Source: Arthrobacter sp. PAMC25564
Lineage (GTDB): Bacteria > Actinomycetota > Actinomycetes > Actinomycetales > Micrococcaceae
Assembly (NCBI RefSeq): GCF_004798705.1
Contig: NZ_CP039290.1
Coordinates: 1 to 64,000, forward strand
Length of the DNA: 64,000 nucleotides
Direction of reading: 5' to 3'
Shown here: positions 1 to 64,000 of the stretch, piece by piece
Position numbering within the stretch: the stretch's first letter is position 1
Layout of the letters: each line of letters opens with the position of its first letter
Program-made: the position numbers and the translations under genes
The notes under the pieces: model-generated
What the model saw: only the letters and a program-made list of their open reading frames with translations
Database searches by the model: none
What the model was told of the DNA's origin: nothing

Positions 1-958
1 AAACGGGCGCGACCTCGATGCACAGGATGGAACCGAATCCCTTCATCTGCGCCTTCGCCCGCTCATGGCCCGGGTCCGAGGCAAGCCCGGGGAAACGGAC
101 GCTGCTGATCCTCGGGTGCTTGCTCAGCCGCTCCGCCAGGATCGCCGCCGAGGCCTGGGATCGCTCGACGCGCAGGGCCAGGGTGCGCAGCCCGCGGAGC
201 GCCAGCCATGCCTCGAAGGGCCCGGCGATGCCGCCGTGGATGGTGCGGTGGTGCAGCAGCGCGGCGCGCAGATCGGCGTCGGACGTCACCAGGGCGCCGA
301 GCACGACGTCGGAGTGCCCGGAAAGATACTTCGTCACCGAATGCACAACGATGTCCGAGCCCAGGGCCAGGGGCTGCTGGACAAGCGGCGTGGAGAACGT
401 GTTGTCCGTGACGACGACGGCGCCCGCCTCATGCGCCGCCGCGGTCAGCGCCCGGATATCCGCGACGCCGAGCATCGGGTTGGTGGGGCTTTCCAGCCAG
501 AGCATGCTGGCGGTTTTCCCGCCGTCCGGGGCCAGCTGGTTCCGGACCGCGTCGGTGTCCGCAATGTCCACGGTGCGCAGCTCCAGGAAGCCCTTCTCCG
601 CCAGTTCCGTGGCCATCACCAGCGAGCCCGCGTAACTGTGGGACGGCATCACGAGCACTCCGCCGGCCGGGACCAGGGACAGCGCGGAGCTCACGGCTGC
701 GAGCCCTGAGGCGTACAGCAGGCCGGGCAGTTCTGCCCCTTCCAGCTGGGCCAGGGCCTCCTCGAAGGGGTCCCAGGTGGGGTTGGAATATCGGCCATAA
801 CCGCGGTCCCCGTCACCCAGGGGGCCGGTACCGAAATAGGTGGAGGACAGGACCAGCGGAGGGTTGACCGGCGCATCGCGCCGCCGCGGCGGACGGCCCG
901 CCGCGACGACCACGGTTTCTGCGGAGAGCGACGCTGCCTGTTCTTCTGAAAGACTCAT
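1..958 (-). CDS. metB: Cystathionine gamma-synthase-type PLP enzyme (3' end outside window)
   Basis: Pyridoxal-phosphate enzyme of the Cys/Met metabolism family, acting in the cytoplasm on homoserine-derived substrates and cysteine. The start is ATG at 958, giving a protein that begins MSLSEEQAASLSAETVVVAA. The family landmarks are visible: GRYSNPTWDPFEEALAQLEG near residue 60, and the PLP-lysine stretch SVTKYLSGHSDVVLGA about two thirds along. About 319 codons are present; the last part lies beyond position 1, so the protein is partial here. The choice of gamma-synthase over gamma-lyase or O-succinylhomoserine sulfhydrylase is an inference, because these subfamilies share the motifs. It is divergent from tmk across an 83-base gap that must hold both promoters. 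Confidence 0.8.
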   Translation of the reverse strand, partial: MSLSEEQAASLSAETVVVAAGRPPRRRDAPVNPPLVLSSTYFGTGPLGDGDRGYGRYSNPTWDPFEEALAQLEGAELPGLLYASGLAAVSSALSLVPAGGVLVMPSHSYAGSLVMATELAEKGFLELRTVDIADTDAVRNQLAPDGGKTASMLWLESPTNPMLGVADIRALTAAAHEAGAVVVTDNTFSTPLVQQPLALGSDIVVHSVTKYLSGHSDVVLGALVTSDADLRAALLHHRTIHGGIAGPFEAWLALRGLRTLALRVERSQASAAILAERLSKHPRISSVRFPGLASDPGHERAKAQMKGFGSILCIEVAPV

Positions 959-1041
959 GGTCACAGGGTACGTCGGAGCCGCGCAGGGCGGCCAAGGCGT
1001 TACGCCGCTAGCCTGTCGGTGATTGTCGGTAGTCTAGAGCA

Positions 1042-1710
1042 GTGACTACCCAGAACCCCGGACTCAACCCCGGCCTGTTCATCGCCTTCGAAGGCGGCGA
1101 CGGCGCCGGCAAGTCCACCCAGGCGGCAGAGCTGGCCGGGGCCCTCGAGTCACGCGGCCTGACGGTGCTGCGGACCCGCGAACCGGGCGGCACCCCGATT
1201 GGCGAAAAGCTGCGGTCCCTCGTGCTGGACCACGGCCACGGCCACATCGACGCGCACACGGAAGCCCTTATCTTTGCGGCCTCCCGCGCCGCCCACGCAT
1301 GCCAGGTCATCCGCCCGGCGCTGGAACGCGGTGAGATCGTCCTGACCGACCGTTATATTGACTCCTCGGTCGCCTACCAGGGCGCGGGCCGGGGCCTGGG
1401 CCCCGACGCCGTCCGTACCCTCAACGAATGGGCCACCTCGGAACTCCAGCCGGACCTCACGGTGCTGCTCGACGTCGACCCCGCCCAGGGCCGCCGCCGG
1501 CGCACCGCCGGTGACGCCGCCGAAGACCGGCTGGAATCCGAAGCGGATGACTTCCATGCCAGGATCCGGGCGGCGTTCCTGGACCTCGCCGCGGCCCGGC
1601 CGGAGCAGTACCTCGTGCTCCCGGCCAATCTCCCGGTCCGCGAGCTCGCCGCCCGCATCCTCGAGCGCGTCGAATCCCTGCTGTCCCATCCCCGTAGCAG
1701 GACCGCATGA
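1042..1710 (+). CDS. tmk: Thymidylate kinase
   Basis: Phosphorylates dTMP to dTDP for DNA synthesis. The 222-residue protein has the usual length. It carries the P-loop GGDGAGKS at residues 18-25, the TDRYIDSSVAYQGAGRG segment that positions the nucleotide, and an arginine-rich lid region (RRRRTAGDAAEDRLE). The start is GTG at 1042. The stop overlaps the start of the next gene as ATGA, so tmk and holB are probably translationally coupled, a common arrangement in actinobacteria. Confidence 0.97.
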   Translation: MTTQNPGLNPGLFIAFEGGDGAGKSTQAAELAGALESRGLTVLRTREPGGTPIGEKLRSLVLDHGHGHIDAHTEALIFAASRAAHACQVIRPALERGEIVLTDRYIDSSVAYQGAGRGLGPDAVRTLNEWATSELQPDLTVLLDVDPAQGRRRRTAGDAAEDRLESEADDFHARIRAAFLDLAAARPEQYLVLPANLPVRELAARILERVESLLSHPRSRTA

Positions 1711-2849
1711 GCGTCTGGGACGACCTGCAGGGCCAGCCCGCCGTCGTCGCCCAACTGCGCCAGGCGGCCCAGGGCGAGGGCCTCACGCACGCGTGGCTGT
1801 TCACCGGGCCGCCGGGGTCCGGCCGGTCCAACGCGGCGAAGGCCTTTGCCGCAGCCCTGAACTGCGATCAGGAGGACGTCGCCCTCCGCGGCTGCGGCGA
1901 GTGCGCGGCCTGCCAGACCATCCTCGGCGAAACGCACTCCGATGTGGCGTTTGTCCGCACCGAGAAGGTGACTATCACCATCGACGAGGCCCGTGAACTG
2001 GTATCCACCGCGGGGAACCGGCCATCGTCGGCCCGCTGGCGGATCATCGTGGTCGAGGACGCGGACCGGATGGCCGAACGCACCACCAACGTCCTGCTCA
2101 AGGCGATCGAGGAGCCCACCCCGCGCACCGTGTGGATGCTGTGCGCACCCTCCCCGGCCGATGTCCTGGTGACCATCCGCTCCCGCTGCCGGCCGGTGGC
2201 GTTGCGGCTTCCGCCGGCGGCGGACGTCGCGGCCCTGCTGGTCAAGCGCGACGGCGTGGCCCCGGATGTTGCCGAACGTGCGGCCCGCGCGGCCCAGAGC
2301 CACGTCGGCATCGCGCGCCGCCTGGCCCGGGACCCGGAAGCCCGGGAGCGCCGGCTCGAAACCGTGCGGTTCCCTTTGACGCTCCGCGGGATCACGGCGG
2401 CAGTCCTGATGGCTGAAAAGCTGGTCAAGATCGCCACAGAGGAAGCCAACAGCTCCAACGATGAACGCGATGCCGCCGAAAAGATCGCTCTGCTCGCGAC
2501 CCTCGGGGCACCCGAAAGCGGCACCCTGCCACCGGCCATGCGCGGCCAGGTGAAGCAGCTGGAGGAGGACCAGAAGCGCCGGGCGAAGCGCTCCGTGACC
2601 GACTCCCTTGACCGCACCCTGACGGACCTGTTGTCCTTTTATCGGGATGTCCTGATCATCCAGATGGGGAACGCTGTTGAACTTGTCAACGTTGAACTGA
2701 GGAGCGAACTCGAAGAATTCGCCCGTCACTCCACGGCCGAAGTCACTCTTGTCCGCATGGACGCCATTAACAAGGCCCGCAAACGGATCACCACCACCAA
2801 CGTGGCTCCGCTGCTGGCCATCGAGTCCATGGCCGCCAGCCTCATCTGA
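1707..2849 (+). CDS. holB: DNA polymerase III delta' subunit
   Basis: Clamp-loader subunit of the replicative polymerase. The 380-residue protein begins with an AAA+ domain. The P-loop position reads GPPGSGRS (residues 34-41) with arginine in place of the usual lysine, consistent with a delta' subunit that does not itself hydrolyse ATP. A four-cysteine zinc module follows (C53, C63, C66, C69, in CGECAACQ). The VVEDADRM and LLKAIEEPTPRTVWMLCA stretches are classic for clamp-loader subunits. Its start lies inside the end of tmk (ATGA overlap). Confidence 0.95.
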   Translation: MSVWDDLQGQPAVVAQLRQAAQGEGLTHAWLFTGPPGSGRSNAAKAFAAALNCDQEDVALRGCGECAACQTILGETHSDVAFVRTEKVTITIDEARELVSTAGNRPSSARWRIIVVEDADRMAERTTNVLLKAIEEPTPRTVWMLCAPSPADVLVTIRSRCRPVALRLPPAADVAALLVKRDGVAPDVAERAARAAQSHVGIARRLARDPEARERRLETVRFPLTLRGITAAVLMAEKLVKIATEEANSSNDERDAAEKIALLATLGAPESGTLPPAMRGQVKQLEEDQKRRAKRSVTDSLDRTLTDLLSFYRDVLIIQMGNAVELVNVELRSELEEFARHSTAEVTLVRMDAINKARKRITTTNVAPLLAIESMAASLI

Positions 2850-2899
2850 CCCCACCCATTTCCGCCAGACCACCATTCCTATCCCCAGGGAGAAACCGC

Positions 2900-4465
2900 A
2901 TGAAGTCTGCTCGACGCCTGCCCGCAAGATTCCGATCCTGGGCGGTCGGCGTGCGGGCCGCCGGTGCCATGGCCCTGGTCCTGGCGGTGGCGTCGTGCAG
3001 TCTCTTCGGCGGCGGCGGCGGATCGACGAGTGCCGGCCCGGTTCAGAGCGGCGCCGCCATCGCCGCGGCTCCGGCCGAGCTCCGCAGCTTCTACTCCCAG
3101 CAAGTCACCTGGGTACCTTGTGAAAGCAGTTTCACCTGCGCCAAGATCAAGGTTCCGCTGGATTACAGCAAGCCCGATGGGGCCAGCATCGAAATCGCAG
3201 CCATCAAGCTGTCCACGAAGGGCAGCAAGAAGGGCAGCCTGCTGGTCAACCCCGGTGGTCCCGGCGGTTCCGGCTACGACTTCGTCAGGGACGCCGGCAC
3301 CACCAATATTTCCGAGAAGGTCCGCTCGAATTACGACGTCGTGGGTTTCGACCCCCGCGGGGTGAAGCGGTCCGCCCCGGTCACCTGCCTCACCGACCAG
3401 GAGCGCGACGAGTCCCGGGCCAAGACCTATGCCCTCGACACCGACGCCGGGCTGGAGGCGGCACTCGCGGACAACAAGGTGATTGCGGCCAAATGCGTGG
3501 AGAAAACCGGGCCGGTGCTGGGCCATATTGACACCGGCAGCGCCGCAAAGGATCTCGACATCCTCCGCGGAGTACTCAATGACACCAAGCTGAATTACCT
3601 CGGATACTCCTACGGGACCCTGCTGGGGTCCACCTACGCCTCGCTGTTCCCGGACAACGTCGGCCGGATGGTGCTGGACGGCGCGATCGACCCGTCGCTG
3701 AGCTATGAGGACCTTACGAGCGGACAGGCCAAGGCGTTCGAAAAGGCGGTCAGCGCCTACGCGGCCCACTGCCTCCAGGAAAGCGGATGCCCGCTCAGCG
3801 GCAGCACCGAGGACGCCGTCCAGCAGATCCGCAACCTCATCAAGGCGGTCGAGGCGAACCCGCTGCCGGCCAAGGGTGGGAGGCAGGTCTCGGCGTCGAC
3901 GTTTGTCAGCGGCTTCATCCTCCCGCTCTACAACAATGACAACTGGCCACTCCTCACCCGGGCCCTCGCCCAGGCCAAGGCCGGCGACGGCAGCGGAATG
4001 ATGACGCTCGCCGACTTCGGCGCCGACCGGGACCCCAACGGCAGCTACACGTCGAACAGCACCTTCGCCTTCAACGCGATCAACTGCCTGGACTACCCGA
4101 TGGTGTCCGACACCGCGTCCATGCGGGCCGAGGACCTGAAGCTGCGCCAGGAATCGCCGACCCTGGGCTACTACTTCGCCTACGGCGGCAGCAACTGCAA
4201 GGACTGGCCGTACAAGAACGTCCGGACGCCCGCCCCGGTGGAGTACAAGGGCTCCGCACAGATCCTCGTGGTCGGAACCACGGGAGACCCGGCGACCCCC
4301 TATGAATGGGCAGGCGAACTGCGCAAGCAGCTGGGGAACGCCTCGCTGCTGACATGGAAGGGCGAGGGCCACACCGCCTATGGCCGTTCCAACAGCTGCA
4401 TCGGCAACGGCGTGGACAGCTACCTGATCGACGGCAAGGCGCCCGCGGACAACACCGTCTGCTAG
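2900..4465 (+). CDS. Secreted alpha/beta-hydrolase lipoprotein, TAP-like peptidase
   Basis: A 521-residue alpha/beta-hydrolase of the tripeptidyl-aminopeptidase-like group (Streptomyces TAP and mycobacterial relatives). An N-terminal signal ends in the lipobox VASC with Cys33, so it should be a lipid-anchored cell-surface protein. The oxyanion loop GGPGGSGYDF starts near residue 120. The nucleophile elbow GYSYG has its serine at residue 238. The TAP-type C-terminal domain has the acid in GTTGDPATPY and the histidine in GEGHTAYGRS. It probably trims peptides in the envelope; the exact substrate cannot be read. It follows holB after 50 bases, with an AGGGAGA ribosome site. Confidence 0.88.
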   Translation: MKSARRLPARFRSWAVGVRAAGAMALVLAVASCSLFGGGGGSTSAGPVQSGAAIAAAPAELRSFYSQQVTWVPCESSFTCAKIKVPLDYSKPDGASIEIAAIKLSTKGSKKGSLLVNPGGPGGSGYDFVRDAGTTNISEKVRSNYDVVGFDPRGVKRSAPVTCLTDQERDESRAKTYALDTDAGLEAALADNKVIAAKCVEKTGPVLGHIDTGSAAKDLDILRGVLNDTKLNYLGYSYGTLLGSTYASLFPDNVGRMVLDGAIDPSLSYEDLTSGQAKAFEKAVSAYAAHCLQESGCPLSGSTEDAVQQIRNLIKAVEANPLPAKGGRQVSASTFVSGFILPLYNNDNWPLLTRALAQAKAGDGSGMMTLADFGADRDPNGSYTSNSTFAFNAINCLDYPMVSDTASMRAEDLKLRQESPTLGYYFAYGGSNCKDWPYKNVRTPAPVEYKGSAQILVVGTTGDPATPYEWAGELRKQLGNASLLTWKGEGHTAYGRSNSCIGNGVDSYLIDGKAPADNTVC

Positions 4466-4605
4466 GACCGTCTGCCAGGGCCGGCGTCCGGCGGCCTCCG
4501 GCGGGTTTTGCCGGCGCTTTGCAGGCTCATTTTGACCCGGGCGCCGGGACTCCATTACAGTTATCTCTTGCATGATCCGCCCGGTTCACCGGGTTTCATG
4601 TGGTT

Positions 4606-4678
4606 GCTTCCTTAGCTCAGTTGGTAGAGCGTCTCACTCGTAATGAGAAGGTCGCCAGTTCGATTCTGGCAGGAAGCT
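4606..4678 (+). tRNA. tRNA-Thr (CGU anticodon)
   Basis: Full cloverleaf: acceptor GCTTCCT/AGGAAGC, D-arm TAGCTCAGTTGGTAGAGC, anticodon stem TCTCA/TGAGA around loop CTCGTAA giving anticodon CGT, and T-loop GTTCGATTC. No CCA is encoded. Confidence 0.96.
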
Positions 4679-4687
4679 CGAAAATGC

Positions 4688-4719
4688 GGACCCACCTCCT
4701 TTGCGGGGTGGGTCCGTTT
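4688..4719 (+). terminator. Rho-independent terminator after tRNA-Thr
   Basis: GGACCCACC pairs with GGTGGGTCC around a short loop, followed directly by GTTTTCGTTT, nine bases after the tRNA. Confidence 0.85.
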
Positions 4720-4747
4720 TCGTTTCCGGGAGGAGTGCACAGCCCGG

Positions 4748-5044
4748 CTACGCGGCGGCGCCCGGGGTGAAGTAGTTGTGCGCTTCCAGGTACGTCACTT
4801 TCGGTGGCCCGGGGAACCCGGCCTCCACGCTGAATGGGCCGATCTGCTCCTTCGCGAAGGCATCGTAGAGCTCGCGGGACCGCCAGAGGTCCGTGACGAG
4901 GATCCCGTCGTCCGTGGCCGCCACCCAGTGCCCGAGAGCGCCTGCCGGGGCAGGTCCTGCCGGGGTGAGGCCCATTTTGCCGATGACCTGGTCATATTGC
5001 TCCAGGGTGGCACCGGTGAATTCCATGATGACTGCAACTGCCAT
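4748..5044 (-). CDS. Small hypothetical protein, ABM/dimeric alpha-beta barrel-like
   Basis: A 98-residue protein starting MAVAVIMEFTGATLEQYDQV. The pattern (short beta strand, a helix with EQYDQV, GHWVAATDDGILVTDLW, then a helix with Y-AF) is that of ferredoxin-like antibiotic-biosynthesis-monooxygenase-type folds, but no catalytic motif can be named. The ATG is preceded by GAGAGGGAC, a good ribosome site. It stands alone, divergent from the K+ channel gene. The function is unknown; the fold call is an inference. Confidence 0.6.
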   Translation of the reverse strand: MAVAVIMEFTGATLEQYDQVIGKMGLTPAGPAPAGALGHWVAATDDGILVTDLWRSRELYDAFAKEQIGPFSVEAGFPGPPKVTYLEAHNYFTPGAAA

Positions 5045-5124
5045 GTCCCTCTCCTCACAATCAGCGCACCGTCAGCCACGGCACGCACCTGCATTGATAT
5101 GGCATGGTCTACGCCCGACAAGAA

Positions 5125-5167
5125 GGGCCGTCAATACGCAACGCAATGACGGCCCGGTTTTCGGGCC
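5125..5167. terminator. Hairpin-rich terminator-like element in a divergent gap
   Basis: GGGCCGTCA (5125-5133) pairs with TGACGGCCC (5147-5155). A second hairpin GGCCCG-GTTTT-CGGGCC overlaps it. The loop contains ATACGCAACGCAA, which resembles the ACGCAA half-sites seen around the betaine island. A terminator between two divergent genes has no obvious job, so its role is unclear. Confidence 0.4.
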
Positions 5168-5252
5168 GGCCGATGATCCGCATGAGCCATCCGGTGCGCT
5201 ATTTGCCGACCAGCGCCGCCGGATCGCATCAGACGGCCTTAACCTTGGGATC

Positions 5253-6047
5253 ATGAATCAGGCACTGTGGCGCAAGTACTCGGAATGGCCCATGCTCTTC
5301 GCCGCGGTGGTGTTCCTGACGGCTTATTCCATCCAGGTCATCGCGAATCTTCAGACCGCCCGGACGGACGCCATCGAAGTCATCATCTGGATCACTTGGG
5401 CCGCCTTCGCCGTGGACTACGGCGTCAGCCTCTACCTTGCCCCCAACAGGGGGCAGTGGTTCATCCGGAATCTCCATGAGCTGGCGATTCTGATGCTGCC
5501 CACCCTGCGTCCGCTGAGGCTCCTTCGGCTGGTGACGCTGTTGCGGATCCTTTACCGGACCGGCGGCAACGCCCTGCGGGGCCGGATCATCACCTACGTG
5601 CTCGTCTCCGCCGCGCTGCTGATCTATTCCGGTGCCCTCGCCGTCCTCGATTCGGAAGAAAATGTGGATGGATCCAACATCACCAATTTCGGCGACGCAA
5701 TCTGGTGGGCCATGACCACCATCACGACTGTCGGCTACGGAGACCACTATCCCGTGACGGTGCTGGGCCGCTTGGTCGCCGCAGGCCTGATGATCGGCGG
5801 CATAGCCGTGCTTGGCGTCGTTACCGCGTCCGTTGCCTCCTGGCTTGTCGAGCATGTGGCCCTCGAGACCGCGGCCGACGTCGAAGCGAACGAGGAACCG
5901 ATGAGGCAGGAAATGGCCCGGCTCGCGCAGCAGATCGAACGGCTCACGGCGCAACTGGCCGAACGCGAGGAACGCCAGGAGAACATTGACCCAGATTCAG
6001 ATGCAGCTAAAGATTCAGATTCGACTAAGGAATCCAACGAGGGCTAG
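5253..6047 (+). CDS. Voltage-gated-type potassium channel
   Basis: A 264-residue six-helix K+ channel of the bacterial Kv type. It has four N-terminal helices, an arginine-periodic S4-like helix (LRPLRLLRLVTLLRILYR, about 85-102), a pore loop with the selectivity filter TVGYGD at 159-164, the S6 helix, and then a cytoplasmic coiled coil (EMARLAQQIERLTAQLAERE) and a polar tail. The start is ATG at 5253; the open frame runs further upstream without a plausible start. Its TAG stop lies inside a CTAG that abuts an IS701-like end, so the acidic C-terminal tail may be slightly altered by insertion. Confidence 0.9.
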   Translation: MNQALWRKYSEWPMLFAAVVFLTAYSIQVIANLQTARTDAIEVIIWITWAAFAVDYGVSLYLAPNRGQWFIRNLHELAILMLPTLRPLRLLRLVTLLRILYRTGGNALRGRIITYVLVSAALLIYSGALAVLDSEENVDGSNITNFGDAIWWAMTTITTVGYGDHYPVTVLGRLVAAGLMIGGIAVLGVVTASVASWLVEHVALETAADVEANEEPMRQEMARLAQQIERLTAQLAEREERQENIDPDSDAAKDSDSTKESNEG

Positions 6048-6049
6048 TA

Positions 6050-6310
6050 CTACAGTCGCGTTTATTGTCGGTTGTGCGGCGTTTTAACCGGGCTTCCGGC
6101 TCCTGTCGTGTTGATCGTTGGCGGTGGGTGATGATATTTGTGTGGCTGCGGTGCAGGACCGGACCGAGGGGCTCCAGAGGAACGGTGAGCTGGCCGCGCC
6201 GCGGTTCGCCCGGTCAGAGCCCCGGAGAACGCTGTGGCCTATGTGCGGCGGCAAACGCGTTGCTGGGGTGCTACGGCGTCAAGTCCCGCGAGATGGCTCG
6301 TTGTGTCGAA
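6050..6310 (+). mobile_element. Remnant of IS701-like element: left end and broken transposase start
   Basis: Bases 6050-6112 match, on the opposite strand, bases 26318-26382 with about 85% identity and one small gap, including GCGTTTTAA and GGGCTTCCGGCTCCTGTCG. From 6118 a short frame reads LAAPRFARSEPRR, which I recognise as typical of the N-terminal part of IS701-family transposases (usually followed by AYVRGLL); the remainder is spread over other frames (VAYVRR, NALLGCYGVKSREMA). CTAG lies at 6044-6047, and IS701 elements favour YTAR targets. The family call rests on memory. Confidence 0.5.
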
Positions 6311-6598
6311 TTCAGTGAGGCCCACCAAAGCGGGGCTTGGATGGACACGCAATAGGATCCGGAGGCACAGAACGCCGCCTTCCGAATCCCAGGAGATACG
6401 GGATAACCCTGAAGTCTGGCGGGACTCGTGAAACGAACCCAGGCTGCCGAAGTCCCCGTACATCGGAATCCGAGTGCTTTGCTGTCTTTCCGGCAACCCT
6501 GCACACCACCATGCGTCTGGCACACGGTTCCTGCGAATCGCCGGACCTCCTGTCACTGCAGCTGACCACAACGTCCAACGCAGCTGCGGGATTGAGAT
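6311..6598. other. Intergenic stretch without a recognisable gene
   Basis: Several short frames exist on both strands, but none has a recognisable domain, a ribosome site or consistent codon bias. It is probably debris continuing from the IS remnant. Confidence 0.5.
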
Positions 6599-6901
6599 TT
6601 ACGAGGCCAATCGCTCACGTGTGTTGCGACCAGGGCCTGCCGATTCAACGCCACGTTCGGGGTGGTTGATCTCGGCCCACACCACATCGAGGGAGAGCCC
6701 GAGGACATCGGCGATCGCAGCGATCGTCGGGAAGGCAGGGGTCGCTACGCGGCCCGTCTCGATCTTCCGGAGGGTCTCCGGTGAGACACGTGCATTGAGC
6801 GCGATGTCGAGCATCGAGCGTTCTCCCCTGGCGCGACGCAACAGGGCACCAAGGCGCTGTCCGCGCTCGACCTCTTCGAATGTGAGCGGCAATCTGACCA
6901 T
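6599..6901 (-). CDS. XRE-family transcriptional regulator
   Basis: A 100-residue protein that is almost entirely one helix-turn-helix domain. The segment from LGALLRRARGERSMLDIALN through SPETLRKIETGRVATPAFPT to AAIADVLGLSLD is the Cro/C1 pattern (about residues 17-73). The ATG at 6901 lies only seven bases after TATAAT on the minus strand, so the mRNA is probably leaderless. The gene diverges from a methionine aminopeptidase across 43 bases that contain a perfect 10+10 palindrome. It most likely controls itself and its neighbour. No effector domain is present. Confidence 0.88.
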   Translation of the reverse strand: MVRLPLTFEEVERGQRLGALLRRARGERSMLDIALNARVSPETLRKIETGRVATPAFPTIAAIADVLGLSLDVVWAEINHPERGVESAGPGRNTRERLAS

Positions 6902-6908
6902 GACTCCG

Positions 6909-6938
6909 ATTATACCGGGATAATATGGCCGGTATAAT
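6909..6938. promoter_or_regulatory. Palindromic divergent promoter/operator of the XRE-map pair
   Basis: Perfect inverted repeat ATTATACCGG (6909-6918) and CCGGTATAAT (6929-6938) separated by ten bases. Each arm holds a consensus TATAAT reading outward: on the plus strand six bases before the map ATG, on the minus strand seven bases before the regulator ATG. No good -35 box is visible. It looks like one operator serving two overlapping, opposing leaderless promoters. Confidence 0.8.
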
Positions 6939-6944
6939 TATTGG

Positions 6945-7727
6945 ATGATCGAGATCCTGAACCCCACCGAACTAACCCGAGCAAAAGAGACAGGCATCCT
7001 GGTTGCAGACATCTTGCAGACATTGAGGAACCGCAGCACGGTCGGCACGAACCTCCTGGACATCGACCGGTGGGCCCAGACCATGATCGTCGAGGCCGGA
7101 GCGCTGTCCTGTTACGTCGATTACGCGCCATCCTTCGGACGCGGGCCCTTCGGCCACTACATCTGCACGGCCGTCAACGACGCCGTGCTCCACGGACTGC
7201 CATACGACTACACGCTTGCCGACGGCGACTTGCTGGCCCTCGACCTCGCCGTCTCCAAGCGGGGAGTCGCTGCAGACTCCGCCATCAGCATCATCGTGGG
7301 CGACTCCAAGCCCCCGGAGAGCGTCGCGATGATCAGCGCGACCGAGCGCGCATTGAGCGCAGGGATAGCCGCCGCCGGACCCGGGGCCCGCATCGGCCAC
7401 ATCTCCCATGCCATCGGCTCGGTCCTCAGCGAGGCGGGGTACCCGATCAACGCCGAGTTCGGGGGCCACGGCATCGGATCGACGATGCACCAGGACCCCC
7501 ACGTTCCAAACACCGGCCGGCCGGGACGGGGATACAAACTGCGCCCCGGGCAACTGCTCGCGCTGGAGCCATGGGTCATGGCCGACACCGCTGAACTCAT
7601 CATCGACGCCGACGGGTGGACCCTCCGAAGTGCGACAGGCTGCCGGACAGCACACAGTGAGCACAGGATCGCCATCACCGACGACGGAGCCGAAATCCTC
7701 ACCATGCAGGCCGAGGCGCACCCGTGA
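6945..7727 (+). CDS. map: Methionine aminopeptidase type I (probable extra copy)
   Basis: Removes the initiator methionine from nascent proteins. The 260-residue length is normal for a type I enzyme with no N-terminal extension. The metal ligands are all in place: D100, D111, H175, E208 and E239, with catalytic H83 (NDAVLHGLP), spaced as in the E. coli enzyme. The motifs are LALDLAVSKRGVAADSA, GGHGIGSTMHQDPHVPN and AHSEHRIAIT. The ATG at 6945 has no ribosome site and sits six bases from TATAAT, implying a leaderless message. Housekeeping map genes usually lie near secY/infA, so this XRE-paired copy is probably a second one. A regulated backup or resistance role is conjecture. Confidence 0.92.
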   Translation: MIEILNPTELTRAKETGILVADILQTLRNRSTVGTNLLDIDRWAQTMIVEAGALSCYVDYAPSFGRGPFGHYICTAVNDAVLHGLPYDYTLADGDLLALDLAVSKRGVAADSAISIIVGDSKPPESVAMISATERALSAGIAAAGPGARIGHISHAIGSVLSEAGYPINAEFGGHGIGSTMHQDPHVPNTGRPGRGYKLRPGQLLALEPWVMADTAELIIDADGWTLRSATGCRTAHSEHRIAITDDGAEILTMQAEAHP

Positions 7728-7814
7728 GAACGGAGCCACACCTGCCCTCATGGGCTGAGTCAACTGCCGGTTACGGGCGGCGGACCGCCCGACGTGCAGT
7801 AGGCTCCGGGCCCT
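7728..7814. other. Short gap, nothing recognised
   Basis: No frame, hairpin or repeat of note between the end of map and the broken MFS gene. Confidence 0.4.
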
Positions 7815-8290
7815 CCACAGGGTGAATAGCCGGGCCGCTGCATGGGTGGACCACCACCGAGCAACTCACCCCCGACAGCTTCCGCTGGGACTGGCCGATC
7901 TCCCCGGTCCCGGTTGCTTTCGCGCTCGGCGCGGCCGCGCTCTTCGCGTTCGTGCTGGTCGAGCGGTCCAGGGCGCGCGCCCGCAAACCGGTGCTGCTCG
8001 ACCTGACGCTGCTGGACATCCGCAGCTTCCGCTACGGCAGCATCGCGGCCCTGGTGGTGGCGCTGGGCAAATTCGGTATGCTCTTCGCACTGCCGCTGTT
8101 CCTGCGGGGCGCTCTCGGCTACACGGCGCTGGACACGGGACTCCTGATCCTGTCCCTGGCCGTTGGCACCTTCCTGATCTCAGGGGTTCAGCCCAGCTCA
8201 CCCGTCGACTCGGCGGTCGCGGCGTCGTGCGCGCGGGCCTGTTCCTCGAGGCCGTCGCCATCACCGGGCTGGGCACCCCGCCATACCCCC
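7815..8290 (+). pseudogene. Fragment of DHA2-type MFS efflux pump, frameshifted
   Basis: One frame reads FRWDWPISPVPVAFALGAAA and continues through PVLLDLTLLDIRSFRYGS to LRGALGYTALDTGLLILSLA, which is the middle of an EmrB/QacA-type transporter. The match stops near 8185 and resumes in another frame as LTRRLGGRGVVRAGLFLEAV and AITGLGTP. Both ends of the gene are missing. This is a decayed fragment of about 150 codons and cannot make a working pump. Confidence 0.7.
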
Positions 8291-8473
8291 AGCGGGTCCT
8301 CCTGACCTCCGTACGGACGGGACAGAGGTTCTCCCATCGGGTCGACCACTGCATGCCGGCTCGGGCCCAGTCCGCTGGACCTCGGCGGCAACTGCGCCCG
8401 CGTTTTCTACCTCGCCCGCTCCTCTTGGCGGGTTCCGGGATTTCGTCGGGCATGCCGGGTGTGGGGCTTGATG
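8291..8473. other. Gap between two gene fragments, nothing recognised
   Basis: No supported gene. The minus-strand frame here has no known motif. Confidence 0.4.
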
Positions 8474-8790
8474 CTAGATGGATTGGCGGTATCCGAAGAA
8501 TTCGTGGTCGTTGTTGTATCCGCCTTCGCCGCCGCCGATGTGGGAGAAGTCTTTGACGAATTCGATGCCTTTGATCCATTTGACGAGTTTGAAGCCGAGC
8601 TGGACTTCGTTGCGCAGACGCAGCGGTGCGCCGTGTCCGTAGGTCAGCGGCGCGTTGTTCATGTCGTAGGCGAGCATGGTGAGGTGGTAGCTCATCTGTT
8701 CGATCGGCTGCGCGTCGTAGTAGATGCCGCCGTCGGATCCTTCGGCGAAGGAGCACCCGCGGCGCCACCCCGTATTGCGCAGGGGCAGAC
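8474..8790 (-). pseudogene. C-terminal fragment of a molybdopterin-dependent oxidoreductase
   Basis: The frame reads GGIYYDAQPIEQMSYHLTML, then LAYDMNNAPLTYGHGAPLRL and ends FSHIGGGEGGYNNDHEFFGY. This is the end of the oxidoreductase molybdopterin-binding domain of sulfite-oxidase-like enzymes. The N-terminal two thirds, including the cofactor cysteine region, are absent, and upstream sequence does not continue the family. It should be non-functional. Confidence 0.72.
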
Positions 8791-9241
8791 CCGGCCAAGG
8801 AGTCATCGACTACGGTGTTCGCTTCAGTTGAGAGTTCCCCCCGGAAGCTGGCCGGCGTTCTCGGACCTGTGGCGGAGAGCGGACCGGGAACCGTCCCGGT
8901 TGTCCTGATTATCCCGGTTGTCCTGATTATCGTCACGTGCCACGATGTACCTTCGATCGTTGATACCCGGTCGGCTTCCAGTGGTCGACGGACTGCGGAC
9001 TATATACGCAACCGTAGGGGCAACTGGCCGTCCGTGGTTGGTTTCGGCGTCTTCCTTAATGTCCGGCTGTCGTGGATACCCGGGCGCGGCTGATGGATCA
9101 TGACGCGCAGCCGTTCACCGGGCATGGCTGGCCAAGGAGGCTCTGGAGTCGCTCCGGAATGAGCACGGCTGGAGCCAACAAGCCCCGAACTTCCTGGTCC
9201 GGAATAACCACTGATTGCCTGGAACCGCAGCGCTGCCGGCG
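8791..9241. other. Gap with an 18-base tandem duplication, no gene
   Basis: No supported gene. TCCCGGTTGTCCTGATTA occurs twice head to tail at 8894-8911 and 8912-8929. ATATACGCAACCG at 9003 resembles the ACGCAA half-sites of the betaine island. Confidence 0.5.
8894..8929. repeat. 18-base direct tandem repeat, two copies
   Basis: Two exact, abutting copies of an 18-base unit that lies upstream of the broken molybdopterin gene; probably a recent slippage duplication. Confidence 0.85.
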
Positions 9242-9545
9242 CTAAACTGCTGCTGTCCTAAGTTCCCTGATTGCGGGACGGTCTTCGCCGTCGGGGCGCA
9301 GTTCCCCGGTGGGTGAGGCGCGCCGGTACAGGGCCTGGCGGGTGATGCCCAGTTCGGTGCAGACTCCGCTGATTTTGGTTCCGGGCTTGCCCGTGGAGAC
9401 CATGGCGAGCCGGTGTTTCGCGGGGGTCATCTTGTAGGGGCGGCCGCCGTTGCGGCTGCGGGCGCGTGCGGAGGCCGGCGATGGTGCGTTCGGAAATGAG
9501 TTCGCATTCGAACTCGGCGAGGGCTGGCCCAGCTGGCGCACTGAA
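9242..9545 (-). pseudogene. C-terminal fragment of a serine recombinase (resolvase/invertase), frameshifted
   Basis: One frame gives LAEFECELISERTIAGL and the next frame gives ARARSRNGGRPYK, then TKISGVCTELGITRQALYRR and SPTGELRPDG. Joined, this is the end of the catalytic domain and the C-terminal helix-turn-helix of a Pin/resolvase-type serine recombinase. The frame change between AGL and ARAR and the missing N-terminal catalytic serine region make it a pseudogene. It marks former mobile DNA next to the betaine island. Confidence 0.75.
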
Positions 9546-9637
9546 TGCAGACCGCGCAGAAACGACGGCGACACTCCGGCTGGTCCGAAGTGTCGCCGTC
9601 GAAGGCTGGGCCCCAGAGGACCACGGGCGGTTTTGCC

Positions 9638-10615
9638 CTACGTGAGCCAGCCGTTCACAGCGTCCTGGTGGGCGTCCACCCACTTCTTGGCCGCGGCCTC
9701 GGGTGTCATGCCGCCCTGGATATCGGTGGCAACGGAGTTCTGGTCCTCGTTGGTCCACTTAAAGCCCTTGGCCAGCTTTGCTGCGGGCGAGCCGCTGTCA
9801 TCAAGCTTCTTGGAAATGACCTTGTTGAGCTTGTACGTCGGGTAGTCGCAGGCCACTGTTTCCGGGTTCGCGTCGCAGCCCGCGGTCCACGCCGGCAGAC
9901 TTACCTTCTTTAGCGGCACCTCGGAGAGGAACCATTGCGGCTCGTAGAAATAGCCAAGGAGCGGGGTCTCGTTCTGCTGGGCCGTCCGGAACGACTGAAT
10001 CAGGGCGGCCTCCGAACCGGCGAAGACCACCTTGTAATCCAGGTTCAGGTTCTTCACGAGGGCCTCGTCGTTGGTGACGAAGGCTGGGTCGCCGTCCAGG
10101 ACCTGCCCCTTTCCGCCGGACTCTGAAGTGGCGAACATGGAAGCATACTTGTTCAGGTTCTTGCCGTCCGTGATGTCCGGGTACTTTTCTGCCATCCATG
10201 GCGCTACGTACCAACCAATGTGGCCTTCATTGCCAGTGGGGCCAGCGTCAACAGCCACTTTTTGGTCCGTAATATATTGCTTGACCAGATCGGCATGGCC
10301 CCAGTTTTCCATGACGACGTCCACCTCTCCAGAGGCAAAACCCTGCCAGGAGACTTGCTCATTCAGGTCCTTCTGGACCACGGTGCAGCCGAGCTTGTTC
10401 TTCGCCACGTAGCTGTACACGGCGGCGTCGGCCGTATAGCCCACCCACGCGTTCATCGCGACATTTACACTTCCACACGGGGCTCCGGCACCACCGGTGG
10501 CAGCAGCGGCCTGGTTCACCGAGGCGCCGCCGCAACCTGCCAGGAGCAGGGCTGCGGCAGCAGCTCCAGCCACTGCTGGGACAGTTCGTTTCAACAGCAG
10601 TCCAGCTTTTTTCAT
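9638..10615 (-). CDS. proX: Glycine betaine/choline ABC transporter substrate-binding lipoprotein
   Basis: A 325-residue solute-binding protein of the OpuAC/ProX group. The signal peptide ends in LLLAGC with lipid-modified Cys28. The mature part has AMNAWVGYTADAAVYSYVA and EVDVVMENWGHADLVKQYIT, which are typical of quaternary-ammonium binders, with many aromatic residues (W, Y) able to cage a trimethylammonium group. It is the last gene of the minus-strand operon, downstream of the permease and ATPase. Whether choline or betaine is the preferred ligand cannot be read; the operon suggests either. Confidence 0.9.
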   Translation of the reverse strand: MKKAGLLLKRTVPAVAGAAAAALLLAGCGGASVNQAAAATGGAGAPCGSVNVAMNAWVGYTADAAVYSYVAKNKLGCTVVQKDLNEQVSWQGFASGEVDVVMENWGHADLVKQYITDQKVAVDAGPTGNEGHIGWYVAPWMAEKYPDITDGKNLNKYASMFATSESGGKGQVLDGDPAFVTNDEALVKNLNLDYKVVFAGSEAALIQSFRTAQQNETPLLGYFYEPQWFLSEVPLKKVSLPAWTAGCDANPETVACDYPTYKLNKVISKKLDDSGSPAAKLAKGFKWTNEDQNSVATDIQGGMTPEAAAKKWVDAHQDAVNGWLT

Positions 10616-10684
10616 CTTGAGTCTCCTTGTTGGGGAACTACGGGGTCCTCCATGCCCTGTGTCAGGCGCAGGGTGGATTTTCGG

Positions 10685-12715
10685 TCAGGTTGTGGGCTTT
10701 GTCAGCGGGATTTTCCGCGCGGGCGTGGCCGCGGCCGCCTGGGTCATCCTGTCCAGCAGGATGCCGAGGAACACGATGGCAAGGCCCGCGGCGAGGCCCT
10801 TGCCGAAGATGGTGCTTTGGACAAAGCCGGCGACGACGTCGTACCCGAGGCCGCCCGCCCCCACCAGCGCGCCCACGACCACCATGGCCAGGACGTAGAT
10901 CAGCCCCTGGTTGGCAGCGAGGGCAAGGGACTGCCTGGCCATCGGAAGCTGCACCTTGGTAATGACCTGCCAGGGTGTTGAACCGCTCGCGACCGCTGCT
11001 TCGACCACCGTGGGGGAGATCGCAGCGATGCCATCGGCCGTAATCTTGATGGCCACCGGGGCGGCGTAGATGATGCCGGCGATGATCGCCGTGAAGCGGG
11101 TGGCTCCGAAGAGGCCAAGGAAAGGCACAAGGTACACGAAGGCGGGCATGGTCTGCCCCGCGTCCAGCAGGGGCCGCATGAGCTGGTCCACCCGGCCGGA
11201 CCGGCCCATCGCCACGCCGAAGATGACGCCCAGGACCATGACCACTACGGTGGCAACCAAGGTTCCCGCGAGAGTGACCATGGCGTCGCCCCAGAGCCCG
11301 AGGTAGATGATCACCCCCAAGCAGGCCGTAGTCAGAGCGGAGAGCTTCCAGCCGCCCAGGGCGCAGGCCGCGATGGCGATGACGGACACGAGGATATAGA
11401 AGGGGGTGTCCGTGAGCAGCGCCTGGAACGGGTTGAGGATTCCGACGGTGACGCCTTCCCGGAAGGACACGGTGAACAGGGACAGGTTAGCCTGCATCCA
11501 CTGGCTGGCCGAGCCCACCGCCCGGACGATCACCGGACCGATGTTGAGCTCCTGGGGGAATGCTGCCGCCCACAGCATGGTGCGGGACAGCTGCACCATA
11601 ACCACGGCCGCAGCCAGGGCGACGCCCAGGATGATGTACCCGGTCCTGCGGGATACCCTGCGGTTTCGGGCTGCGCCGGGCTCCGCTCGGCGGCTGGCAG
11701 CGGTGGTCACCCGGTCCAGCACAATCGCGAGCAGGACGATGGAGAGCCCGGCGTTCACGGCTGTGCCGACGTCCAGCGATTGCAGCGCCCGGACCACCAC
11801 CTGGCCAAGCCCGGGAGCTGCGATCAGCGCCGCGATGGTGACCATGGACAGGGCCGCCATGGTGCTCTGGTTGATTCCCATCACGATGGTGCGCCGTGCC
11901 ATGGGCAACTGCAGGGTGACGAGCCGCTGCAGACCCGTCGTGCCCAGTGAATCGGAGGCTTCGCGGGTATTTTCCGGGATGCCCCGGATGCCGTGCGCCG
12001 TCAGCCGGATCACGGGCGGTGCCGCGTAGATCACGGTGGCGATCACTGCCGAGGCCGGTCCGATAAGGAAGACCAGGGCAAGCGGGGCCAGGTACACGAA
12101 CGTGGGCAGCGTCTGCATGAAGTCCAGCACCGGCGTGATCACCTTGGCAACCCGGCCATAGACGCCGGCCAGGACACCGAACGGGATCCCGACCAGCAGG
12201 GTCAGCAGCACAGCGGTGAGGACCAGGGCGAATGTATACGTGGCCTCGAGGAACAGTCCTTGGAAGCCGAAGAACATAAAGACCGCGACGGTCAGCAGGG
12301 CGACCCGGGCGTTGCCGATCGCGAACGCGATCCAGCCCAGCAGGCCCACTGTTCCGAGCCAGCCGATCTCCGGCAGGCGCAAGCCCGTGGAACTCGCCGC
12401 AAAGGTAGTGATGAACAGGTTGGCCACGGCGTCGACGGCGGCACGCAGGGGCGTGAAGATGTACAGGAAGACGGGGTTATCCGCGCGGTTCGCTGCCACC
12501 CAGGCGTTGAACTGGTTCAGGGAGCGGTGCAGGTCCGTCAGCTCTGAGGCGGGCAAGGCCAGGGTGGAAGTGCCGTGCAGGACAAGAAACCCCAGGATCC
12601 AGATGACGGCGGCGCCCACCAGCAAGGTCATGCGTTGGCTCGGTCTGCGGCGCGGTTCGCGGGAGGAGGCGGGTGCGGGCTGCGCCGTGGCCCGATCCTG
12701 GACGAGGGTGGACAT
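10685..12715 (-). CDS. proW: Glycine betaine/choline ABC permease with two fused permease domains
   Basis: A 676-residue inner-membrane protein that is two ProW-type permease domains in tandem. Each half has the ABC-contact (EAA) loop: IPENTREASDSLGTTGLQRL in the first and ISPTVVEAAVASGSTPWQVI in the second, and each repeats DFMQTLPTFVYL / DAGQTMPAFVYL. One chain therefore supplies the whole membrane channel. The start is ATG at 12715 ([12 protein letters not shown]); it overlaps the stop of the ATPase gene by one base (TGATG), so longer upstream starts are unlikely. Between the halves lies a linker of about 50 residues. Confidence 0.9.
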   Translation of the reverse strand: MSTLVQDRATAQPAPASSREPRRRPSQRMTLLVGAAVIWILGFLVLHGTSTLALPASELTDLHRSLNQFNAWVAANRADNPVFLYIFTPLRAAVDAVANLFITTFAASSTGLRLPEIGWLGTVGLLGWIAFAIGNARVALLTVAVFMFFGFQGLFLEATYTFALVLTAVLLTLLVGIPFGVLAGVYGRVAKVITPVLDFMQTLPTFVYLAPLALVFLIGPASAVIATVIYAAPPVIRLTAHGIRGIPENTREASDSLGTTGLQRLVTLQLPMARRTIVMGINQSTMAALSMVTIAALIAAPGLGQVVVRALQSLDVGTAVNAGLSIVLLAIVLDRVTTAASRRAEPGAARNRRVSRRTGYIILGVALAAAVVMVQLSRTMLWAAAFPQELNIGPVIVRAVGSASQWMQANLSLFTVSFREGVTVGILNPFQALLTDTPFYILVSVIAIAACALGGWKLSALTTACLGVIIYLGLWGDAMVTLAGTLVATVVVMVLGVIFGVAMGRSGRVDQLMRPLLDAGQTMPAFVYLVPFLGLFGATRFTAIIAGIIYAAPVAIKITADGIAAISPTVVEAAVASGSTPWQVITKVQLPMARQSLALAANQGLIYVLAMVVVGALVGAGGLGYDVVAGFVQSTIFGKGLAAGLAIVFLGILLDRMTQAAAATPARKIPLTKPTT

Positions 12716-13749
12716 CAGGCCGCTGCTTCCGTGGGCTGCAGCACCGAGAGGATGCTGTCGCGGTCGATCTGCCCGGTGATCCTGCCGCTGTCTTCCACCA
12801 GGACGGGGCAGGAGGAGTGCATGACCGCGGCTATGGCATCGCGGATGATCATCCGGGAACTGAGGACCGGCGCGTCTGGCGGAGTTCCGGCCGCCACGGG
12901 CCCGGTGATCCACTTCAGGGTCAGGACATCCGCGCGTGGAACTTCGGACACAAAGTCCTCAATGTATTTGTCCGCCGGGGAGCCCACCAGTTCGTCTCCC
13001 GTGCCGCACTGGACCTTCTCGCCGTTGCGCATGATCAGGATCCGGTCGCCGAGCTTGAGCGCTTCGGAGAGGTCGTGGGTCACAAAGACCATGGTCTTGC
13101 CCATTTCCTTGTGCAGCCGGATGACTTCCGCCTGCATGTCGCGGCGGATCAGCGGATCCAGGGCGGAGAAGGGCTCATCGAAGAGGATGGTGTCCGGATC
13201 GCCGGCGAGGGCCCGGCCCAGGCCGACGCGCTGCTGCATTCCTCCGGACAGCTGGTCGGGGTAGTGCTGTTCGTAGCCTTTCAGGCCCACGAGGTCGATG
13301 ATTTCCCGGGCCCTGGCGTAGCGTTCGTTCTTGCCCATGCCGCGGATCTGCAACCCGTAGGAGACGTTGTCCAGCACGGTGCGGTGGGGCAGGAGACCGA
13401 AGTGCTGGAAGACCATGGACATTTTCCGGCGGCGCAGCTCGCGCAGCTCCGCGACGCCGGCCTGCAGGACGTCCTTGCCGTCCACCAGGACCTGCCCGGA
13501 GGAGGGTTCAATGAGCCGGGTCAGGCAGCGGATCAGGGTCGATTTGCCCGATCCGGAAAGTCCCATGACCACGAAGACCTCGCCCTTGGCGACGTCGAAA
13601 CTCAGGTCGCGGACGGCGGCTACACAGCCGGTGCGTTCGAGCAGTTCAGCAGAGTTGAAGGCCGAGAGTTCAGGATTGCCGGGGACCTTTTCGCCCCCCG
13701 GTCCGAAGACCTTCCAGAGGTTGCGCACTGAGATGTCGGGACTGTTCAT
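12715..13749 (-). CDS. proV: Glycine betaine/choline ABC transporter ATPase
   Basis: A 344-residue ATPase with Walker [10 protein letters not shown], signature [15 protein letters not shown], Walker B TILFDEP and the switch histidine in VFVTHD. The C-terminal 80 residues resemble a reduced CBS region ([20 protein letters not shown]), the part that senses ionic strength or nucleotides in OpuA/ProV proteins; only one such unit is evident, shorter than in E. coli ProV. The start overlaps the end of the aldehyde dehydrogenase gene (ATGA) and the stop overlaps proW, so the operon is tightly coupled. Confidence 0.93.
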
Positions 13750-15299
13750 TGCTGTACTCCTGCCTGTGGAGGCTCGAACCAGTGGCTGGGCTTGGGATTG
13801 ATGTTTTGCCAGATGTGTTTCGTTTCGCGGTATTCCGCTAGCCCCTGAAGTCCCAGTTCACGGCCGTTTCCGGATTTTCCGAAGCCGCCCCATTCCGCCT
13901 GGGGGACGTACGGGTGGTAATCGTTGATCCATACGGTGCCGTGCCGGAGGGCGCCCGCCACGCGCTGCGCGCGGGAACCGTCCTGGGTCCACACGGCACC
14001 GGCCAGTCCGTAGGCGGTGTCGTTGGCCAGCATGATGGCTTCCTCTTCCGTACTGAAGGTCTCCACGGTCAGGACCGGTCCGAACGACTCATCCTGGACT
14101 GCCTTCATGGAAGTGTGGCATCCGTCAAGGATGGTCGGAGGATAATAGCTGCCGACCGACAGCACACCGGCGTCCGGGATGTAGCCGCCGCACAGAAGGC
14201 TGGCCCCCTCATCGATGCCGGCCTGAACGAAGGCGTGGACCTTGTCGCGGTGCGCGGCCGAGATGAGCGGGCCGGTCTGTGCGAGCTCATCGAAGGGTCC
14301 GCCGAGCCGGATGTCCTGTGCACGCCGCACCAGTTCCGCGACAAACCCGTCGTGGATCGATTCCTCGACGAGAAGCCTCGTGCCGGCCGAGCACACCTGC
14401 CCCGAGTGCAGGAACACCGCGGTGAGGGCGTTGTCCAGCGCCGCCTCGCGGTGTGCGTCAGCGAAAACGATGTTGGGGTTTTTCCCGCCCAGTTCCAGGG
14501 CAACCCGTTTGACCGTGGTGGCCGCGCTCTTCATGACGTTTATCCCGGTAGCCAGGCCGCCGGTGAAGGAGACGAGGTCGACGTCGGCGCTTTCGCTCAG
14601 GACTGCGCCGACGTCGGGACCGGTGCCGGTGACGAGGTTGGCAACCCCGGCAGGCAGCCCGGCCTCCAGAAGCGTCTCCATCAGCAGGATGGACGTGGAG
14701 GGTGTCAGTTCGCTGGGTTTGAGGACGAAGGTGTTGCCTGCCAACAGGGCCGGTGCCACCTTCCAGGAGGCCTGAAGAAGGGGGTAGTTCCAGGGCGTGA
14801 TGAGCCCGCAGACACCCACCGGGACGTAGACCACACGGCTGATGCTTCCTGGAACACCCGTATCGATGACGCGGCCGGCGTCCGTTCCGGCGATCCCGCC
14901 GTAGTACCTGAAGCAGGCGGCAATATCGTCGATGTCGTATTCCGCTTCAACGTAGCGCTTGCCCGTGTCGAGGGCTTCGGCGCGGGCATAAAGCGCCTTG
15001 TCGCGTTCCAGCAGTTCAGCGGTGCGGAGCAAGACCTGTCCGCGTTCCTTTTCGCTGGTGCCGGGCCAGCCTCCCCCGTCGAAAGCCCGGCGGGCGCTGG
15101 CGACTGCCGCAGCGGCGTCGGCGTCCGTGCATTCAGCCACCTCGGCCACCTGTTTGCCGTCGGCCGGGCACGCGATGATCCGCGTTTTCCCGGCGGCCGG
15201 TTTTCTCCACCGGCCGTCTACGAACAGGCCCCGGAGCAGCGCGGCGTCCTGGTCCACCACAGTCCGGCCGCGGTTTTCGGCAAACTGGACGCCGCTCAT
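13746..15299 (-). CDS. betB: Betaine aldehyde dehydrogenase
   Basis: A 517-residue NAD(P)-dependent aldehyde dehydrogenase that would oxidise betaine aldehyde to glycine betaine. It shows the Asn of the active site in [20 protein letters not shown], the general base in [12 protein letters not shown], and the nucleophile in [18 protein letters not shown]. The start is taken as ATG at 15299, which overlaps the betA stop as ATGA; a GTG two codons earlier is possible. Its place between choline dehydrogenase and the transporter genes supports the substrate, although family members accept other aldehydes. Confidence 0.9.
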
Positions 15300-16996
15300 G
15301 CGCACCCCAGTCTTGGAGCGGCCTGGGGAACCGCGGCCGCCGGGTCGTGCCGGTAGAAGGCGGTGTGCTCCGGTGCCAGCGGCGTACCGCCCAGGATAAG
15401 GTCCGCGGCCTTCTCCGCCAGCATCATGACCGGGGCGTAGATGTTGCCGTTTGTCACGTAAGGCATGGCGGAAGCGTCCGCCACACGCAGCCCGGTTGTG
15501 CCGTGGACCTTCATGGTCAGCGGGTCAACCACGGCCAAGGGGTCGGAGGCAGGGCCCATCCGGGCGGTGCAGGAGGGGTGTAAGGCGGTTTCGGCGTCCC
15601 GCGCCACCCAATCCAGGATCTCCTGGTCCGTCTGCACGGACGGGCCGGGTGATAACTCCCCGCCGCTGTAAGGCGCGAGGGCCGGCTGGGAGAGAATGTC
15701 GCGGGTGACCCGGATGGCCTCGACCCATTCACGCCGGTCCTGATCCGTGGAGAGGTAGTTGAACTTCATCGAGGGGTGCACGGCCGGATCCGTGGAGGTG
15801 ATCCTCAGGCTTCCCCGCGCGTCCGAGTACATCGGGCCCACGTGGACCTGGTATCCGTGCTTGGCGTCGGCTTTCTGTCCGTCATAACGGACGGCAACCG
15901 GCAGGAAGTGGAACATCAGGTTGGGGTAGGAGACGTCCTCGTTCGAACGGACGAAGCCGCCGCCTTCGAAGTGGTTGGTGGCTGCCGGTCCCTTGCGGGC
16001 AAGCAGCCACTGGAGTCCGATCAGGGGGTAGCGCCATAGGCTGAGGTTGGGCTGCATGGAGACGGGCTGCTTGCAGGAGTGCTGGACATACACTTCCAGG
16101 TGGTCCTGCAGGTTCTCGCCGACACCCGGCAGGTCAACCACCGGCCTGATGCCCAGCGACTTCAGGTGGGCAGAATCCCCGACGCCGGAGAGCTGCAGCA
16201 GCTGCGGCGTGTTGATGGCACCGCCGCACAGCACCACTTCCCTGGCATTGACCGTGTGCAGCCGGCCGTTCCGGCGGTACGTGACCCCGGTTGCGGTGGT
16301 GCCGTCGAAGTTGACCCTGGCGACCAGCGCGCGGGTGCGGATAGTCAGGTTCTTCCGGCCCTTGTTGGGGCGAAGGTAGGCCCGTGACGCCGAGAGCCGC
16401 TGGCCCTTGTGGACGTTGCGGTCGAACGGGCCGAAGCCCTCCTGCCTATAGCCGTTGACGTCGTCGGTGCGCGCATGGCCGGCCTCCTCGGACGCCCGGA
16501 AGAAGGCCTGGAACAGGGGGTTCCGGGCGGGCCCGCGCTCCAGGACCAGCGGTCCGTCATGGCCGCGCAGCTCATCGTCAGGAGCCGAAGCCAACGCGGC
16601 TTCCATCCGCTTGAAGTAGGGCAGGCAGTGGGCGAAGTCCCAGGTTTCCATTCCGGCATCGGCACCCCAGCGCTCGTAGTCCAGCGGGTTGCCGCGCTGG
16701 AAGATCATGCCGTTGATGGAGCTGGAGCCGCCCAGGACCTTGCCGCGGGCATGGGCGATCCGGCGCCCGTGCATGTGGGGTTCGGGGTCGGACTGGTATT
16801 GCCAGTCGTAAAATCTGTTGCCGCTGGGGAAGGTCAGGGCCGCCGGCATCTGGATGAAAAGATCCCACGGGTAGTCGCTGCGGCCCGCTTCAAGGACCAG
16901 CACGGTGTGCGTACCGTCCGCGCTCAGCCTGTCCGCCAGGACGGAGCCGGCGCTTCCGCCACCCACAATCAAGTAGTCGTAGCTCTCGGTCGTCAT
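15296..16996 (-). CDS. betA: GMC-family choline dehydrogenase
   Basis: A 566-residue FAD-dependent GMC oxidoreductase. It begins [20 protein letters not shown] with the dinucleotide-binding glycines, has the GMC signature [18 protein letters not shown] near residue 80, and ends with [10 protein letters not shown] and [20 protein letters not shown]. It should oxidise choline to betaine aldehyde. The start ATG at 16996 has a strong AAGGAGATTT ribosome site, which rules out the longer upstream frame. Its stop overlaps betB. Related alcohols are possible substrates, but the context points to choline. Confidence 0.9.
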
Positions 16997-17057
16997 AAGG
17001 TAAATCTCCTTGGGCGTGGTCTGTGAGTCGTGTCGAAGGGCTTGAGGTGGCCTAGGT

Positions 17058-20599
<3,542 letters not shown>

Positions 20600-20634
20600 C
20601 TCTTACCTTTTAGTGGAGTACTGCCTGGTGGTGC

Positions 20635-20985
20635 CTAGACGTGCCCGTTGATGGTCAGGCCCGGGGGGAGGTTGGGCGCCTCACTGGATTCCTCGACCAC
20701 GATCTGGCCGTCCACTACGGAGACCTTGTGGACCCGCACGGGGAGCTTGGCCGGCGGTGTATCCACCTGGCCCGTGCGGAGATTGAACTTGGACGCGTGA
20801 AGGGGGCATTCCACCTCGCAGCCTTCCACCCACCCGTCAGCAAGCGATGCATCCTGGTGGGTGCAGGTGTCGTCGAGGGCGAAAAGCTCGCCGTCCTCCG
20901 TATGGAAGACGGCGATCGGTGGTGAAGTGTCGAGACGGACGGCGTCTCCGGGGGCCAAAGCGCTGAGCGGGCAGGCGATGTGCAT
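20635..20985 (-). CDS. Rieske-type ferredoxin of the betaine oxygenase system
   Basis: A 116-residue Rieske [2Fe-2S] protein. Its ligands are C41/H43 (CTH) and C60/H63 (CPLH), the usual pair of CxH and CxxH motifs of oxygenase-associated ferredoxins. The start is ATG at 20985 after an AGAGGA ribosome site; the open frame extends further up but lacks a site. It is the first gene of the minus-strand betaine operon, divergent from the ferredoxin reductase, so the electron path FAD reductase, Rieske ferredoxin, oxygenase is split over a divergent promoter. A nitrite-reductase NirD-like role is much less likely here. Confidence 0.9.
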   Translation of the reverse strand: MHIACPLSALAPGDAVRLDTSPPIAVFHTEDGELFALDDTCTHQDASLADGWVEGCEVECPLHASKFNLRTGQVDTPPAKLPVRVHKVSVVDGQIVVEESSEAPNLPPGLTINGHV

Positions 20986-21054
20986 CTGATAGTCCTCTTT
21001 CCCAGTTGATGAGCTCAACCCGGTCGGCGAGTGTTGTGCCATCATCAACGCCGA

Positions 21055-21190
21055 TCACGATACGCAACACAGTGACCTATGCCACATGCCATTGTCAAGG
21101 ATTCCCGCCTGACCGCCAGCCCTTGACACCCCGCGTGCTCTGCGTCACGCTGTCTCGCATAGAGAATGTCGTTGCGTTATACGCAATTCG
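21055..21190. promoter_or_regulatory. Divergent promoter region of the betaine operons with IclR-type palindrome
   Basis: TTGACA boxes face outward on both strands (minus 21097-21092, plus 21123-21128), each followed about 17 bases later by a weak -10. TTGCGTTATACGCAA at 21172-21186 is a 6+6 inverted repeat. GATACGCAACAC at 21059-21070 is a similar half-site placed near the expected minus-strand start. Both are plausible sites for the IclR regulator at 23695-24504. Promoter assignment is tentative. Confidence 0.5.
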
Positions 21191-21217
21191 TTGTATCGAA
21201 GTATCGGGAAGGCGGCC

Positions 21218-22447
21218 ATGCAGACATTGGCAATTGTGGGGGCTTCCCTGGCGGGAATCTCAGCCGCGCGAGCCGCACGCGCACAAGGATTCGCCGGCAG
21301 GCTCATCCTCATCGGCGACGAGCCGCACCGGCCGTATGACAGGCCACCCCTGTCCAAGGATTTCCTCGCGGGAAAGATCCGGCCCGAAGACCTCTCCCTG
21401 GAGAGTCCCGGAGAGGGTGGAGGCCCGGACCCGCTTCAGGTGGAGTGGCTGCTGGGGTCAGCGGCCCGCAGCCTCGATGCCGCATCCCTGACCGTAACAC
21501 TCGACAACGGCACGGATATAAAAGCCGACGGCGTGGTGATTGCCACCGGGGCATCGGCCCGGACGCTGCCGGAACTCGCCGGGCTGGCGAACGTTTTTAC
21601 CCTGCGCAGCCTGGACGACGCGCAGGACCTCGCTGCCGAGCTGGTGCCGGGGACCAGGCTCGTCATCATCGGCGCCGGCTTCATCGGCGCCGAGGTAGCT
21701 TCCACTGCCCGCGCCCTCGGCGCCGAAGTCACCGTTGTCTGCTCGGGTACCGTTCCGCTCAGCCGGCCTCTGGGTACCGAAATGGCAGCCACCCTGGCCG
21801 CGTTATATGGAATTAACGGGGTGGAGCTGATTTGTGACGTCGCCGTCGACTCCTATTACAGCGGAGAAGGCGTGGTCAGCGGGCTGCGCCTCGCCAACGG
21901 CCGATACGTTCCTGCCGACGTCGTCCTGGTGGCCATCGGGGCCGTGCCCAACACAGCCTGGCTTGCAAGCTCCGGCCTCGAACTCGGCGACGGCGTCCTT
22001 TGCGATCCGATGGGCCGCACCAACGTGCCGGGCCTCGTAGCAGTCGGCGACTGTGCTGCGTGGCTGGACGAAGAGTCGGGAAAGCACCGCCGCGTGGAGC
22101 ATTGGAGCGGGGCCGTGGAGCGCCCGGCGCTCGCCGTTGCGGCACTCCTGGAACCCGGGACCGCCTGCCAGCCGCTGAACGTACCGTACTTCTGGTCAGA
22201 CCAGTACAACGTCAGGATCCAGTTCGCGGGCGACGCACGGGACGCCGACCGGGTGGAAATCGAGGCCGGAGATCCCGCAGCGCACAGCTTCCTGGCTGTC
22301 TATTACCGCGGCGCCCGGCCTGTGGCCGTCCTTGGCGCCAACCAGCCCCGCCTCTTCACCAAGTGGCGGCGGCAGCTCAATGCCGCACGGGCAGCTACAG
22401 CCGCCGCAGCCCAGCCCGTGCCGGCGGCATCCGCAAGTTTCGCCTGA
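21218..22447 (+). CDS. FAD-dependent ferredoxin reductase of the betaine oxygenase system
   Basis: A 409-residue rubredoxin/ferredoxin reductase-type flavoprotein. It has the FAD site IVGASLAGISAARAARAQGF at the N-terminus, RPYDRPPLSKDFLAG, a second dinucleotide fold IIGAGFIGAEVASTARALGA for NAD(P)H, and the conserved GLVAVGDCAAW that closes the FAD pocket. The ATG at 21218 follows GGGAAGG. It lies 52 bases upstream of the Rieske oxygenase, with which it must share a transcript, and would pass electrons from NAD(P)H to the Rieske ferredoxin. Confidence 0.92.
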   Translation: MQTLAIVGASLAGISAARAARAQGFAGRLILIGDEPHRPYDRPPLSKDFLAGKIRPEDLSLESPGEGGGPDPLQVEWLLGSAARSLDAASLTVTLDNGTDIKADGVVIATGASARTLPELAGLANVFTLRSLDDAQDLAAELVPGTRLVIIGAGFIGAEVASTARALGAEVTVVCSGTVPLSRPLGTEMAATLAALYGINGVELICDVAVDSYYSGEGVVSGLRLANGRYVPADVVLVAIGAVPNTAWLASSGLELGDGVLCDPMGRTNVPGLVAVGDCAAWLDEESGKHRRVEHWSGAVERPALAVAALLEPGTACQPLNVPYFWSDQYNVRIQFAGDARDADRVEIEAGDPAAHSFLAVYYRGARPVAVLGANQPRLFTKWRRQLNAARAATAAAAQPVPAASASFA

Positions 22448-22499
22448 CCCCCTCCAAGCCTTCCAATCCAGTTGTCAGTCACCGCAGAGGAGTAAAAGT

Positions 22500-23636
22500 A
22501 TGACCACCGAAGTCGTCACGCCCAGCCTGATCCCCACCCTCCCGGGTAAGGCCTACGTCAGCGAAGAGATCTTCCGCGCGGAGCAGGAGCGGATTTTCGA
22601 GCAGATGTGGTTCTGCGCCATCCGCTCGGCCGATCTGGACAAGCCCGGCGCATGGCGGACGGCCCAGATCGGCCGTGAGAGCGTGCTGATCAGCCGCACC
22701 CGCAAGGGGGAAATCCGTGCCTTCTATAACGTCTGCCGGCACCGCGGGGTCAGACTGTGCATGGAGGAACAGGGGGAAGCCGCCCGCTCGTTCCAGTGTC
22801 CCTACCACGCCTGGACCTACGACTTTGAAGGCAAGCTCATCGCCGCCCCAAACCTCACCAAGATGCCGGACATCGACCGTGACGAGTACGGTCTCGTGAA
22901 GGTCCACATCCGCGAATACCTGGGCTACGTGTGGGTGTGCCTGGCCGACGCGCCGCCGTCTTTCGAAGAGGATGTCATGGGCGCGATTGAAGAACGGCTC
23001 GGCACCCTGCAGGCGGTGGAGGACTATGACATCGCCAACCTGAGCCTGGGCCGCCGCATCCGGTATGACGTCAAAGCCAACTGGAAGCTCATCATCGAGA
23101 ACTTCATGGAGTGCTACCACTGCGCCACTATCCACCCCGAGCTCACAGAGGTCCTGCCGGAATTTGCCGACGGCCTTGCCGCACAGTACTTTGTAGGCCA
23201 CGGCGCCGAATTCGGCGAGTCGATCAAGGGCTTCACCATTGACGGCTCGGAAGGGCTGGACCGGATTCCGGGCGTCGGGGAGGATCAGGACCGACGGTAC
23301 TACGCGGTAACCATCAAGCCGACGGTCTTTGTCAACCTCGTTCCGGACCATGTGATCATCCACCGCATGTTCCCCATGGCCGCCGACCACACCATCGTTG
23401 AATGCGACTGGCTGTACCTCCCCAGCGTCGTGGAAAGCGGCAAGGATGTCAGCGCCTCGGTGGAGCTCTTCCACCGGGTAAACGAGCAGGACTTCGACGC
23501 CTGCGAGCGCTGCCAACCGGCCATGGGCTCAAAGGTCTACGCCAAGGGTGGCGTACTGGTGCCGAGCGAACACCACATCGGCGCGTTCCATGAGTGGGTA
23601 CAGGAGAAGGTGGGGGATGCCATCCCCTGGGTCTGA
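22500..23636 (+). CDS. gbcA: Rieske oxygenase, glycine betaine demethylase-like
   Basis: A 378-residue terminal oxygenase that would convert glycine betaine to dimethylglycine plus formaldehyde. The Rieske cluster ligands are C79/H81 (NVCRHRG) and C100/H103 (FQCPYHAW). The mononuclear iron site is in NWKLIIENFMECYHCATIHP with H207 and H212. The overall motif pattern and the neighbours match GbcA/stachydrine-demethylase-type enzymes. Unlike the classic GbcA-GbcB pair, the electron donor here is split into a reductase and a separate Rieske ferredoxin. ATG at 22500 follows AGAGGAG. Carnitine or stachydrine as substrate cannot be excluded. Confidence 0.9.
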   Translation: MTTEVVTPSLIPTLPGKAYVSEEIFRAEQERIFEQMWFCAIRSADLDKPGAWRTAQIGRESVLISRTRKGEIRAFYNVCRHRGVRLCMEEQGEAARSFQCPYHAWTYDFEGKLIAAPNLTKMPDIDRDEYGLVKVHIREYLGYVWVCLADAPPSFEEDVMGAIEERLGTLQAVEDYDIANLSLGRRIRYDVKANWKLIIENFMECYHCATIHPELTEVLPEFADGLAAQYFVGHGAEFGESIKGFTIDGSEGLDRIPGVGEDQDRRYYAVTIKPTVFVNLVPDHVIIHRMFPMAADHTIVECDWLYLPSVVESGKDVSASVELFHRVNEQDFDACERCQPAMGSKVYAKGGVLVPSEHHIGAFHEWVQEKVGDAIPWV

Positions 23637-23694
23637 GCCCGGATTGCCGCCGAGGGCCCGCCCAACCCCAAGGTTGCGGCGGGTCCTCCGCCGG

Positions 23695-24504
23695 TTAATG
23701 CCCGGTGTAGCCCATCTTGGCGCTGATCTGAAGTCCCGCCTGTTTCAGCGCCTCGAGAAGTCCCGGCGCCTTCTCCGGATCAAAGCGGAAAGCCGGCCCG
23801 GAGATGCTGACCGCGCCGATCACCGCCCCTACGTGATTGTGCACGGGCACGGACATCGAGTTGAGCCCGATTTCGAATTCCTCCCGCACCACCCCGTAGC
23901 CGTTGCGGGCGACATCGAGCAGCTGGCTTTCAAGCTTGTGCCGGTTGGTGATGGTGCGCGGGGTGCGGGCCGGCAGCCCTGTCTCCTTGAGGATCCGGTC
24001 CCGTTCATCCGCGGAGAGCGCGGCCAGCAGGACTTTCCCGCTTGAGGTCGCGTGCAGCGGCGTCAGGCTGCCCACCCAGTCATACATGGCCAGCGTAGAC
24101 GGTCCCATGGCCTGGTCCACGTTGACCGCGTAGTTGGAACGCAAGACGGCGAGGTTCACTGTCTCCTTGAATTCCTCGGCGAGGCTTTCCAGCAGGGGGC
24201 GTGCCTCGCGGACCAGGCTGAGGCGGCCGGGGATGGAGCTGGCCAGCCTCAGGATGCCGAAGCCCAGCTGGTATTTCCCGCGTTCACTGTTCTGGTGGAC
24301 CATTTCCCTGCCCACCAGTGAACCCAGCAGCCGGGAAACGGTGGACTTATGGATGCCCATCTCCTCGGCGATTTCGCTCACCCCGGCGTGGCCATCCCGC
24401 GCCAGGATCTCCAGGACCGCAATGGCCCGGTCCACGGACTGGACACCGCCGTGCTGGCCTGTCTCCGCATCGATGTCCGAGTCGGGGTCATTGTTCGAAG
24501 CCAT
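23695..24504 (-). CDS. IclR-family regulator of the betaine island
   Basis: A 269-residue IclR protein. The N-terminal winged helix reads SVDRAIAVLEILARDGHAGV then GIHKSTVSRLLGSLVGREMV. The C-terminal ligand domain has LHATSSGKVLLAALS and YGVVREEFEIGLNSMSVPVH. The start is ATG at 24504 (preceded by GAGAG); a TTG fifteen bases upstream is an alternative. It is convergent with the betaine oxygenase and is the nearest regulator to the two divergent catabolic units. Palindromes with ACGCAA arms near 21059-21186 and a related half-site near 24618 in front of this gene are candidate binding sites. Confidence 0.9.
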   Translation of the reverse strand: MASNNDPDSDIDAETGQHGGVQSVDRAIAVLEILARDGHAGVSEIAEEMGIHKSTVSRLLGSLVGREMVHQNSERGKYQLGFGILRLASSIPGRLSLVREARPLLESLAEEFKETVNLAVLRSNYAVNVDQAMGPSTLAMYDWVGSLTPLHATSSGKVLLAALSADERDRILKETGLPARTPRTITNRHKLESQLLDVARNGYGVVREEFEIGLNSMSVPVHNHVGAVIGAVSISGPAFRFDPEKAPGLLEALKQAGLQISAKMGYTGH

Positions 24505-24639
24505 GGTCCATACTCTCAAGTAGTGTGCGGCTTGCCTACCTACTGCACGAAGGCCTGAAGCGCCCTTGCCGTAGTCCCATGTTTTCGATCCTAAGCCGTC
24601 CTGCGCCAGGGACCCCTATTGCGTTACGCGGCCGGAACT
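24505..24639. promoter_or_regulatory. Upstream region of the IclR gene with an ACGCAA-like half-site
   Basis: No gene. ATTGCGTTACGCGG at 24618-24631 resembles one arm of the palindrome at 21172-21186 and could mediate autoregulation. Confidence 0.4.
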
Positions 24640-25011
24640 CAGTGAAGGCCGTTGCTTTGGGCCATCGCGATCGCTTCGGAGCCGGACGAGGCACCTACCT
24701 TCCGGCAGATGCTTCGGTAGGTGCGGTGGCCGCGGGCGGCGAGCAGGTATCTGAGCCGGTAGCCGGTGATTTCGCGGGCGATGCGGCGGGTCGCTTCGGT
24801 GGGCCCGTTGGAGGCGCCGTTGGTGTCGAAGTAGGCCAGGATCGCGGACTTCCATGCGCGCATGGTCCGGCCGAGCCGGGATGGGGCAGGTCGGGAACGA
24901 CGTGATCACTTCGGTGACGAGTTCCCGGGCCGCGCTCCGGGCGGTGAACCCGGTGCCGCGTTCCCTGAGCCAGTCGGAGTACCGCGCCGGTCCGAAGCTT
25001 TTCGGCTTCAC
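24640..25011 (-). pseudogene. ISL3-family transposase remnant, frameshifted and internally deleted
   Basis: One frame reads RELVTEVITSFPTCPIP; the next reads MRAWKSAILAYFDTNGASNG then PTEATRRIAREITGYRLRYL. The segment W-x-AILAYFDTxGASNGPTEA is characteristic of the C-terminal part of ISL3 transposases. The usual residues after TEA are deleted and the frame changes once, so it is dead. At 25067-25086 GGGCTCGTTGTGAAGTCG resembles an ISL3 terminal repeat, but that is from memory. Confidence 0.65.
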
Positions 25012-25107
25012 ACCCGCGGTGAAATGGCGATGCCAATCGTCGGTATTTCACCCGTTATGGGCAGGAAAGGGCTCGTTGTGAAGTCGCCATGAGAGTTCAT
25101 GGAAATA

Positions 25108-25759
25108 TTAGCTGCTTATGATCTGACCCGGTCCTACCGGGATGGGGCGAAGATCGCCGGTGAAGTAATGCTGGATTGTCGGGGCGATGAGCGCGGTGAT
25201 CTCATCATGGCTGGCGGTCGCCAACGGTTCGAGCCTGACGAGGTACCGGACGATGACCAGTCCCATCAGCTGGCTTGCAACAAGCGCCCCGCGCAGCCTG
25301 GCGGTCCCCGTGTCAGCTTCCAGATCCGCCATCACGGGGCCCAGGATGCGGCGGCGTAAAACCTCACGCATCAATAACGAATCGACGCCTGATCCCACGG
25401 CTTTGCCGACCAGGGCCAGCATCGCGGATTGCGCCGGTGAATCCCAGACCTTGAGCAGGGTCCGCACGATGGCCTCCCCGCGCTCTGCCGGGGCTGTTCT
25501 GATGACCTGCGCAAGTTCATCCTCAGGCACCACCGGCAGCTCTACGCACGCGTTGAACAGATCCTCCTTGCGCGGGAAGAGTTCGTGGACCACCGGCTCG
25601 TTCACGGCTGCCGCGCGCGATCTGACCATATTCCACGGCCCCGACCCCATACTCTGCAAACAGGGCCCGCGCAGAGTCAAGGATCCTTTCACGGGCGCCC
25701 CCGTCGGTACCGCCCCCGTTAGAAGCAATGTCCCCGGGGTCGGGCCCGGGAGTCCACAT
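25108..25759 (-). pseudogene. TetR-family regulator split by a frameshift
   Basis: The first frame gives RERILDSARALFAEYGVGAV then EYGQIAR; a second frame continues AAVNEPVVHELFPRKEDLFN. Together they make a normal TetR DNA-binding domain and a ligand domain of about 150 residues ending in PTIQHYFTG. The break is inside a CGCGCGC run (about 25610-25625 on the plus strand); one extra base explains it. This is either a real pseudogene or a sequencing slip. The likely start is ATG at 25759. It is divergent from the SPW-repeat gene only 16 bases away. Confidence 0.8.
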
Positions 25760-25775
25760 TACAGAGGTGGTTTCG

Positions 25776-26180
25776 ATGAAGAAATGGACGCGCTGGCAGG
25801 ACTGGGTCACGGTTGTTGCCGGGCTCTTCGCTGCCCTGTCGGTCATCTGGACCAAGGCAGCCGGTTCCTCGACTTCCTTGATGCTCGTGTTCGGCGCTTT
25901 GCTGATCATCAGCGGCGTCATCAATCTGGCCATGCTCGGAACGCCGGCCATGGAGTGGATCCAGGCGGCCTTTGGCGCCCTGTTGTTCCTTTCTCCCTGG
26001 TTCGGTTCCTATGCCATGCAAACCGGCGTCGCCCGGACCTCCTGGATCACCGGCCTGGTGGCGCTTGTCGTCACCGCGATGGCGATCAAGCCCAGCACCG
26101 AGGAACATCGGCATCATTCGCTCAGCCCGTCGCACGAAGCTGCGGAAACACTGAACCACATCGACCGGCGGGGGCCCTGA
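25776..26180 (+). CDS. SPW-repeat membrane protein
   Basis: A 134-residue protein with four hydrophobic helices. It has WQDWVTVVAGLFAALSVIW near the start and LFLSPWFGSYA in the third helix, the SPW motif that names this small integral-membrane family. The tail is charged and histidine-rich (EEHRHHSLS). The start ATG at 25776 follows AGAGGTGG. It is divergent from the broken TetR gene, which may have controlled it. The biological role of the family is not known to me. Confidence 0.8.
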   Translation: MKKWTRWQDWVTVVAGLFAALSVIWTKAAGSSTSLMLVFGALLIISGVINLAMLGTPAMEWIQAAFGALLFLSPWFGSYAMQTGVARTSWITGLVALVVTAMAIKPSTEEHRHHSLSPSHEAAETLNHIDRRGP

Positions 26181-26212
26181 GTGCACCCGCCGACTCCTCG
26201 ACCGCCCGGCCA

Positions 26213-26240
26213 GGGGGAAGGAAACGATTACTTCCCCCTT
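26213..26240 (+). terminator. Terminator-like hairpin after the SPW gene
   Basis: GGGGGAAG (26213-26220) pairs with CTTCCCCC (26231-26238) around a ten-base loop. The T-run is short (TTC). Confidence 0.6.
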
Positions 26241-26317
26241 CAGACCTGCCGAAGAATTCAGCCCCCCCTGTTATGAAGCGAGGCGATCGGCCTGAGTATC
26301 TCAACGCATTCCTGAGG

Positions 26318-26382
26318 AACACGACAGGAGCCGGAAGCCCTCTTAAAACGCCGACATAACTGAAAATGAGCGCGACTGTAGC
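26318..26382 (-). mobile_element. Second IS701-like end, opposite orientation
   Basis: On the minus strand this copy begins CTACAGTCGCG and carries GGCGTTTTAA and GGGCTTCCGGCTCCTGTCG, matching 6050-6112 at about 85% identity. Homology stops after GTGTT and no transposase follows. The outer end points to higher coordinates, the reverse of the copy at 6050. The rest of the 26241-26481 gap holds no gene. Confidence 0.6.
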
Positions 26383-26481
26383 AGTAGGCAGCACCGAATG
26401 CTTTGCCTCCTCCCGTGTCCTGGGAAACCCGAGGCAGGCCCGGCCATTGTCTTTTGCGGAGCCGTCCATAAGCCTTAGGGA

Positions 26482-27768
26482 ATGGAACGGCCCGGCCGGA
26501 AGTCGCCAGAGACATCACAGGACGACCCTTCTCCCGTGGCGCCCGGCACGAAGAGGCGCCTCAACTGGGGTCCGGTGCTCGGGTTCGGCCTCGTCAGCCT
26601 GGCCACCGACCTTGTCTCCGACGGCGCCCGTCCGCTGGCGGGCCCCCTGCTCGCCCAGTTGGGGGCCTCCGCTCTGCTCGTCGGCCTCGTCACGGGAGGC
26701 GCGGAGGCCGCCGCGCAAGGACTCCGGCTCGTGTTCGGGCCATGGGCGGACCGCACCCGCCAGTACTGGACCTTCACGATGGCGGGGTACGCGCTGACCG
26801 CGGTCTGTGTCCCCTTGCTCGCGTTCACGCCCGGGATAGGCGCTGCCGGCTTGGTTCTGGCCAGTGTGCTCATCATCGGCGACCGGGTGGGCAAGGCCGT
26901 CCGCAGCCCGGCGAAGACCGTCCTGCTGGCTGCCGTCGCCAAGCCCGTTGGCCGGGGCCGCGGCTTCGCGGTCCACAAGTCCCTGGACCTGGCCGGAGCC
27001 CTGCTCGGGCCGCTGATCGTCGCGGCGGTGCTGGCCGCCACCGGAGTGGTGTCGGTGGCCTTCGCGGTGCTGGCCATTCCGGCGGCGCTGGCACTCGTGC
27101 TGCTGGGATGGCTGCGACGCCGGGTCCAGGGTCCGGGCGGTGGCCTGCCAGCAACGGCGGGCACCGGCGTCGGGCCCCTGGGCGATGCCGGTAACGGCCC
27201 CGCGGCCAAGACGGCGTCGTTGTTCTCCGGAGTCTTCATCAGGTTCGCCCTCGCCGCGTTCTTCTGGAGTGCCGGACTGGTCGCTTTCGGCGTCATCTCG
27301 TTCCACCTCACCACCGCCGTGGCCGTGCCCGTGTCCGTGGTTCCGCTGCTGTATGCCGGCGCCATGGGCGCGGCCGCCCTTGGCGCGCTCGCCAGCGGTG
27401 TCCTGTATGACCGTGCCGGCGGCGCCGTCCTGCTGGTGATGCCCTTGCTGATAGCCGCCGTCCCGGTGCTCGCCCTGGCACCGGGCGCCGCATTGGTCCT
27501 GGCCGGCGTGCTGATCTGGGGCGTCGCCACCGGCATCCAGGACTCCACGGTCAAGGCCCTCGTCGCGGACCTGGTGCCGGAACACCGGCAGGGGACGGCG
27601 TACGGCGTCTTCGCGGCCTTCGAGGGGGGCGGCGCGCTGGCCGGCGGGGCGCTTTACGGTGCGCTCTACGACGCACGGCCGTTGCTCATCGCGGCGGTGG
27701 CCGGACTGCAGGCCGTTGCCCTCATCCTGCTCCTCGTGAGCCTCGCTGCGCGCGACGCCAAGGCTTGA
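26482..27768 (+). CDS. MFS transporter, 12-helix
   Basis: A 428-residue major-facilitator protein. It has about 12 hydrophobic helices, with LVFGPWADRTRQYW between helices 2 and 3 and VPEHRQGTAYGVFAAFEGGG near helix 11. It opens with a charged 25-residue cytoplasmic tail. The ATG at 26482 is very close to AGGGA, so the real start may differ slightly. It appears to be a single-gene unit between IS debris and the creatine genes. The substrate cannot be inferred; an export role is a guess. Confidence 0.75.
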   Translation: MERPGRKSPETSQDDPSPVAPGTKRRLNWGPVLGFGLVSLATDLVSDGARPLAGPLLAQLGASALLVGLVTGGAEAAAQGLRLVFGPWADRTRQYWTFTMAGYALTAVCVPLLAFTPGIGAAGLVLASVLIIGDRVGKAVRSPAKTVLLAAVAKPVGRGRGFAVHKSLDLAGALLGPLIVAAVLAATGVVSVAFAVLAIPAALALVLLGWLRRRVQGPGGGLPATAGTGVGPLGDAGNGPAAKTASLFSGVFIRFALAAFFWSAGLVAFGVISFHLTTAVAVPVSVVPLLYAGAMGAAALGALASGVLYDRAGGAVLLVMPLLIAAVPVLALAPGAALVLAGVLIWGVATGIQDSTVKALVADLVPEHRQGTAYGVFAAFEGGGALAGGALYGALYDARPLLIAAVAGLQAVALILLLVSLAARDAKA

Positions 27769-27788
27769 GGCAGCGAACGCACTTTTGA

Positions 27789-27805
27789 ATGCAACTCCGT
27801 TGCAT
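27789..27805. promoter_or_regulatory. Distal palindromic operator for the creatine operon
   Basis: ATGCAAC-TCC-GTTGCAT is a perfect 7+7 inverted repeat. A further GCAAC half-site follows at 27811. It is repeated in the core promoter 138 bases downstream, as expected for an IclR-type regulator such as the one at 30779. Confidence 0.7.
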
Positions 27806-27894
27806 CTAAAGCAACAAAGATTCCAGTGTAGGAAATTGATGGGGCAGATTCCCCGTTCATTGGATCAAACTTGCGCGCTTGTCCAGAAAAACCA

Positions 27895-27952
27895 TTGACC
27901 GTGACCGGCGACACATTCTAAACTGATGCAACGCTGTTGCAATTTATGCAAC
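27895..27952 (+). promoter_or_regulatory. Creatine-operon promoter overlapped by palindromic operator
   Basis: TTGACC (27895-27900), an 18-base spacer and TAAACT (27919-27924) form the promoter. ATGCAACGCTGTTGCA (27926-27941) covers the expected start site, and a third ATGCAAC arm follows at 27946. A protein bound here should block transcription initiation. Confidence 0.65.
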
Positions 27953-27975
27953 CCCAACTCCTCTTGGTGGATCCC

Positions 27976-29382
27976 ATGAAAAACGAATCACCCTCATTCT
28001 CCGCCGCCGTCGCGACACAGAAGTCGCGCACCGAACCCGGCGCCGAACACCAGTCGACACCTGACAGTTACCCCCTTCTCCAGACCACGCCCGGCCACGG
28101 AGACGGCATCAGCAGGGAAACCCGCCGGCGGGTGATTGCTGCCAGCTTCATCGGTAACTTCGTTGAATGGTTTGACTACGCGGTGTACGGCTACCTGGCC
28201 GCAACAATCGCCACGGTCTTCTTCCCCGAATCCAATCCCCAGACCGGGCTTCTGCTGACGTTCGCGCTGTTTGCCATATCTTTCCTGGTGCGGCCGCTCG
28301 GCGGTTTCGTCTGGGGCCACATCGGCGACAAGGTCGGGCGCCGGACCGCACTTTCCCTGTCAATCCTGATCATGTCCGGAGCGACGTTCTGCATCGCCCT
28401 GATACCGGGGTTCAACTCGATCGGCATCTGGGCCCCCATCCTGCTCCTGGTCGTCCGGGTCGCCCAGGGCTTCTCCGCTTCCGGTGAATACGCCGGAGCG
28501 TCCGCGTTCCTGGTGGAGTACGCCCCGGCCAACAAGCGCGGCCTGTACGCCGCGGTCGTCCCCGCCAGCACGGCCGCCGGCCTGCTCCTCGGCTCCCTGC
28601 TCGCGGGCCTGCTGACAGTCCTGCTCAGCTCCGATGCAATGCAAAGCTGGGGGTGGCGTCTTCCGTTCCTGCTGGCGGCCCCGATGGGCCTGATCGGACG
28701 TTACATCCGCACCAAGCTCGAAGACACCCCGGTGTTCCGCGAACTGGCAGCCGAGGACCATGCCATCAAGGCACCGGTATCCAGCCTGTTCCGGAACCAC
28801 TGGCGCCTGCTGCTGAAGGCGGTCGGAGCAGTGCTGCTCAACGCCGTCGGCTTCTACGTGATCCTCAGCTACATGCCCACGTACCTGTCCTCGGAACTGG
28901 GTCTCGGAAAAGCCGAATCCTTCCTGGCCACCACGATCGCCCTGGTGACGTACATCGGGTTCATCTTCCTGACCGGAATGCTCTCGGACCGCTTCGGCCG
29001 CAAGAAGGTACTCATCGCAGCATCCATCACCTTCATCGTGCTGACCGTGCCGGCCTTCGCCCTGCTGGGCACCGGAAACTTCCTGATCATCGTCCTGGTC
29101 CAGATCCTGCTCGGCGCAATGCTCACCCTCAATGACGGCACGCTGCCCAGCTTCCTGGCCGAAATGTTCCCGACCCGCGTCCGCTACAGCGGCTTCGCCG
29201 TCAGCTTCAACCTCTCCAACGCGCTCTTCGGCGGCACAGCCCCCTTCGTGGCCACCCTCCTGATCGCCGCCACGCACAACAATCTGGCCCCGGCCTGGTA
29301 CCTGGCCGCAGCCGCAGTCATCTCCCTGATCGCCGTCGCACTCTCCCGCGAAACCAGCAAAGAACCACTGCGCCACGAATAG
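27976..29382 (+). CDS. MFS permease of the metabolite:H+ symporter type, probable creatine uptake
   Basis: A 468-residue 12-helix transporter of the MHS (ProP/ShiA/PcaK-like) group. Typical signs are FIGNFVEWFDYAVYGYLAAT at helix 1, RPLGGFVWGHIGDKVGRRTA between helices 2 and 3, and the SASGEYAGASAFLVEYAP stretch. ATG at 27976 is chosen because GGTGG precedes it; a TTG at 27937 lies inside the operator and is unlikely. The gene directly precedes creatinase, so creatine is the best guess for its substrate; betaine or related zwitterions are alternatives. Uptake would be driven by the proton gradient. Confidence 0.85.
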   Translation: MKNESPSFSAAVATQKSRTEPGAEHQSTPDSYPLLQTTPGHGDGISRETRRRVIAASFIGNFVEWFDYAVYGYLAATIATVFFPESNPQTGLLLTFALFAISFLVRPLGGFVWGHIGDKVGRRTALSLSILIMSGATFCIALIPGFNSIGIWAPILLLVVRVAQGFSASGEYAGASAFLVEYAPANKRGLYAAVVPASTAAGLLLGSLLAGLLTVLLSSDAMQSWGWRLPFLLAAPMGLIGRYIRTKLEDTPVFRELAAEDHAIKAPVSSLFRNHWRLLLKAVGAVLLNAVGFYVILSYMPTYLSSELGLGKAESFLATTIALVTYIGFIFLTGMLSDRFGRKKVLIAASITFIVLTVPAFALLGTGNFLIIVLVQILLGAMLTLNDGTLPSFLAEMFPTRVRYSGFAVSFNLSNALFGGTAPFVATLLIAATHNNLAPAWYLAAAAVISLIAVALSRETSKEPLRHE

Positions 29383-29442
29383 TCCGGCCCGCCCCAACTT
29401 TCCCCACCCATAAGAACAGCACCAAAGAAGGACATCACCATC

Positions 29443-30699
29443 ATGACCACCACAGCATCAACGAACGCCTCGAACGTCTCTGAACTGGAGCGCCTGAAGG
29501 TCCTGCACAACGGGCAGAAGGAAAAGCTGACCTTCTCCAACGCCGAATTTGAGCGCCGGCTCAGCGGACTGCGGTCGATCATGGCAGCGAAGGACCTGGA
29601 CGCCGTTGTGCTGACCAGCTACCACTCCATCAAGTACTACTCCGATTTCCTCTTCACATACTTCGGCCGTTCCTACGCCATGGTGGTCACCAAAGACGAC
29701 ACCGTGACCGTCACCGCCAACATCGACGCCGGCATGCCGTGGCGCCGCAGCTACGGCGACAACGTGGTCTACACCGACTGGCGCCGGGACAACTACATCT
29801 TCGCCATCCAGGAAGCCCTGCGCACCCGCGGCATCAACCCCCGCCGCCTGGGCGTCGAAGACGATTCGCTCCCGCTGGACAACCGCAACAAGATCCAGGC
29901 CGCGTTCGACGGCGCCACCCTCGTCGACGTCGCCCAGGCCGCCATGCGCCAGCGCATGATCAAGTCCGCCGAAGAAATCGCCGTCATCAAACACGGCGCA
30001 CGCATCGGCGACCTGGGCGGGGAAGCCATCCGCAACGCCATCACCACCGGCATCACCGAATACGAAGTCGCCCTGATCGGCACCGAAGCGATGGTCCACG
30101 AGATTGCCCGGACCTTCCCGGACTCCGAAATCCGCGACACCTGGGTCTGGTTCCAGTCCGGCATCAACACCGACGGCGCCCACAACTGGGCCACCACCCG
30201 CAAGCTCCAGGAACACGACATCCTGTCGCTGAACTGCTTCCCGATGACCTCCGGCTACTACACCGCGCTGGAACGGACCCTGTTCCTGGGCGAGCCCGAC
30301 GCCCGCTCCCTGGAACTGTGGAACATCAACGTCGAGGTCCACAAGCGCGGCCTGGAACTGATCAAACCCGGCGCGGTCTGCAAGGACATCGCCGCCGAAC
30401 TCAACGAGATCTACGTCTCCCACGGGCTGCTGGCGAACCGGACCTTCGGCTACGGGCGCTCCTTCGGCGTCCTGAGCCACTACTACGGCCGGGAAGCCGG
30501 CCTGGAGCTCCGCGAGGACATCGACACCGTGCTGGAACCGGGCATGGTCGTCTCCATGGAACCGATGATCACCGTCCTGGACGGTGCGCCCGGCGCCGGC
30601 GGCTACCGCGAGCACGACATCCTCGTGGTCGGCGACGACGGCGCCGAAAACATCACCAAATTCCCCTTCGGCCCGGAACACAACATCATCAGCGCCTGA
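29443..30699 (+). CDS. Creatinase (creatine amidinohydrolase)
   Basis: Hydrolyses creatine to sarcosine and urea. The 418-residue protein has the pita-bread fold of the M24/aminopeptidase P family, in which creatinase works without metal. Recognisable stretches are YHSIKYYSDFLFTYFGRSYA near residue 60, FQSGINTDGAHNWATTRKL with the likely catalytic histidine, FGYGRSFGVLSHYYGREAGL, and the ending GGYREHDILVV and ENITKFPFGPEHNI. These are the pattern of Pseudomonas and Arthrobacter creatinases rather than Xaa-Pro peptidases. ATG at 29443. The product sarcosine joins the pathway that also drains the betaine island. Confidence 0.93.
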   Translation: MTTTASTNASNVSELERLKVLHNGQKEKLTFSNAEFERRLSGLRSIMAAKDLDAVVLTSYHSIKYYSDFLFTYFGRSYAMVVTKDDTVTVTANIDAGMPWRRSYGDNVVYTDWRRDNYIFAIQEALRTRGINPRRLGVEDDSLPLDNRNKIQAAFDGATLVDVAQAAMRQRMIKSAEEIAVIKHGARIGDLGGEAIRNAITTGITEYEVALIGTEAMVHEIARTFPDSEIRDTWVWFQSGINTDGAHNWATTRKLQEHDILSLNCFPMTSGYYTALERTLFLGEPDARSLELWNINVEVHKRGLELIKPGAVCKDIAAELNEIYVSHGLLANRTFGYGRSFGVLSHYYGREAGLELREDIDTVLEPGMVVSMEPMITVLDGAPGAGGYREHDILVVGDDGAENITKFPFGPEHNIISA

Positions 30700-30730
30700 C
30701 ACCCCGCGGCCCGGAAGCATAACCGCAAGG

Positions 30731-30764
30731 AAGCGGCGCCACGTCCACCGTGGCGCCGCTTTTC
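30731..30764 (+). terminator. Strong terminator between creatinase and IclR genes
   Basis: AGCGGCGCCACG pairs perfectly with CGTGGCGCCGCT around TCCAC, followed by TTTTC. It separates the catabolic unit from the regulator. Confidence 0.88.
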
Positions 30765-30778
30765 GGCTCCCATACGGA

Positions 30779-31621
30779 ATGATGGTAAACACTATGACCC
30801 CAGCAGAAACTCCCGAGACCAACGGAAACGGCGACACCAAGGGCACCTCCGTCATCGTCAACGCCATCGCCGTGCTGCGGACCTTCAGCGCAGACGAGCC
30901 GCTGCTCGGAGTCACCGAGATCGCCAACCGGATCGGCCTGCACAAAAGCACCGTTTCCCGGATCCTGGCCACCTTCGAACAGGAACACCTGGTGGAACGG
31001 GACCCGGAAACACGCCGATTCCGCCTGGGCCTGGGGCTGATCGCCGTCGCCGGACCACTGCTGGCCGAACTGGAAGAACGGCGCGTAGCCTACCCCGTCC
31101 TGCGTGAACTCACCGAACAGACCGGAGAAACCAGCGCCCTCATGGTATGGAACGGCACCGAATCGATATGCGTGGAACAGATCGCCAGCCACCACAAGAT
31201 CAAACACACCACCCCGCTCGGCGCGAGCTACAAGGACGCCATGAGCTCCTCCATACAGGTCTTCCTCTCCGCCGAACCCGCCGAACGGGTCCGTACCCTG
31301 CTCCGCAGCGGAGCCATCACCTATCCGGGACTCGACGACACCAGCCTCGAGGCCTACCAGATCAGACTTAAGGACGTGACCCGTCGTGGCTGGGCCATCA
31401 ACTACGGCGAATCCTCCATCGACGAGGTAGGCGTGGCAGCACCCGTCTACGACCACCGCGGCGACATCGTGGCCGCCATCCTGATCCCGGCACCCCGGTT
31501 CCGCGTCTCACAGGACAGACTGCAGAACCTGGGCGAAGCATGCGCAGCCGCAGCACACCGGGTCACCACGCGCCTGGGCGGACGTGCCCCCGGGGGCACC
31601 TCAAACCGCCGCCAGAACTAG
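30779..31621 (+). CDS. IclR-family regulator of the creatine operon
   Basis: A 280-residue IclR protein with an N-terminal winged helix (VIVNAIAVLRTFSADEPLLG, then GLHKSTVSRILATFEQEHLV) and a C-terminal effector domain (GETSALMVWNGTESICVEQI, YGESSIDEVGVAAPVYDHRG). Start codons ATG at 30779, 30782 and 30794 are all in frame and no strong ribosome site picks among them. It lies just past the creatinase terminator. The matching palindromes in front of the permease gene are its likely targets. The effector is probably creatine or a product of it; that is inferred. Confidence 0.88.
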   Translation: MMVNTMTPAETPETNGNGDTKGTSVIVNAIAVLRTFSADEPLLGVTEIANRIGLHKSTVSRILATFEQEHLVERDPETRRFRLGLGLIAVAGPLLAELEERRVAYPVLRELTEQTGETSALMVWNGTESICVEQIASHHKIKHTTPLGASYKDAMSSSIQVFLSAEPAERVRTLLRSGAITYPGLDDTSLEAYQIRLKDVTRRGWAINYGESSIDEVGVAAPVYDHRGDIVAAILIPAPRFRVSQDRLQNLGEACAAAAHRVTTRLGGRAPGGTSNRRQN

Positions 31622-31823
31622 CCTGCTGCGCCGCCGGACGCCAGCTAGTCTGCGGCCGCGGCCAGGGGAAGTTCGGCTCGTCAATGAACTGACACCGCGG
31701 TCGGCTTATGGGACTTGTAACCACGAGAGGTCAACTTCTGGTGCTGACGTCTTGACTGCGGTAGGCCGCAGCTTCCGCCAGAAAACGCCGGGCCCGATCC
31801 CAAACTCATCCGTGGATCGTGGA

Positions 31824-32300
31824 TTAGCGGGAGGACCAGACCGAGGCCGCTCCGGAGTGGCCGGTGATGATGCTCTGGTAAATGAAGAAGGCTCCGGCAG
31901 CGGCACCCGCGGCCAGGATCGCTACACGGAAGGCCCGGTTTTCCCGCAGCTGCCCAAGAAAGGCAAAACGCCGGCCGACTGGCTCGAAGCTGACAACCAG
32001 CATCGCCGCGACCACGACGAAGAAAAGTACGGAGACCGCTTTCAGCACGTCTCCCTGCCGGGCGTGCGCAAGGATCATCGCCGACGCCGGACGGGCCTTC
32101 TGCAGCTGCTCGCCCGCTTGGGCCGTAAGCAGTGACACCGGGACGAGAACAAGTGATAACACGCCCAGCGGCCATGCCACGTAGCTCCGCCAGCGCGGTG
32201 CCGCGGCGTAGGCGATTGCGCCGAGTCCGGCGATCGGGGCCAGCACCACCACGGCGTGGATGAGCAGGATGTGGGCCGGAAGCCCGCCTATTTCCAGCAA
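31824..32300 (-). CDS. DUF2231-like four-helix membrane protein
   Basis: A 158-residue membrane protein with four hydrophobic helices. It starts MLEIGGLPAHILLIHAVVVL; the GLPAH-x-LLIHAVVVL opening and the placing of histidines are typical of the DUF2231 family, for which no function is established that I know of. It stands alone with about 200 bases of empty sequence downstream (31622-31823) and diverges from the coiled-coil gene. Confidence 0.7.
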   Translation of the reverse strand: MLEIGGLPAHILLIHAVVVLAPIAGLGAIAYAAAPRWRSYVAWPLGVLSLVLVPVSLLTAQAGEQLQKARPASAMILAHARQGDVLKAVSVLFFVVVAAMLVVSFEPVGRRFAFLGQLRENRAFRVAILAAGAAAGAFFIYQSIITGHSGAASVWSSR

Positions 32301-32369
32301 GTGAAGACTCCTCAGGGGGACATGCCCGCTCCAGGCCAGGAGGCGGGTCAGGGCTCCTATGATTCTTGC

Positions 32370-33314
32370 ATGGGAGAGCGGGAGCTGGCGGCCATTGCGG
32401 GACGGCTTTATGCCCTGCCGTTCGATGATTTTGTAACCGCCCGGGCGGCCGCAGCCAAGGAGGCAGCCGGCAAGGTTCCCGGCACCGCAGAACAGCGGGC
32501 ACTCGCCGCTGACGTGCGGTCCTTACCGAAACCTTCGGTGGCGGCGTGGACGGTGAATCTGGTGGCCGCGCTCCAGCCCGAAACACTCCGCGAACTGGTG
32601 CGGCTGGGACAGTCCATGCGCGCCGCGCAGTCCGCCCTGGACGCCGCGGAACTCCGCAGGCTGGGACAGGAACGGCGCCAATCCCTGTCCGCTGCCGTGA
32701 AGGCGGCACGGGCATTGGCGGAGCAGCAGGGGCGGAAGATCAGCGCCGCAATCGCCACGGAAGTTGAACAGACCCTGCGGGCTGCCACGGCCGACGAGGG
32801 AGCCGCCGCCGCAGTTCAGAGCGGACGCCTGCTGCGGACGCTGTCCGCGGACGGGGTCGACGTCGTCGATCTGGCGGGCGCCGTCGCGGTGCCTGCCGTT
32901 GCCGGTGCGGAAGCGGCAGGTCCGCGAGTGGCGGCCGCCAGCCAGCAGCCGGCCGGGCAGCCGCGTCTGAGTGCCGTCCGGCAGGAGCCGCGAAGGCCCG
33001 CACCCTCGGCGCGGGAACGGGCCCGGGCCCTGCTGCGGGAGGCCGAAGAAGCGGCCCGCTCGGCCGCGGCGGAAGCCCTGCGATTCAGCGAGGAACTGGC
33101 AGCAGCAACCACGGCGGAAGCCAGGCTGGCCGAGGAGGCGCAAACGCTCCGGGAGCAACTGGAGCGGACCGAAGAGGACCTCAAGGCGGCGCGAAAACGG
33201 CGCGAAGCAGCCGCGGCCCGGGCGCAGCAGTCCGTCCGTGCCGCAGCCAAGGAACGACGCAATGAGGTGCTGGCCCGGGAGCGCGTGCTGCGGCTCGGCA
33301 ACACGCCGGAGTGA
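32370..33314 (+). CDS. Hypothetical alanine-rich coiled-coil protein
   Basis: A 314-residue soluble protein of unknown function. The first 90 residues have a conserved look (LYALPFDDFVTARAAAAKEA, KPSVAAWTVNLVA), the middle is a hydrophilic helix-rich part, and residues from about 215 on form a long Ala/Glu/Arg coiled coil (AEEAARSAAAEALRFSEELA onward). ATG at 32370 is followed by MGERELAAIAGRLYALPF. No catalytic motif is seen. Confidence 0.7.
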   Translation: MGERELAAIAGRLYALPFDDFVTARAAAAKEAAGKVPGTAEQRALAADVRSLPKPSVAAWTVNLVAALQPETLRELVRLGQSMRAAQSALDAAELRRLGQERRQSLSAAVKAARALAEQQGRKISAAIATEVEQTLRAATADEGAAAAVQSGRLLRTLSADGVDVVDLAGAVAVPAVAGAEAAGPRVAAASQQPAGQPRLSAVRQEPRRPAPSARERARALLREAEEAARSAAAEALRFSEELAAATTAEARLAEEAQTLREQLERTEEDLKAARKRREAAAARAQQSVRAAAKERRNEVLARERVLRLGNTPE

Positions 33315-33353
33315 TGACATCTTAGTGTCAGGGGCCGGTTGCAGACTTAATTC

Positions 33354-33563
33354 ATGAAGAACAACCAGGAATCCGAGACCGGAAACGCAGGCGGCGTCTA
33401 CTTTGAAGTCAGCTATCTGGACACCGACTGCGGCCGGGTCCGGACCGAAGTCTTCGACGACGCCGCCCAGGCGGAACGCTTCGCCAGCCGGCGCCTCACG
33501 GAGGAGGACGGTTGGGCGATCATCGACCCCGTACCGCTGCGCCGGGGCAGGGCAGCGGCCTAG
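33354..33563 (+). CDS. Small hypothetical protein
   Basis: A 69-residue polar protein (GVYFEVSYLDTDCGRVRTEV, ASRRLTEEDGWAIIDPVPLR). No known domain and no clear ribosome site. Its TAG stop lies in the same CTAG as the opposite-strand stop of the aldo/keto reductase gene. Confidence 0.55.
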   Translation: MKNNQESETGNAGGVYFEVSYLDTDCGRVRTEVFDDAAQAERFASRRLTEEDGWAIIDPVPLRRGRAAA

Positions 33564-34405
33564 GCGAAGTCGGAGACAGCAGGGTCGGGGCCGATGCGTC
33601 CGGCGCCTTCCGCGGAGCGGTCCAGGCCGTTGATGGCTTGGACGTCGGCCTGGTCGAGGGTGACGTCCAAGGCCGCGTAGTTCTCACGGATCCGGGATTC
33701 GGTCACCGACTTGGGGATAACCACATTGCCGATGGCCAGGTGCCAGGCGATGACGATTTGGGCGGGTGTGGCCGTGTGCTTTTCGGCGATGGCCGCGATG
33801 ACCGGGCTCTCCAGCAGCTCGCCGCCCTGGCCCAGCGGGGACCATGCCTCGGTCAGGATGCCCTTGGAAGCATTGAATTCGCGCAGCCCGGCCTGGTTGA
33901 AGAACGGGTGCAGTTCGATCTGGTTGACTGCCGGGGCGACGCCGGTTTCATCGATCAGCCGCTGCAGGCCCTCCCTGGTGAAGTTCGAGACGCCAATCGT
34001 CTTGACACGCCCCCGCTTCTGCAGTTCGATGAGGGCCTTCCAGGTGTCCACGTACTTATCCTGCCGGGGCTGCATCCAGTGGATCAGGTACAGGTCAAGC
34101 GTTTCCAGGCCCAGCCGCTCCATGGACCCTTCGAACGCCTTCAGGGTGGATTCGTAACCCTGGTCCGCGTTCCACAACTTGGTGGTGATGAAGATTTCCT
34201 CCGGCTTCAGCCCGGAGCGTTTGATGGCCCGTCCCACGCCTGCTTCATTGCCATAGATCTTCGCGGTGTCGATATGGCGGAAGCCGGCCTCGAACGCCTG
34301 GCCGACGACCTTCTCGGCCACGTCGTCTTCAACCTGCCATACCCCGTAGCCCAGCTGGGGGATGGTGTTTCCGTCATTAAGTGTCAGTACAGGTGAAATG
34401 GTCAT
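33560..34405 (-). CDS. Aldo/keto reductase
   Basis: A 281-residue NADPH-dependent TIM-barrel reductase of the 2,5-diketo-D-gluconate reductase-like group. The catalytic tetrad is complete: D46, Y51 (AKIYGNE), K76 (TTKLWN) and H109 (YLIHWMQP). The coenzyme site is in VVIPKSVTESRIRENYAALD. It reduces a carbonyl compound whose identity cannot be read. It converges on the small hypothetical gene, sharing four bases at the stops. Confidence 0.92.
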   Translation of the reverse strand: MTISPVLTLNDGNTIPQLGYGVWQVEDDVAEKVVGQAFEAGFRHIDTAKIYGNEAGVGRAIKRSGLKPEEIFITTKLWNADQGYESTLKAFEGSMERLGLETLDLYLIHWMQPRQDKYVDTWKALIELQKRGRVKTIGVSNFTREGLQRLIDETGVAPAVNQIELHPFFNQAGLREFNASKGILTEAWSPLGQGGELLESPVIAAIAEKHTATPAQIVIAWHLAIGNVVIPKSVTESRIRENYAALDVTLDQADVQAINGLDRSAEGAGRIGPDPAVSDFA

Positions 34406-34484
34406 CCAGATATCCTGCCAACATCACCGCGGCCCGGCCAGCGCAGGGCCCGGTCTAAGCCAGGCGCGTAATCGGGAATACCCT

Positions 34485-34967
34485 TCAGCCGGAGTCCCGC
34501 TCCCCCGGGTCCCGCTCCCCCGCCGCGTCTTCGGCCAGCCGCCGCTCGGCGTCGTTGACTTGCTCCACTACGGATTCGGCGCGACGGCGCACGGAGACAG
34601 CACCCGCGGAGGCCGGGGCGATGCCGAGCCGGAGCATCGCCGCCGCTTCCGCCGTCGTGGCCAGGGAGTTTCCGGCCATGGATAAGGAGCGGTGGACGCC
34701 CGCCAGCGCGCCGGGAATGTCCAGGCCGTTGCTGGGCGAGCGCCGCTGGGCCTCGACGCAGATCCGCCGGACCGTGACGGCGAGGGCGGACAGCTCGTTG
34801 GCGATCTCCAGAAGTTCGGCATACAGGTCCTCGTCATCCACTCCTTCGAGGATCTGGTGGTACCGGTCCAGCCCGCGCTTGAAGCGGTCATGGGCCCGCC
34901 GCCACAGGCCCTTGCCGAGTTCGGCGTCGTCTTTCCGCACCTGCCGGGCGGCACCGAAGAATCCCAC
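34485..34967 (-). CDS. Hypothetical helical protein downstream of bpa
   Basis: A 160-residue, mostly helical soluble protein (LGKGLWRRAHDRFKRGLDRY, AELLEIANELSALAVTVRRI) without a recognised family motif. It starts six bases after the bpa stop, so both should be on one transcript. The tail has a repeated GERDPGERDSG. Confidence 0.7.
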   Translation of the reverse strand: MGFFGAARQVRKDDAELGKGLWRRAHDRFKRGLDRYHQILEGVDDEDLYAELLEIANELSALAVTVRRICVEAQRRSPSNGLDIPGALAGVHRSLSMAGNSLATTAEAAAMLRLGIAPASAGAVSVRRRAESVVEQVNDAERRLAEDAAGERDPGERDSG

Positions 34968-34973
34968 GGCGCC

Positions 34974-35660
34974 CTAGAGGTACTGGCCGGGGCCGTGCTC
35001 GGGATCGGCCGGCCCTGCAGGCTGCGAGGGGGCGGTGCCTGGTTTCGGTGCGGCGGCCCGCTGCGGTTCGCCGTTCTCCCCGATGATCACGCCGGGCGCG
35101 ATCATCGTCCCGGGCGGCAGCTGGCGCAGCTGCATCTGCGCGTAGGCGTGCTCCCGTGCCGCGTGCTGTGCCGCGATCGCCGTTTGGATGCCGTGGAAGA
35201 GGCCTTCGAGCCAGCCCACCAGCTGGGCCTGGGCGATCCTCAGCTCGGCGTCCGAGGGGGTGGCGTTCTCGGGGAACGGAAGGCTGATCCGTTCGAGCTC
35301 CTCGACGAGCTCCGGAGCGAGGCCGTCCTCGAGCTCCTTGATGGAGCGTTCATGGATTTCTGCCAGCCGGACCCGAGCCGCATCATCCAGAGGCGCGGAC
35401 TTCACCTCGTCCAGCAACTGCTTGATCATGGTACCGATCCGCATGACCTTCGCCGGCTCGTCCACCAGGTCCTGGAGCTCGCTGCCCTTCAGGCGCGAAG
35501 CGGAGGCCCGCCCGGCGACCGACGGTGCGAACTCTACGGCCGGGTCCGCGCGTGTACCGTCGCCCATGGACGGATGGCTGCCCAAGGCATCGCCGTGATC
35601 CAGGGTGGTGCCTTCAACGGGCACATCGGCATCTGGCTGAGTACGCTTTGGATCACTCAT
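34974..35660 (-). CDS. bpa: Bacterial proteasome activator Bpa
   Basis: A 228-residue DUF2587 protein of the Bpa/PafE type, an ATP-independent ring that opens the 20S proteasome. The core reads LVDEPAKVMRIGTMIKQLLD and PSDAELRIAQAQLVGWLEGL, and the C-terminus ends in GPGQYL; GQYL is the motif that docks into the proteasome alpha ring in mycobacteria. Its presence implies that this organism has a 20S proteasome, although prcBA is not in the window. It is followed by a six-base gap to a hypothetical partner gene. Confidence 0.93.
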   Translation of the reverse strand: MSDPKRTQPDADVPVEGTTLDHGDALGSHPSMGDGTRADPAVEFAPSVAGRASASRLKGSELQDLVDEPAKVMRIGTMIKQLLDEVKSAPLDDAARVRLAEIHERSIKELEDGLAPELVEELERISLPFPENATPSDAELRIAQAQLVGWLEGLFHGIQTAIAAQHAAREHAYAQMQLRQLPPGTMIAPGVIIGENGEPQRAAAPKPGTAPSQPAGPADPEHGPGQYL

Positions 35661-35760
35661 GGCTTCATACTCTCACGGCGCGCTGCACACGGAACCTCAC
35701 GGATCCCCGGTTGCTGAACCGGTTGCCGAACCGGGACCCGGCCGGGTGTCACGAAACGGC

Positions 35761-35802
35761 GGAGGGCGCTGCCGGGCACTGTTGTGCCCGGCAGCGCCCT
35801 CC
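35761..35802. terminator. 19-bp perfect hairpin after ybdD
   Basis: GGAGGGCGCTGCCGGGCAC pairs perfectly with the complementary arm at 35784-35802 around a TGTT loop. It sits past the end of the cstA-ybdD unit (minus strand). There is no T-run, so it may work as a stability element or a factor-assisted terminator. Confidence 0.7.
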
Positions 35803-35820
35803 GCTGGCTGCCTCAGCGGG

Positions 35821-36012
35821 TCAGCAGCACCGGCCCTGCGGGTTGCTGTCCTGGCGGTCGTTCCGGTCGCGCCAGAACTCGCGCTCGGTCATCGGCGGGC
35901 CGGTGTGTCCCGAGGCGGCATGGTGCTCCAGGTACTTCTTGTATGCGTCCGCGCCCAGGACACCGCCAAGGTACTCGGCCAGTCCCCGGAACCCCGCTGC
36001 TACCGCGTTCAT
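35821..36012 (-). CDS. YbdD/YjiX-family small protein
   Basis: A 63-residue protein (YLGGVLGADAYKKYLEHHAA, TEREFWRDRNDRQDSNPQGR, ending CC). The Y-x-KYLEHH and MTEREFWR pattern is that of the DUF466 (YbdD) proteins that follow cstA in many bacteria. Its function is unknown but presumably linked to CstA. It starts 13 bases after the cstA stop. Confidence 0.88.
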   Translation of the reverse strand: MNAVAAGFRGLAEYLGGVLGADAYKKYLEHHAASGHTGPPMTEREFWRDRNDRQDSNPQGRCC

Positions 36013-36025
36013 GTCAGGCTCCGCA

Positions 36026-38326
36026 TCAGTGCCGCACGGACTTTTCGCGCCGCAGCCCGGCCGGGAGCTTGTTCCACTCCGCCATCAGCTCACGCTCGGC
36101 GGCCGTGGGGATGAAACCTGCCGGTGCATATACCCGGGACGGCTGCGCGGCGTCTTCATTTTCCACGTTGGCGATCCCGGCTGCCGTGTTGCGGCAGGCC
36201 TTGATGGTCGCCACGACGGCGGTGATGATGACGATGATGCTCAGCACCACGAAGATGACCGACAGCCAGCCCTGGATCATGGTGTTGCGCACCACGGCCT
36301 CCATGGCAGCCTGCGTCTTGGCCGTGCCGAAGGAGGTCTTGCCGTCTGCCAGGGCCTTGGCGAAGGCAGCATTGTTGGCGAAGTAACCCACGGCAGGAAC
36401 CGGCGAGAAGATCTTCTGGAAGCTGGCCGTGATGGTCACGACGGCGGCGAACGCGAGCGGAACCGCCACGATCCACAGGTACTTCAGGGCGCTGCGCTTG
36501 GCCACGATGGCGAGGCAGACCGAGAGGGCGATGGCCGCGAGCAGCTGGTTGGCGATGCCGAAGAGCGGGAACAGCGTGTTGATGCCGCCGAGCGGGTCGG
36601 TGACGCCCATCAGCAGCACGGCACCCCAGGCGGCGACCATGATGGCGGTGCAGATCCAGGCACCGGGGCGCCAGGTGTGCTCCTTGAACTTGGGGATGAA
36701 GTTGCCGATCGAGTCCTGCAGCATGAAGCGCGCAACCCGGGTCCCGGCGTCGACGGCGGTCAGGATGAACAAGGCCTCGAACATGATGGCGAAGTGGTAC
36801 CAGAAGGCCATCATGGCCGTGCCGCCGATGAACTGCTGCATGATGTGGGCCAGGCCCACCGCAAGCGTGGGGGCACCGCCGGAACGGGAGATGATGCTCT
36901 GCTCCCCCACGTCCTTGGCCGTCTGCGCGAGCTCGCCGGGGGTGATGTTGACGCCGGCCAGGCCCAGGCTGTTGACCCACTGCGCGGCTGATTCCACGGT
37001 GCCGCCGGTGAGTGCCACGGGTGCGTTCATGGCGAAGTAGATGCCACGGTCGATGGAGATCGCGGCCACGAGCGCCATGATCGCCACGAAGGATTCCATC
37101 AGCATGCCGCCGTAGCCGATGAGGCGGGCCTGGCGTTCCTTCTCGATCAGCTTCGGCGTGGTGCCGGAGGAGATCAGGGCATGGAAGCCGGACAGCGCGC
37201 CGCAGGCAATGGTGACGAAGAGGAACGGGAACACGGCGCCGGAGAAGACCGGTCCGTCGTCCCGGCCGGCGAACTCGCTGAAGGCCGGAACTGTGATTTC
37301 CGGGCGGGCGACGATGATGGCCAGGGCCAGCATCACGATCACGCCGATCTTCATGAAGGTGGAGAGGTAGTCACGCGGCGCCAGCAGGAGCCAGACGGGA
37401 AGGATGGCGGCGATGAAACCGTAGACGATGAGGCCCCAGGCGATCGTGACCTTGTCCAGGTGGAAGAACGCGGCGCCCCACTCGGTGCCGGCAACGGCGC
37501 CGCCGCCGATGATGGCGGCCATAAGCAGCACAAAGCCGATGATCGAGACTTCCATGACCTTGCCCGGGCGGAGGTAGCGCAGGTATACGCCCATGAACAG
37601 CGCGATCGGGATGGTCATGCCGACGGAGAAGACGCCCCACGGGCTTTCACCCAAAGCGTTCACGACGACGAGGGCGAGGATGGCGACGATGATCACCATG
37701 ATGAGCAGCGTGGCGATCAGGGCCGCGGTGCCGCCAACCAGCCCGAGTTCCTCACGGGCCATCTGCCCCAGCGAACGGCCGCCGCGGCGCATGGAGAAGA
37801 AGAGGACGAGGTAATCCTGGACGGCGCCGGCAAGGACGACGCCGATGATGATCCAGATGGTGCCGGGCAGGTAGCCCATCTGGGCCGCGATGACGGGACC
37901 CACGAGCGGGCCCGCGCCGGCGATGGCGGCAAAGTGGTGGCCGAACAGGACGTTGCGGTCCGTGCGGACATAGTCCTTGCCGTCGGCCTTGTACTCGGCC
38001 GGGGTGGCGCGGCGGTCGTTCGGCTTGAGCAGGTAGCGCTCGATGACCTTGGAGTAGAAGCGGTAACCGATCAGGTAGGTACAGACCGACGCGAACACAA
38101 ACCAGATCGCGTTGACGGTTTCGCCGCGGACGATCGCGAGCATGAACCAGGCGACGCCTCCCAGCAATGCGATGGCGGCCCACAGCGCAATCTTGCCCGG
38201 AGTCCATCTGCGCTCTTCGGCCGCCTGGACGGCCTGGTCCACGGACGTGGCCGGAAGGGCCGGATCCGGGGTAAGTCCGTCGTCGAGTGCTGCGGTACTT
38301 CGCGTGCCATCTGGCATTGTGCCCAT
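36026..38326 (-). CDS. cstA: Carbon starvation protein CstA (peptide/pyruvate transporter family)
   Basis: A 766-residue membrane protein with about 16-18 helices. Typical CstA segments are VLFGHHFAAIAGAGPLVGPV, GTIWIIIGVVLAGAVQDYLV, FSMRRGGRSLGQMAREELG and SGTTPKLIEKERQARLIGYG. Characterised relatives take up peptides or pyruvate during starvation. A hydrophilic N-terminal tail of about 45 residues precedes helix 1. The chosen start is at 38326; ATG four codons later is an alternative. It is co-transcribed with ybdD. Confidence 0.95.
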   Translation of the reverse strand: MGTMPDGTRSTAALDDGLTPDPALPATSVDQAVQAAEERRWTPGKIALWAAIALLGGVAWFMLAIVRGETVNAIWFVFASVCTYLIGYRFYSKVIERYLLKPNDRRATPAEYKADGKDYVRTDRNVLFGHHFAAIAGAGPLVGPVIAAQMGYLPGTIWIIIGVVLAGAVQDYLVLFFSMRRGGRSLGQMAREELGLVGGTAALIATLLIMVIIVAILALVVVNALGESPWGVFSVGMTIPIALFMGVYLRYLRPGKVMEVSIIGFVLLMAAIIGGGAVAGTEWGAAFFHLDKVTIAWGLIVYGFIAAILPVWLLLAPRDYLSTFMKIGVIVMLALAIIVARPEITVPAFSEFAGRDDGPVFSGAVFPFLFVTIACGALSGFHALISSGTTPKLIEKERQARLIGYGGMLMESFVAIMALVAAISIDRGIYFAMNAPVALTGGTVESAAQWVNSLGLAGVNITPGELAQTAKDVGEQSIISRSGGAPTLAVGLAHIMQQFIGGTAMMAFWYHFAIMFEALFILTAVDAGTRVARFMLQDSIGNFIPKFKEHTWRPGAWICTAIMVAAWGAVLLMGVTDPLGGINTLFPLFGIANQLLAAIALSVCLAIVAKRSALKYLWIVAVPLAFAAVVTITASFQKIFSPVPAVGYFANNAAFAKALADGKTSFGTAKTQAAMEAVVRNTMIQGWLSVIFVVLSIIVIITAVVATIKACRNTAAGIANVENEDAAQPSRVYAPAGFIPTAAERELMAEWNKLPAGLRREKSVRH

Positions 38327-38560
38327 GTCTCTTCCTGATAAACCCAGCTGAAAAGGTCAGCCCCACCGATCTGCCCATGGCACCCTACCAACGCGGTATG
38401 GCCAAGGACACAGTCCTGCGCCCGGCGGGGGCGCCGGCGCGGCGAGCGGTCGGACGGGCGCGCTGAGCGGTAGCTGTTTCGGCCCGGTATCGCTGGGGCT
38501 GCGGGGCTGCGCTTTTCGGCAGGGCTGGCAGGGCGGCCGTTGCCGGCTTACCGCGCCGGC

Positions 38561-39097
38561 TTACCGCGGCGGGTTGGCCAGCTGCATGAGCCGGGCTTCG
38601 CAGAGGTCCAGCCAGCGGACCTCTGCCTCGGTCTGGAAGATGAGGGAGTCCAGGACCAGCAGCCGGGCGGTATCTGCCGGCCGCTGCTGTGCGGATATGT
38701 CGCGCCGGGACTTGGTATGGTCCTGCAGGGCCTTGATGGAGACGCTGCGCTGGGCCTGGATGATGGCCCCGACGTCGACTCCGGGAAGGGTCAGGCCGAG
38801 AGCCAGTTTGATGGCCAGCTCGTTCCGCGCCGGCTTGGTCCGGGCCACGGGTGAAGCGAACCAGCCACCGACTTCGGTGCGGCCGGACTCGGTGATGCTG
38901 TAGATGACGTGGCCCCCGCCGTCGCCGCCCTCTTTGCGGACGAGGCCGTCACGCTCCAGGCGGTCCAGCGTGGTGTACACCTGACCGATATTGAGCGGCC
39001 AGGACGAACCGGTGCGGTCCTCGAACTCGGTCCTGAGCTGGTAGCCGTAGCGCGGCCGGTCCTGCAGCAGGGCAAGGAGGCTGTGGCGGATAGACAT
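38561..39097 (-). CDS. PadR-family regulator
   Basis: A 178-residue regulator with the PadR winged helix at the N-terminus (SIRHSLLALLQDRPRYGYQL, WPLNIGQVYTTLDRLERDGL, VIYSITESGRTEVGGWF) and the helical dimerisation domain of the longer Vir-type subgroup. A perfect 9+9 palindrome lies 30 bases in front of its start, suggesting autorepression. No transporter gene is adjacent; the nearest gene is the quinone oxidoreductase on the same strand upstream. Confidence 0.9.
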   Translation of the reverse strand: MSIRHSLLALLQDRPRYGYQLRTEFEDRTGSSWPLNIGQVYTTLDRLERDGLVRKEGGDGGGHVIYSITESGRTEVGGWFASPVARTKPARNELAIKLALGLTLPGVDVGAIIQAQRSVSIKALQDHTKSRRDISAQQRPADTARLLVLDSLIFQTEAEVRWLDLCEARLMQLANPPR

Positions 39098-39126
39098 TGT
39101 GCTCCCGGAGGTAGCGGAACGACGGC

Positions 39127-39152
39127 ATACACGCGCCCCAAGACGCGTGTAT
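39127..39152. promoter_or_regulatory. Palindromic operator of the PadR gene
   Basis: ATACACGCG (39127-39135) and CGCGTGTAT (39144-39152) form a perfect inverted repeat with an eight-base spacer. A TATACA that fits a minus-strand -10 box lies in the distal arm. Confidence 0.75.
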
Positions 39153-39236
39153 ACCGCGTATGGAATTACAGTAGCGTCATTTAGGTTTCCGAAGCAAAAC
39201 GGCGTCCAGCCTAACGCGTAGATGTCATGGCCTGGC

Positions 39237-40220
39237 CTACATCACCAGCAGGACCTTGCCGACGTGGTCGCCGGAGTCGAAGTATTCGTGGGCGGCACGG
39301 ACCTGGTCCAGCGGGAAGGTCCTGGCCACCAGCGGCCTGATCCGCCCGTCCGCGAGCAGCGGCCAGACGGCGTCGCGCACGGCGTTCATGATCACGGTCT
39401 TCTCCTCGACCGGGCGCGGGCGCAGCGCCGTGGCGATGATGGCCGCCCGTTTCTTCAGGAGCTTCCCAAGATCCAGCTCCCCCTTGGCCCCTCCTTGCAA
39501 GCCGATCACCACGAGCCGTCCGTAATCGGCCAGGGCGTCGACGTTCTGCTGGAGGTACTTGGCCCCCACGACGTCGAGGATAACGTCCGCGCCCTTGCCG
39601 CCGTTCTGTGCGCGCAGGCTCTCCGGGAAGTCCTCTTCGGCGTAGTTGATGGCGATGTCCGCGCCGAGGAACGCCTTCGCCGTACCGACCTTTTCCGCGG
39701 TGCCGGCGGTGGTGGCCACGCGGGCGCCGAAGGCCTTAGCCAGCTGGATGGCCATGGTGCCGATCCCGCCCGTGGCACCGTGGATGAGCACCGTCTCCCC
39801 CGGCTGCAACTGCGCCGTCATGATCAGGTTGGAATAGACGGTGGCAGCGATTTCCGGCAGCGACGCCGCGGTGACCAGATCCACGCCGTCGGGAATCCTC
39901 AAGACCTGTCCGGCGGGAACGGCGACCTGCTCGGCATAGCCGCCGCCGGCGAGCAGCGCCACGACCTTGTCCCCTACCGAGAACGGTTTGGCCACTCCCG
40001 GGCCGAAGCCGGCGATCCTGCCGGAAACCTCCAGCCCGGGAATCTCCGAGGCTCCCGGGGGCGGCGGGTAGTGGCCCTGGCGCTGGTGGACGTCGGCGCG
40101 GTTCAGCCCCGCGGCTACGACGTCGATCAGCACCTCACCGGGGCCCGGCACCGGAGACGGGACCTCACGGATTTCCAGGGCCTCGGGTCCGCCTGGCTCT
40201 GAGATGTAGACAGCCTTCAT
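39237..40220 (-). CDS. NAD(P)H:quinone oxidoreductase, MDR family
   Basis: A 327-residue medium-chain reductase without the structural zinc cysteines, so it belongs to the quinone oxidoreductase (QOR/PIG3-like) branch. It reads PGPGEVLIDVVAAGLNRADV then HQRQGHYPPPPGASEIPGLE, and has the NADPH fold with VLIHGATGGIGTMAIQLAKA. It reduces quinones or enones using NADPH. ATG at 40220 with a good GGAG site in front. Confidence 0.92.
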   Translation of the reverse strand: MKAVYISEPGGPEALEIREVPSPVPGPGEVLIDVVAAGLNRADVHQRQGHYPPPPGASEIPGLEVSGRIAGFGPGVAKPFSVGDKVVALLAGGGYAEQVAVPAGQVLRIPDGVDLVTAASLPEIAATVYSNLIMTAQLQPGETVLIHGATGGIGTMAIQLAKAFGARVATTAGTAEKVGTAKAFLGADIAINYAEEDFPESLRAQNGGKGADVILDVVGAKYLQQNVDALADYGRLVVIGLQGGAKGELDLGKLLKKRAAIIATALRPRPVEEKTVIMNAVRDAVWPLLADGRIRPLVARTFPLDQVRAAHEYFDSGDHVGKVLLVM

Positions 40221-40381
40221 GGAGAACTCCCGATTTCTAAGTGGTTTCCTGGCAGGGGGCGCCTACGGCACACCGCGTCAGGAACAACGTGCCTCCAGCC
40301 TATGTGGCGGAGCCGCGCCCGCCTGCGAGCGTGGCCGCATTTTTTGTTGCAGCCGACTGCCTATGAAACACTACTCGTTAG

Positions 40382-40469
40382 GGAAGGTTGTCCGAGCGGC
40401 CGATGGAGCTGGTCTTGAAAACCAGTGTGCGGTAACCCCGTACCAAGAGTTCGAATCTCTTACCTTCCG
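40382..40469 (+). tRNA. tRNA-Ser (UGA anticodon)
   Basis: 88-base class II tRNA: acceptor GGAAGGT/ACCTTCC with discriminator G, anticodon stem CTGGT/ACCAG around CTTGAAA (anticodon TGA), a long variable arm, and GTTCGAATC in the T-loop. Confidence 0.96.
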
Positions 40470-40639
40470 CGAGAGTGCAGAGTTTGCGCAGTTCAGGGGC
40501 CGGTTGGCCGGTCACTTAGGTGAGCGGTAGCCGGCCTCTGGCTTTCCGCGCAGTCCCTCGGTGGCCAACCGGTGCCGACAATTTGGCGTGTGGCTGTTTT
40601 CCGTTGCGGGATCAGGCCGCCCGCTTGTCCACCGGGAGA

Positions 40640-40661
40640 ATCCTGTAAACTCCCACAGGAT
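40640..40661. promoter_or_regulatory. Short inverted repeat upstream of the acyltransferase
   Basis: ATCCTGT (40640-40646) and ACAGGAT (40655-40661) are a perfect repeat about 30 bases in front of the GTG start. GATAAT at 40659 may be a -10 box. Function unproven. Confidence 0.4.
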
Positions 40662-40690
40662 AATGTAGCCATTCTTGGGGGGAACCACCC

Positions 40691-41941
40691 GTGCGGGACA
40701 CCATCACCGTCCGTCCATCGTGGGGTCGTCGCCTTGCCGGAATCGAAGGCCTTCGAGGAGTTGCAGCCCTGTCCGTGGTTTTTTACCATCTGGGCCTGAC
40801 GGCGTCATTCCAGGTCCAGACCGGACCGCTGGAAATCTTCTTCACGCTTTTCAATCAAGGCCTCACCCTGTTCTTTGTTCTCTCGGGCTTCCTCCTTTAT
40901 AGGCCCTTCGTTGCTGCGATCGTGCAGGGCGCACCTCTGCCGTCAATCCGCCGCTATGCCTACAACAGGCTTCTACGGATATACCCCGCGTACATCGTGA
41001 TTTTCATCATCACCGGGCTTATCGTCGGCTCCGTTTACCTTATAGGCAGCACCCATGGGCTGGGACCGGACAACATCGGCCGGCTCACAGATCCTTTGCA
41101 GATCGCAGCCAACGTACTTCTGGTTCAAATGTTTGTGCCGCAGTACGTCATGAGCGGTCTTCCGGTTTCATGGTCACTCACTGCTGAACTCACGTTTTAT
41201 TTCGTTCTGCCATGGGTGGCGCTTCTTGCACTGCGGCTTGTTCGAAAAGGATCGGGAAAGACGTCCGCCATGGTTTGTGGCCCAATCGCCATGGTCGTCG
41301 CTGGCCTTGGAATTACGCTTTGGGCCAATGACGCGGCAAGCCGGATGAGCCCGGTCGAGTCTGCGAACTTCGGTTTCGGCCAGTCCGGCAGCGCGGTTTT
41401 GCTTCGGAGCTTCCTTGCCCAGGCGGATCTCTTTGCCTACGGCATGCTCGCTGCTGTTGTGGTGGTCATGCTTCACGAACGTGGCCTGGAGCGTGTGCAG
41501 ACCTGGGTGAAGGCAACGCTGGTCATCGGTGCGATACTCATGGTGCTCTTGGGTATCGAATTTGCCCGGCCCATACTGTCCAGCATCTCAGGAGTAGCCG
41601 CAGCGTTGGTGTTGGTCGCCGTCGTATTGCCCTCATCACGACGGGACGACCTCAACAGAGCGGCCCGTGTTCTCGAATGGTTTCCTTTCCGTTTTCCGGG
41701 CGTCATTAGTTATGGCATCTATCTGTGGCATCTGCCCATAATCTTTTGGCTCATAACGCACCGTCAGACGTTTGGCCAGAACACTCTCTCCGTGCCCCTG
41801 AATGGACTGCTCGTCCTTGCCATCACTTTGCCTTTGTCAACCTTGACGTACTACTTCGTGGAGCGCCCCGCATTGAAATTGAAGAAGTCGACAGGCAAGG
41901 CGCCACAGCGTGAACCCGAGCTGGAGCGCAGCGCCAAGTGA
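40691..41941 (+). CDS. Membrane acyltransferase 3 family protein (OafA/YrhL-like)
   Basis: A 416-residue membrane O-acyltransferase with about ten helices. It begins with the family signature GIEGLRGVAALSVVFYHLGL, where the conserved histidine of the active site sits in FYH, continues with LFFVLSGFLLYRPF and RRYAYNRLLRIYPAYIVI, and ends in YFVERPAL. It likely acetylates a surface polysaccharide or lipid. GTG at 40691 follows GGGGGGAA. The next gene, also a polytopic envelope protein, is on the same strand 250 bases on. Confidence 0.9.
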   Translation: MRDTITVRPSWGRRLAGIEGLRGVAALSVVFYHLGLTASFQVQTGPLEIFFTLFNQGLTLFFVLSGFLLYRPFVAAIVQGAPLPSIRRYAYNRLLRIYPAYIVIFIITGLIVGSVYLIGSTHGLGPDNIGRLTDPLQIAANVLLVQMFVPQYVMSGLPVSWSLTAELTFYFVLPWVALLALRLVRKGSGKTSAMVCGPIAMVVAGLGITLWANDAASRMSPVESANFGFGQSGSAVLLRSFLAQADLFAYGMLAAVVVVMLHERGLERVQTWVKATLVIGAILMVLLGIEFARPILSSISGVAAALVLVAVVLPSSRRDDLNRAARVLEWFPFRFPGVISYGIYLWHLPIIFWLITHRQTFGQNTLSVPLNGLLVLAITLPLSTLTYYFVERPALKLKKSTGKAPQREPELERSAK

Positions 41942-42191
41942 ATGAATCCATCGAAGTAGGGATCATGGCTCCGGCAACCTGCCCGAGGGTCTCCGAAAGT
42001 CGGAGGGCTGGAGGGCGCACGACAGTCCGAGATGATTGATTCCGCTCCGCGCCGTTGCGCGGGGCCCGGAACGATAGGCGGAGCGATCGGGTGTTGTGGG
42101 CTATATTTGGTGGCTGAGCATACCTGCAGTGACTCCGTGCCCTGCGACCGGGCCAGCGGTTCCAAGTGTGCATGACCAGAGGGACATTCGA

Positions 42192-43478
42192 TTGAGAGTC
42201 ACGGCCATTCGTGCGGCCATCGCCATCCTTGTTGTTGCAGCCACTTCCTTCCTTTCGCTCTTCAGGCTGCCGCAGACGGTCTGGGATAACGTTTGGGCGG
42301 AAGATGGGCCGGTGTTTCTTGGCCAAGCCATGTCCGGAGGGGGACCAGGCTCAATATTCACCCCCTATGAGGGCTACCTGCATGTTGTGCCACGGTTGTT
42401 GGCAGCGGTGATCGTCCGCGTTGTTCCGGTGGAGGACTTCGCTGTGGGCTTGGCATTCGCCTCCTGCCTCGTTGTTGCCGTCGTTGCGTACTTGACGTTT
42501 TACTGTGCCTCGGCGCTGACCAGCAGTGTCGGTGTTCGGCTGGCCTGGGCGGCAATCCCTGTCCTCCTCAGCGTGGGGCCATATGAAATCCTGGGCAACA
42601 CGGCCAATATCCATTGGTATCTCCTCTGGCTCATGCCCTGGCTGTTGCTGAAGCCCGCTAGAAGCCGACCCGAAGTTGTCCTCCTGTTCCTGGCGGCGCT
42701 GTTGTCGGCGCTCACTGAAGTGATTTCCGTGGTATTCCTTCCTTTGGTCTTGCTGCGGATCCGGCGCAAAGAGTTCTGGCCGGCACGCGCTGGTCTGATG
42801 GTTGGTGCCGGGGTCCAGATCTACACAACATTTCTGTATCCGCGCAGCTCGAGTAACGGGCATCCATTGGACCCCATGTCGGTGGTGGTGGGGTGGTTCG
42901 TCAATGTGGCCGGCGTTGTTTTCTTTGGATCGTCACGCAGCATGGGGCTCAACATTTTGAATTTCGGGGCCGGCCCCGTGATACTCGCATTCATTCCGAT
43001 CATCGCTGCCGTGGCTTTTCTGCTGCTGCGATCCAAGCGGGAGCATCGTCTTCTCGCTTTGCTCTTCGTTGCTGCGTCCTTCGGAGTGTGGGCGGCCTGC
43101 CTTGTCGCAAACCCGGGGGCGCAGTTTGACTATGTCCACTTCACGGAAAGCGACTGGGCCAAATCCATCCTGACGAGGTATTCGGCGATTCCGGCGATGT
43201 TCATCCTGGCATTGTTCCCGTTGCTGGCAGATTCCCTTCGCATTACGCAGGCTCGGGCATCGGCCGGAGTCCTGGCGGCATTCGCCGTTGTCCTGGCCGT
43301 CTCATACTTTCCCACCCAGGTGGCCCGGGAGCAGGGACCGTCATGGAGCGCAGGGGTGCGCACTGCCGTTGCAGCCTGCGTCGGGGCGCGTGATGATGAG
43401 ACCCGGCCAATACAGGTTGCACCCATCGGCTGGTCCAAGTCAGGCGTGCTGATGCCCTGCTCCCGGCTCAGACCTTAG
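42192..43478 (+). CDS. Polytopic membrane protein, GT-C-like, function unknown
   Basis: A protein of about 428 residues with roughly 11-12 hydrophobic helices. After helix 1 it has WDNVWAEDGPVFLGQAM and YEGYLHVVPRLLAAVI in a presumed outside loop; an acidic pair in the first external loop is typical of GT-C lipid-linked glycosyltransferases, so a transfer of sugars to the envelope is possible. The TTG at 42192 is chosen because AGAGGGA precedes it by eight bases; an upstream GTG at 42096 gives a longer but unlikely N-terminus. The gap 41942-42191 holds no gene. Confidence 0.65.
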   Translation: MRVTAIRAAIAILVVAATSFLSLFRLPQTVWDNVWAEDGPVFLGQAMSGGGPGSIFTPYEGYLHVVPRLLAAVIVRVVPVEDFAVGLAFASCLVVAVVAYLTFYCASALTSSVGVRLAWAAIPVLLSVGPYEILGNTANIHWYLLWLMPWLLLKPARSRPEVVLLFLAALLSALTEVISVVFLPLVLLRIRRKEFWPARAGLMVGAGVQIYTTFLYPRSSSNGHPLDPMSVVVGWFVNVAGVVFFGSSRSMGLNILNFGAGPVILAFIPIIAAVAFLLLRSKREHRLLALLFVAASFGVWAACLVANPGAQFDYVHFTESDWAKSILTRYSAIPAMFILALFPLLADSLRITQARASAGVLAAFAVVLAVSYFPTQVAREQGPSWSAGVRTAVAACVGARDDETRPIQVAPIGWSKSGVLMPCSRLRP

Positions 43479-43734
43479 GAGCGGGTGGTCCCGCTTGCGC
43501 GGTTCATCCGTGGCAGGAAGCGAGGACCTGCGCCTCGGGTTTACCTTACGATGGCATGCGCAGTTGATGAAGCTGTTGATCCTTACTGACCGGTGGGCGC
43601 TCCTCGATGGAATCGTCCGGAACCATTGAAACGGTCAGGGCCCCGGCATAGGCTCTCTGTTGTCTCCACCACCACCCGAATCGGGCGGCCGCCCACAACA
43701 AGTCGCGCGCCGCAGGACAGAGCAGGAGCCCTTA

Positions 43735-44532
43735 ATGCCTACACCCGACCACTCCAACGGCGCGCCGTGCTGGATCGACCTGATGTCATCGGACCCTGAA
43801 AAGGCCAAGTCGTTCTACGGCGGGATCTTTGGCTGGACGTTCCAGACCGGCGACCAGGAGAAATACGGCGGCTACATCACCGCATCCAAGAACGGAAAAG
43901 CCGTCGCCGGGATCATGCAGAAGATGGAAGACCAGGCCGCGATGCCCGACATGTGGTCCACCTACCTGCGTACTGACGACGCCGCCGCCACCGCCGCGGC
44001 CGTGGCAGCACACGGCGGACAGGTCTACATGGCACCCATGGATGTGCCCGAACAGGGCCACATGGCCATCTTCGGCGACGCATCCGGTGCCGCGGTCGGC
44101 GTCTGGCAACCGCGTGAAATGAAAGGCTACGAGCTCGCCGCCGAGCCCGGAGCCCCGGTCTGGCATGAACTCCACACCAAGGACTACGAGAAGGCGGTCA
44201 AGTTCTACCAGGACGTCTTCGGCTGGGACACCGAGGTCCTCAGCGACACCCCGGAGTTCCGGTACACAACGCTCGGCGCGGGGGACGCAGCCAAGGCAGG
44301 CATCATGGACGCTTCGGGTTTCCTCCCGGAGGGGGTGCCGTCCAATTGGCAGGTCTACTTCGGCGTCGAGGACGCCGACGCCGCCATCGCCAAGGCCGTT
44401 GAACTCGGCGGCACGGTGATCCGGCCCCCCGAAGACACCCCCTACGGCCGGAATGCGACCCTTACCGACTCGACCGGTGCGGTCTTCATGATCAGCCAGG
44501 CACTCCCCCGCGGCGGCGAAGAGACCCAGTAG
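43735..44532 (+). CDS. VOC-family protein with two glyoxalase-like domains
   Basis: A 265-residue protein made of two vicinal-oxygen-chelate domains. Domain 1 starts CWIDLMSSDPEKAKSFYGGI and domain 2 starts VWHELHTKDYEKAVKFYQDV; each ends with a variant of the closing strand (GAAVGVWQPRE, GAVFMISQALP). The H/E metal ligands are only partly present, as is common for the CFP30-like members of this group. The substrate is unknown. ATG at 43735 follows CAGGAGC. The 256-base gap in front holds no gene. Confidence 0.85.
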   Translation: MPTPDHSNGAPCWIDLMSSDPEKAKSFYGGIFGWTFQTGDQEKYGGYITASKNGKAVAGIMQKMEDQAAMPDMWSTYLRTDDAAATAAAVAAHGGQVYMAPMDVPEQGHMAIFGDASGAAVGVWQPREMKGYELAAEPGAPVWHELHTKDYEKAVKFYQDVFGWDTEVLSDTPEFRYTTLGAGDAAKAGIMDASGFLPEGVPSNWQVYFGVEDADAAIAKAVELGGTVIRPPEDTPYGRNATLTDSTGAVFMISQALPRGGEETQ

Positions 44533-44583
44533 CGGAAGCCCCTAAACTCCGCCTGGAGCCAAATAGGAAAATTGCTGTAGGGC

Positions 44584-44630
44584 AATACCGGCCAGCCCCT
44601 TTCCCAAGGGACGCTGGCCGGTATTTTTTT
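44584..44630 (+). terminator. Strong terminator after the VOC gene
   Basis: AATACCGGCCAGC pairs with GCTGGCCGGTATT, with an internal CCCTT/AAGGG pair, and continues into a run of seven T. Bases 44631-44856 up to the next gene hold no gene. Confidence 0.92.
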
Positions 44631-44856
44631 GGGATGCAGCGATGCCGGGATCGCGCTGCTCGATTCCCGGCCGGCTTCGACGCGTTCCCCGCAGACGTCC
44701 CGCCGATTGCACATTCAGTACACGCTGTGTTCATTCACGTCTGTTTGGCTGTGCCGGAATCTGCTTCACGAAGAGCAGACCGGCCCGCCCGCGGGCCATC
44801 CACCCGTAACATCGCACCCAGCCCTTACCCGGGCACCCCAATGAGAGTTAGAGCGG

Positions 44857-47800
44857 ATGAAAATCACATATTGGAAAACAGTGCTGGGCACAGCACTGTC
44901 AGCGGGGCTCATCGCAGCCCCGCTGACGGCGTTGCCCGCCGCCGCACTGGAGGTCTCCCCGGCAGCCGCCGGAACTTCGCCAGTTACCATCAACGAGGCC
45001 TACCTCAGCGGCGGCAGCGCCGGAGCGGCCTACAAGAACAAGTTCGTTGAGCTGTTCAACGCATCAGATGCCCCGGTCTCGCTGGACGGCTGGTCCCTCC
45101 AGTACCGTTCCGGTACGGGCACCGGCACCCCGAGCAGCACCGCAGCCCTGTCCGGCACCATCGCGGCCAAGGGCTACTACCTGCTCCAAGGCGGCAGCAA
45201 CGGCGCCGCCGGACTGGATCTGCCGGCCGCCGATGCGACCGCCGCCGGGTTCAACCCGTCCGGGTCTGCCGGCACGATCGTCTTGGCGAAGCAGTCCACG
45301 ACCCTGAACCCGCTCGCCACCGGCTCGGTCATCGAGCCCGCCAACGTCGCCGATCTGCTCGGCTACGGCACGTCCAACACCTTCGAGGCACAGGCCGCCA
45401 CCGCGCCGTCGGGCAACACCGATGTCAAGAGCCTGAACCGCACCGGCGGCGCAGACAGCAACAACAACGCCGCCGACTTCGCCCTCAACGCCGCTATCAC
45501 GCCCAAGGCCGCCAACGGTATCGCCGATCCCGGCCCGGTTGATCCGGGCCCCGGCACGCCGCCGGCGCTGAAGACCATCGCCGAGATCCAGGGCACCGGC
45601 CCGGCCAGCCCGCTCACCGGCTCCACCGTCACGACCCGCGGCAAGGTCACCGCGGCCTTCCCGACCGGCGGCTTCGCCGGCTTCTACCTCCAGACCCCCG
45701 GAACCGGCGGCGACCTGACGCCGGCCAACCACACGGCGTCGGACGCCATCTTCGTCTACGCACCGTCCGCCGTCGGCTCGGTCCAGATCGGTGACTACCT
45801 CGAGGTCACCGGCGACGTCGCCGAGCACTACGGCATGACCCAGCTCAACGTCGCCGGCGCCGCCGGCGTCACCAAGCTGACCGAGGCCGCCCCGGAGGTC
45901 AAGGCCACCGGCTTCGCCCTCCCTGCCGACGAGGCCTTCCGCGAATCCATCGAGGGCATGCTGCTGACGCCGCAGGGCCCGGTCACGGTTGCGGACAACT
46001 ACTCGCTCAACCAGTACGGCGAGATCGGCCTGGCCGGCGGCACCACCCCGCTCGAACAGCCCACCGCTGTCGGCGCCTACGGCTCCGCTGAGTACACCGC
46101 CACCGTCGAGGCCAACGCCGCGCGCAGCATCAAGCTCGACGACGGCGCCAGCACCAACTTCCTCAAGGACGCCGGCACCAAGGCACAGGCCCTGCCGTAC
46201 CTGACCACCCAGGATCCCGTCCGGGTGGGCTCGCCGGTCGCGTTCAAGACCAACGTGGTACTCAGCTACGCCAACAACTCCTGGAAGTTCCAGCCGCTGA
46301 CCCAGCTGACCGCCGCCAACGCGGACACGGTCCAGCCGGCCGGCTTCGGCGCCACCCGCACGGAGACCCCCACCGCGGTGGGCGGCAACCTCAAGATTGC
46401 CTCGTTCAACGTGCTGAACTACTTCCCGACCACCGGCGACACGATCGCCGGCTGCAAGTTCTACACCGACCGGGCGGGCAACCCCATCACCGTCAGCGGC
46501 GGCTGCGACGTGCGCGGCGCCGCCAACGCCGAGAATTTCAAGCGCCAGCAGGACAAGATCGTCGCCGCCATCTCCAAGTCCGGCGCCGACGTCGTCTCCC
46601 TGATGGAGGTCGAAAACTCGGCCCAGTTCGGCAAGAACCGGGACGACGCCCTTTCCAAGCTGGTTGACTCCCTGAAGATCGCCACGCCCGGCATCTGGGA
46701 CTACGTCCGCACACCCGCGAACGCTCCCCCGCTGGCTGACGAGGATATGATCCGCACCGCGTTCATCTTCAAGAAGGCCACGGCCGAGCCGGTGGGCGAG
46801 TCCATCATCCACAACGACACGACTGCCTTCGCCAGCGCCCGCAAGCCCATGGCCCAGGTCTTCAAGCCCGCCGGCGCCTCCGACGACAAGAAGTTCATCG
46901 CAATCGCCAACCACTTCAAGTCCAAGGGCTCGGCGGTGACGCCGGACGACACGGACAAGGGCCAGGGTGCCTCGAACCTCGCCCGCACCGCCCAGGCCAA
47001 GTCCCTGCTGGCGTTCTCCGGTGAACTGCAGGAGTCCAAGGGGACCGACAAGGTCTTCCTGATCGGCGACTTCAACTCCTACGCCAAGGAGGACCCCATC
47101 AACGTCCTCACGGCGGCCGGGTACGTCAACCAGGAGGAAAAGGCCAAGAACGCCGACGGCACCGCCAAGCACTCCTACCTCTTCGGCGGCCTGGTCGGCT
47201 CGCTGGACCACATCCTCGCCTCACCGTCGGCCAACGCCGTCGTCACCGGCGCGGACATCTGGAACATCAACTCGGTGGAATCCGTGGCGCTGGAGTACAG
47301 CCGCTTCAACAACAACGTCACCGACTACTACGCGCCGAACCAGTTCCGCGCCAGCGACCACGACCCGGTGGTCGTGGGCCTGAACCTGCCCACCACGCCG
47401 GCCAGCGTTGACCTGAACTTCCTGGGCATCAACGACTTCCACGGCCGCATCGACTCGAACACGGTGCAGTTCGCCGGAACCATCGAGAAGCTCCGGTCGG
47501 CCGCGGCCCCCGGCGCCACCGCGTTCCTCTCCGCCGGAGACAACATCGGCGCCTCGCTGTTCGCCTCGGCCGTGGCCAAGGACCAGCCGACCATCGATGT
47601 GCTGAACACCCTCGAGCTGCGCACCTCCGCCGTGGGCAACCACGAGTTCGACGGCGGCTGGGCCGACCTGCGTGACCGGGTCGTCGCCGGCGGCAGCAAC
47701 GCGAAGTTCCCGTACCTGGGCGCCAACGTCTACAAGAAGGGCACCACCGAACCGATCCTGCCGGAATACACCGTGCTGGACATGAACGGGATCAAGGTCG

Positions 47801-49398
47801 CCGTGATCGGCACCGTGACCGAGGAAGTTCCGTCGCTGGTCACCCCGGCCGGGATCGCCGACCTCGAATTCGGCGATCCCGTCGACGCCATCAACCGCGT
47901 CGCCGCGAAGATCAAGGCAGACAAGCTCGCCGACGTGATCATCGTGGAAAACCACGACGGCGCCGGGTCCGGCGCCCCCGAAGGCGCCACCCTGGCGCAG
48001 GAAGTCGCCGCCGGCGGCCCCTTCGCCAAGATGGTCAAGGAAGTCACCCCGGATGTCGCCGCCATCTTCAACGGCCATACCCACAAGCAGTACGCCTGGG
48101 ACGCACCGGTGCTGGATTCTGCCGGACGGCCGACGGGCAAGACCCGTCCGATCGTGCAGACCGGCAACTACGGCGAGTTCATCGGCCAGATCCAGCTGAC
48201 CATCGACACCAAGACCATGTCCGTCACCGGCTACAAGGCGGCCAACGTCAAGCGCAGCACGGAGCCGGCGGCCGACTTGGTCGCCACGTACCCGCGGGTC
48301 GCCGCGGTCAAGACCATCGTGGACAAGGCCACCGCCGACGCGGCCGTGATCGGCAACCAGCCGGTCGGCAAGGTGACAGCGGACATCACCACCGCGTTCG
48401 CCGGTTCCCCGGCCGTGCGTGATGACCGGGCGAGCGAGTCCACCCTCGGCAACCTCGTCGCGGACTCCCTTGTGGATGCGCTGAAGGCGCCGGAACTCGG
48501 CGCCGCCGAAATCGGCGTCGTCAACCCGGGCGGCCTGCGCAACGAGCTCTACTACGCGCCGGACGGCACCATCACCTACGCCGGGGCCAACGCGGTCCTG
48601 CCGTTCGTGAACAACCTGTGGACCACCTCGCTGACGGGCGCGCAGTTCAAGACGCTGCTCGAACAGCAGTGGCAGACCAACCCGGACGGCGCGGTCCCGA
48701 GCCGCGCCTACCTGCAGCTGGGCCTGTCCAAGAACGTCAACTACACCTACGACGCCGCCCGCCCCGCGGGTGACCGGATCACCTCGATCCGGGTCGGCGG
48801 TGCGCTGATCGACCCGGCGAAGTCGTACCGGATCGGAACGTTCAGCTTCCTGGCCACAGGCGGGGACAACTTCCGCATCTTCACCTCCGGCGCCGGCACC
48901 AAGGACTCCGGGCTCGTGGACCGCGACGCGTGGATCAAGTACCTGCAGACCCACAATCCCGTCTCGCCCGACTTCGCCCGCCGCTCGGTGGCCGTGGTGA
49001 ACACCACCGCGTCCGAGGTCAAGGGCGGGGAGACCATCACCCTGGCGGTCTCCAAGCTGGACCTCACCTCGCTGGGCAGCCCGGTCAACGCCTCGCTGCG
49101 CGCCGAGTTCACCGATGCTGCAGGTACCGTGACATCCCTTGGCACGGTCCCGGTGTCCGCCGGCGCGGCCACCGTGAACCTGTTGGTTCCCGGCGGCGCC
49201 GCTGCCGGGACCGGCACCCTGGTACTCACCGCGGTCGAATCCGGCACCGTGGTGAAGGCGGTCGTGCTGGTCGCGGCCAGCGCCCCGGTCCCGCCGAAGT
49301 GCACCCCACCGGTCAAGCCGCAGCGGCCCGGGGACATCGTTGGTCAGGCGAACTACGGCACAGCCATGGCCGCCTACCGCCACTGCCTCAAGGGCTAG
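44857..49398 (+). CDS. Giant secreted ExeM/NucH-type nuclease fused to a 5'-nucleotidase
   Basis: A 1513-residue exported protein for extracellular nucleic-acid use. Order of parts: signal peptide (ALSAGLIAAPLTALPAAA); lamin-tail domain (about 40-150, FVELFNASDAPVSLDGWSLQ); OB-fold (about 240-370); endonuclease/exonuclease/phosphatase domain (LKIASFNVLNYF, SLMEVENSA, LIGDFNSYA, ASDHDPVV); calcineurin-like phosphoesterase (INDFHGRID, GDNIGAS, GNHEFDGG, NGHTHKQY); 5'-nucleotidase C-terminal domain (NPGGLRNELYY, GGDNFRIF); and a small Ig-like end. One chain can cut DNA or RNA and strip phosphate from the nucleotides. No LPXTG anchor is seen; it should be released. Confidence 0.93.
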   Translation: MKITYWKTVLGTALSAGLIAAPLTALPAAALEVSPAAAGTSPVTINEAYLSGGSAGAAYKNKFVELFNASDAPVSLDGWSLQYRSGTGTGTPSSTAALSGTIAAKGYYLLQGGSNGAAGLDLPAADATAAGFNPSGSAGTIVLAKQSTTLNPLATGSVIEPANVADLLGYGTSNTFEAQAATAPSGNTDVKSLNRTGGADSNNNAADFALNAAITPKAANGIADPGPVDPGPGTPPALKTIAEIQGTGPASPLTGSTVTTRGKVTAAFPTGGFAGFYLQTPGTGGDLTPANHTASDAIFVYAPSAVGSVQIGDYLEVTGDVAEHYGMTQLNVAGAAGVTKLTEAAPEVKATGFALPADEAFRESIEGMLLTPQGPVTVADNYSLNQYGEIGLAGGTTPLEQPTAVGAYGSAEYTATVEANAARSIKLDDGASTNFLKDAGTKAQALPYLTTQDPVRVGSPVAFKTNVVLSYANNSWKFQPLTQLTAANADTVQPAGFGATRTETPTAVGGNLKIASFNVLNYFPTTGDTIAGCKFYTDRAGNPITVSGGCDVRGAANAENFKRQQDKIVAAISKSGADVVSLMEVENSAQFGKNRDDALSKLVDSLKIATPGIWDYVRTPANAPPLADEDMIRTAFIFKKATAEPVGESIIHNDTTAFASARKPMAQVFKPAGASDDKKFIAIANHFKSKGSAVTPDDTDKGQGASNLARTAQAKSLLAFSGELQESKGTDKVFLIGDFNSYAKEDPINVLTAAGYVNQEEKAKNADGTAKHSYLFGGLVGSLDHILASPSANAVVTGADIWNINSVESVALEYSRFNNNVTDYYAPNQFRASDHDPVVVGLNLPTTPASVDLNFLGINDFHGRIDSNTVQFAGTIEKLRSAAAPGATAFLSAGDNIGASLFASAVAKDQPTIDVLNTLELRTSAVGNHEFDGGWADLRDRVVAGGSNAKFPYLGANVYKKGTTEPILPEYTVLDMNGIKVAVIGTVTEEVPSLVTPAGIADLEFGDPVDAINRVAAKIKADKLADVIIVENHDGAGSGAPEGATLAQEVAAGGPFAKMVKEVTPDVAAIFNGHTHKQYAWDAPVLDSAGRPTGKTRPIVQTGNYGEFIGQIQLTIDTKTMSVTGYKAANVKRSTEPAADLVATYPRVAAVKTIVDKATADAAVIGNQPVGKVTADITTAFAGSPAVRDDRASESTLGNLVADSLVDALKAPELGAAEIGVVNPGGLRNELYYAPDGTITYAGANAVLPFVNNLWTTSLTGAQFKTLLEQQWQTNPDGAVPSRAYLQLGLSKNVNYTYDAARPAGDRITSIRVGGALIDPAKSYRIGTFSFLATGGDNFRIFTSGAGTKDSGLVDRDAWIKYLQTHNPVSPDFARRSVAVVNTTASEVKGGETITLAVSKLDLTSLGSPVNASLRAEFTDAAGTVTSLGTVPVSAGAATVNLLVPGGAAAGTGTLVLTAVESGTVVKAVVLVAASAPVPPKCTPPVKPQRPGDIVGQANYGTAMAAYRHCLKG

Positions 49399-49418
49399 TT
49401 TCCCGGCCCCGACCCAGT

Positions 49419-49503
49419 GAGCATGCCCTCCCCCGGGCTGCAGCAACGGACATGTACCCCATATGTCCAATGCTCAGCCCGGGCGGAGGGCATGCTCATT
49501 TTT
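49419..49503. repeat. Long palindromic repeat element R1, also a likely terminator
   Basis: Nested stems: GAGCATGCCCTCC/GGAGGGCATGCTC outside, CCCGGGCTG/CAGCCCGGG and GGACAT/ATGTCC inside, ending in ATTTTT. A related copy lies at 51264-51349; the two share GGAGGGCATGCTCATTTTT exactly and bracket the glycosyltransferase unit. Confidence 0.85.
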
Positions 49504-49586
49504 GCGGGCGCAGGCCGTGATGCCAATGTGACGGGTGTTGGTCATGTGACTCGGAATGGACTCTACCCGCTGGTAGCGTCTGGACC

Positions 49587-51032
49587 ATGGGCAGGGGAAA
49601 ATTCCACCGGGCGGTCGGCCTCGTCATTGCGTTCATGGCATCCGCCGGAGCCACGCTGCTCTGGTTCGCTGTCATCGCCGGCGGCCCGGACACGACCGAC
49701 GCCCCGACCCACGAAATCATCGTCGGCGTCTGGAGCCTGCTCTACAACACTGAAGGTCCCGCTCCGCGCGTGATTTTCGCCGCCATGGCCCTCGCCCTGA
49801 CGATGGCTGCCAGCGTCGCGCTCCTTGAACGCAGGATCACCACGAGGAGCCGCCGGTCCTCAAATCCGCGAATCGCTCCCCTGGCGCCCAAGGTGGTGAT
49901 GGCGGCAACCCACGGCCTCTTCGCCGGGCCCGTGACTGTGACCGTACTGATCCCTGCCCACAACGAGGAAGCGTCCCTCCCCTCAACGCTGGAGTCCCTG
50001 CTGGCCCAGTCGCACCGGCCCGACCGCATCATTGTGGTCGCAGACAACTGCACCGACTCGACCGCCGACGCCGCCCGCCGGGCCGGTGTCGAAGTCCTCG
50101 AATCCGTCGGTAACACCCAGAAGAAGGCCGGCGCCCTCAACCAGGCACTCAAACAGTTACTCCCCGGCCAGGGCGACAACGACGTCGTCATGGTCATGGA
50201 CGCCGATACACAGCTCGACGACGGCTTCCTCGCCGCCGCCGTCGCCCGCTTCACCGAAGACCGTGCGCTGATGGCCGTGGGCGGGCTCTTCTACGGCGAG
50301 GAAGGCCACGGGGTGCTCGGCCAGTTCCAGCGCAACGAATACATCCGGTACGGCCGCCAGATCCGACGGCGGCGGGGCCGGGTCTTTGTCCTCACCGGCA
50401 CCGCCTCGCTGTTCCGGCCACGCGCGCTGCGCACCATCGCCCGGGAACGCGGCGATTCCCTTCCCGGAGCCCACGGCGATGTCTACGACACCGCCGCGCT
50501 GACCGAAGACAACGAGCTGACGATCGCACTGAAATCCCTCGGCGCGCTGATGATCTCGCCGTCGGAATGCACCGTGGTCACCGAACTGATGCCAAGCTGG
50601 CGGACGCTCTGGGCCCAGCGGCTCCGCTGGCAGCGGGGCGCCCTGGAGAACATCGGCGCGTACGGGATCACGCCCCAGACCATGCGCTATTGGGCGCAGC
50701 AGCTGGGGATCGGCTACGGAGTCATAGCCCTGGGGTGCTACCTGCTGCTCCTGTTACTCATGTTGCTCTCCCTGGACGACTGGATCTGGTTCCCGTTCTG
50801 GGTGGGCATCGGCATCGTCTTCATCATCGAACGCGCCGCCACCGTCTGGCACGGCGGCTGGCGGGCACGGCTCCTGGCCATGACGCTGTTTCCCGAACTG
50901 TTCTTCGACATGTTCCTGAACATCGTCTACGTCAAGGGGATCATCGACATTTCCTTGGGCCGGACCGCCAAGTGGAAACACCTCACCCACACGACTTCCG
51001 GCACCGGAACCACCGTGGGTGTGGGACCGTGA
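49587..51032 (+). CDS. Family 2 processive-type glycosyltransferase
   Basis: A 481-residue membrane glycosyltransferase. Two N-terminal helices precede a GT-A catalytic domain (VTVLIPAHNEEASLPSTLES, NDVVMVMDADTQLDD, LTEDNELTIALKSLG) and the QRLRWQRG motif, the Q-x-x-RW signature of cellulose/hyaluronan/PgaC-like synthases. Two or three helices follow (YLLLLLLMLLSLDDWIWFPF). It likely polymerises an extracellular polysaccharide. The stop overlaps the next start as GTGA, so it is coupled to a small membrane protein, and the pair is enclosed between two copies of the same palindromic repeat. Confidence 0.9.
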   Translation: MGRGKFHRAVGLVIAFMASAGATLLWFAVIAGGPDTTDAPTHEIIVGVWSLLYNTEGPAPRVIFAAMALALTMAASVALLERRITTRSRRSSNPRIAPLAPKVVMAATHGLFAGPVTVTVLIPAHNEEASLPSTLESLLAQSHRPDRIIVVADNCTDSTADAARRAGVEVLESVGNTQKKAGALNQALKQLLPGQGDNDVVMVMDADTQLDDGFLAAAVARFTEDRALMAVGGLFYGEEGHGVLGQFQRNEYIRYGRQIRRRRGRVFVLTGTASLFRPRALRTIARERGDSLPGAHGDVYDTAALTEDNELTIALKSLGALMISPSECTVVTELMPSWRTLWAQRLRWQRGALENIGAYGITPQTMRYWAQQLGIGYGVIALGCYLLLLLLMLLSLDDWIWFPFWVGIGIVFIIERAATVWHGGWRARLLAMTLFPELFFDMFLNIVYVKGIIDISLGRTAKWKHLTHTTSGTGTTVGVGP

Positions 51033-51250
51033 TCCCCAACGTCGTTGGTCCCGCCGGCATCCTGCTTCCGGAGTCCATGCTGCACACTCAGTGGTTCGCC
51101 ATCCTGGCGACCTTTGTGGCGATCAACACCGTCATGTATGCGGCCCTGGCAGTCTCGAAGATCCTGCCCAAGCTGCACCGCCCGAGCTGGCTCCGCCGCA
51201 GCCATGAACGGGCCGAGACCCGCAGCATCTACCCCGATGGGCCCCGATAG
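51029..51250 (+). CDS. Small single-pass membrane partner of the glycosyltransferase
   Basis: A 73-residue protein with one long hydrophobic helix (WFAILATFVAINTVMYAALA) and a basic tail (LHRPSWLRRSHER). The GTG start at 51029 overlaps the glycosyltransferase stop (GTGA), so its translation depends on that of its neighbour. It matches no family I know. Small partners are common in polysaccharide synthases (for example PgaD), which suggests but does not show a helper role. Confidence 0.75.
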   Translation: MIPNVVGPAGILLPESMLHTQWFAILATFVAINTVMYAALAVSKILPKLHRPSWLRRSHERAETRSIYPDGPR

Positions 51251-51263
51251 CGGATTCCAGCGC

Positions 51264-51349
51264 GGGGCATGCTGTCCCCTGGTCCGCAGCAGTGGACATA
51301 TGGGCCAGCTGTCCACTGCTCTGCCCGTCCGGAGGGCATGCTCATTTTT
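51264..51349. repeat. Long palindromic repeat element R2, also a likely terminator
   Basis: Inner stem GCAGCAGTGGACA pairs with TGTCCACTGC around a short loop; the outer end GGAGGGCATGCTCATTTTT is identical to that of R1 at 49419-49503. On the minus strand the centre (GGACA...CCCATATGTCC) matches R1 on the plus strand, so the core is inverted relative to R1. Confidence 0.8.
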
Positions 51350-51359
51350 CGTGATGGGG

Positions 51360-53372
51360 CTAGGAACCGATGATGGCGCGGGCGATCTCGTCGGCATCGC
51401 GCAGGGTGCGCTGGCCGCTGGCGTAGGCCGGGCCGTTCGTCTGCCTGGCCTCGGCCGCGATCGCGGTTCCCCACTGCGCGGCGGAGAGCTGGAGGCCCAG
51501 CACATACAGCCCCTCCGTCACGGAACCGCTCGCGCCCAGCGGCCGGTAAGGGTGCGGGGTGACATCCAGGCCGGAGGTCTGTGCCGGGGTTCCTTCGGCC
51601 GTCATCATGAGGCGCGGCCGCACCAGCCCCTCGGCAAGCAACTGTTCCAGCAGCGGCGACTCATTGGCCGTGACCCGGTTGGCCGGTGCGAGCGCCTCGA
51701 CCATGGCCATGGCCGCAACCGCATCCCCTGCGACACCGCCTTCGACTCCGGCGTCGGGGCCGCTGCCGACCCACGGCGAGGCCGCGGTGAAAGTCCCGGC
51801 CTTGCGATCGACACCGAACTTGGGATCCGGCCCGACAAACCGGACGACGCCGGCGCGGACCAGGGCCGCAAGCTGCTCCGCACGGAGCGCGGGCGGCCCG
51901 CTGGCGAGGCCTTCGACGAACGATTCGAACCAGCCGCGGAGCCCGGCGACCCACGACGCGTCCGTGATGCCGCCGTCGGCCACGGCCGTCTTCAGCACCG
52001 CCCGCCCATGGTGGAGTGCGCCGATCGTCATCTTCACCGGGTCGTCCTCCGCCAGCGCCGAGCGCCGGGCATCATCGAGCAGATAGTCCACGACGGCGGC
52101 GTCCAGCTCCGTCCGGGAGCCGAAGGAGCGCCCGGCCAGGGGCGCCGCAAGGCCCAGCAGGTCCAGCCGGTGGGCCGGGCGGACATGCACATCGACCACC
52201 GACGCGACGGCGCCTTCCCAGTTGGCCGTGCTGTGCGCATGCGGGTGCAGCGCCGCCTCCAGTCCCCGCAGGAACTCGGCGCGATCCGTGAGGATGGCGC
52301 CGGGCTGCGAGCGCGCCAGCGTTGAGTAGTAGGCCCAGAGGGCGTCGCGCTGCAGGAGCGGCCAGAGGTCGTGGTCGAAGGCGGGCCGGATGCCCGCCTC
52401 GGCAAACTTCGCCAGGGCGGCCTCCGTGCAGTACCGCAACGACACGGCGGCAGGGTAATACCCGGACAGGGTGGCCTTGGCCCGGTACGGGGTGCCGCGG
52501 CGCGACGCGGCAATGATCAGCGGTTCGCGGCCGGACGGCAGGTACTTCAACTCCGCGGTTCCCTCGCCCGGCAGGAAGGTCCCCCCGCGTCCCTCGGTCA
52601 GCTGGCCCATCATGTCGAAGAAGTTCAGGCCCATGCCACGGACCAGGACCGGCTTGACCGCCGGGATCCGGGACCAGTCGACGTCGGCCGGGGCCGCCGG
52701 CGGGAAGTACAGCAGCCCGAATTCCTCCGCCGCGGCCTGCAGCTCCCGCTGTTCCGGGTTCAGGCGCGATTCGAGATGGCCCAGGGCCAGCACGACGGAG
52801 TCGGCGGTGAGCACCGCGCCGCCCGCCAGCCCGACGTCGAACCTCACCTCCCCGTTCTGGCCCGCACACGAGTGCCGGACGGACGTTGCCGTCGTCTCGT
52901 GGAAGTCCACCGTCACCCCGGCGGGCAGGCGCCGGAGCAGCTCCTCCAGCGTGCAACGGAGGTAGCGCCCGTACAGGGCGCGGCTGGGGAAATCCGCCGA
53001 GCCGAGCCCGGAAAGTTCGGCACGTTCCTCGGCGGCCAGCGAGGGATCAGGGTGCCGCCGCTGCAGTTCGCGCCAGCGGTCGAAGGTGTGTCCGGCCAGC
53101 GGCTTCGCGAGCTCCGGGTCCTCCGGAACGACCGTGGGGTAGAACGACTGCGTGTTCATCAGGTACAGCCGGGACTGGCCTGGCTGCCAGACGTGGCCGG
53201 GGCCGGCGGGATAGGGATCGACGACGTCGATGTGGAGGGTCCTCGCGGTCCCTTGTGTGGCCCCTTGCCCGGCGCGGGCCGACTCCCAGTTGGCGAGCAG
53301 CCGCTCCAGCGCGCTCGTGCCCCGGGGACCGGCGCCTATCAGTGCCGTCCGGATGTTCTGCGATGTGCCCAC
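51360..53372 (-). CDS. FAD/NAD(P)-binding protein of the NAD_binding_9 type
   Basis: A 670-residue soluble flavoprotein. It opens with TALIGAGPRGTSALERLLAN, then VVDPYPAGPGHVWQPGQSRL and YLMNTQSFYPT, the pattern of the FAD-NAD(P)-binding (HydR-like) group. Later SVVLALGHLESRL and GMGLNFFDMMGQLTEGRGG are also conserved in the group. The reaction is unknown; relatives occur near siderophore, NRPS or hydroxylase genes, but none is here. It is divergent from the oligopeptidase gene across 86 bases. Confidence 0.82.
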   Translation of the reverse strand: MGTSQNIRTALIGAGPRGTSALERLLANWESARAGQGATQGTARTLHIDVVDPYPAGPGHVWQPGQSRLYLMNTQSFYPTVVPEDPELAKPLAGHTFDRWRELQRRHPDPSLAAEERAELSGLGSADFPSRALYGRYLRCTLEELLRRLPAGVTVDFHETTATSVRHSCAGQNGEVRFDVGLAGGAVLTADSVVLALGHLESRLNPEQRELQAAAEEFGLLYFPPAAPADVDWSRIPAVKPVLVRGMGLNFFDMMGQLTEGRGGTFLPGEGTAELKYLPSGREPLIIAASRRGTPYRAKATLSGYYPAAVSLRYCTEAALAKFAEAGIRPAFDHDLWPLLQRDALWAYYSTLARSQPGAILTDRAEFLRGLEAALHPHAHSTANWEGAVASVVDVHVRPAHRLDLLGLAAPLAGRSFGSRTELDAAVVDYLLDDARRSALAEDDPVKMTIGALHHGRAVLKTAVADGGITDASWVAGLRGWFESFVEGLASGPPALRAEQLAALVRAGVVRFVGPDPKFGVDRKAGTFTAASPWVGSGPDAGVEGGVAGDAVAAMAMVEALAPANRVTANESPLLEQLLAEGLVRPRLMMTAEGTPAQTSGLDVTPHPYRPLGASGSVTEGLYVLGLQLSAAQWGTAIAAEARQTNGPAYASGQRTLRDADEIARAIIGS

Positions 53373-53458
53373 GGAATCAGCGTATCGGCATCTTGACTGC
53401 CGGCCTGACTTCCTTGCGTGACTTGCGACGGGCGCGCTGGTGTTGCTTGGATGGGGCC

Positions 53459-55777
53459 ATGACCACCACTGACGCTGACCATCAGCCCGCGCCCGGCCAA
53501 CCCGCCGGAACCGCTAGAACTGCCGCGGGAGCCGGAACCGCCCCCGAACCCATCGACGAGAACATCTGGCTCGAGGACATCTACGGCGAGGAGCAACTGG
53601 CCTGGGTCCGGGAACAGAATGCCCGCACCGAAGAGCTGCTGGAGGATGCGGACTACGCCGGGCTGGAGGCCAGCATCCTGGAGGTGCTGGACTCCACGGA
53701 CCGGATCGCCATGGTGGGCAAGCACGGCGAGTGGTACTACAACTTCTGGAAGGACCGGGAGAACCCCAAGGGCCTGTGGCGCCGCACCAGCTGGGAGAGC
53801 TATCAGGGCGGAAACCCCGAGTGGGACGTCCTCCTGGACGTGGACGCACTGGCCACATCGGAAGGCCAGGAGTGGGTCTTCCACGGTGCGAGCTTCCTCC
53901 GCCCCGCAGCGGGTGAACCGCACCGGCGAGCCCTGCTGGCGCTCTCCCCCGACGGCGGCGACGCGAACCGGTACCGCGAGTTCGACGTCGAGCGCCGCAG
54001 CTTCGTGGACCCCGCGGCCGGTGGCTTTGACCTTCCGACGGCGAAGGGAAACGCTTCCTGGCTGGACGCCGACACCCTGCTCGTCGCCACCACCGCGGAG
54101 GGGCTGCCCAGCACCAGTTCCTCCTACGCCCGGACCGGCGTGAAGCTGCCCCGCGGCGGTGCGCTGGCCACAGCCGAGCGGCTGTTCGAGATCCCCGAGG
54201 ACCACATGATGGCCCTCGTGGCCCACGATTCCACCCCCGGCTTCGAGCGGACCTTCGCCGTGGACTGGATCAGCTTCTTCGAGAAGAACACCTCCGTGCT
54301 GCGCGAGGGCCGGTGGGTCCAGATCGACATCCCGGCCGACGTCAACCTGAGCTCCCACCGCGAATGGCTGCTGTTCCGGCCGCAGCGTGACTGGACCGTC
54401 AACGGGGCCACGTACCCGGCGGGATCCCTCCTCGCGGCCGACTTCGAGGCGTTCCTGGCCGGCGGCCGGGAGCTGTCCGTGTTGTTCACCCCGGACGCGC
54501 ACACCTCGCTGCAGTCCTGGAGCTGGACGCGGGACTTCCTGCTGTTGAACCTGCTCCGGGACGTGTCCTCCGAGATCCGGGTGCTGGATCCGCAGCGTCC
54601 CGGCACGGATGCCGCCTGGGCCTCCACCGTGCTGGACGCCTGCCCGCCCCTGCATGACGTCACGGCCTACGCCGTCGACGACGAGGACGAAGCCGGGGAC
54701 TCCGACGACGACGGCACCGGTGGCGGCGCCCCGGTGGCGGAGGAAGCTGCACCCGGCGCGGGGAACGACTTCTGGCTCGTGGCCACCGGATTCACGACGC
54801 CGAGCACGCTCACCCGGGGCATGCTGAAGCGCGCCCCGGACGCCACAACGGCCGCCCCCGGCGGGGGCGCCGGCGTCGTCAGCACGCACGAAGTGATCCG
54901 CTCCTCGCCGTCGTTCTTCAACGAAGCAGACTACAAGGTGCAGCAGCACTTCGCCGTGTCCAAGGACGGCACACGGGTCCCGTATTTCCAGGTGGCCTCC
55001 AAGGACCTCGTGCTGGACGGCCAGAACCCCACCCAGCTCTCCGGCTACGGCGGCTTCGAGATCTCCCGGACCCCGGCCTACAGCGGCGTGATTGGCCGGG
55101 CCTGGCTCGAACGGCGCACGGCGGAATCCGCCGGCGCCGAGGGGGAAGCGCCGCATTCCCGCGGCGGCGTCTATGTGGTGGCGAACATCCGCGGCGGAGG
55201 CGAATACGGCCCTGCCTGGCACCGGGCCGCGCTGCAGGAGAACCGGCACCGGGCCTACGAGGACTTCGCCGCCGTGGCGGCAGACCTGATCTCCCGCGGC
55301 GTCACCTCGCGCAAGCGCCTCGGCTGCGTGGGCGGTTCCAACGGCGGGCTGCTGGTGGGCAACATGCTCACCCAGTACCCGGAACTGTTCGGCGCCGTAT
55401 CCTGCGGGGTTCCGCTGCTGGACATGCGCCGGTACAGCAAGCTGTCCGCCGGGCACTCCTGGATTGCCGAGTACGGGGACCCTGACGTTCCGGAGCAGTG
55501 GGAGTTCATCAAGTCGTTCTCGCCGTACCACCTGCTCAAGGACGGCGTCGAGTACCCGGAATCGTTCATCTGGACCGCCACCTCGGATGACCGGGTGGGA
55601 CCCGTCCAGGCCAGGAAGATGGCAGCCCGGATGCAGGCCATGGGCATCCCGAACGTCTGGTTCCACGAGGCACTCGAAGGCGGCCACGTGGGGGCCTCGG
55701 ACAACCGGCAGGCGGCGGCACTGCAGGGCCGGAGCCAGCACTTCCTGTGGCGTTCGCTGGCCGGCCGGGCCGCCTGA
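53459..55777 (+). CDS. Prolyl oligopeptidase-family (S9) serine peptidase
   Basis: A 772-residue cytoplasmic peptidase. The N-terminal beta-propeller (ENIWLEDIYGEEQLAWVREQ, GEWYYNFWKDRENPKGLWRR) is followed by the alpha/beta-hydrolase domain with the nucleophile in CVGGSNGGLLVGNML, the acid in TATSDDRVGP, and the histidine in LEGGHVGASDN. A low-complexity insertion (DDEDEAGDSDDDGTGGG) lies between propeller and hydrolase. ATG at 53459; upstream in-frame sequence lacks a ribosome site. It breaks down proline-containing peptides. Confidence 0.93.
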   Translation: MTTTDADHQPAPGQPAGTARTAAGAGTAPEPIDENIWLEDIYGEEQLAWVREQNARTEELLEDADYAGLEASILEVLDSTDRIAMVGKHGEWYYNFWKDRENPKGLWRRTSWESYQGGNPEWDVLLDVDALATSEGQEWVFHGASFLRPAAGEPHRRALLALSPDGGDANRYREFDVERRSFVDPAAGGFDLPTAKGNASWLDADTLLVATTAEGLPSTSSSYARTGVKLPRGGALATAERLFEIPEDHMMALVAHDSTPGFERTFAVDWISFFEKNTSVLREGRWVQIDIPADVNLSSHREWLLFRPQRDWTVNGATYPAGSLLAADFEAFLAGGRELSVLFTPDAHTSLQSWSWTRDFLLLNLLRDVSSEIRVLDPQRPGTDAAWASTVLDACPPLHDVTAYAVDDEDEAGDSDDDGTGGGAPVAEEAAPGAGNDFWLVATGFTTPSTLTRGMLKRAPDATTAAPGGGAGVVSTHEVIRSSPSFFNEADYKVQQHFAVSKDGTRVPYFQVASKDLVLDGQNPTQLSGYGGFEISRTPAYSGVIGRAWLERRTAESAGAEGEAPHSRGGVYVVANIRGGGEYGPAWHRAALQENRHRAYEDFAAVAADLISRGVTSRKRLGCVGGSNGGLLVGNMLTQYPELFGAVSCGVPLLDMRRYSKLSAGHSWIAEYGDPDVPEQWEFIKSFSPYHLLKDGVEYPESFIWTATSDDRVGPVQARKMAARMQAMGIPNVWFHEALEGGHVGASDNRQAAALQGRSQHFLWRSLAGRAA

Positions 55778-55800
55778 CCCGGCCTTCCGACAGCCAGTCC

Positions 55801-55861
55801 AACGCGGGGTCAGGTCCGGCCCATCCGGCGGCCTGGGATGGGCCGGAAGTGACCCCGCGTT
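55801..55861. repeat. 26-bp arm inverted repeat after the oligopeptidase
   Basis: AACGCGGGGTCAGGTCCGGC... (55801-55826) pairs with the arm 55836-55861 at 24 of 26 positions, nine-base loop. REP-like extragenic palindrome of a different family from R1/R2; it may stop transcription after the S9 gene. Confidence 0.8.
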
Positions 55862-55921
55862 GCACGTTTTGCACTGCGTGGCACCTTCTGCGTATCCTTG
55901 GTTGGCTAGTTACTAGCATTT

Positions 55922-56009
55922 GGAGACGTGCCAGAGCGGCCGAATGGGCTTCACTGCTAATGAAGTGTGGGGCACAACTCCACCGGGGGTTCAAATCCCC
56001 CCGTCTCCG
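55922..56009 (+). tRNA. tRNA-Ser (GCU anticodon)
   Basis: 88-base class II tRNA: acceptor GGAGACG/CGTCTCC with discriminator G, anticodon stem CTTCA/TGAAG around CTGCTAA (anticodon GCT), long variable arm, and GTTCAAATC in the T-loop. Confidence 0.96.
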
Positions 56010-56014
56010 CGTTT

Positions 56015-56042
56015 GGCCCCGGTCCCTGGACCGGGGCCTTTT
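56015..56042 (+). terminator. Terminator after tRNA-Ser
   Basis: GGCCCCGGTCC pairs with GGACCGGGGCC, followed by TTTT. Confidence 0.88.
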
Positions 56043-56136
56043 GCGTCCCCGGCCCACAGCCGCCGCACCGCCCCATCCGCGTCCGGGTGCCGGACCCCTC
56101 GCGCCCTCCGCCGGTCCCGGATGGGAGGATAGGCCC

Positions 56137-57744
56137 ATGCCGAGCAACAAGGAATTTGACGCGATCATCGTCGGCGGCGGGCACAACGGCCTGGCCGCGG
56201 CAGCGTACCTGGCCAGGGCCGGGCGGGACGTACTGCTGCTGGAGAAGCTGGAGCACCCCGGCGGCGCCGCTGTGTCCGCGCAGGCGTTCGACGGCGTCGA
56301 CGCCCGCCTCTCGCGCTACTCCTACCTCGTCAGCCTCCTGCCGCAGCAGGTCATCGACGACCTCGGCCTGCGGATCCAACTCGCCCGGCGCCGCTATTCG
56401 TCCTACACCCCTGATCCGCGCAACGGCGGCCGCGGCCTCCTGGTCGACAACGGGGACGCCGGTGCCACCGCCGCATCCTTTGCCGCCGTCGGCGCCCCCG
56501 ACGGCGAGTTCCGCGCCTTCACCGGCTTCTACGCCGGCTGCCGCAAGCTCACGCAGGCACTCTGGCCCACCATGACCGCACCGCTGCGGACACGGTCCGA
56601 AGCGAAGGCCCTCGTGGCCGCGGCCGGCGGCGCCGAGGCGTGGGAAGCGATGATCGAACGGCCGATCGGGAACGTCATCGCAACGGAACTGCAGAATGAC
56701 CTGGTCCGCGGCGTGGTGCTCACCGACGCCCTGATCGGCACCTTTGCCCGGGCGGACGACGCGGACCTGCAGCAGAACATCTGCTTCCTCTACCACCAGA
56801 TCGGCGGCGGGACCGGCGACTGGGACGTGCCCGTCGGCGGCATGGGCGCCGTGTCCGGCGAACTGGAGCGCGCCGCCCGCGACGCCGGCGCCACCATCCT
56901 GGGCTCCGCGGAGGTCACCGCCGTCAGCCCCGGCGGAGTGGTCGGCTACCGGCACGGCGGCCGGAACCACATGGCCACAGCGGCGTGGATCCTCGCCAAC
57001 GTTGCCCCCGTTGTGCTGGACCGGATCCGGTCCCCTGCCGGCGGCTCCGTTCCGCCTCCCAGGACGGGGAACCCGAACCACCTGAGGGAAGGCGCGCAGG
57101 TGAAGGTGAACCTCCTGCTCAAACGGCTCCCCCGGCTGCTTGATAGCAGCGTCAGCCCGGAAGCTGCCTTCGGCGGGACGTTCCACATCAACGAGACCTG
57201 GTCCCAGCTCGACGCCGCTTACCTGAGCGCCGCGGCCGGAAACGTCCCCGCGCCGCTGCCCTGCGAAATCTACTGCCATTCGCTGACCGACCCCAGCATT
57301 CTCTCCCCCGCGCTCCAGGCAACCGGCGCGCAGACCCTCACCGCCTTCGGCCTGCACATCCCAGACCGGCTGATCACGGCCGAGAACAACGAGGAGCGCC
57401 GAGCCGAGCTGCAGGCCGCCGTGCTCAGGTCCCTGGATTCGGTGCTGGCCGAACCGATTGAGGATCTCCTGCTGACGGGCCCGGACGGGCGCCCCTGCAT
57501 CGAAACCAAGACCACGCTGGACATCGAACGCGCCGTGGGCATGCCGCGGGGCAACATCTTCCACGGCGGGCTCGACTGGCCGTTCGTCGAGGACGGGACG
57601 CCGCTGGACACACCCGCCCGGCGCTGGGGCGTCGCAACGGATGATCCGCAGATCCTGCTCTGCGGCTCCGGGGCCCGCCGCGGCGGAGCAGTCAGCGCCA
57701 TCGGCGGCCACAACGCGGCCATGGCAGTGCTGGAATCCGCATGA
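56137..57744 (+). CDS. Phytoene desaturase/PYROXD2-like FAD oxidoreductase
   Basis: A 535-residue flavoprotein beginning DAIIVGGGHNGLAAAAYLAR, the FAD fold of the carotenoid-desaturase-related group; LEHPGGAAVSAQAF and the late segment RGNIFHGGLDWPF with LLCGSGARRGGAVSAIGGHN complete the FAD pocket. The pattern is nearest to PYROXD2-type proteins, whose substrate is not settled. No carotenoid genes are adjacent. ATG at 56137 after GGGAGGAT. Its stop overlaps the MFS start (ATGA), so the two are coupled. Confidence 0.88.
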   Translation: MPSNKEFDAIIVGGGHNGLAAAAYLARAGRDVLLLEKLEHPGGAAVSAQAFDGVDARLSRYSYLVSLLPQQVIDDLGLRIQLARRRYSSYTPDPRNGGRGLLVDNGDAGATAASFAAVGAPDGEFRAFTGFYAGCRKLTQALWPTMTAPLRTRSEAKALVAAAGGAEAWEAMIERPIGNVIATELQNDLVRGVVLTDALIGTFARADDADLQQNICFLYHQIGGGTGDWDVPVGGMGAVSGELERAARDAGATILGSAEVTAVSPGGVVGYRHGGRNHMATAAWILANVAPVVLDRIRSPAGGSVPPPRTGNPNHLREGAQVKVNLLLKRLPRLLDSSVSPEAAFGGTFHINETWSQLDAAYLSAAAGNVPAPLPCEIYCHSLTDPSILSPALQATGAQTLTAFGLHIPDRLITAENNEERRAELQAAVLRSLDSVLAEPIEDLLLTGPDGRPCIETKTTLDIERAVGMPRGNIFHGGLDWPFVEDGTPLDTPARRWGVATDDPQILLCGSGARRGGAVSAIGGHNAAMAVLESA

Positions 57745-59237
57745 ACACCCGACGTGGCCCTTCCGGCGCCCCCGCTTCCGGCACCGCTACGACGCTGGAC
57801 ACATGGAGCCCGCGCCTGGCCCTCCTGGTGGCCGCGACATTCTTCATGGAATTCCTCGACGGGACCGTGCTCACCACGGCCATTCCGAGCATTGCCGCGG
57901 ATTTTTCGGTGGCGGCCGCAGACGTCAACATCACCATGACGGCCTACCTGATGACCGTAGCGATGGGGATCCCGCTCAGCGGCTGGCTGGCGGAGCGGCT
58001 CGGGGCGCGCCTGGTCTTCTGCGTGGCCATCGCCACCTTCACCACCGCGTCGCTGCTCTGTGCACTCAGCCAGGACCTGACCATGCTGACCCTGAGCCGG
58101 GTGCTGCAGGGTGCCGGCGGCGCCATGATGGTCCCGGTAGGAAGCCTCGTGGTGCTACGCGGCACCCCGAAGAAAGACCTGCTGCGGGCCACCGCCTATC
58201 TGGTCTGGCCCGGGCTGCTGGCGCCGGTCCTGGCACCCCTGGTCGGCGGAGCGCTCACGTCGTACCTCTCCTGGCATTGGATCTTCCTGATCAACATCCC
58301 GCTGGGACTGGCGGCGTTCCTGGCCGCCCTGCGCCTCGTCCCGGCGGCCGCGGGTGACGGCAAGCGCCGGCTGGACTGGCCCGGCCTGGCGCTGACCACC
58401 CTGGGCGTGGGCGCCCTGGTGGTGGGCCTGGAGCTCGCGGGCGGCCACGCCGCCGGGGCGCCGGCGGCCGTCAGCGTAGCCGCGGGACTGCTTTTCCTGG
58501 CCGGTGCCGTGCTGTGGATGGGGCGGGCCCGGAACCCCTTGTTCAACCTGGCGGTCTTTGCAACGAGGACGTTCCGCGCGACCGCCACCGGCGGCTTCGT
58601 CTACCGCCTGACGATCAGCTCCGTCCCGTTCCTGCTGCCCCTGATGTTCCAGAACGGCTTCGGCTGGGACCCGCTGCACGCCGGGATCCTCGTGGCCGCC
58701 GTGTTCGTGGGCAATATCGGGATCAAGCCGGCCACGACGCCGCTCATCCGGCGTTTCGGCTTCAAGCCCATGCTGGTCTTCGCGTCGCTGGCCTCCGCGG
58801 CCACGTTCGTGCTGTGCTCACTGCTCGACGCCGGGACTCCCGAGCCGCTGATCTTCGCGCTCCTGGTGGGCAGCGGTGCCTTCCGGTCCATCGGTTTCTC
58901 GGCGTACGCCACGGTCCAGTACGCCGACGTCGTTCCCGCCCAGCTGCCGTCCGCGAACGCCGTCTCCGCCACGCTCGTGCAGCTCGCGGCCGGGGCCGGG
59001 ATTGCCGTGGGCGCGCTGCTGCTCCGCATTTTCGAATCAGCGGGCACTCTCGGGGGCCCGGCGGGGTCCGGCGGCGGCGACCCGGTGGCACCCTACCGGG
59101 CCGCTTTCCTGGCCATCGCCGCCGTTATGCTCCTGAGCACCCTGGACAGCCTGACCCTCCCCCGCCATGCGGGAGCCGCGGTCAGCCGGCCTGGCCGAGC
59201 ACCAGCGGCAGCACAGCCCCCGCGCCCGCCAGCCTGA
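57741..59237 (+). CDS. DHA2-family MFS efflux transporter (EmrB/QacA type)
   Basis: A 498-residue transporter with about 14 helices. It has FFMEFLDGTVLTTAIPSIAA at helix 1 (motif D1), WLAERLGARLVF between helices 2 and 3, and motif C-like LVWPGLLAPVLAPLVGGALT in helix 5. It probably exports drugs or hydrophobic compounds. It starts inside the end of the FAD gene. Its last 56 bases overlap the 3' end of the helicase gene on the other strand. Confidence 0.9.
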   Translation: MNTRRGPSGAPASGTATTLDTWSPRLALLVAATFFMEFLDGTVLTTAIPSIAADFSVAAADVNITMTAYLMTVAMGIPLSGWLAERLGARLVFCVAIATFTTASLLCALSQDLTMLTLSRVLQGAGGAMMVPVGSLVVLRGTPKKDLLRATAYLVWPGLLAPVLAPLVGGALTSYLSWHWIFLINIPLGLAAFLAALRLVPAAAGDGKRRLDWPGLALTTLGVGALVVGLELAGGHAAGAPAAVSVAAGLLFLAGAVLWMGRARNPLFNLAVFATRTFRATATGGFVYRLTISSVPFLLPLMFQNGFGWDPLHAGILVAAVFVGNIGIKPATTPLIRRFGFKPMLVFASLASAATFVLCSLLDAGTPEPLIFALLVGSGAFRSIGFSAYATVQYADVVPAQLPSANAVSATLVQLAAGAGIAVGALLLRIFESAGTLGGPAGSGGGDPVAPYRAAFLAIAAVMLLSTLDSLTLPRHAGAAVSRPGRAPAAAQPPRPPA

Positions 59238-61383
59238 GGGCCCGGCCGGCGACCGTGACGGTCCAGCGGCTGTCGACCAGGTCATCGATCAGCATCACGC
59301 TCTGGCCGCGGATCCCGGCCAGGGCGGCTTCCAGCTCCGGCCCGAGGACGAGGCGCTCCCACACCCCGGCGAGCCGGTAGGCGCTGTTGCCGCCGCGGCC
59401 GCCCGTCGGTCCGCCGTGTTCGAGCTGCAATTGGCCCAGGTACGGGATACGGCCGATCCCGGAAATACCGCGGGCAAGGGAATCGACCAGTCCCGGTTTG
59501 TTCCGGGAGGGGACGCTGATGATCGCGGCCGGACGGCCCGCGCCGCTCCAGCCGGGGTTGCGGCCGTCTCCGCTGCCCCATTCGCGCAGGACCTGGACAC
59601 AGGCCTGCAGCATTCCGGGATCCACCGGACGGTCCGGCGCGCCCGCGGCGAAGGTCTCCCGCAGCGCGCCGCCCCAGCCCAGGTCCGTCAGCCGCGCCAG
59701 CGCCCGGCCGTTGGCCAGGCTTTCCTCGGGCTTGATCTTGCCCTTCACGGGCACCCCGAGGCGGTCCATTCCGCTGGGCCACTGCAGCCGCGGCTCCAGG
59801 ACGATGCCGGCGCGGCTCAGCGTCTGGCCGGCGGCTTCCGTGGCGGAGGAGGCAATGTCGGTGGGGAACCAGCGCCCGGTGCAGTTGTCGCAGCGGCCGC
59901 AGGCGTGGGCGGTTTCGTCGTCCAGGACCGAGGTGATGTATTCCATCCGGCAGCCGGCCGTGTCCTGGTAGATCACCATGGAATCCTGCTCGTCCACCCG
60001 GGCCTCCGCGATGCGGCTGTACCGTTCGGCGTCGTACGTCCAGGGCCGGCCGGTGGACCGCCAGCCGCCGCCGACACGCTCCACGGCGCCGTCCACGGCG
60101 AGCACCTTCAGCAGGAGCTCCAGCGGCGTCCGGCGCAGGTCCACCCGCGCCTCAAGCGCCACCGTGGACACGGCGGTTCCGGCCTCGGCGAGCGCGGTGA
60201 GCACGTCGGCGGCTTTCGCCTCCGAGGGCATCGACGCGGTCGCAAAGTACTGCCAGATGTCGCGGTCCTCGGAACCGGGGAGCAGCAGGACATCGGCGTC
60301 CGCGGCCCCACGGCCGGCACGGCCCACCTGCTGGTAGTAGGCCACGGGGGACGACGGCGCCCCCAGGTGCACCACAAAGCCGAGGTCCGGCTTGTCGAAA
60401 CCCATGCCGAGCGCGGAAGTGGCCACGAGGGCCTTGACCTGGTTGTCCTTGAGGAGCTGCTCCGCGCGTTCCCGGTCCGCGGGATCGGTGCGGCCGGTGT
60501 AGGCGAGCACCTCGTGGCCCGCTTCGGCCAGCAGGCGGGCGGTGTCCTCTGCTGCGGACACGGTGAGCGTATAGATGATGCCGCTGCCGGGCAGCCCGGA
60601 GAGGTGGGTCAGCAGCCAGCCGAGCCGGTCGCGGGAGTCCGGCAGGTTCAGGACGCCGAGCCGCAGCGATTCCCGGCCCAGGGCGCCGCGGATGGTCAGC
60701 ACGCCCTCGCCCAGCTGCTCCTCGATGTCGTGGACCACCCGGGAGTTGGCGGTGGCCGTGGTGGCGAGCACGGGCACGGTGTCCGGCAGCTGGGTGATCA
60801 GGTCCGCGATGCGCCGGTAGTCCGGGCGGAAGTCATGGCCCCAGTCCGAGATGCAGTGGGCCTCATCGATGACCAGGAGCCCGGTGCGGCGGATCAGCTC
60901 CGGGAGCTGGTTCTCGCGGAAAGAGGGGTTGGTGAGGCGCTCGGGTGAGACCAGCAGGACGTCGACCTCGTCGGCGGCGAGCTGCCCGCGGACGGTGTCC
61001 CAGTCAAGCTGGTTGGCGGAGTTGATCGCCACGGCCCGGACCCCGGCCCTCGCCGCCGCGGCCACCTGGTCCCGCATGAGCGCCAGCAGCGGGGAGACAA
61101 TCAGCGTGGGCCCCGCGCCCCGGCGCCGCAGCAGCAGCGAGGCGACGAAGTACACGGCCGATTTTCCCCAGCCGGTGCGCTGCACCACCAGCGCCCGCCG
61201 GCCGCCGTCGACGAGCGCCTCGATGGCCTCAAACTGCCCGTCGTGGAACTCCGCGCCGGGGTGCCCGACGAGTTCACGCAGCACCGTCTGGGCCTGTTCG
61301 CGCGTCCCCGGGCTCCCGGCCTCGGCAGCCGGGGACGAGGGAGTGGAGGCGGAAAGGACGGCAGCATTCTGAGTATTGGCCAT
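59182..61383 (-). CDS. RecQ-like DNA helicase with C-terminal phosphoribosyltransferase-like domain
   Basis: A 733-residue helicase of superfamily 2. Walker A RTGWGKS is at 69-75, DEAH at 173-176 (DEAHCISDWGHDFRPDYRRI, the RecQ signature), motif V/VI in LVATSALGMGFDKPD and YYQQVGRAGRG, and the zinc-binding cysteines in AGCRMEYITSVLDD and CGRCDNC. In place of an HRDC domain, the last part holds VMLIDDLVDSRWTVTVAG, the diphosphate-binding loop of phosphoribosyltransferases (compare ComF and PRPP enzymes). It may unwind DNA in repair while sensing a nucleotide; that is an inference. ATG at 61383. Confidence 0.9.
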   Translation of the reverse strand: MANTQNAAVLSASTPSSPAAEAGSPGTREQAQTVLRELVGHPGAEFHDGQFEAIEALVDGGRRALVVQRTGWGKSAVYFVASLLLRRRGAGPTLIVSPLLALMRDQVAAAARAGVRAVAINSANQLDWDTVRGQLAADEVDVLLVSPERLTNPSFRENQLPELIRRTGLLVIDEAHCISDWGHDFRPDYRRIADLITQLPDTVPVLATTATANSRVVHDIEEQLGEGVLTIRGALGRESLRLGVLNLPDSRDRLGWLLTHLSGLPGSGIIYTLTVSAAEDTARLLAEAGHEVLAYTGRTDPADRERAEQLLKDNQVKALVATSALGMGFDKPDLGFVVHLGAPSSPVAYYQQVGRAGRGAADADVLLLPGSEDRDIWQYFATASMPSEAKAADVLTALAEAGTAVSTVALEARVDLRRTPLELLLKVLAVDGAVERVGGGWRSTGRPWTYDAERYSRIAEARVDEQDSMVIYQDTAGCRMEYITSVLDDETAHACGRCDNCTGRWFPTDIASSATEAAGQTLSRAGIVLEPRLQWPSGMDRLGVPVKGKIKPEESLANGRALARLTDLGWGGALRETFAAGAPDRPVDPGMLQACVQVLREWGSGDGRNPGWSGAGRPAAIISVPSRNKPGLVDSLARGISGIGRIPYLGQLQLEHGGPTGGRGGNSAYRLAGVWERLVLGPELEAALAGIRGQSVMLIDDLVDSRWTVTVAGRALRLAGAGAVLPLVLGQAG

Positions 61384-61492
61384 TGATTCAGTATCCCAGC
61401 CCGCTCCGACACCCATGAAGCCCGCACTCCGCCATGTGGACAAACCCGTTCCCTTCCACAGGGCTTTTCGGCTTCAACGTAAGATAAGACGC

Positions 61493-62911
61493 GTGAATAC
61501 GGACAAGATAAAGACCTATGACCTCTCGGCTTCCTTCAAGGCCTACGATGTGCGCGGAATTGTGGGTGACTCCATCACCGCGGAGATCGTCGAAGCCGTC
61601 GGTGCCGCCTTCGTTGATGTCCTGGGCCTCGAGGGGCAGACCGTGCTGGTGGGTGGCGACATGCGCCCCTCCTCCCCCGAGTTCAGCAAGGCCTTTGCCA
61701 ACGGCGCCGCAACCCGCGGAGCCAACGTCCAGCTCCTGGACCTGATCTCCACCGACGAGCTCTACTACGCCTGCGGCTCCCTGAACGCAGCCGGCGCCAC
61801 GTTCACCGCCAGCCATAACCCGGCCGAATACAACGGCATCAAGATGGCCAAGGCCGGCGCCGTGCCGATCTCCTCCGAAACCGGGCTCAAGGAAATCCAG
61901 GCCCGCGCCGAGGAATACCTCAACGCCGGCTCCATCCCGAAGGCGGGCACCCGTGGCCTGATCGGCGTGCACGACGTCCTGAAGGGCTACGCGGAGTACC
62001 TGCGAAGCCTGGTCGACCTGCGCGGTTCACGGCCGCTGAAGGTCGTCGTCGACGCCGGCAACGGCATGGCCGGCCTCACCACCCCGGCGGTACTTGGCGA
62101 TGCCCTGCTGTCCAAACTTCCGCTCGAGATCGTTCCGCTGTACTTCGAGCTGGACGGGTCCTTCCCGAACCACCCCGCCAACCCGCTGGAACCGGCCAAC
62201 CTGCGCGATCTGCAGGCCGCCGTCGTCGAGCATGGCGCGGATATCGGCCTGGCGTTCGACGGCGATGCCGACCGCTGCTTCGTCATCGACGAGAACGGCG
62301 ACCCCGTCTCGCCGTCGGCCATCACCGGAATGGTGGCCCGCCGCGAGATCGCCCGCGCGCAGGGCCTCGGCGAGGACAACCCCACCATCATCCACAACCT
62401 GCTGACCTCACTCGCCGTTCCGGAGCTCGTAAAGCGCCACGGCGGCCGGGCCGTCCGCACCCGGGTGGGCCACTCCTTCATCAAGGCCGTGATGGCCGCG
62501 GAAGGCGCCATCTTCGGCGGCGAGCACTCGGCGCACTTCTACTTCCGTGACTTCTGGAACGCGGACACCGGAATGCTGGCGGCCATGCATGTGCTGGCAG
62601 CGCTGGGCGAACAGGACGGACCGCTCTCCGAACTGGGCCGCGAATATGAGCCGTACATGTCCTCCGGCGAGATCAACTCGGAAATCGAAGACAAGGCAGG
62701 GGCAGTGGAGCGGGTCCGGGAGGACTTCCACTCCGAGGATGTCGAGGTTGACCACCTGGACGGCAGCACCTTCATCGCCACGGACGGGAGCTACTGGTTC
62801 AACCTGCGCCCCTCCAACACCGAACCGTTCCTCCGCCTGAACGTTGAAGCCACCGACGCCGCCACGATGGAACGCGTCCGCGACCGCGTCCTGGCGCTGG
62901 TCCGGGCCTAA
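61493..62911 (+). CDS. manB: Phosphomannomutase/phosphoglucomutase
   Basis: A 472-residue alpha-D-phosphohexomutase. The phosphoserine is Ser108 in FTASHNPAEYNGIK; the magnesium loop is DGDADR at 256-261; the sugar-binding loop is GGEHSAH; the phosphate-binding loop is RPSNTEPFLRL. It interconverts hexose 1- and 6-phosphates for GDP-mannose or cell-wall sugars. GTG at 61493 gives MNTDKIKTYDLS. It is followed after three bases by a hypothetical gene. Confidence 0.93.
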   Translation: MNTDKIKTYDLSASFKAYDVRGIVGDSITAEIVEAVGAAFVDVLGLEGQTVLVGGDMRPSSPEFSKAFANGAATRGANVQLLDLISTDELYYACGSLNAAGATFTASHNPAEYNGIKMAKAGAVPISSETGLKEIQARAEEYLNAGSIPKAGTRGLIGVHDVLKGYAEYLRSLVDLRGSRPLKVVVDAGNGMAGLTTPAVLGDALLSKLPLEIVPLYFELDGSFPNHPANPLEPANLRDLQAAVVEHGADIGLAFDGDADRCFVIDENGDPVSPSAITGMVARREIARAQGLGEDNPTIIHNLLTSLAVPELVKRHGGRAVRTRVGHSFIKAVMAAEGAIFGGEHSAHFYFRDFWNADTGMLAAMHVLAALGEQDGPLSELGREYEPYMSSGEINSEIEDKAGAVERVREDFHSEDVEVDHLDGSTFIATDGSYWFNLRPSNTEPFLRLNVEATDAATMERVRDRVLALVRA

Positions 62912-62914
62912 GCC

Positions 62915-63391
62915 GTGACGGAAACCCCCGTGGATGCCGGCTCCTGGCGTGATTCGGTGCCGGAGGCCAGCGCGACAGACCTGGAAAACCTGCTCGGCAC
63001 CGGTGTCGGTGCCGCGCAGGAGCAGCTGGAACGAAACGGCGGCTTCCTGCCGTTCGCCCTCGTCGTGGAGAACGACGGCGAGGTCCGGCTGGTCGCGGTG
63101 ACCCCCGCCGACGCGGCCGAGGGCACGGACGCCGATTTCGACGCGGACTCCATGATCCGCGACCTCAACGAGCTGCTGCGGCAGCACCGGGACGACTTCC
63201 GCGCGGCCGCCGTCGTCTGCGACATCACGCTGCCGGAAGAGGACACGGACGCCATCCACGTGGCCGCCGAGCACCGCGACGGCTCCCTGTTCGCCGCGGT
63301 CCTCCCCTATGCCGCTAACCCCGAGACCCACGAGTTGGAATTCGGCCGGCTCTCCGCCGATACCAACGAACCCGCGGTCTGGGTGGACTAG
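62915..63391 (+). CDS. Hypothetical acidic protein downstream of the phosphohexomutase
   Basis: A 158-residue acidic soluble protein (GGFLPFALVVENDGEVRLVA, AAAVVCDITLPEEDTDAIHV). GTG start three bases after the manB stop, hence the same operon. No family is recognised; the alternating strands and central helix suggest a small alpha/beta fold. Confidence 0.75.
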   Translation: MTETPVDAGSWRDSVPEASATDLENLLGTGVGAAQEQLERNGGFLPFALVVENDGEVRLVAVTPADAAEGTDADFDADSMIRDLNELLRQHRDDFRAAAVVCDITLPEEDTDAIHVAAEHRDGSLFAAVLPYAANPETHELEFGRLSADTNEPAVWVD

Positions 63392-63410
63392 ACCGGCCTA
63401 AGCTGGTGCC

Positions 63411-63860
63411 ATGAAGATCAATGCCTTTGCGGATGTGAGCCTGCGCGCCATGATGGTGCTCGCGGCAGCGCCCGACGGCACCTTGCTCACCACCCAGGGC
63501 ATCGCCGACGCCGTCGGCACACCCTACAACCACGTCAGCAAGGCGATGGCGAAACTGCGCGAACTGGGCATGATCGACGTCGAGCGCGGCCGCCACGGCG
63601 GCTCCCGGCTCAGCAGCGCCGGCCGCGTCGCCACCGTCGGCCGGCTCCTGCGCCAGCTGGACACCCGGCTGGACCCGGCCGACTGCGTGGCCGCCGCCGG
63701 GACCTGTCCGCTGATCAACGAATGCCGGCTCCGCGGCGCACTGTCCCGCGCCCGCGAGGCCTTCTACCGTGAACTCGACGGCATCGTCGTCGCTTCGCTG
63801 CCCACCTCGCGGCAGATGACCCCCGTGTTCCAGGCGATCGGCCTGCGCCCCGGACTCTGA
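63411..63860 (+). CDS. nsrR: Rrf2-family regulator, NsrR-like
   Basis: A 149-residue winged-helix regulator. The DNA-binding part reads DVSLRAMMVLAAAPDGTLLT and GTPYNHVSKAMAKLRELGMI; NHVSKAM in the recognition helix is typical of NsrR. Three cysteines in DCVAAAGTCPLINECRL match the iron-sulfur ligands of Rrf2/NsrR sensors. It should sense nitric oxide and release DNA. A near-perfect palindrome 67 bases after its stop is probably its target in front of the next, unseen gene (often a flavohemoglobin). Confidence 0.87.
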   Translation: MKINAFADVSLRAMMVLAAAPDGTLLTTQGIADAVGTPYNHVSKAMAKLRELGMIDVERGRHGGSRLSSAGRVATVGRLLRQLDTRLDPADCVAAAGTCPLINECRLRGALSRAREAFYRELDGIVVASLPTSRQMTPVFQAIGLRPGL

Positions 63861-63899
63861 ACCGGAACGTAATCCGCGGGCGGGCCGATTTGGAAATGT

Positions 63900-63955
63900 T
63901 TTCTACGTCCTGTAGAACAGAGGCATAAATACTTGTATTTGAAATGCAGGTATTT
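63900..63955. promoter_or_regulatory. NsrR-type operator near the window end
   Basis: Bases 63927-63955 form a 29-base palindrome centred on G63941: left arm AAATACTTGTATTT, right arm AAATGCAGGTATTT, with 12 of 14 positions complementary. This fits the known NsrR consensus of A/T-rich half-sites with ATGCATTT. A second small repeat, TTCTAC...GTAGAA, lies at 63900-63917. Confidence 0.75.
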
Positions 63956-64000
63956 CAGACCGGTCCGGTCGAAGACCCCGGGCCACTATCTCAGGAGTCA

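Follow-up and report, generated by a model that had tools for sequence, protein, structure and literature searches.

A methionine aminopeptidase gene facing an XRE-family regulator

Why should a gene for a methionine aminopeptidase (MetAP) share its promoter region with a gene for a small regulator? This is the question raised by a divergent gene pair in the window, by which we mean the whole 64,000 nt stretch of DNA that was analysed. It matters because removal of the N-terminal methionine is essential and because no dedicated transcriptional regulator of a MetAP paralogue was found in the literature searched, which combined MetAP with XRE, divergent repressor, Streptomyces HTH or leaderless. 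One of the papers found names mapA among the genes of the secY operon. The features of the locus are as follows.

6599..6901, minus strand: XRE-family regulator, 100 aa, ATG at 6901
6945..7727, plus strand: type I methionine aminopeptidase (Map1 type), 260 aa, ATG from 6945
6909..6938, no strand assigned: perfect 10+10 inverted repeat with a 10 nt spacer in the window sequence
6933..6938, plus strand: predicted -10 box of map, TATAAT, 6 nt before the Map ATG
6909..6914 (read 6914-6909), minus strand: predicted -10 box of the XRE gene, TATAAT, 7 nt before the XRE ATG
6915..6944, plus strand: conserved putative operator/promoter with the direct repeats CCGGGATAATATGG and CCGGTATAATTATTGG, from column counts over 106 loci
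6944..6945, plus strand: junction lacking the leader that 97 of 106 loci carry (at least 17 nt, mode 20 nt)

When the coordinates were re-read, the arrangement reported by the first-pass annotation proved correct: the gap between the two ATGs is 43 nt (6902-6944), the inverted repeat is perfect (left arm ATTATACCGG at 6909-6918, spacer at 6919-6928, right arm CCGGTATAAT at 6929-6938), and the TATAAT boxes lie 6 and 7 nt from the start codons. This geometry also supports the overlapping divergent promoters proposed there, and we infer from the spacing that the two are too close for simultaneous use. By eye, the map promoter has no obvious -35 element. A search for perfect 10 nt arms with a spacer of at most 12 nt gave 23 register hits, at 10 separate places, in the 64 kb window, whereas four sequences simulated with a Markov-1 model gave 1, 0, 5 and 1. 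A repeat of this kind is uncommon in the window, not unique, and alone is modest evidence; we take conservation of the intergenic motif among related loci as strong evidence, which weighs more than the repeat itself.

The pairing recurs across actinobacterial genomes

An XRE gene was found upstream and divergent at 68 of 80 Map relatives. Among 396 evenly sampled genomes of the phylum, 35 carried XRE homologues, 37 in all, and 34 of the 37 homologues had a divergent Map gene 32-104 bp away. This search for divergent pairs, suggested with the original description of the locus, bears out the conjecture of a self-contained XRE-map unit. Starting from Map, the association is less strict: among 14 sampled genomes with a Map of at least 71% identity an XRE was adjacent in seven and not adjacent in the other seven.

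After removal of 12 duplicates, the collection comprised 149 loci, 130 with an XRE, in three subgroups: group 1, the window's type (119 loci); group 2 (20 loci, 17 in one genus and 3 in Streptomyces, with map 44-49% identical to the window's); and group 3 (10 loci, map 54-60% identical). Both genes were also present at all 29 motif loci examined besides the window (L150-L178), though these were found through the operator, and groups 2 and 3 through the XRE, so that the pairing rates are not independent evidence. One XRE comparison covered 67 of the 80 loci plus the window, leaving out 12 loci without an XRE match and L055, whose match begins beyond residue 1; XRE genes with a broken frame were retained. 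Frame-broken XRE genes lie beside map at L010, L015 and L055, and the L010 and L055 genomes have a second XRE facing another map. Arthrobacter sp. ok362 carries two copies of the unit (L006 and L017), both with a zero-length map leader.

The first-pass annotation had named map alone, without palindrome and regulator, as the case that would speak against it, and this case does occur. Nine of the 19 group-1 loci without an adjacent XRE have no operator either, and the other ten keep the operator only (at L054 a degenerate half). Since operator-less, XRE-less Map relatives exist, Map can live without the pair. An XRE was present elsewhere in the genome for 8 of the 10 operator-bearing Maps versus 0 of the 9 operator-less Maps that lack an adjacent XRE (one-sided Fisher test by hand, about 6e-4; 1.2e-4 with L054 counted as operator-less, 8/9 versus 0/10), an association confounded by taxonomy because Streptomyces-like genomes often have their own XRE. 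L075 keeps the operator, but searches of its genome detected no XRE, either with the window's XRE as query (1e-12) or with a group-2 XRE (1e-8, run without a positive control).

The conserved element is a direct repeat

The palindrome had been proposed as the element driving both genes, a role that comparison did not sustain. Perfect inverted-repeat arms reached 10 nt in the window only (1 of 106 group-1 loci), 9 nt at three loci and at most 8 nt at 102, ruling out the palindrome as the conserved operator. What is conserved instead is a direct repeat: by column counts the core TACCGGKATARTATGGCCGGKATAGTTATTGG is nearly fixed among the 106 loci, and the two 14-bp units match each other at 7 or more of 14 positions in 104 of them. 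The window's palindrome is a local embellishment of this conserved direct-repeat promoter. As far as sequence can tell, a conserved operator-like element common to regulator and target lies over both promoters.

The motif was found in 34 of 197 genomes of the family, one copy each, and a reversed-pattern control gave no match among the results listed for these 197 genomes. The window's genome contains a single copy at up to three mismatches; a wider regulon was rejected on this count, which looser sites would escape.

Group 3 carries GGTAT-N4-ATACC-like palindromes at 10 of 10 loci (one mismatch allowed), and L139, L142, L144, L145 and L149 have two copies of the 14-bp palindrome. These differ from the CCGG repeats of the window's group; the regulator type is the same.

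The regulator mRNA is probably leaderless throughout, the map mRNA at a minority of loci

A TANNNT box stands 6-7 nt before the XRE start codon at 126 of 130 loci; in shuffled controls, TANNNT at 5-8 nt occurred at a mean of 6% and at most 12%. The four exceptions are L010, L055, L093 and L097, and by reading, a start one codon further upstream would fit the spacing at L093 and L097. A box of this type at this spacing usually marks leaderless genes in actinobacteria (excerpts of PMC3160421 and PMC8079986), and leaderless transcripts account for about 17% of primary starts in S. lividans (excerpt of PMC8079986). The XRE mRNA is probably leaderless family-wide. In the window, both start codons have TANNNT at about 6-7 nt, and transcription is predicted to start at or next to 6901 for the XRE gene and at or next to 6945 for map.

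The earlier proposal that both mRNAs are leaderless holds for the window, by TANNNT spacing, but not for map in general, where it applies to 9 of 106 loci. The gap from TATTGG to the map start codon is 0 nt at four loci, 1 nt at five and at least 17 nt at 97, and gaps of 2-16 nt are absent from all 106 loci. The empty range in this bimodal distribution would be expected if the transcript begins immediately downstream of TATTGG and can be translated either with no leader at all or with one long enough to accommodate a ribosome site. In a loose word test that carried no chance control, 95 of the 97 long leaders contained a tetramer or pentamer resembling a Shine-Dalgarno sequence. In group 2, the map gap after TATTGG is 1 nt at 17 of 20 loci and 28-32 nt at three; intergenic gaps go down to 32 bp, and there only 7 bp separate the predicted -10 boxes, and neither gene seems to have a leader.

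The zero-gap class consists of the window, L006, L009 and L017, all Arthrobacter. L005 and L007 have promoters nearly identical to the window's, yet keep a 20 nt leader with AGAAAGG. With the customary leader of some 20 nt missing, the map mRNA of the window is probably leaderless. The leaderless map state, as predicted from spacing, recurs outside the window, with at least six changes between leadered and leaderless forms on a Map tree in which many branches are weak, and the double leaderlessness of the window would be partly a local change. At L005, L008, L011, L023, L050 and L068, the 20 nt leader opens with an ATG at the predicted transcription start and can be read from there as a frame of 7 codons, the TGA of which overlaps the start codon of map; this frame is possibly a leaderless mini-ORF coupled to map. 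The unit offers a natural experiment on leaderless translation, in which the same promoter and coding start are separated by a leader of 0-1 or at least 17 nt, making start-site selection and translation directly comparable between leadered and leaderless forms. Nothing links the unit to leaderless translation in general.

Map is one of four Map-like proteins in the genome

Map scores 204.3 bits against TIGR00500, above the curated cutoff of 171.35. The metal ligands D100, D111, H175, E208 and E239 are all present, as the initial reading had stated, and alignment confirmed this, the five being invariant in 152 of 152 Maps (three of them paralogues from the window's genome). These features point to a type I MetAP with intact catalytic residues, and aminopeptidase activity is predicted.

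The genome encodes three further Map-like M24 proteins, 47, 34 and 31% identical to the window's Map, giving four in total. The description of Map as a second copy was right that it is an extra one, but it has three other Map-like proteins beside it rather than one. The 34% copy was found directly behind secY and adk, in the region proposed for such a search, and this secY-adk-map arrangement identifies it as the housekeeping mapA.

Within residues 61-68, Map has a 6-residue insertion in the presumed substrate-pocket region, a stretch that forms the pocket in E. coli MetAP. All 130 Maps with a linked XRE have the insertion, and so do all 19 Maps of the set without one; it is absent from mapA and from the 31% copy. 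Because it also occurs in Maps without an XRE and in the 47% paralogue, it marks this type of Map and is not tied to the regulator. Beside that paralogue (L101, 6359-7519; genome 2240760-2241524) no XRE relative was detected, the genome search matching the window's XRE alone, and no operator-like sequence was seen in the 110 nt upstream.

The regulator has conserved termini

The XRE protein scores above cutoff for HTH_31 (PF13560, 37.1 versus 27) and HTH_3 (PF01381, 31.2 versus 23), and no second XRE was found in the window's genome at 1e-3. It has a five-helix HTH preceded by a conserved MVRxPL arm and followed by a variable linker, of low confidence in a structure prediction based on 30 chosen sequences, and a conserved C-terminal RERLAS tail. 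The N-terminus reads MVR in 124 of 130 proteins and VVR, from a GTG start, in four; the remaining two, L015 and L055, are frame-broken and entered the set in a different frame; read from its ATG, L015 too begins with MVR. All 30 aligned XREs share V2, R3, P5 and L6, and residues 2-3 would precede helix 1 according to the predicted structure. Outside the window's group the Val2 codons differ, so the constraint acts on the protein.

In group 1, a table of 59 of the 68 XREs gave S in 51, A in 48 and L in 47 of 59 for the last three residues, with varied codons; the XREs of groups 2 and 3 end otherwise, with A, V, S or G last in most cases. Conservation of the tail in spite of the variable linker before it suggests that the terminus is recognised, and a role as protease signal is conjecture. 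ClgR and PopR, which have a similar fold, are ClpP substrates (excerpt of PMC9765437).

The unit has spread horizontally

Maps 83-89% identical to the window's were found in 18 genomes of other genera, in which the best mapA match is 48-58%; for comparison, mapA is 90-91% identical in two Arthrobacter genomes. A Map relative is present in 24 plasmid records, 19 of them at 80% or more, and both plasmid copies inspected have the operator. On the Map tree, which has 69 weak inner branches out of 145 and puts the window in no well-supported small clade, an Arthrobacter copy groups with one from Streptomyces (L012, L038), for example, and a Streptosporangium copy with one from Cryobacterium (L036, L063), each with moderate support. 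By these comparisons, the XRE-map unit spreads horizontally and is widespread in actinobacteria. A phage origin was rejected, as viral contigs contained no relative of Map and phage records gave no match to the XRE at 1e-6.

No conserved third gene was found, the largest cluster other than XRE and map reaching 6 of 81 neighbourhoods by a crude ORF clustering that uses GC3 and can miss genes. The mobile debris that the first-pass annotation saw beside the pair was not confirmed: the ORFs at 6065-6352, 6239-6571 and 7952-8302 match no Pfam family. Downstream of map, 8474-8806 on the minus strand encodes a molybdopterin-oxidoreductase domain fragment.

A candidate switch for a backup aminopeptidase

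The XRE-map unit is real, widespread and mobile, and it is not described in the literature searched. We think it fairly probable that the two genes, spread together by horizontal transfer, form a switch in which the XRE regulates itself and controls a specialised backup MetAP. The compact promoter region would be shared by a small XRE resembling ClgR and a divergent type I MetAP whose pocket region is remodelled, and an XRE dimer would most likely bind the CCGG-centred repeats over both promoters, repressing map and its own gene. Loss or inactivation of the XRE would release Map from a low level, and the released Map could then act as a backup MetAP when the housekeeping MetAPs fall short or are blocked. 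An XRE that represses itself from a site over both promoters is the most economical account. Activation is possible: since map has no clear -35 element and carries G in place of T at the first -10 position at 44 of 106 loci, the XRE could be an activator.

The horizontal spread, the carriage on plasmids and the insertion in the pocket region of Map would also suit resistance by target replacement, in which the unit supplies an inhibitor-insensitive MetAP induced on need. Natural MetAP inhibitors exist, for example the bengamides (excerpt of PMC6022970). However, no conserved biosynthetic or efflux neighbour was found among 81 neighbourhoods, and the literature on MetAP self-resistance gene clusters, in the excerpts considered, mostly concerns fungi. 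We regard this explanation as unlikely.

The conserved N-terminus raises the idea that the XRE senses MetAP activity: Met-Val-Arg, lying in a presumed DNA-contacting arm, would be a MetAP substrate, such that the protein binds once its methionine is removed and map is made while it is unprocessed. Valine is a permitted but poor MetAP substrate. The idea is consistent with MVR or VVR opening 128 of 130 XREs, the other two being frame-broken, with Val codons that vary outside the window's group, placing the constraint on the protein, and with the predicted position of residues 2-3 before helix 1. Invariance of V2 and R3 is, however, equally expected of a DNA-contacting arm; no other small residue replaces Val in the 128 readable paired copies, which processing alone would not require; and the XRE remnant or gene beside the plasmid copy L180 would, by reading, start Met-Ala. 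Such a sensor seems quite unlikely, and we are yet more doubtful of a cell-wide gauge of N-terminal methionine removal, in which the repressor of the spare MetAP is itself a MetAP-class substrate through its Met-Val-Arg and its -LAS tail sets its lifetime. If the gauge were true, the level of repressor still carrying its methionine would indicate whether MetAP activity matches demand.

Mobility as a unit of two genes, the fold neighbours C.BclI, C.Esp1396I and HipB, and a weak HipB-type match below cutoff (TIGR03070, 21.3 versus a curated 71.65) recall an establishment or addiction unit of the restriction-modification kind, in which the XRE would time or restrain a harmful Map after transfer. 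Against this, nine Map relatives have no detected XRE and no aligned Map has lost a metal ligand. Cells thus seem to tolerate Map without control, and we consider such a unit improbable. That two ordinary genes with constitutive promoters are adjacent by chance is hardly credible, for although divergent XRE genes are common and leaderless transcripts make up the share quoted above, pairing and operator are conserved across genera and families and three subgroups with different operators all keep the pairing.

Comparison with known systems

The nearest solved relative of the XRE in the proposed backup switch is PDB 2ofy, a putative XRE-family regulator of Rhodococcus sp. with no assigned function, whose C-terminus is shorter than that of the window's XRE; 2OFY is named in one paper, and a literature search for RHA1_ro04071, presumably its gene name, gave no match. 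ClgR-type proteins and restriction-modification controllers follow among the structural matches, and the best 50 include no lambda entry. By sequence, the match to ClgR (3f51) has E 0.065, and in structural alignments the ClgR and PopR regulators of Clp protease genes are 24-31% identical to the XRE. ClgR and PopR are called activators (excerpt of PMC9765437), and the target of the XRE here would be a MetAP. Compared with the controller (C) proteins of restriction-modification systems, the XRE has a housekeeping-type enzyme as its partner instead, and no restriction or methylase gene was seen as a conserved neighbour in the crude ORF clusters of 81 neighbourhoods. The mapA beside secY and adk is, like the window's Map, a type I MetAP with the same five ligands, but it lies directly behind those genes and is without the 6-residue pocket-region insertion that the window's Map has.
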